Assembly (NCBI GenBank): GCA_026397455.1
Contig: JAPLUX010000096.1
Span: 1-13,336, forward strand
Direction of reading: 5' to 3'
DNA from: Candidatus Aenigmatarchaeota archaeon
Lineage (GTDB): Archaea > Aenigmatarchaeota > Aenigmatarchaeia > CG10238-14
Length of the DNA stretch: 13,336 nt
Under the pieces are notes generated by a model. That model saw only the letters and a program-made list of their open reading frames with translations. It did not search any database and was not told the DNA's origin. This document shows positions 1 to 13,336 of this stretch, one piece after another (position 1 is the stretch's first letter; every line of letters starts with the position of its first letter). Both the position numbers and the translations under genes were made by a program.

Positions 1-857
1 ATAAAAGGTTTTTTTGGGTCGTCTGGGTTTTGAGTGGTTTTTACTGGGAAATCTCCTTTAGTAGTTGTTATATTTATTTTATCACCCGGTTTAACATCTT
101 CCATGATGTTCAAGAAATCTGTCATTGATTTAACTTCTTTATCATCTATCCCAATTATCGTTCCAATCAAACCAACTTCACTAGCCCCGGTCTTTTCTAT
201 AGTTTTTTCAAAAACAACACCTTCTGTCGACATCAAGGAATCGATCAAAAAGTTATAACTTATTATCAACAGTAAAAAAACACCAGCGGCTATTAAATTC
301 CCAAAACTTCCAGCAGCGTAAATCCTTAATTTTTTCAACGTAGAGAGTTTTTTTATCTGTTTTTCGTCTGGATCAACAAACGCACCTGGTAGTATGAAGA
401 ACAAAAGTAGACCGAAAGATTTTATCTTAACGTTTTCAGCTCTTGCTAACAATGCGTGCATCGGTTCATGCGCAAACAGAACCACAAAAATACCTAAAAT
501 CCAGTACCAGAAAGGAACACCCAATACAAACCCTGGCATTTTTACTCCACTGACTGAAGGGAATACCAATTTAATCCCTTGTGTGGCTTCTTCTGGTTTG
601 AGGATGAATTTGTACGATGATTGAACCAACATGAAGAATCCAAAAGCTGACGCGATGACACCAACTATTATTGCAATATTACCGAGGACTATCAATTTTT
701 TTTTGTGTTTTTCCGCGAAATTGTATATAAATTTTTTACCTTTTTTTGTCCTCCTCATCATTAAACCGGACTTGAACTCTATGTTTTTTCTATCTAGATA
801 GACTATTATTGCCAGTATCCCGAAGAATACGATTACAGATAATGTTTCTAAATCCAT
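1..857 (-). CDS. Site-2 protease-like M50 membrane metalloprotease with PDZ domain (3' end beyond window)
   Basis: I translated this from the minus strand; it stays open to the window edge, so only the first 285 residues are seen. Membrane segments lie near residues 4-21, 54-78, about 115-137, 146-161 and 180-203. The third contains HEPMH (130-134), which fits the zinc-binding and catalytic HExxH motif of M50 intramembrane proteases. A segment reading LPGAFVDPDEK (157-166) is followed by AAGSFGN (181-187), like the conserved region after HExxH in archaeal members. From about residue 210 the sequence looks like a PDZ domain (GTIIGIDDKEV, then DVKPGDKI). The second metal-ligand motif of the family (DG type) normally follows the PDZ domain and would lie outside the window. 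The family cleaves membrane-embedded substrates; the substrate here is unknown. The ATG at 857 lies about 25-30 bp from a TATA-like box, suggesting a leaderless mRNA. Confidence 0.88.
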   Translation of the reverse strand, partial: MDLETLSVIVFFGILAIIVYLDRKNIEFKSGLMMRRTKKGKKFIYNFAEKHKKKLIVLGNIAIIVGVIASAFGFFMLVQSSYKFILKPEEATQGIKLVFPSVSGVKMPGFVLGVPFWYWILGIFVVLFAHEPMHALLARAENVKIKSFGLLLFFILPGAFVDPDEKQIKKLSTLKKLRIYAAGSFGNLIAAGVFLLLIISYNFLIDSLMSTEGVVFEKTIEKTGASEVGLIGTIIGIDDKEVKSMTDFLNIMEDVKPGDKINITTTKGDFPVKTTQNPDDPKKPF

Positions 858-877
858 TTTTATACCACAACTGTTTT

Positions 878-893
878 CATTTAAATATTTATT
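878..893. promoter_or_regulatory. Shared divergent TATA-like region
   Basis: The 71-bp gap between the minus-strand protease (start 857) and the plus-strand membrane gene (start 929) holds one strong AT motif, ATTTAAATATTTATTTTA. Its near-palindromic TTTAAATA/AAATATTTAAA core could serve as a TATA box in both directions: about 25-30 bp from the protease start and about 40 bp from the membrane-protein start. This is inferred from spacing only. Confidence 0.5.
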
Positions 894-928
894 TTATTTG
901 GAGTCGATACTATTAAAAAGATGGTAAA

Positions 929-1693
929 ATGTTGCTCGAATATTTAACGAGATCGTGGGAGATGTACAGGAAAAATGCGATGAGTTTTATAATCGCTGAG
1001 TTGTTGTCGTTAGTAATCACAGGAATAATCGCTTTCATCGGCGTTGGTATAATACTTGTTTCTATCGGGATATCAAGCCTAACGAATTTATCCGACCCAG
1101 AGTTTGTGATAACAAAAATAGTGTCTGTCCTACCATTTCTAGCTGAATTGAGTATAGCATTGATATTCTTTATAATAGCTGGAATCGTGTGGGCATTCCT
1201 TAAAACAGGTATTTATGGTATGGCTGCTGAGTCTTTGAGGGGTGTAACAAAATTTGAAACGATGTTCAGTGTTGCAAAAAATAGCGGTTTTAAAGGAATA
1301 ATCTCTTCTGTGATTGTTGGTGTGATAACAGTCATTCTATTTTTGGTAATAATTATCGGCTTGAACATAGTTTTTCCGATAATCGGGGGAATAATCGGGA
1401 TGATATTATTTTTCTTATTAGTCATAACTTTTTCTCTAATTTTCTCAGGGATAGTAATGGATGATTTGGGTCCAATTAAAACTATCAAAGAAAGTTTTAA
1501 CATAACAAAGAAAAACTATCTTGAAATCCTTGGTTTGATGTTTTTGTACACTGTAATATCTTTAGTCGTTACGATAATCCCATCGATGATAAACATATTT
1601 TTCTCAGTTGTCGGTATCTTGGTTTATTGTTTTGTTATAGAACCGATGATGAAGATTAGTCTAGTATTCTTCTACAAAAGGAATAAGGTTTAA
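929..1693 (+). CDS. Polytopic membrane protein of unknown function
   Basis: The 254-residue protein is very hydrophobic, with about six predicted membrane segments near residues 18-50, 66-92, 122-147, 149-175, 199-217 and 222-248. Short amphipathic connectors such as LGPIKTIKESFNITKKNYLEI (broken here for reference at 180-200) separate them. The 'I-K-E-S-F-N-I-T-K-K-N' pattern resembles poorly characterised integral-membrane families in prokaryotes that carry an 'A-x-x-x-S-F' motif before a helix pair; I cannot assign a named family. There is no signal peptide distinct from the first membrane helix. The start at 929 has no clear Shine-Dalgarno sequence. A second ATG at 921 is in a different frame. 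The gene is convergent with the tRNA-Leu that starts 2 bp after its stop codon, and divergent from the M50 protease, with which it may share a promoter region. Confidence 0.8.
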   Translation: MLLEYLTRSWEMYRKNAMSFIIAELLSLVITGIIAFIGVGIILVSIGISSLTNLSDPEFVITKIVSVLPFLAELSIALIFFIIAGIVWAFLKTGIYGMAAESLRGVTKFETMFSVAKNSGFKGIISSVIVGVITVILFLVIIIGLNIVFPIIGGIIGMILFFLLVITFSLIFSGIVMDDLGPIKTIKESFNITKKNYLEILGLMFLYTVISLVVTIIPSMINIFFSVVGILVYCFVIEPMMKISLVFFYKRNKV

Positions 1694-1694
1694 G

Positions 1695-1824
1695 TGCAGG
1701 GGGAGAGATTCGAACTCTCGAACTCACTAAGAGACAGGATTTCCCAAGTCATTCTTAAGTCTCGCATTCTGAGTTTCGCATTCAATCGAATCCTGCGCCT
1801 TTGACCAGACTTGGCAACCCCTGC
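1695..1824 (-). tRNA. tRNA-Leu with expanded anticodon region (probable two introns; anticodon UAA or CAG)
   Basis: Read on the minus strand, the acceptor arms GCAGGGG (1824-1818) and CCCCTGC pair fully, and the discriminator is A (1695). No CCA is encoded. The D arm (GCC...GGC), T arm (GAGAG-TTCGAAT-CTCTC) and long variable arm (CTC-TTAGT-GAG then TTC) fit archaeal tRNA-Leu rather than Ser, whose discriminator is usually G. The anticodon stem CAGGA/TCCTG (1795-1791 and 1739-1735) encloses 51 nt instead of 7. A splice motif at the 3' side would pair UGGG before the AAA bulge with either CUUA (giving loop CUUAAGA, anticodon UAA, 3' intron 1741-1753) or CUCA (loop CUCAGAA, anticodon CAG, 3' intron 1741-1767). 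Either choice also needs an upstream intron starting near 1790, and I found no good BHB motif for that one. The Leu call is firm; the anticodon and intron borders are not. Confidence 0.85.
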
Positions 1825-1839
1825 GCTAATAAAGATATT

Positions 1840-1849
1840 ATAGAAACAG
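1840..1849 (+). repeat. Candidate left attachment repeat
   Basis: ATAGAAACAG is repeated exactly and in direct orientation at 5675-5684. It lies 16 bp upstream of the tRNA-Leu 5' end, not in the tRNA gene, so this would not be the common integration into a tRNA 3' end. Confidence 0.5.
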
Positions 1850-1864
1850 ATTATTTAATTAAAT
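1849..1864 (-). promoter_or_regulatory. TATA-like box upstream of tRNA-Leu
   Basis: On the minus strand, TTTAATTAAATAAT is centred about 32 bp from the tRNA 5' end, a suitable distance for an archaeal TATA box. It lies on the element side of the left repeat. If the element borders are right, the mobile element supplies the promoter of this tRNA. This is inference from position. Confidence 0.4.
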
Positions 1865-1884
1865 TAATAAACAGTATGTTACGT

Positions 1885-1958
1885 TTTTATACCAAGTTTT
1901 ACAGTTTTAGTATGGTCATTCAAAAAAGCACATTTTTATAACAGTTTTAGGTATAAAA
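1885..1958. repeat. Cluster of short direct and inverted repeats at the element's left end
   Basis: ACAGTTTTAG occurs at 1901-1910 and 1941-1950, exactly 40 bp apart. TTTTATACC (1885-1893) and GGTATAAAA (1950-1958) form a 9-bp inverted repeat around them. AACAG, part of the attachment repeat, also recurs at 1845, 1870, 1940 and 1987. The arrangement would suit binding sites for the integrase or another element protein, but no function is shown. Confidence 0.45.
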
Positions 1959-1976
1959 GAAAGCAGAATTTAAGGA

Positions 1977-2117
1977 CTATTGTTCTAACAGACTAGGACA
2001 ATATTTTAAATGAGTTTTAATGCCAAAATTTGAAATATACAAATGACAATTAGGACACATTACAGGTTTTATACCAGCTTGTAACAAAAATTTCATATCT
2101 TTGTTTCTACCAACCAT
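1977..2117 (-). CDS. 46-residue C2HC zinc-finger protein
   Basis: This short gene is read on the minus strand from ATG 2117 to TAG at 1977-1979. The product has C21-x2-C24-x11-H36-x3-C40 (MCPNCHLYI...KTHLKYC), a compact C2HC zinc finger. Basic residues before it (GRNKDMK) would suit nucleic-acid binding. Such single-finger proteins are common in archaeal plasmids and viruses, where many act as transcription regulators; that role is inferred here. A TATA-like run (TTATATTTTATAAAAATA on the minus strand, about 2131-2149) lies roughly 20-30 bp before the start, so it is probably transcribed from its own leaderless promoter. It is the element gene nearest the left repeat. A competing minus-strand reading frame at 2093-2281 overlaps it and looks spurious. 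Confidence 0.75.
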   Translation of the reverse strand: MVGRNKDMKFLLQAGIKPVMCPNCHLYISNFGIKTHLKYCPSLLEQ

Positions 2118-2217
2118 AAACAACAGCTACTTATTTTTATAAAATATAATTTTAATTCTTCTTTCTTCTTTCTTCTATGTTGATTTGCCAGTACTCTATA
2201 TCTACGTAATATACTAA

Positions 2218-2904
2218 TTATTTTAGATATGATATCAGTAGAACCGATATACCAAACAACAACCACGATAACCACAACCATTTTTTAGATACATATTTTC
2301 CAGTTTCAGATGGTATTTTTAATTGTAATGCAGTAATTGATTTTCTTAACAACGTATTATCTAAACCCAAATTAACATTATCTATTGTCATTTTATCTAT
2401 TGTTTGTTTTTGATCTTCTATTGTTTTATTTGCTACGTCTAATTTAGATTGTAATGTGGTGTTATCAAAAATTATTTTATCCTTAGCTTCTATGTCATGT
2501 TGTAGATTGGTTATCGTTTCATTCAGATTATTTATTTGAGATTGTGTTTCAGAATTAACTTCAGTTTTAGCATTTTCTAATTGTTGTTTTAGTTCAGTAA
2601 TAGTTGTGGTTAAACCAGTAATTTTAACAAGATGCTCTTTTTCATTGATGTCCATTACATGGCATAGTCTTTCAATTTTATTTTTATCACTTAGTCCAAT
2701 TATACCGCTATCACGATAAAGTCTTTTAGCGTTAACAAGAGTATCTATTAGTTTTCTTACAACCTTCTCACTACAACCAACATCTAATGCAATAGAACTA
2801 ATGGTTTCTTTTTCTTCAAGTTCAGTATCAAGAGTTTTAAAACTATTTCTTAATGCAACATTAACCCTATCTTTTTGTTTAAGATTTGAATTCCATTCAT
2901 TCAT
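2218..2904 (-). CDS. HTH / coiled-coil protein with C-terminal membrane anchor
   Basis: The 228-residue protein has three parts. Residues about 10-65 look like a helix-turn-helix or winged-helix domain (ETISSIALDVGCSEKVVRKL at 33-52, then a basic stretch). Residues about 88-195 are a long coiled coil rich in L/I heptads and Q, N, E, K, D. Residues 209-227 (LWLSWLLFGISVLLISYL) form one membrane helix ending two residues from the C terminus, typical of a tail anchor with the bulk in the cytoplasm. This suggests a protein linking DNA to the membrane. No family was recognised. It follows the 51-residue gene by 4 bp (stop at 2909-2911, ATG at 2904), so the two are probably co-translated in the rep operon. 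Roles in plasmid partition, replication anchoring or regulation are all conceivable and none is shown. Confidence 0.8.
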   Translation of the reverse strand: MNEWNSNLKQKDRVNVALRNSFKTLDTELEEKETISSIALDVGCSEKVVRKLIDTLVNAKRLYRDSGIIGLSDKNKIERLCHVMDINEKEHLVKITGLTTTITELKQQLENAKTEVNSETQSQINNLNETITNLQHDIEAKDKIIFDNTTLQSKLDVANKTIEDQKQTIDKMTIDNVNLGLDNTLLRKSITALQLKIPSETGKYVSKKWLWLSWLLFGISVLLISYLK

Positions 2905-2908
2905 AGTA

Positions 2909-3064
2909 TCATTTTTCTACATTACCTAAGACTTTATCTAAATATTTTATCGGTTTTATATCAGTTATCGTAGTCCGTACGATAAAATATCTTCCATCTT
3001 TCGATTTGCAATAACTCACTTTAATTATCGGCATATTGCGAATTTTTTCTTCCAGTTTGTCCAT
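2909..3064 (-). CDS. 51-residue protein of unknown function in the rep operon
   Basis: The reading frame runs on the minus strand from ATG 3064 to TGA at 2909-2911. The product starts MDKLEEKIRNMPIIKVSYCK and ends near KYLDKVLGNVEK, mixed charged with a central beta-prone stretch (DGRYFIVRTTITDI). I do not recognise a family. Support comes from context: it overlaps the end of the zinc-ribbon gene by 44 bp in another frame, and its stop is 4 bp from the start of the coiled-coil gene, making a continuous chain rep - zinc ribbon - this gene - coiled-coil gene. The protein-like composition over the overlap argues that it is real, but it is too short to be certain. Confidence 0.6.
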   Translation of the reverse strand: MDKLEEKIRNMPIIKVSYCKSKDGRYFIVRTTITDIKPIKYLDKVLGNVEK

Positions 3065-3191
3065 TTATTCCACCCCAAATTTTTAAACAATTTTTACAAA
3101 AAACTACATGATCTCCGATAAAAGATCTTTTAATCGGTGTATCGTGTAAGCAAAAACTACATTGTAACATAATTTTATGGCAATTTGTCAT
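3021..3191 (-). CDS. Small zinc-ribbon protein, start overlapping the rep stop codon
   Basis: On the minus strand an ATG at 3191 overlaps the rep stop codon as ATGA, the classic arrangement for translational coupling. It opens a 56-residue frame ending in TAA at 3021-3023. An internal ATG at 3170 would give 49 residues. From the later start, C4-x2-C7 (QCSFC) and C25-x2-C28 (FCKNC) form a four-cysteine zinc ribbon around a short beta-prone loop. The tail after residue 30 is likely disordered (GGINGQTGRKNSQYADN) and coincides with the overlapping downstream gene. A nucleic-acid-binding or Rep-accessory role is plausible, but nothing in the sequence fixes it. Confidence 0.68.
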   Translation of the reverse strand: MTNCHKIMLQCSFCLHDTPIKRSFIGDHVVFCKNCLKIWGGINGQTGRKNSQYADN

Positions 3192-4093
3192 GGATAACCA
3201 ACCCCAAAAGGATTATTTTCAGTGGTAAACCAACCGATTGATGTTGAACCACAATTTTGACATACAAATTTAGGTAAAGTTATTTCTATATCGTATTTAA
3301 TGCGATAAAAAATCCCAGTTGTGGATAATTTCCTTTTTCTATAAACTTCAGCTAAGAATAAAGGTGTATGTTTGCTAATGTAAGATGCTATATAAGAGAT
3401 GGCTTTTTTTGAATTAGAAACCTTTTGAATAAAAACAATAGGAAAACTGGTTAAAGATTCCCAGGTTTTAGATATTTTTGATTGTTCAACATATAAACCA
3501 TAAATTATTGCATGAATGTGTAATTTTTTTCCCTGGGAACCACTTTCGAAACAGTAAATCGTATTTTCCCAATGTAATTTTTTTCGTAATTTATGAAATT
3601 TATCACGGAGAAAATCAACATTTTGTTTATTTGGTTCTAAATCAGCGGTTAATGTTACAAATTTTAGATTCCTATTATGTAATTCTAGAAGATGTTTAAC
3701 ACGATAAAAAAATCTACCAAACACTTTTTTATTACAATCAGGACAGAATGGTAGATAACAATATGTGATAAATCTTTTTGATTCTATAAATTCACGACAT
3801 GATTTACAGTATGGTATTCTAGCAAATTTTTTACAATTTGAATAACGCCATTCAATTTGTAATAGATTAGTTTTAACATATTGTGGTATTTTATCGTCTA
3901 AATACACTTTTCGCATTTCATTATAAGTTATTTCTTTAGTATCAAGTGAAGTATTACGCAAAGAATCCAACAAGAAAGCGTCCGCTTTCTTATTATTATC
4001 CAAAGAATTTGTAGGATCATGATTTATGTGAGTATCATTCGGTAATAGAATACTCTTATTTATATTTTCTAATCTATAGTTTTCATTGGTCAA
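3188..4093 (-). CDS. rep: Rolling-circle replication initiator (HUH endonuclease, Rep)
   Basis: This 301-residue protein shows the ordered motifs of HUH Rep proteins. Motif 1 is FVTLT (145-149). Motif 2 is HIHAIIYG with the metal-binding pair H192 and H194, preceded by the typical E-S-G-S-Q-G-K-K-L. Motif 3 is AISYIASYISKH, with candidate nicking tyrosines Y234 and Y238 and K241. An upstream zinc-binding module has C96-x2-C99 and C117-x2-C120, with C87 and C112 nearby. A C-terminal C278-x2-C281 may bind a second metal. Such enzymes nick the plasmid or phage origin, stay bound to the 5' end and start rolling-circle replication. The start is TTG at 4093, directly after an in-frame TAA; the nearby ATG at 4086 is out of frame. 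It heads a leftward operon, with a micro-gene (4124-4228) just upstream. A transposase of the HUH class is less likely given the integrase next door. Confidence 0.85.
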   Translation of the reverse strand: MTNENYRLENINKSILLPNDTHINHDPTNSLDNNKKADAFLLDSLRNTSLDTKEITYNEMRKVYLDDKIPQYVKTNLLQIEWRYSNCKKFARIPYCKSCREFIESKRFITYCYLPFCPDCNKKVFGRFFYRVKHLLELHNRNLKFVTLTADLEPNKQNVDFLRDKFHKLRKKLHWENTIYCFESGSQGKKLHIHAIIYGLYVEQSKISKTWESLTSFPIVFIQKVSNSKKAISYIASYISKHTPLFLAEVYRKRKLSTTGIFYRIKYDIEITLPKFVCQNCGSTSIGWFTTENNPFGVGYP

Positions 4094-4123
4094 TTAAATC
4101 ACTTTTTTATTTTTTCTTATTCT

Positions 4124-4228
4124 TTAACCATCACCTTTAAGAGATTTTTCAGAATCTTTAACTACTACAATCTTTAAACCATCTTTAGCTAATTGGTCTT
4201 CTAGAATCTGGAAAAATGTCTTTTCCAT
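4124..4228 (-). CDS. Putative micro-gene upstream of rep (34 residues, or 47 from TTG 4267)
   Basis: ATG 4228 opens a 34-residue frame ending in TAA at 4124-4126 (MEKTFFQILEDQLAKDGLKI then VVVKDSEKSLKGDG). The frame is open upstream to a TTG at 4267, which would add LNIPFTITHFLIN. Rep itself starts with TTG, so the longer form is possible. A second minus-strand frame over about 4158-4275 also reads like protein (EYTFHDNPFFDKYGKDIF) but has no start codon. The region could therefore be a decayed or frameshifted gene rather than an intact one. Position between promoter and rep suits a leader or copy-control peptide; this is speculation. Confidence 0.35.
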   Translation of the reverse strand: MEKTFFQILEDQLAKDGLKIVVVKDSEKSLKGDG

Positions 4229-4289
4229 ATTTATCAAAAAATGGGTTATCGTGAAAGGTATATTCAATTGTATGATAATTTTGAGCGAG

Positions 4290-4312
4290 ATATTATGGAA
4301 ATTTCATAATAT
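4290..4312. promoter_or_regulatory. Near-perfect palindrome in the rep control region
   Basis: Arms ATATTATG (4290-4297) and CATAATAT (4305-4312) are perfect reverse complements. The 7-bp spacer GAAATTT itself contains AAATTT, so only one base breaks full symmetry over 23 bp. It sits in the divergent gap between the leftward rep operon and the rightward 4341 gene and overlaps the TATA-like sequence. It could be a repressor operator or the cruciform of a rolling-circle origin; the sequence alone does not decide. Confidence 0.55.
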
Positions 4313-4318
4313 TTAAGG
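4308..4318. promoter_or_regulatory. Bidirectional TATA-like element (rep operon and 4341 gene)
   Basis: AATATTTAAGG lies 23-32 bp before the ATG at 4341, the spacing of a leaderless archaeal promoter. Its complement CCTTAAATATT would place a leftward start site near 4284, ahead of the rep operon. Overlap with the palindrome suggests that both directions could be controlled together. Confidence 0.45.
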
Positions 4319-4340
4319 TTTATTTTTCATAATTTTTATA

Positions 4341-4634
4341 ATGACTAAACCAAAAGAACCAAGATTATCACGTAGAGAAGTAGAATATATCACATTACGG
4401 AAATATCATAATAAAAATACAGAAGCTCAGATTAGATATAATATTAACGTCAAAATTGATAATTGTAGAGAATTTTTAACAACAATCCATAAATCTAAAT
4501 TATCAAATAAGTTTAATATTCCGAGTAAATTAAGTGGTTATGGATTAACAATACAGAATGAACCAGATATTATTGAAGAAATAAGGAGAGCAAAAGATGA
4601 ATATAAAAAAACAAAAGAAATCAAGAAACAATAA
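4341..4634 (+). CDS. Basic 97-residue protein of unknown function
   Basis: This is the only rightward gene of the element. The product is strongly charged. The N terminus (KEPRLSRREVEYITLRKYHN) is basic and helical, a middle part has NCREFLTTIHKSKL, and the C terminus is a Lys/Glu helix (EEIRRAKDEYKKTKEIKKQ). No cysteine pairs or membrane segments are seen. Size, charge and divergence from rep would suit a small DNA-binding regulator, but no family is recognised. The start fits a TATA box about 25 bp upstream, without a Shine-Dalgarno sequence. Its last 14 bp overlap the 3' end of the convergent integrase gene. Confidence 0.7.
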   Translation: MTKPKEPRLSRREVEYITLRKYHNKNTEAQIRYNINVKIDNCREFLTTIHKSKLSNKFNIPSKLSGYGLTIQNEPDIIEEIRRAKDEYKKTKEIKKQ

Positions 4635-5622
4635 CCTTTAATTTACCTTTTTTTTCCAATTCTTTAAACTCAGTTAAAAAGAATTCCTTTATTTTTTTAG
4701 GATCTATCATATTTACAGCAAGTTCCATATCATTAGGTAGTTGTTTTTGTTGGTATAATTGAGATAATTTCTCGGTCAAACTATCTAAATTAGGTTTAAT
4801 GTAAATTCGTGGCATTTTAGAGCCATATTTCCAACCAAACATATCGCACATTTCAAATTCGGTAAAATTTTTGTTTTTTAATTCGTAAGCCCTTGAATGT
4901 CTAAAACAATGTGGTGTTAGGTGTTTTGTGATTGCGCTTCTATTAATTACACGTAAAAAAAGACTACGTGCAGGTAAATATTGTAAACGTTTATTAAAGT
5001 TTCGTGTTCCACCACCAACCCATAAAGGGGAATTAGGTTGTTTTAATGGGTGGTGTTCCAACCAATTGTTTAAGTCATTTACACTATCAAATAACGGTAT
5101 TTTTCTTACGCCAGTTTTCCCAGTTACATAAAAATAAGTTCCTTTAATATCGTGTTGTATATCCTTTATATCTAAACGTAATATTTCAGAAATTCTACAA
5201 CCACTTTCATACAAAACATGCGTAAAAGCAAGTTCCATTACGGTACTAGTATTGTTTAAAATAATTTGTAATTCTTCTTTCGTTATAGTTGGTTTATGTG
5301 GTAATTCTTCATTACGTTTAACAGTCGTTCCAAACCAGTCCACTATTTCAGGATAAACATTTTGTTTTTCAATACCATACAACCACTTATAGAAACGTTT
5401 TATGGTTATACGAAATTGTTGACGTGTATAAGGATTTTCATATTTTTCATTAATTTTTATCAACAGTTGTTCTATATCGGTTTGAATAGCATTTTTAAAC
5501 GGCTTATTAAGTAATTGTGATATTATTCCCAAACTACATTTATAATTGTTTAAGCGCCCTTTACCTATTCCTTTTGCAGTCATGTATTGCAGGAATTGTG
5601 ATATCAATTGTTCATTTTTCAT
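4621..5622 (-). CDS. int: Tyrosine recombinase / integrase
   Basis: The 333-residue protein has the two-domain build of tyrosine recombinases. Residues about 1-85 form a SAM-like core-binding domain (LISQFLQYMTAKGIGKGRL...TRQQFRITIKRFYKWL). Residues about 112-290 form the catalytic domain with all expected residues: R143 in ESGCRISEILRL, K169 in TGKTGVRKIPL, H238 and R241 in PHCFRHSR, W264 in place of the second His in MFGWKYG, and nucleophile Y274 in MPRIYI. It should carry out strand exchange between a circular form and the host site. The C-terminal 40 residues are a charged extension. It is transcribed towards the element centre and starts 53 bp from the right repeat, the usual position of an integrase beside its attachment site. 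The gene is intact and not split, unlike SSV-type integrases that carry the attachment site inside. Confidence 0.93.
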   Translation of the reverse strand: MKNEQLISQFLQYMTAKGIGKGRLNNYKCSLGIISQLLNKPFKNAIQTDIEQLLIKINEKYENPYTRQQFRITIKRFYKWLYGIEKQNVYPEIVDWFGTTVKRNEELPHKPTITKEELQIILNNTSTVMELAFTHVLYESGCRISEILRLDIKDIQHDIKGTYFYVTGKTGVRKIPLFDSVNDLNNWLEHHPLKQPNSPLWVGGGTRNFNKRLQYLPARSLFLRVINRSAITKHLTPHCFRHSRAYELKNKNFTEFEMCDMFGWKYGSKMPRIYIKPNLDSLTEKLSQLYQQKQLPNDMELAVNMIDPKKIKEFFLTEFKELEKKGKLKVIVS

Positions 5623-5674
5623 GATTCGTTAAATGAAAACTTAACTTTTAATACCTATTTATGAAACACATAAC

Positions 5675-5684
5675 ATAGAAACAG
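5675..5684 (+). repeat. Candidate right attachment repeat
   Basis: This is the second exact copy of ATAGAAACAG (first at 1840-1849, same orientation). It ends directly at the rpoD stop codon (5685-5687), so integration left the rpoD reading frame intact. Confidence 0.5.
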
Positions 5685-6470
5685 TTATTTTAACTTTCTT
5701 AAATCTTTCGAGAATTCATCCAATTTTTCTTCAACTATGTCTATTGCTCTCGACACGATTTCTTCTGGCTTCAACCCGCATGCAGTCTCAACATTGAACA
5801 CGTAATTTGTCTCATCAGGTTCAACTTTTACCACACCGTTAGAAAGTTCCATACACTGTAAACATAAATTGCAATCGAGCAACTTACTGACTTTCAATTT
5901 TTTATCCTCGAATACAAACACATGTCTAGGACATCTTTTTTCATATTCCTCATTATCCCCATCCTTGCCAATAGTTATCTTCGGGATATTCCTGTAACCC
6001 ACTACAGCAGCTTGCCACTTTGCATGTTCCTTTCCTAGACCCAACTGTGCGAACGCTTCAAATTCTATCTCTTGTCCTTCTGTCAATTCTACAATCAGTA
6101 TCTTCTCATAAAAAGGTTTCATTTTTTCATCAGACGGTACCATGTCACCAGCATAAACCATGCAAGGACCTTTCTTCTTGAGTTTGAAACTCACTTGACA
6201 ATGTGTACAACCTTTTCCATCACATTTACAATCATTCTTAAAGTTGTAGAATTTTGCATCGTATACCAGTGGAATCAAACCAAGTCTACTGGCTATTATC
6301 TCATCCCATAAAACAGAATCATTCTTGACAAAATCAACCCATTCTATTGCCATAGTTGGGATTCCAGAAATCATTATCCTTCTCAACTCACCTGCCAAAG
6401 CAGAATTTATATCGTCGATAGTGAACCTTATCTTTTCCTTATTTTTTTCAAGAATCTTTATTTCCAACAA
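5685..6470 (-). CDS. rpoD: DNA-directed RNA polymerase subunit D (Rpo3)
   Basis: The 261-residue protein matches archaeal Rpo3, the alpha-like assembly subunit that pairs with subunit L. N-terminal SALAGELRRIMISGIPTMAI is the dimerisation region, and SRLGLIPLVYD and LGLGKEHAKWQ are family signatures. The inserted domain keeps two cysteine sets: C81, C83, C88, C91 (CKCDGKGCTHC) and C180, C200, C203, C206 (CPRH...DCNLCLQC). The latter is ferredoxin-like, as in Rpo3 proteins that hold a 4Fe-4S cluster. The frame opens with two TTG codons (6470 and 6467) after an in-frame stop. GGTGA at 6473-6477 is 4 bp from the second, the same spacing as at the 11116 gene, so translation probably starts at 6467. 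It is the last gene of the rps13-rps4-rps11-rpoD cluster. The candidate mobile element begins at its stop codon. Confidence 0.95.
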   Translation of the reverse strand: MLEIKILEKNKEKIRFTIDDINSALAGELRRIMISGIPTMAIEWVDFVKNDSVLWDEIIASRLGLIPLVYDAKFYNFKNDCKCDGKGCTHCQVSFKLKKKGPCMVYAGDMVPSDEKMKPFYEKILIVELTEGQEIEFEAFAQLGLGKEHAKWQAAVVGYRNIPKITIGKDGDNEEYEKRCPRHVFVFEDKKLKVSKLLDCNLCLQCMELSNGVVKVEPDETNYVFNVETACGLKPEEIVSRAIDIVEEKLDEFSKDLRKLK

Positions 6471-6526
6471 ATCACCATTTGACTAGATTTTTGTGAACAT
6501 ATAATTTAAGTTTATGGTTAAAATTT

Positions 6527-6982
6527 TTACACCCTTCTTCCTCTTCTTCCACCTTTTCTTTTTGTGCTGTCTGATGGAATGGGTGTAACATCTTCAATCA
6601 CACTGATCCTCAACCCACTCCTAGCTAAAGCTCTTATAGCAGGCTGTGCACCAGCTCCAGGAGCTTTTTTATGATGACCGCCCATTCCTCTCACTCTGAT
6701 GTTGACGCCGATGATACCTTTTTCTTTCGCATCTTCTGCTGCACGCTTGGCAGCTTGCATCGCTGGGAAAGGTTCACCGCCTTCTCTGTCCTTATCTGTC
6801 ATCATACCGCCAGAATATCTTGCTATAGTTTCAGACCCGGTGACGTCTGTTATATGAACGATCGTACTGTTTACAGTTGAAAAAATATGAGCAACACCCC
6901 AAGTCCCTGCTTTGAAAGCTTTAATCTCGTATTTCCTTCCCTTGACTGGTTTCTTTTCTATCTTTTCTTTTTCTTCAGCCAT
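6527..6982 (-). CDS. rps11: Ribosomal protein uS11
   Basis: The 151-residue protein is a clear uS11. After a charged archaeal N-terminal tail (about 1-18) come [21 protein letters not shown] (29-49 region), the M-M-T-D-K-D-R-E-G segment, [19 protein letters not shown], and the C-terminal [20 protein letters not shown] with the basic end [11 protein letters not shown]. It sits on the platform of the small subunit near the 3' end of 16S rRNA. It overlaps the end of rps4 by 8 bp, indicating co-translation, and is 56 bp from rpoD. Length and motifs are normal for archaea. Confidence 0.97.
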
Positions 6983-7475
6983 TTATCTCACTTTCTTTAG
7001 GTTTTGGTGTTTTTACTCCTAACTCTTTGTAGAATGATATCTTATCTTCTAAATTTATTGGTACGAGAAAATTAGGATACCTAATCTTCCTTCCTTCAAC
7101 AGCGATGTGACAGTGTGTTATGAGTTGTCTAGCTTGTTTTGATGTATTTGCAAGAGTTTTTCTGAGAACGACGGTTTGCAACCTTCTGTCGAGCAAATTC
7201 TCCACAGTCAAACTCAATACAGAATCGAGGTTAGCATCCTTACCCAACAAACCCATCTTGTTAAGTTTATCCAACAATATTTTTTCTTGCACTTTATCTC
7301 TTGTTGCTGCTAAAAACCTTGCCCTTCTTTTAAAATCTCTCATTATCGACTCTGATTTCCAAAGCTCAGCTTTTCTTCTCAAACCATAAGTCTTCATCAA
7401 TACAGTCTCTTTTTCCATTCGTTCTTTATTCCAAGGATGTCTTGGCTTCTGGAATGTCCTCTTTATCTTTCTCAT
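6975..7475 (-). CDS. rps4: Ribosomal protein uS4
   Basis: The 166-residue product is an archaeal-type uS4. It has a basic N terminus ([14 protein letters not shown]), the conserved helical region [21 protein letters not shown] (interrupted by normal variation), and an S4 RNA-binding domain from about residue 93 ([42 protein letters not shown]). uS4 is a primary assembly protein of the small subunit. The gene overlaps rps13 upstream by 4 bp and rps11 downstream by 8 bp, so the three are tightly coupled. It is slightly shorter than many archaeal homologues because the C-terminal tail is short. Confidence 0.96.
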
Positions 7476-7954
7476 TCTTTTTTCTCCTTCTTAGCAGTAG
7501 CGGGCATAAGTTTCTTTTTGACGACACCGACAGTCGTTCCCCCTCTGAATGAACTCCTTGTTCTTTGTCCCCTGACTGGCAATCCAAACATGTGTCTAAT
7601 TCCTTTGTACGATTTTATCTTTATCATCCTCTTGATGTCCTGTTCTAGCATGAAATTTAAATCAACCGCAACTAAATGTCTGTCCTCTCCAGTCTCTATA
7701 TCCTTCCTTCTGTTAACCATCCATGAAGGTACCCCGAATTTTATCGGGTTGCTTATAGTCTCTTCAATCTTTTTTATATCAGAAGTAGTCAGAGTACCAA
7801 CCTTTCTTCTACGATCAAAATTATGAATTCTGCAAACAGCACTGGCTAAGGAACCACCAACACCCTTTATTCTTATTAAAGATGAATATAATTGATTCTC
7901 ACCTTTAATATCGGTTCCAGCTATTCTCACAATTCCTTTTATTTCTTCTGGCAT
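7472..7954 (-). CDS. rps13: Ribosomal protein uS13
   Basis: The 160-residue protein is uS13 of the archaeal type, at the head of the small subunit and contacting tRNA and the large subunit. Seen are VRIAGTDIKGENQLYSSL near the N terminus, IKGVGGSLASAVC (helix-hairpin-helix region), the archaeal middle region with PSWMVNRRKDIETGEDRHLV, and the signature SYKGIRHMFGLPVRGQRTRS followed by FRGGTTVGV. It is the first gene of the rps13-rps4-rps11-rpoD operon. A TATA-like box (TTTTATATC, 7978-7986 on the minus strand) lies 24-32 bp before the ATG, pointing to a leaderless or very short leader. Confidence 0.97.
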   Translation of the reverse strand: MPEEIKGIVRIAGTDIKGENQLYSSLIRIKGVGGSLASAVCRIHNFDRRRKVGTLTTSDIKKIEETISNPIKFGVPSWMVNRRKDIETGEDRHLVAVDLNFMLEQDIKRMIKIKSYKGIRHMFGLPVRGQRTRSSFRGGTTVGVVKKKLMPATAKKEKKE

Positions 7955-7977
7955 ACAATCAATAGTGTTTTATTTTT

Positions 7978-7986
7978 GATATAAAA
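7978..7986 (-). promoter_or_regulatory. TATA-like box of the rps13-rps4-rps11-rpoD operon
   Basis: TTTTATATC on the minus strand lies 24-32 bp upstream of the rps13 ATG (7954), in the gap after tRNA-Ala. The spacing fits an archaeal promoter with almost no 5' leader. Confidence 0.55.
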
Positions 7987-8007
7987 GTTTTTAAAACTTC
8001 TTAAATA

Positions 8008-8091
8008 TGGACCGACCGGGATTTGAACCCAGAGCCTCTTCCATTTCAGTAATATTGCCGAGGAAGCGATCTACCGTTGATCTATCGGCCC
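8008..8091 (-). tRNA. tRNA-Ala (anticodon GGC) with a 12-nt intron
   Basis: On the minus strand, GGGCCGA (8091-8085) pairs with TCGGTCC, including G3:U70, the alanine identity pair. The discriminator is A at 8008 and no CCA is encoded. D stem GATC/GATC, anticodon stem CTTCC/GGAAG and T arm CTGGG-TTCAAAT-CCCGG are intact. The loop has 12 extra bases at 8044-8055. UCGG pairs with CUGA (U-A, C-G, G-U, G-C) as the four-pair central helix, with CAA and AAU bulges: a relaxed bulge-helix-bulge at canonical position 37/38. Splicing gives loop UCGGCAU and anticodon GGC. Position 33 is C rather than the near-universal U. It lies between rpl24e and rps13. Confidence 0.93.
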
Positions 8092-8112
8092 TTTCGATTC
8101 TTAAAAAAATAA

Positions 8113-8286
8113 TTATTCTTTCTTCCTAAATACTTCAGTCCATTTTATTCTCTTGGGATCTCTTCCCATCTTATAATTTTTCTCGCATTTTCTGGAACAA
8201 AAGTACTTAACGACACCAGATTTAAGGACTACCATTTTTCCAGTCCCGATGCTTATTTTTCTACCGCAAAAAGAGCATTTAGTCAA
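8113..8286 (-). CDS. rpl24e: Ribosomal protein eL24
   Basis: This small zinc-ribbon ribosomal protein of the large subunit has C4-x2-C7 (KCSFC) and C30-x3-C34 (FCSRKC), the GTGKMVV segment and the conserved end KNYKMGRDPKRIKWT. I place the start at TTG 8286. It gives MTKCSFCG, the usual N terminus, and lies one base after the rps28e stop codon (8288-8290). An in-frame ATG at 8313 would add nine residues and overlap rps28e by 26 bp. Length from the TTG is 57 residues, normal for archaea. It is co-transcribed with rps28e and rpl7ae, and tRNA-Ala follows 22 bp downstream. Confidence 0.93.
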   Translation of the reverse strand: MTKCSFCGRKISIGTGKMVVLKSGVVKYFCSRKCEKNYKMGRDPKRIKWTEVFRKKE

Positions 8287-8287
8287 C

Positions 8288-8497
8288 TTATCTACCTTCC
8301 ATCGATCCAACACTTTCCATTTCAGTCTCTCTGAGCATCAGTATGTCTCCTTCTCTTATCGGACCAAAAATATTTCTTGTCAGTATCTTTCCTTTGTCAG
8401 GTCCATCGAGAACTCTACATCTAACTCGCATTACTCCTCTCACTCCTGATCTTCCTAACAATTGAACGACTTCTGCTGGTACTGCTTCTTCTGGCAT
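8288..8497 (-). CDS. rps28e: Ribosomal protein eS28
   Basis: The 69-residue protein matches eS28 of the small subunit. It has [22 protein letters not shown] (S1-like beta strands), [22 protein letters not shown], and the end LRETEME. The family usually ends near LRETEREA; here a short tail (SVGSMEGR) follows. It lies 4 bp from the rpl7ae stop codon and directly precedes rpl24e, the common archaeal L7Ae-S28e-L24e order. Confidence 0.96.
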
Positions 8498-8501
8498 TTC
8501 A

Positions 8502-8858
8502 TCACTTCTTTATAGTCTTTATTTTTTTAATGATTTCCTCGATTATATCTTTAGCTTCACCTGCTTCAACTATACATGCTGAAGCTGTGGTGACATTAAT
8601 ACCTATAGCTCTACCGAGTTCTTCTTTGGATGGTACGTAGACATACTCGCATTTCTTCTCTTCACAAATAACGGGTAAATGCATGACGATTTCTTTAGGT
8701 TCAACGTCCTTGGCAATAACAACCAGTTTTACGTTACCTCTCTCTATGGCCTTAGTCGTTTCATTTGTACCTTTTCTAATTTTTCCAGTATTCTTAGCAA
8801 TTTCTAAAGCTTGTAAAACTCTATCAACCAAATCTTTTGGTATTTCAAATTCAGCCAT
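8502..8858 (-). CDS. rpl7ae: Ribosomal protein L7Ae (kink-turn RNA-binding protein)
   Basis: The 118-residue protein is archaeal L7Ae. It binds kink-turns in 23S rRNA, in box C/D and H/ACA guide RNPs and in RNase P. The RNA-binding signature [17 protein letters not shown] (25-41) is intact, followed by [23 protein letters not shown] and the [12 protein letters not shown] segment. I choose ATG 8858 over TTG 8861: GGAGGTG (8866-8872) sits 7 bases upstream, a strong ribosome binding site. It is the first gene of the L7Ae-S28e-L24e cluster. Confidence 0.96.
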
Positions 8859-8865
8859 CAAATTT

Positions 8866-8872
8866 CACCTCC
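8866..8872 (-). promoter_or_regulatory. Strong Shine-Dalgarno sequence of rpl7ae
   Basis: GGAGGTG on the minus strand lies 7 bases before ATG 8858 and decides this start. It contrasts with the leaderless-looking starts at 857, 4341 and 7954. Confidence 0.75.
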
Positions 8873-8912
8873 GAATTACGGATCAATCCTCATTCTCGCT
8901 AAACAAAACAAG

Positions 8913-8930
8913 TATTTAATATTTATAAAT
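8913..8930 (-). promoter_or_regulatory. TATA-like region for the rpl7ae cluster
   Basis: The minus strand reads ATTTATAAATATTAAATA here. A TATA box in this run would start transcription near 8890, leaving a leader of about 30 nt that contains the Shine-Dalgarno sequence. Confidence 0.5.
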
Positions 8931-8933
8931 GTT

Positions 8934-9266
8934 TCATTTGTGAGTGAAATAAAGAACGATTTCTGGTATTGTTTGATCGATTCTACAAAAAGCAAACCTG
9001 ACTAGTTGAATTCTTTCATCCACTTTGAGCTTCTTGATTTCATGTTCTGCTATACCTTTTTTCAAACTACTATCAAACATTACAATTTTTATAGGAACAT
9101 TTTCTTCAGAAACCCATTGTATTTTAGGCATTTTCATCTCTACTTCTTTGGATGTGAATTTCGCTTGTATGTCTAATTTCACGTTGAACAATCCGATTAG
9201 ACGAACTTCCTTTCCCTTGAATTTATCGAAATCATCTTTCTGTTGAAACTTTCTAGTACATCCCAT
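8934..9266 (-). pseudogene. gltX: C-terminal anticodon-binding domain of glutamyl-tRNA synthetase, in the -1 frame
   Basis: This frame encodes the distal beta-barrel of archaeal GluRS: KGKEVRLIGLFNVKLD (17-32), PKIQWVSEENVPIKIVMFD (47-65), GIAEHEIKKLKVDERIQLV (71-89), FAFCRID (91-97) and the terminal YFTHK. These match the end of normal GluRS proteins in order. It overlaps the 3' end of the main gltX frame by 70 bp and lies one base behind it. The first 15 or so residues from ATG 9266 look like out-of-frame read-through of the upstream domain, so the real homology starts around 9230. The roughly 60 residues normally joining the catalytic core to this part (the IDPIA-x-RYFFV region) are not found in either frame. 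It could be a decayed gene end, a separately translated subunit, a frameshift product or a sequence error. Confidence 0.75.
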
Positions 9267-10417
9267 GTTAGCATGGATTCTGTTTTAGTAACACCAGTCG
9301 ATACCAAGAATTCTTTTATTCCTTCTGGGTCAAAACCCCTTCTCCTCAATGCTATCAAAGTAACCAATCTTGGGTCATCCCATCCTGTCAATTGTTTGTT
9401 CTGTATCATCTCTCTAATCTGTCTACCGGAAGATGGAACGCCTTCTAGATTAAACCTCGCCATTTCAGTTATGTAAGTAATTTTTAAATTGACTGCTTTT
9501 TGAATGAACTGTTGTAATTCTCTTCTCATCTCAAATTCTTTTGACCTGACTCTGTGTGTCACACCTTCCCATCCGTCCATCAATGAAGTAGCAAAATCAT
9601 ACATCGGCCATAGTCTGTATTTTTTACCAGTTCTGACGTGTGGGTGATCTATAATTCTCATAATACTAGGGTCTCTCATCGCAGCATTTTTATTATCCAT
9701 TGAAATCTTGATCCTGACAGAAGCTTCACCTTCTTTGAAAGTTGTCAACATTTTTTTCCATAGTTCAATGTTTTTTTCAGTAGAATTATTCCTACATTTA
9801 CACTCTACCATGAACCTTCTATTTTTCTTGATTTTGTCCTGTTCACAAACACACACATAGGATTTATTCTCTTTGATTAGTTTTTCAGTTGCTTCATAGA
9901 ATTCTTCTATATGATCAGAAGTGTAATCGAGTCTATCCCATTTTATACCAAACCATTTTAAACCTTCTAAGAAAACATCATAATATTCTTTTTTAGCAGC
10001 CAATGGGTTTGTGTCTTCGAATCGAAGAATAAATTTGCCTTTGTACTTCTTAGCATACAGATAGTTGACTAACGCAGCTTTTGCATGTCCGATGTGTGGA
10101 TATTTACTTGGTTCGGGTGGGAATGCTGTCACTACTTTACCAATCTTAGCATCGGGTAAATCTGATAATTCTTTTTTTTCTTCAACTTTTTTCTCGATGG
10201 TTACTCCGAGTTTTTTCATTTCGTTTTCTTGTTTTTCTTTACTCCATGAATTTACATCTGTAACAGTTTTTTTAATCTCAGGAATTATTCCCTTGATTTT
10301 ATTCCTAAATTCTGGTTTCTCACTAAGAATTTTACCTAAAACTGCTTGTATATCAGCTTTACCTTCATGCTGAATAGCATTCAGGATTGCATACTTGAGT
10401 ATAATTTTTTTATCCAT
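9197..10417 (-). CDS. gltX: Glutamyl-tRNA synthetase, N-terminal and catalytic part (C-terminally broken)
   Basis: The enzyme charges tRNA-Glu (and, in many archaea, tRNA-Gln). Residues 1-85 form the archaeal helical N-terminal extension. The class I catalytic domain follows with FPPEPSKYPHIGHAKAAL (HIGH-type motif 108-111), LRFEDTNP (131-138) and WPMYDFATSLMDGWEGVTH. The KMSKS-like position reads VPSSGRQIREM, lacking the usual SK lysine; some archaeal GluRS are divergent here, so loss of activity is not certain. TGWDDPRLVTLIALRRRG and LTWDVLESFNRK are typical of the family end of this domain. After FNRK (about residue 394) the frame departs from the family and stops at residue 406, whereas archaeal GluRS are about 550 residues. 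The remaining C-terminal domain is in the -1 frame at 8934-9240. Confidence 0.9.
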   Translation of the reverse strand: MDKKIILKYAILNAIQHEGKADIQAVLGKILSEKPEFRNKIKGIIPEIKKTVTDVNSWSKEKQENEMKKLGVTIEKKVEEKKELSDLPDAKIGKVVTAFPPEPSKYPHIGHAKAALVNYLYAKKYKGKFILRFEDTNPLAAKKEYYDVFLEGLKWFGIKWDRLDYTSDHIEEFYEATEKLIKENKSYVCVCEQDKIKKNRRFMVECKCRNNSTEKNIELWKKMLTTFKEGEASVRIKISMDNKNAAMRDPSIMRIIDHPHVRTGKKYRLWPMYDFATSLMDGWEGVTHRVRSKEFEMRRELQQFIQKAVNLKITYITEMARFNLEGVPSSGRQIREMIQNKQLTGWDDPRLVTLIALRRRGFDPEGIKEFLVSTGVTKTESMLTWDVLESFNRKMISINSRERKFV

Positions 10418-10426
10418 AATTATTAT

Positions 10427-10453
10427 GTAAAAAAAAGAAATAAAAAGAAAAAG
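10427..10453 (-). terminator. Poly-U type terminator downstream of the secreted-protein gene
   Basis: On the minus strand the 54-bp gap after the 10472 gene reads as T-rich runs (CTTTTTCTTTTTATTTC then TTTTTTTT) with no hairpin, as expected for archaeal oligo-U termination. Confidence 0.5.
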
Positions 10454-10471
10454 GATGGTAGGTCAATCATC

Positions 10472-11116
10472 TTATTTTCCTTTTTCACTCCATTCTGCTA
10501 TTGGTTTTGCTTGTGAGATTAGATTTTCTGCTGTCACACCTGCTTTTGCACCCATACTTGGAGCCATGCCTTGAGTCAATTGTTTGAACACAGGCATTAA
10601 AGGCATAACTTGTGTTTCTCTGACTACAGGTTCTGGATTAACTACTCCGTATCTTATCGGTTCGAATGTTATGATGTAGTTCTTGTAGATTGCTGAAATA
10701 CTAATACCATCTGAAAATTCTTGTGCTGACAATGTCATAACATTCCCGTAATCGTCTCTGTACTTGAACATTCTCGTGTTCGTGTTCCAGTCATACCTGC
10801 TCTCTATCTGTTGCATTCTGTTAAAATCTCCACCTAAGATAAGGTACATCTTTGTATCCCAGTTATAATTGAATATGACGAACAAGACTGGTTCTGTCGT
10901 CAGATAATATCTATCAACTGCAACACCGTTTGCCATCTGAACATCATACGATGTTTTTGGAGGTATCGGTTGAATGGGTTGTATAGGTTTTTGTATAATA
11001 CATCCATTGCCCCAATTCAAGGCACATGTCTCTTTCAACTGTTGTTCTGCGAAAACCACTGATGTTATCGCTAGACCGAATAGCAGAATTGCTGATATTA
11101 TTACTGCTCTTTTCAT
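10472..11116 (-). CDS. Secreted or membrane-tethered protein of unknown function
   Basis: The 214-residue protein begins with a signal peptide or N-terminal anchor (KRAVIISAILLFGLAITSVVFA, residues 2-23), with a likely cleavage after VFA-EQ. Then comes a proline-rich linker (KPIQPIQPIPPK). The beta-rich body contains two related aromatic motifs, FNYNWDTKMYLI and ESRYDWNTNTRMFKY, with GGDFNRM between them. The C-terminal part is low in charge (MPLMPVFKQLTQGMAPSMGAK) and ends WSEKGK. Two cysteines in the mature N-terminal part (CALNWGNGC) could form a disulfide. No family is recognised. AGGTGA (11121-11126) is 4 bp before the ATG, and a TATA-like ATATATTTT box lies near 11166-11174. The gene seems to be a single transcription unit with its own terminator. 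Confidence 0.75.
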   Translation of the reverse strand: MKRAVIISAILLFGLAITSVVFAEQQLKETCALNWGNGCIIQKPIQPIQPIPPKTSYDVQMANGVAVDRYYLTTEPVLFVIFNYNWDTKMYLILGGDFNRMQQIESRYDWNTNTRMFKYRDDYGNVMTLSAQEFSDGISISAIYKNYIITFEPIRYGVVNPEPVVRETQVMPLMPVFKQLTQGMAPSMGAKAGVTAENLISQAKPIAEWSEKGK

Positions 11117-11165
11117 TCAATCACCTAAGAAAAACTGAAAAATTTACGTTTATCAATGGTTAGGA

Positions 11166-11174
11166 AAATATATG
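11166..11174 (-). promoter_or_regulatory. TATA-like box of the secreted-protein gene
   Basis: The minus strand reads CATATATTTTCC here, about 50-58 bp before ATG 11116. A start site near 11142 would leave a leader of about 25 nt holding the AGGTGA binding site at 11121-11126. Confidence 0.45.
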
Positions 11175-11204
11175 GCATTCACCCTAAGATTTTTGCAAAG
11201 TCAA

Positions 11205-12041
11205 TTATTCGAGAATAATACTCCCGTAACCCACTACAGAACTTCTATCCTGTGTTACATCTCCTGATGTTGCATATTTTAACAACTCACCTTTTTTTGC
11301 ACCGAGTTCTTTTGCAGCTATGATAGTTATTGCAATCGGACCAAAACCACAGATTGATGCATTTTTTTCTTGAATCCTAGCAAAGAAATCTTTTTCATCT
11401 AATTTTAATATGGCATCGATCACGTATTTGTCAGTTGCATAAGCAAAATCATATGGAATATAATGTGAGAAATCTGAACTAGCGATGATAATCCATTTTT
11501 TCTTCTCTTTCTTCAAAACTTTTGCTATCGATTTACCAACAACTTTGCATTCTTCTAAAAAATCAAAACTTGGGAATTCATTCATCACACAAATTGGTAT
11601 AAACTTGAAATCTTCTCCGAATCGATATTGCAGGAAAGGTAATTGCACTTCAATCGAATGTTCTGATTCATGTGATAGAATGTCAAACTCTAATAATGGA
11701 CAACTTTCAATTAATTTCTTCGCTGTTTTATCTTCTATGTTAGCAGAGCCTAGAGGAGTCTTCCATAAACCTTCTCTCATCAATCCGAACCTTGAGCCAA
11801 AACCACTGTGGTTAGGACCGAGAATTATGTAATTACATTTTGGAATTTTGGAATAAGTCCACGCCGCTACATGTCCAGAGTAAGGATAACCTGCGTGTGG
11901 AACTACTGCAGCGATGAAATTTTCTTCTTCTATTTTTTTAGGTCCTAATTTGTGATCGAAGCAACTTTTAATTTGTTTTTTTAACATTTCTGAATTCAGA
12001 TTATAGAACATTCCTGCTACGGTTGGTTGTCGGATTATCAT
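11205..12041 (-). CDS. amrB: MEMO1 family protein (AmmeMemoRadiSam system protein B)
   Basis: The 278-residue protein matches the MEMO family, related in fold to extradiol dioxygenases and LigB. It begins IRQPTVAGMFYN, typical of the family. VVPHAGYPYSGHVAA gives candidate metal ligand H49, LGPNHSG gives H78 and SICGFGP gives C231, matching the His-His-Cys metal site described for human MEMO1. SHESEHSIEVQLPFLQY and IIASSDFSHY are further family blocks. The exact reaction in archaea is unknown; the family is linked by co-occurrence to AMMECR1 and a radical SAM enzyme, neither of which is in this window. It overlaps the CCA-adding enzyme gene by 4 bp (ATGA), so it is almost certainly co-translated with it. 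Confidence 0.93.
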   Translation of the reverse strand: MIIRQPTVAGMFYNLNSEMLKKQIKSCFDHKLGPKKIEEENFIAAVVPHAGYPYSGHVAAWTYSKIPKCNYIILGPNHSGFGSRFGLMREGLWKTPLGSANIEDKTAKKLIESCPLLEFDILSHESEHSIEVQLPFLQYRFGEDFKFIPICVMNEFPSFDFLEECKVVGKSIAKVLKKEKKKWIIIASSDFSHYIPYDFAYATDKYVIDAILKLDEKDFFARIQEKNASICGFGPIAITIIAAKELGAKKGELLKYATSGDVTQDRSSVVGYGSIILE

Positions 12042-13336
12042 ACTAAACTCTCTTTCTCAAAATATCTTCTGAGAAAAACACCAAAATCATCATCTTTTTT
12101 AATTAATTCAACTATCCTACTACTTTCGTATATTATTTCAAATTTTTTCACGATTTGTTTTGCGATGTAATTTGGTATTCCTTTTTCTTTCAAAATAGTT
12201 AAGTCCTCGCTTAAAATATTCGACAATTTTTCTCTTGCTGTCAAGAATTTTCTTTTAACTTCAGCACACCAATAATTATTTTCTACGAATGGTCCAACTA
12301 AACAATTGTTCTTGTATTTTTTCAAGAACCTTTCTGAGTCATCTAGATCAAAAACCATCGGTCCGATTCTTTTGTCAACGGATGGCAATTTAGAAACTTC
12401 CATTTCTAACAAGACGACAGCTAAATCTTCTTCATTCGTGTAAACATCTTTTCTCAGTGTGATGAACTCATACTCTTTCAAAACACTTTCTAACCTATCT
12501 GCAAACCTTCTCAACTGTGGCCATAGGATATCTGGCACTATTTTGGGTGGTTCAAATACGACTAACAATAATTCAGTTCTTCTTTTCATCTGGTTCAATA
12601 TCAACTCATTTTCTGTTATAGGACCAAATTCTCTTTCGAAGAAAAATTCTTTCGAAGGATTTTTTAGAAAATCGTTAGCTATTTTTTTTAGTGTGAAGAA
12701 ACTGTTTGCTGAAATCGCCGCTGCTGCATTCCTTGTTTTATCAATCGGATCTATTATTATCAATACTTGATCTTTGAATTGTTTTCTCAATATGCGATAA
12801 TCCTTTTCGTTGTAATGTTTTTCTATATCGATTACATCTCCAGTATTCCATTTGACAACATTTTTCAACAAATTCAAGAAATTCCCGTATTTTATTATGA
12901 GTAATTCACAGATGTAACCAGAGAAACCTTCAGTCTTTGCATCCGCACCGTAGATTTTATTTGCATAACAAATTTTTTTTAACAACCTCACTTCATCCGA
13001 CATTTTTTTCTGTAGATTTTTTTCTAAGTATCGAACATGAAAAGGTGTCCTGTCAACAGCAGATTTTATTCTTTCTCCAGATTTCAATTCATAGCAAGGT
13101 ACTACGTCTATTTGATTATCGTCAATCTTTCCTCTGACATAAGGATGTTGAGCGTATTCTACTAACCATTCACCGCCTAAGTTTTGTATGATTCTCTTCC
13201 CGAATTTTACCCCTAATTTTTCTAGTCTATCTTCTGATATCGACTTAGGAAATATGATGAAAATGTCGAATTCATTCTTATCAGGTAACCATGTATCTCT
13301 TGTCAAAGAACCTGCAATCATAGCTTTTGCATTGAC
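12038..13336 (-). CDS. cca: Archaeal (class I) CCA-adding tRNA nucleotidyltransferase (5' end beyond window)
   Basis: The frame is open to the last base of the window, reading VNAKAMIAGSLTRDTWLP. The ATG at 13321 is therefore internal, and about 40-50 N-terminal residues are missing. The polymerase motif is GSLTRDTWLPDKNEFDIFIIFPK (split by normal spacing): G-S and then E-F-D, matching the Glu-x-Asp metal pair of archaeal CCA enzymes. NQIDVVPCYEL gives the third acidic residue. Later blocks (TPFHVRYLEKNL, AKTEGFSGYICELLI, IDPIDKTRNAAAAIS) are typical of the class. The enzyme adds CCA to tRNA 3' ends; this fits the two tRNA genes here, neither of which encodes CCA. Its stop overlaps the start of the MEMO gene. 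Confidence 0.95.
   Translation of the reverse strand, partial: VNAKAMIAGSLTRDTWLPDKNEFDIFIIFPKSISEDRLEKLGVKFGKRIIQNLGGEWLVEYAQHPYVRGKIDDNQIDVVPCYELKSGERIKSAVDRTPFHVRYLEKNLQKKMSDEVRLLKKICYANKIYGADAKTEGFSGYICELLIIKYGNFLNLLKNVVKWNTGDVIDIEKHYNEKDYRILRKQFKDQVLIIIDPIDKTRNAAAAISANSFFTLKKIANDFLKNPSKEFFFEREFGPITENELILNQMKRRTELLLVVFEPPKIVPDILWPQLRRFADRLESVLKEYEFITLRKDVYTNEEDLAVVLLEMEVSKLPSVDKRIGPMVFDLDDSERFLKKYKNNCLVGPFVENNYWCAEVKRKFLTAREKLSNILSEDLTILKEKGIPNYIAKQIVKKFEIIYESSRIVELIKKDDDFGVFLRRYFEKESLV

Follow-up and report, generated by a model that had tools for sequence, protein, structure and literature searches.

Small cryptic integrated elements have been described in Thaumarchaeota, and their short att sites were verified against genomes with and without the insert. 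Among the elements with defined sites, 14 of 68 use the 3′-distal regions of protein genes; NitUzo-E2 is 2.6 kb long and carries an integrase, and one element, NitAQ6f-E2, encodes a rolling-circle Rep described as homologous to that of SNJ1 (available sections of PMC6563490). The betapleolipovirus SNJ2 is a temperate archaeal virus with a rolling-circle initiator and an integrase, and Rep-Arvir has a non-HUH, TBP-like fold (PF25227) (PMC13107129, in the part available). Further, inoviruses with integrases, three integrase genes in all, were reported for archaea including Aenigmarchaeota and Methanosarcinaceae (partial text of PMC6813254).

The window analysed in this study is a 13,336-nt stretch from a Candidatus Aenigmatarchaeota archaeon (contig JAPLUX010000096.1). 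It holds a 3,835-bp integrated element with base-precise ends, located between rpoD and tRNA-Leu in the chromosome of this uncultured archaeon (Table 1). As far as the available text of the above reports goes, the element resembles those of Thaumarchaeota in being small, integrated and bounded by short att sites, but it differs from them in archaeal phylum and in its target, rpoD/tRNA-Leu; its Rep belongs to PF23343, with named matches in microviruses and a Thermotoga plasmid, whereas that of NitAQ6f-E2 is SNJ1-like. The pairing of Rep and integrase is shared with SNJ2, as described in the part available, although SNJ2 is a virus and the Rep studied here is of the HUH type. The archaeal inoviruses, to judge from the partial text, are likewise small integrated elements and probably of the same phylum, but pI/Zot ATPase, by which inoviruses are recognised, gave no match above the cut-off among the element proteins scanned.

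We read the locus as an integrative rolling-circle plasmid that belongs with the archaeal cryptic integrated elements, already known as a class, with a probability of about 0.88. It carries its own integrase and its own Rep without recognised virion genes, and its repeat boundaries fit the empty site. The initial annotation had proposed a ~3.8-kb element with a Rep, an integrase, an HTH/coiled-coil/tail-anchor protein and several micro-genes, all of which are present, and its integrative-plasmid reading holds, since the relatives have no insert at this site, the repeat marks the boundary, and Rep and Int are intact.

Table 1. Features of the integrated element and its flanks (window coordinates)
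Feature	Position	Strand	Evidence
tRNA-Leu(UAA) with intron (flank); follows rpoD in the empty state	1694..1824	-	ARAGORN with introns; CTTAAG
att core repeat, tRNA side (ATAGAAACAG)	1840..1849	.	Exact repeat; matches relatives' empty site
46-aa micro-gene, CPNC...H...C zinc-finger-like motif	1977..2117	-	ORF scan; weak C2HC match, E 0.009, below cut-off
228-aa protein with putative N-terminal HTH, coiled coil and C-terminal membrane segment	2218..2904	-	Weak matches; hydropathy
51-aa micro-gene	2909..3064	-	ORF; no credible family match
56-aa micro-gene, two CxxC pairs	3021..3191	-	ORF; weak matches, below cut-off where one exists
HUH rolling-circle Rep, two-tyrosine motif YIASYISK, CxxC pairs either side	3188..4093	-	PF23343 above cut-off
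Possible 34-aa micro-gene just upstream of rep	4124..4228	-	ORF scan; DUF7000 (E 0.027) sole weak match, below cut-off
11-bp-arm inverted repeat between divergent rep and 97-aa genes	4290..4312	.	Similar 18-mer at 4396-4413
97-aa protein, 3′ end overlaps int 3′ end	4341..4634	+	ORF; no meaningful family match
Tyrosine integrase, 333 aa	4621..5622	-	PF00589 E 3e-16; motif words; family comparison
att core repeat, rpoD/int side (ATAGAAACAG)	5675..5684	.	Exact repeat and empty-site comparison
rpoD, gene for RNA polymerase subunit D (flank); att core adjoins its stop codon	5685..6470	-	PF01000 and PF01193

Boundaries and the empty site

The repeat ATAGAAACAG recurs with a period of 3,835 bp (1840-1849 and 5675-5684), and the predicted recombination core of the integrase is the CTGTTTCTAT core. 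By itself, a 10-bp repeat is within chance, as mononucleotide shuffling of the two 100-bp end regions produced one of that length in 23 of 400 trials. An empty rpoD–tRNA-Leu junction was looked for in relatives, as had been proposed with the initial annotation. In all 11 family relatives examined, the same tRNA-Leu lies downstream of rpoD, directly so in ten, with a spacer of 23-44 nt, while the spacer of the remaining one is 495 nt; a gene intervenes between rpoD and the junction tRNA in the relative G001. The rpoD–tRNA distance in the window is 3,860 nt, which minus 3,835 leaves 25 nt. That is, excising one 10-bp copy together with the intervening DNA gives a 25-nt spacer, which matches the empty site of the relatives. 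In the relative G004, the order and orientation of rps4-rps11-rpoD-tRNA-DUF7847-M50 are kept, its genes on either side being those of the window.

Base composition also sets the element apart, with a GC content of 27% vs. 35% in the flanks and a GC3 of 0.15-0.21, well below the 0.31-0.35 of three host genes. It is the relatives' empty sites and the composition that secure the boundary, and we regard the empty site as the decisive evidence for an integrated element. The 10-bp repeat, initially put forward as the boundary, coincides with this empty site.

ARAGORN detected the junction tRNA only when introns were allowed, under the label Ser(cga), and gave none in the default run; its labels for the relatives' junction tRNA vary, being Leu in four of 11. 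Because CTTAAG is present in the anticodon region of the junction tRNA of the window and of all 11 counterparts, it was assigned as tRNA-Leu(UAA). A promoter swap was also considered, since TTAAATAA at the element end beside tRNA-Leu replaces TTAAAATA of rpoD at an equal distance to the tRNA. It is not claimed here, because the sequences ahead of 44 tRNA genes, checked for an A+T tract at a constant distance, gave no clear peak.

Rep and the integrase family

Two-tyrosine HUH Reps carry an FLTLT-like motif 1, an HUH motif 2 and a YxxxY motif 3. In the Rep of the element these appear as FVTLTA (residue 145), HIH (192) and YIASYISK (234), and H192, H194, Y234, Y238 and K241 were invariant in an alignment with three relatives (n=4); its structure model was of middling confidence (mean pLDDT 56.4). 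The Pfam scan at E up to 1 returned PF23343 for Rep, and PF25227 (Rep-Arvir) was not matched. The integrase has all of its motif words (R, K, HxxR, W and Y), among which are those with the catalytic residues. With the PF23343 and PF00589 matches, these motif words bear out the earlier statement that both proteins are intact. Further, int is whole and overlaps neither att core, so it differs from the split gene of SSV-type (suicidal) integration.

Rep matched two of the 97 genomes searched, its own and one with a distant homologue at another locus. The counter-evidence named beforehand, distant relatives that carry these genes together at this locus, was thus not seen. In the phage collection, Rep matched 13 records (8 Microviridae, 4 bajarodmic virus and 1 Flumine microvirus; best E 8e-7); a Thermotoga mini-plasmid was matched as well, so this Rep type is not a virus marker. 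Searches of viral contigs gave no relatives of Rep, Int or the 228-residue protein, and those of genome contigs none of Rep. A Rep (P0003, 62%) and an Int (P0011, 42%) both come from contig records of 210,381 bases, with equal size as the sole ground for pairing them. No origin was located, as none of four stretches considered as origin hairpins outdid its shuffles in folding (z -1.09 to 0.80), and the inverted repeat upstream of rep is a putative operator or origin.

To quantify the distribution of the Int family, 156 genomes of the phylum, all of one class, were searched. Strong matches (E up to 1e-30) were found in 36 and matches at E up to 1e-3 in 70, the weak ones of which may be other tyrosine recombinases. 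Of the 33 distinct integrase places whose DNA was available, 18 have a tRNA whose end precedes the beginning of the integrase match by 57-187 nt, a further five have a tRNA T-loop word in that position, and neither test gave a tRNA in ten. Of 14 tRNA-adjacent loci, five repeat 11-15 bp of the tRNA 3′ end at a distance of 4.1-9.6 kb. Judged by these sequence matches, the Int family is common in the phylum and often just behind tRNA 3′ ends, and an equal geometry is seen here behind rpoD, with 62 nt from the rpoD stop to the int start. In the tree, the Int of the window forms a long branch without a supported place (2.68 vs. a median of 0.81), while the integrase P0064, named Aenigmarchaeota, groups with that of G083, a genome of the phylum. 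Two sister integrases are present in the host genome, behind tRNA-His and a tRNA-Thr-like gene. A recent descent of the Int from them was unsupported, as the sisters pair with each other.

The Int-family elements of G074, G089, G024, G005 and G016, and C41 of the host genome (G000), were compared with that of the window. In all of them Int comes first behind the 3′ end of the target gene and small accessory genes are present, as here, but they target tRNA 3′ ends whereas the window element sits at rpoD/tRNA-Leu; those outside the host genome have 11-15 bp repeats 4.1-9.6 kb apart. The element of G074, from another genus, is a second one combining Rep and Int, 9.6 kb long at tRNA-Tyr between 14-bp repeats, and it alone shares the PF23343 Rep, while C41 carries a Prim-Pol protein; the replication genes of the G089, G024, G005 and G016 elements were read by eye only. 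The window element points to an Int family found beside more than one kind of replication gene, HUH Rep as well as Prim-Pol. An undescribed family had been suggested initially. The Rep/228-residue gene set indeed has almost no database relatives, but the Int family is common in the phylum, and NitAQ6f-E2 and SNJ2 are already described in the available text of the reports cited above. The element is a real but fairly ordinary kind, in a little-studied group.

Plasmid, captured remnant or viral satellite

The long branch of Int and a flanking repeat of just 10 bp would also suit a dead captured element, once integrated and now a fixed chromosomal island with genes heading to decay. We consider this improbable, as the Rep, Int and 228-residue frames are open, the Rep and Int motifs are kept, the relatives' sites are without the element, and a near-identical Int C-terminus (P0005, 205 residues, one differing) recurs on a separate 3,487-base contig.

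Derivation from an ssDNA virus, filamentous or other, as a satellite or remnant that keeps Rep and Int and leaves packaging to a helper virus, would agree with the Microviridae, bajarodmic virus and Flumine microvirus labels of the Rep matches, with the integrase-bearing inoviruses reported for archaea including Aenigmarchaeota (partial text of PMC6813254), and with a contig of another genome of the phylum, G123, that carries a Zot family protein (E 1.4e-9, above the cut-off) together with a PF23343 Rep. However, no capsid family was found among the element proteins scanned, the major capsid protein being what marks a microvirus provirus; virion families gave none above the cut-off in Pfam and none credible in PHROGs (six proteins). 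PF05707 (Zot) had no match in the host genome (72% complete), and one below the cut-off in G074. With the Thermotoga mini-plasmid match of Rep added, this origin appears even less probable than a dead element. An assembly chimera of a plasmid contig and the chromosome, conceivable in a 191-contig draft, is far-fetched given that both flanks occur together in G004 and that the joint at the repeat restores the relatives' spacer.

The integrative rolling-circle plasmid is thus retained, a base-precise integrated element proven by genome comparison in a DPANN-type archaeal lineage for which no such plasmid was found in the literature searched. In its proposed cycle, Int would recombine attP with a chromosomal attB over a core of ~10 bp; the empty sites place attB directly after the rpoD stop codon and 15 nt ahead of tRNA-Leu, so that neither neighbour is disrupted. 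After excision, the circle would be copied by the HUH Rep, whose motifs suggest that one tyrosine nicks the origin and the paired one helps complete the rolling circle. As a guess, the 97-residue and zinc-finger-like micro-genes probably encode regulators or an excision factor. Should a host of the group be cultured, this 3.8 kb replicon with its base-resolved target site would be a natural start for building a genetic tool.

The 228-residue protein

Weak HTH_29, MerD and coiled-coil matches were obtained for the 228-residue protein (HTH and MerD E 0.031 and 0.034), and its hydropathy peaks at residues 209-227, with a tail value of 1.88. In the most favourable of seven registers, and without a shuffle control, heptad a/d positions are 58% hydrophobic vs. 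32% for the whole. Unrelated families were weakly matched by the coiled coil as well, including the PHROG "replication initiation protein" (E 0.0018) and models of defence proteins (E 2e-4 to 4e-4); its matches to the Gp23, scaffold and tail families of phages (E 0.0097 to 0.14) were taken as coiled-coil noise. No relatives beyond its own cluster were found in the protein database.

This predicted architecture suggests that it may be a membrane-tethered partition protein, whose HTH would bind the plasmid, whose coiled coil would oligomerise and whose tail would tether it to the membrane as a one-protein segregation aid. If so, the element would be a self-replicating, self-segregating and self-integrating archaeal mini-replicon of only 3.8 kb. 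That it forms a one-component membrane-tethered partition system, with the HTH on DNA, a parallel coiled coil and a transmembrane tail, independent of bacterial Par, RocS and TubY, is a doubtful proposal. In the available text of PMC11500499 and PMC7762940, Par (pSK1), RocS and TubY have an N-terminal HTH, a central coiled coil and a C-terminal tail, and RocS and TubY are described as binding the membrane. The 228-residue protein may be alike in architecture but has no detectable sequence relationship to them, with no family match to DUF536 or Par/RocS/TubY, and its tail looks transmembrane, in contrast to the amphipathic helix of the Par/RocS/TubY comparison.

Occupied and empty rpoD–tRNA-Leu junctions

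The window constitutes the entire contig C76 of the draft genome G000 (942,536 bases, 191 contigs, 72% complete). On the minus strand, ribosomal-protein genes are followed by rpoD, the element and an intron-bearing tRNA-Leu, past which come a plus-strand DUF7847 gene and a minus-strand gene whose product reads as an M50-type peptidase. ARAGORN detected the junction tRNA solely when introns were allowed and labeled it Ser, and its labels across the 11 family relatives were inconsistent, with Leu in four. The tRNA was assigned as tRNA-Leu(UAA), because CTTAAG in the anticodon region is common to the window and all 11 relatives.

Features of the element and its junction
Feature	Position	Strand	Remark
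rpoD	5685-6470	-	flanking gene
att core	5675-5684		rpoD/int side
int	4621-5622	-	element
97-aa gene	4341-4634	+	element, strand opposite to int
possible 34-aa gene	4124-4228	-	element
rep	3188-4093	-	element
small gene	3021-3191	-	overlaps small gene 2909-3064
small gene	2909-3064	-	overlaps small gene 3021-3191
228-aa gene	2218-2904	-	element
46-aa zinc-finger-like gene	1977-2117	-	element
att core	1840-1849		tRNA side
tRNA-Leu	1694-1824	-	flanking gene, intron-bearing

When rpoD was searched for in 12 genomes of the family, G000 included, it was present in all, and a tRNA with the same start lay downstream of it in 11/11 relatives. The initial annotation had proposed an integrated element bounded by a 10-bp direct repeat, and the relatives bear this out: ten of the 11 carry an empty junction, with spacers of 23, 31, 31, 24, 33, 23, 34, 25, 44, and 30 nt, vs. 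3,860 nt in the window. The two copies of the repeat, ATAGAAACAG, recur 3,835 bp apart; taking that length out of the spacer leaves 25 nt, within the range of the relatives. The block between rpoD and tRNA-Leu is therefore an insertion, site-specific at the 10-bp core and leaving both genes intact. The flanks joined in silico read rpoD-TAA-CTGTTTCTATAATATCTTTATTAGC-tRNA, near some natural spacers of relatives, such as CTAATTCTATAATATTAACTAAGAC (G010) and CTAATCCTATAATATTAACTAGAC (G008). The empty site of G004 shows rps4-rps11-rpoD-tRNA-DUF7847-M50 in the order and orientation of the window; within a flank of about 1.0–1.5 kb, one of the two far-side genes was seen in five further relatives and neither in the other five. 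The repeat alone is unconvincing: when the two 100-bp element ends were shuffled 400 times by mononucleotides, 23 shuffles shared a word of its length or longer. Composition agrees with import, as GC is 27% within the element vs. 35% outside, and GC3 is 0.17 for rep, 0.21 for int, and 0.15 for the 228-aa gene vs. 0.31–0.35 for three host genes.

In the remaining relative, G001, rpoD and the tRNA lie 495 nt apart, and the open frame between them reads as that of a small membrane protein; the junction may have taken up a second insertion there, unrelated to the element of the window. Further, TCCTATAA / ATCCTATAA upstream of two other tRNA-Leu genes of G000 (contigs C82 and C85; loci L004 and L005) resemble the att-core region CTATAATAT.

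Integrase and its target sites

The integrase, annotated initially as intact, indeed has an open frame matching Phage_integrase (E 3e-16) and keeps the words GCRISE, GKTG, HCFRHS, GWKYG, and RIYIK, in which the family's R, K, HxxR, W, and Y can be read. A suicidal, SSV-type arrangement was ruled out, since int is uninterrupted and lies clear of both cores. Of 156 genomes searched from the phylum, 70 gave a match with E no higher than 1e-3, and 36 of these one with E no higher than 1e-30; in a 46-row tree, Int formed a long branch placed without support. A protein-database relative, P0005, is a 205-aa Int C-terminus with one difference from Int of the window (131, L to R); its 3,487-base contig was not found in the G000 assembly, and it is possibly a second copy, a strain variant or a free form of the element.

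Apart from the window, 33 distinct integrase places were surveyed for target sites, a subset of the matches (37 rows, four being second copies). By ARAGORN, a tRNA ends 57–187 nt ahead of the integrase-match start in 18 of them, and inspection of 14 loci added five with a tRNA T-loop word ahead of int (L040, L053, L058, L061, and L069). Among the remaining ten, L057, L062, and L067 are tRNA-like by eye, L049 begins at a contig edge, and two have int behind protein genes named by reading, CBS-domain (L042, G047 C33) and ribosomal protein L44e-like (L047, G152 C44), so rpoD may not be the sole protein-gene target of this integrase family. In the window, 62 nt separate the rpoD stop from the int start; the element thus shares the int geometry of the family, with rpoD replacing the tRNA.

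Fourteen tRNA-adjacent integrase loci were searched for a repeated tRNA 3′ end, and copies of 11–15 bp overlapping that end were found in five: G074 (14 bp, 9.6 kb), G089 (14 bp, 4.1 kb), G024 (11 bp, 5.2 kb), G005 (12 bp, 7.6 kb), and G016 (15 bp, 8.6 kb). None was found in the other nine, six of which offered less than 4.5 kb of downstream DNA to search. The 11- and 12-bp repeats are weaker evidence, because L078 (one) and L087 (two) also contain stray 11-mers at a distance from the tRNA end.

G000 itself has two sister integrases, one on C85 behind tRNA-His and one on C41 behind a tRNA-Thr-like gene, and a fourth, weak match on C49 (E 1e-6). The sister element on C41 (L069; contig of 5,309 bases), whose tRNA-Thr-like gene bears an intron, also encodes a Prim-Pol protein of 732 aa (E 2.8e-11) and a further protein with membrane and coiled-coil-like parts.

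Rep, its relatives and comparable elements

The claim of an intact HUH Rep likewise held: the frame is open, PF23343 is matched at 35.5 bits (cut-off 27.8), and three motifs are present, which we take to be those of two-tyrosine HUH initiators, with CxxC pairs on both sides. Of 444 candidates scored in a protein search, three besides Rep reached E 1e-3 or better, with identities of 69%, 62%, and 45%; the residues of HIH and of YxxxYxxK do not vary between these three and Rep. The other named relatives were distant, comprising 13 phage records (eight Microviridae, four bajarodmic virus, and one Flumine microvirus; best E 8e-7) and two entries for a Thermotoga plasmid of 846 bases (E 5e-5). The AlphaFold model has a mean pLDDT of 56.4, with blocks of 56–86 over residues 81 to 230, where alternating strands and helices are predicted.

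PF23343 was found in four of the 156 genomes, G000, G074, G123, and G130. The Rep of G074 belongs to the 9.6 kb element at tRNA-Tyr, where it follows a same-family integrase at a distance of 1.8 kb. The database proteins P0003 (Rep) and P0011 (Int) are both recorded on contigs of 210,381 bases, which suggests a third Rep–Int pairing. According to the excerpt of PMC6668415, a single HUH supercluster takes in Reps from plasmids as well as from microviruses, inoviruses, and pleolipoviruses; plasmid and virus therefore cannot be told apart by Rep type.

The G123 contig (L070, C80, 4,153 bases), in a bin of the same phylum, carries a filamentous-phage-like set with a Zot family protein (E 1.4e-9), the Rep and small membrane-type frames; it could be genuine or mis-binned, and is to be compared with the inoviruses reported from Aenigmarchaeota (excerpt of PMC6813254). 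The G130 contig (L032, C336, 3,968 bases) is short, GC-rich and assigned to the bin of an archaeal genome of the phylum; Pfam gave no match for the one further frame that was scanned. We guess it to be microvirus-like; it may be phage, possibly contamination.

Comparable integrated elements are known, and the element is therefore a further member of a kind already described in archaea. Excerpts of PMC6563490 describe cryptic integrated elements in thaumarchaea, including one that carries a rolling-circle Rep and an integrase-bearing one 2.6 kb long, and count 3′-distal regions of protein genes as 14 of 68 defined sites; the review PMC8371274, in part, covers archaeal integrases and tRNA, intragenic, and intergenic sites, and PMC13107129, as excerpted, the non-HUH Rep-Arvir. 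Among the matches listed, no paper dealt with integrative rolling-circle plasmids from this phylum, nor with rpoD as a site of integration in archaea.

Putative working of the element and the 228-residue protein

Int would integrate and excise the element and Rep would copy it by rolling circle, while the 228-residue protein may aid segregation and the small proteins may act in regulation. A replication origin was looked for in the element and none was identified.

A database search with the 228-residue protein gave nothing beyond its own cluster. Its HTH signals are weak (HTH_29, E 0.031; MerD, E 0.034), and its C-terminal tail is hydrophobic. A coiled coil is probable from the heptad pattern, with a/d positions 58% hydrophobic in the best register vs. 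32% overall, a figure taken without shuffle control; this region weakly matches many unrelated families, among them a PHROG annotated as replication initiation protein (E 0.0018). RocS, pSK1 Par, and TubY, all DNA-partition factors, likewise have an HTH, a coiled coil, and a C-terminal tail in this order according to excerpts of PMC11500499 and PMC7762940, a likeness that may serve as a lead rather than as membership.
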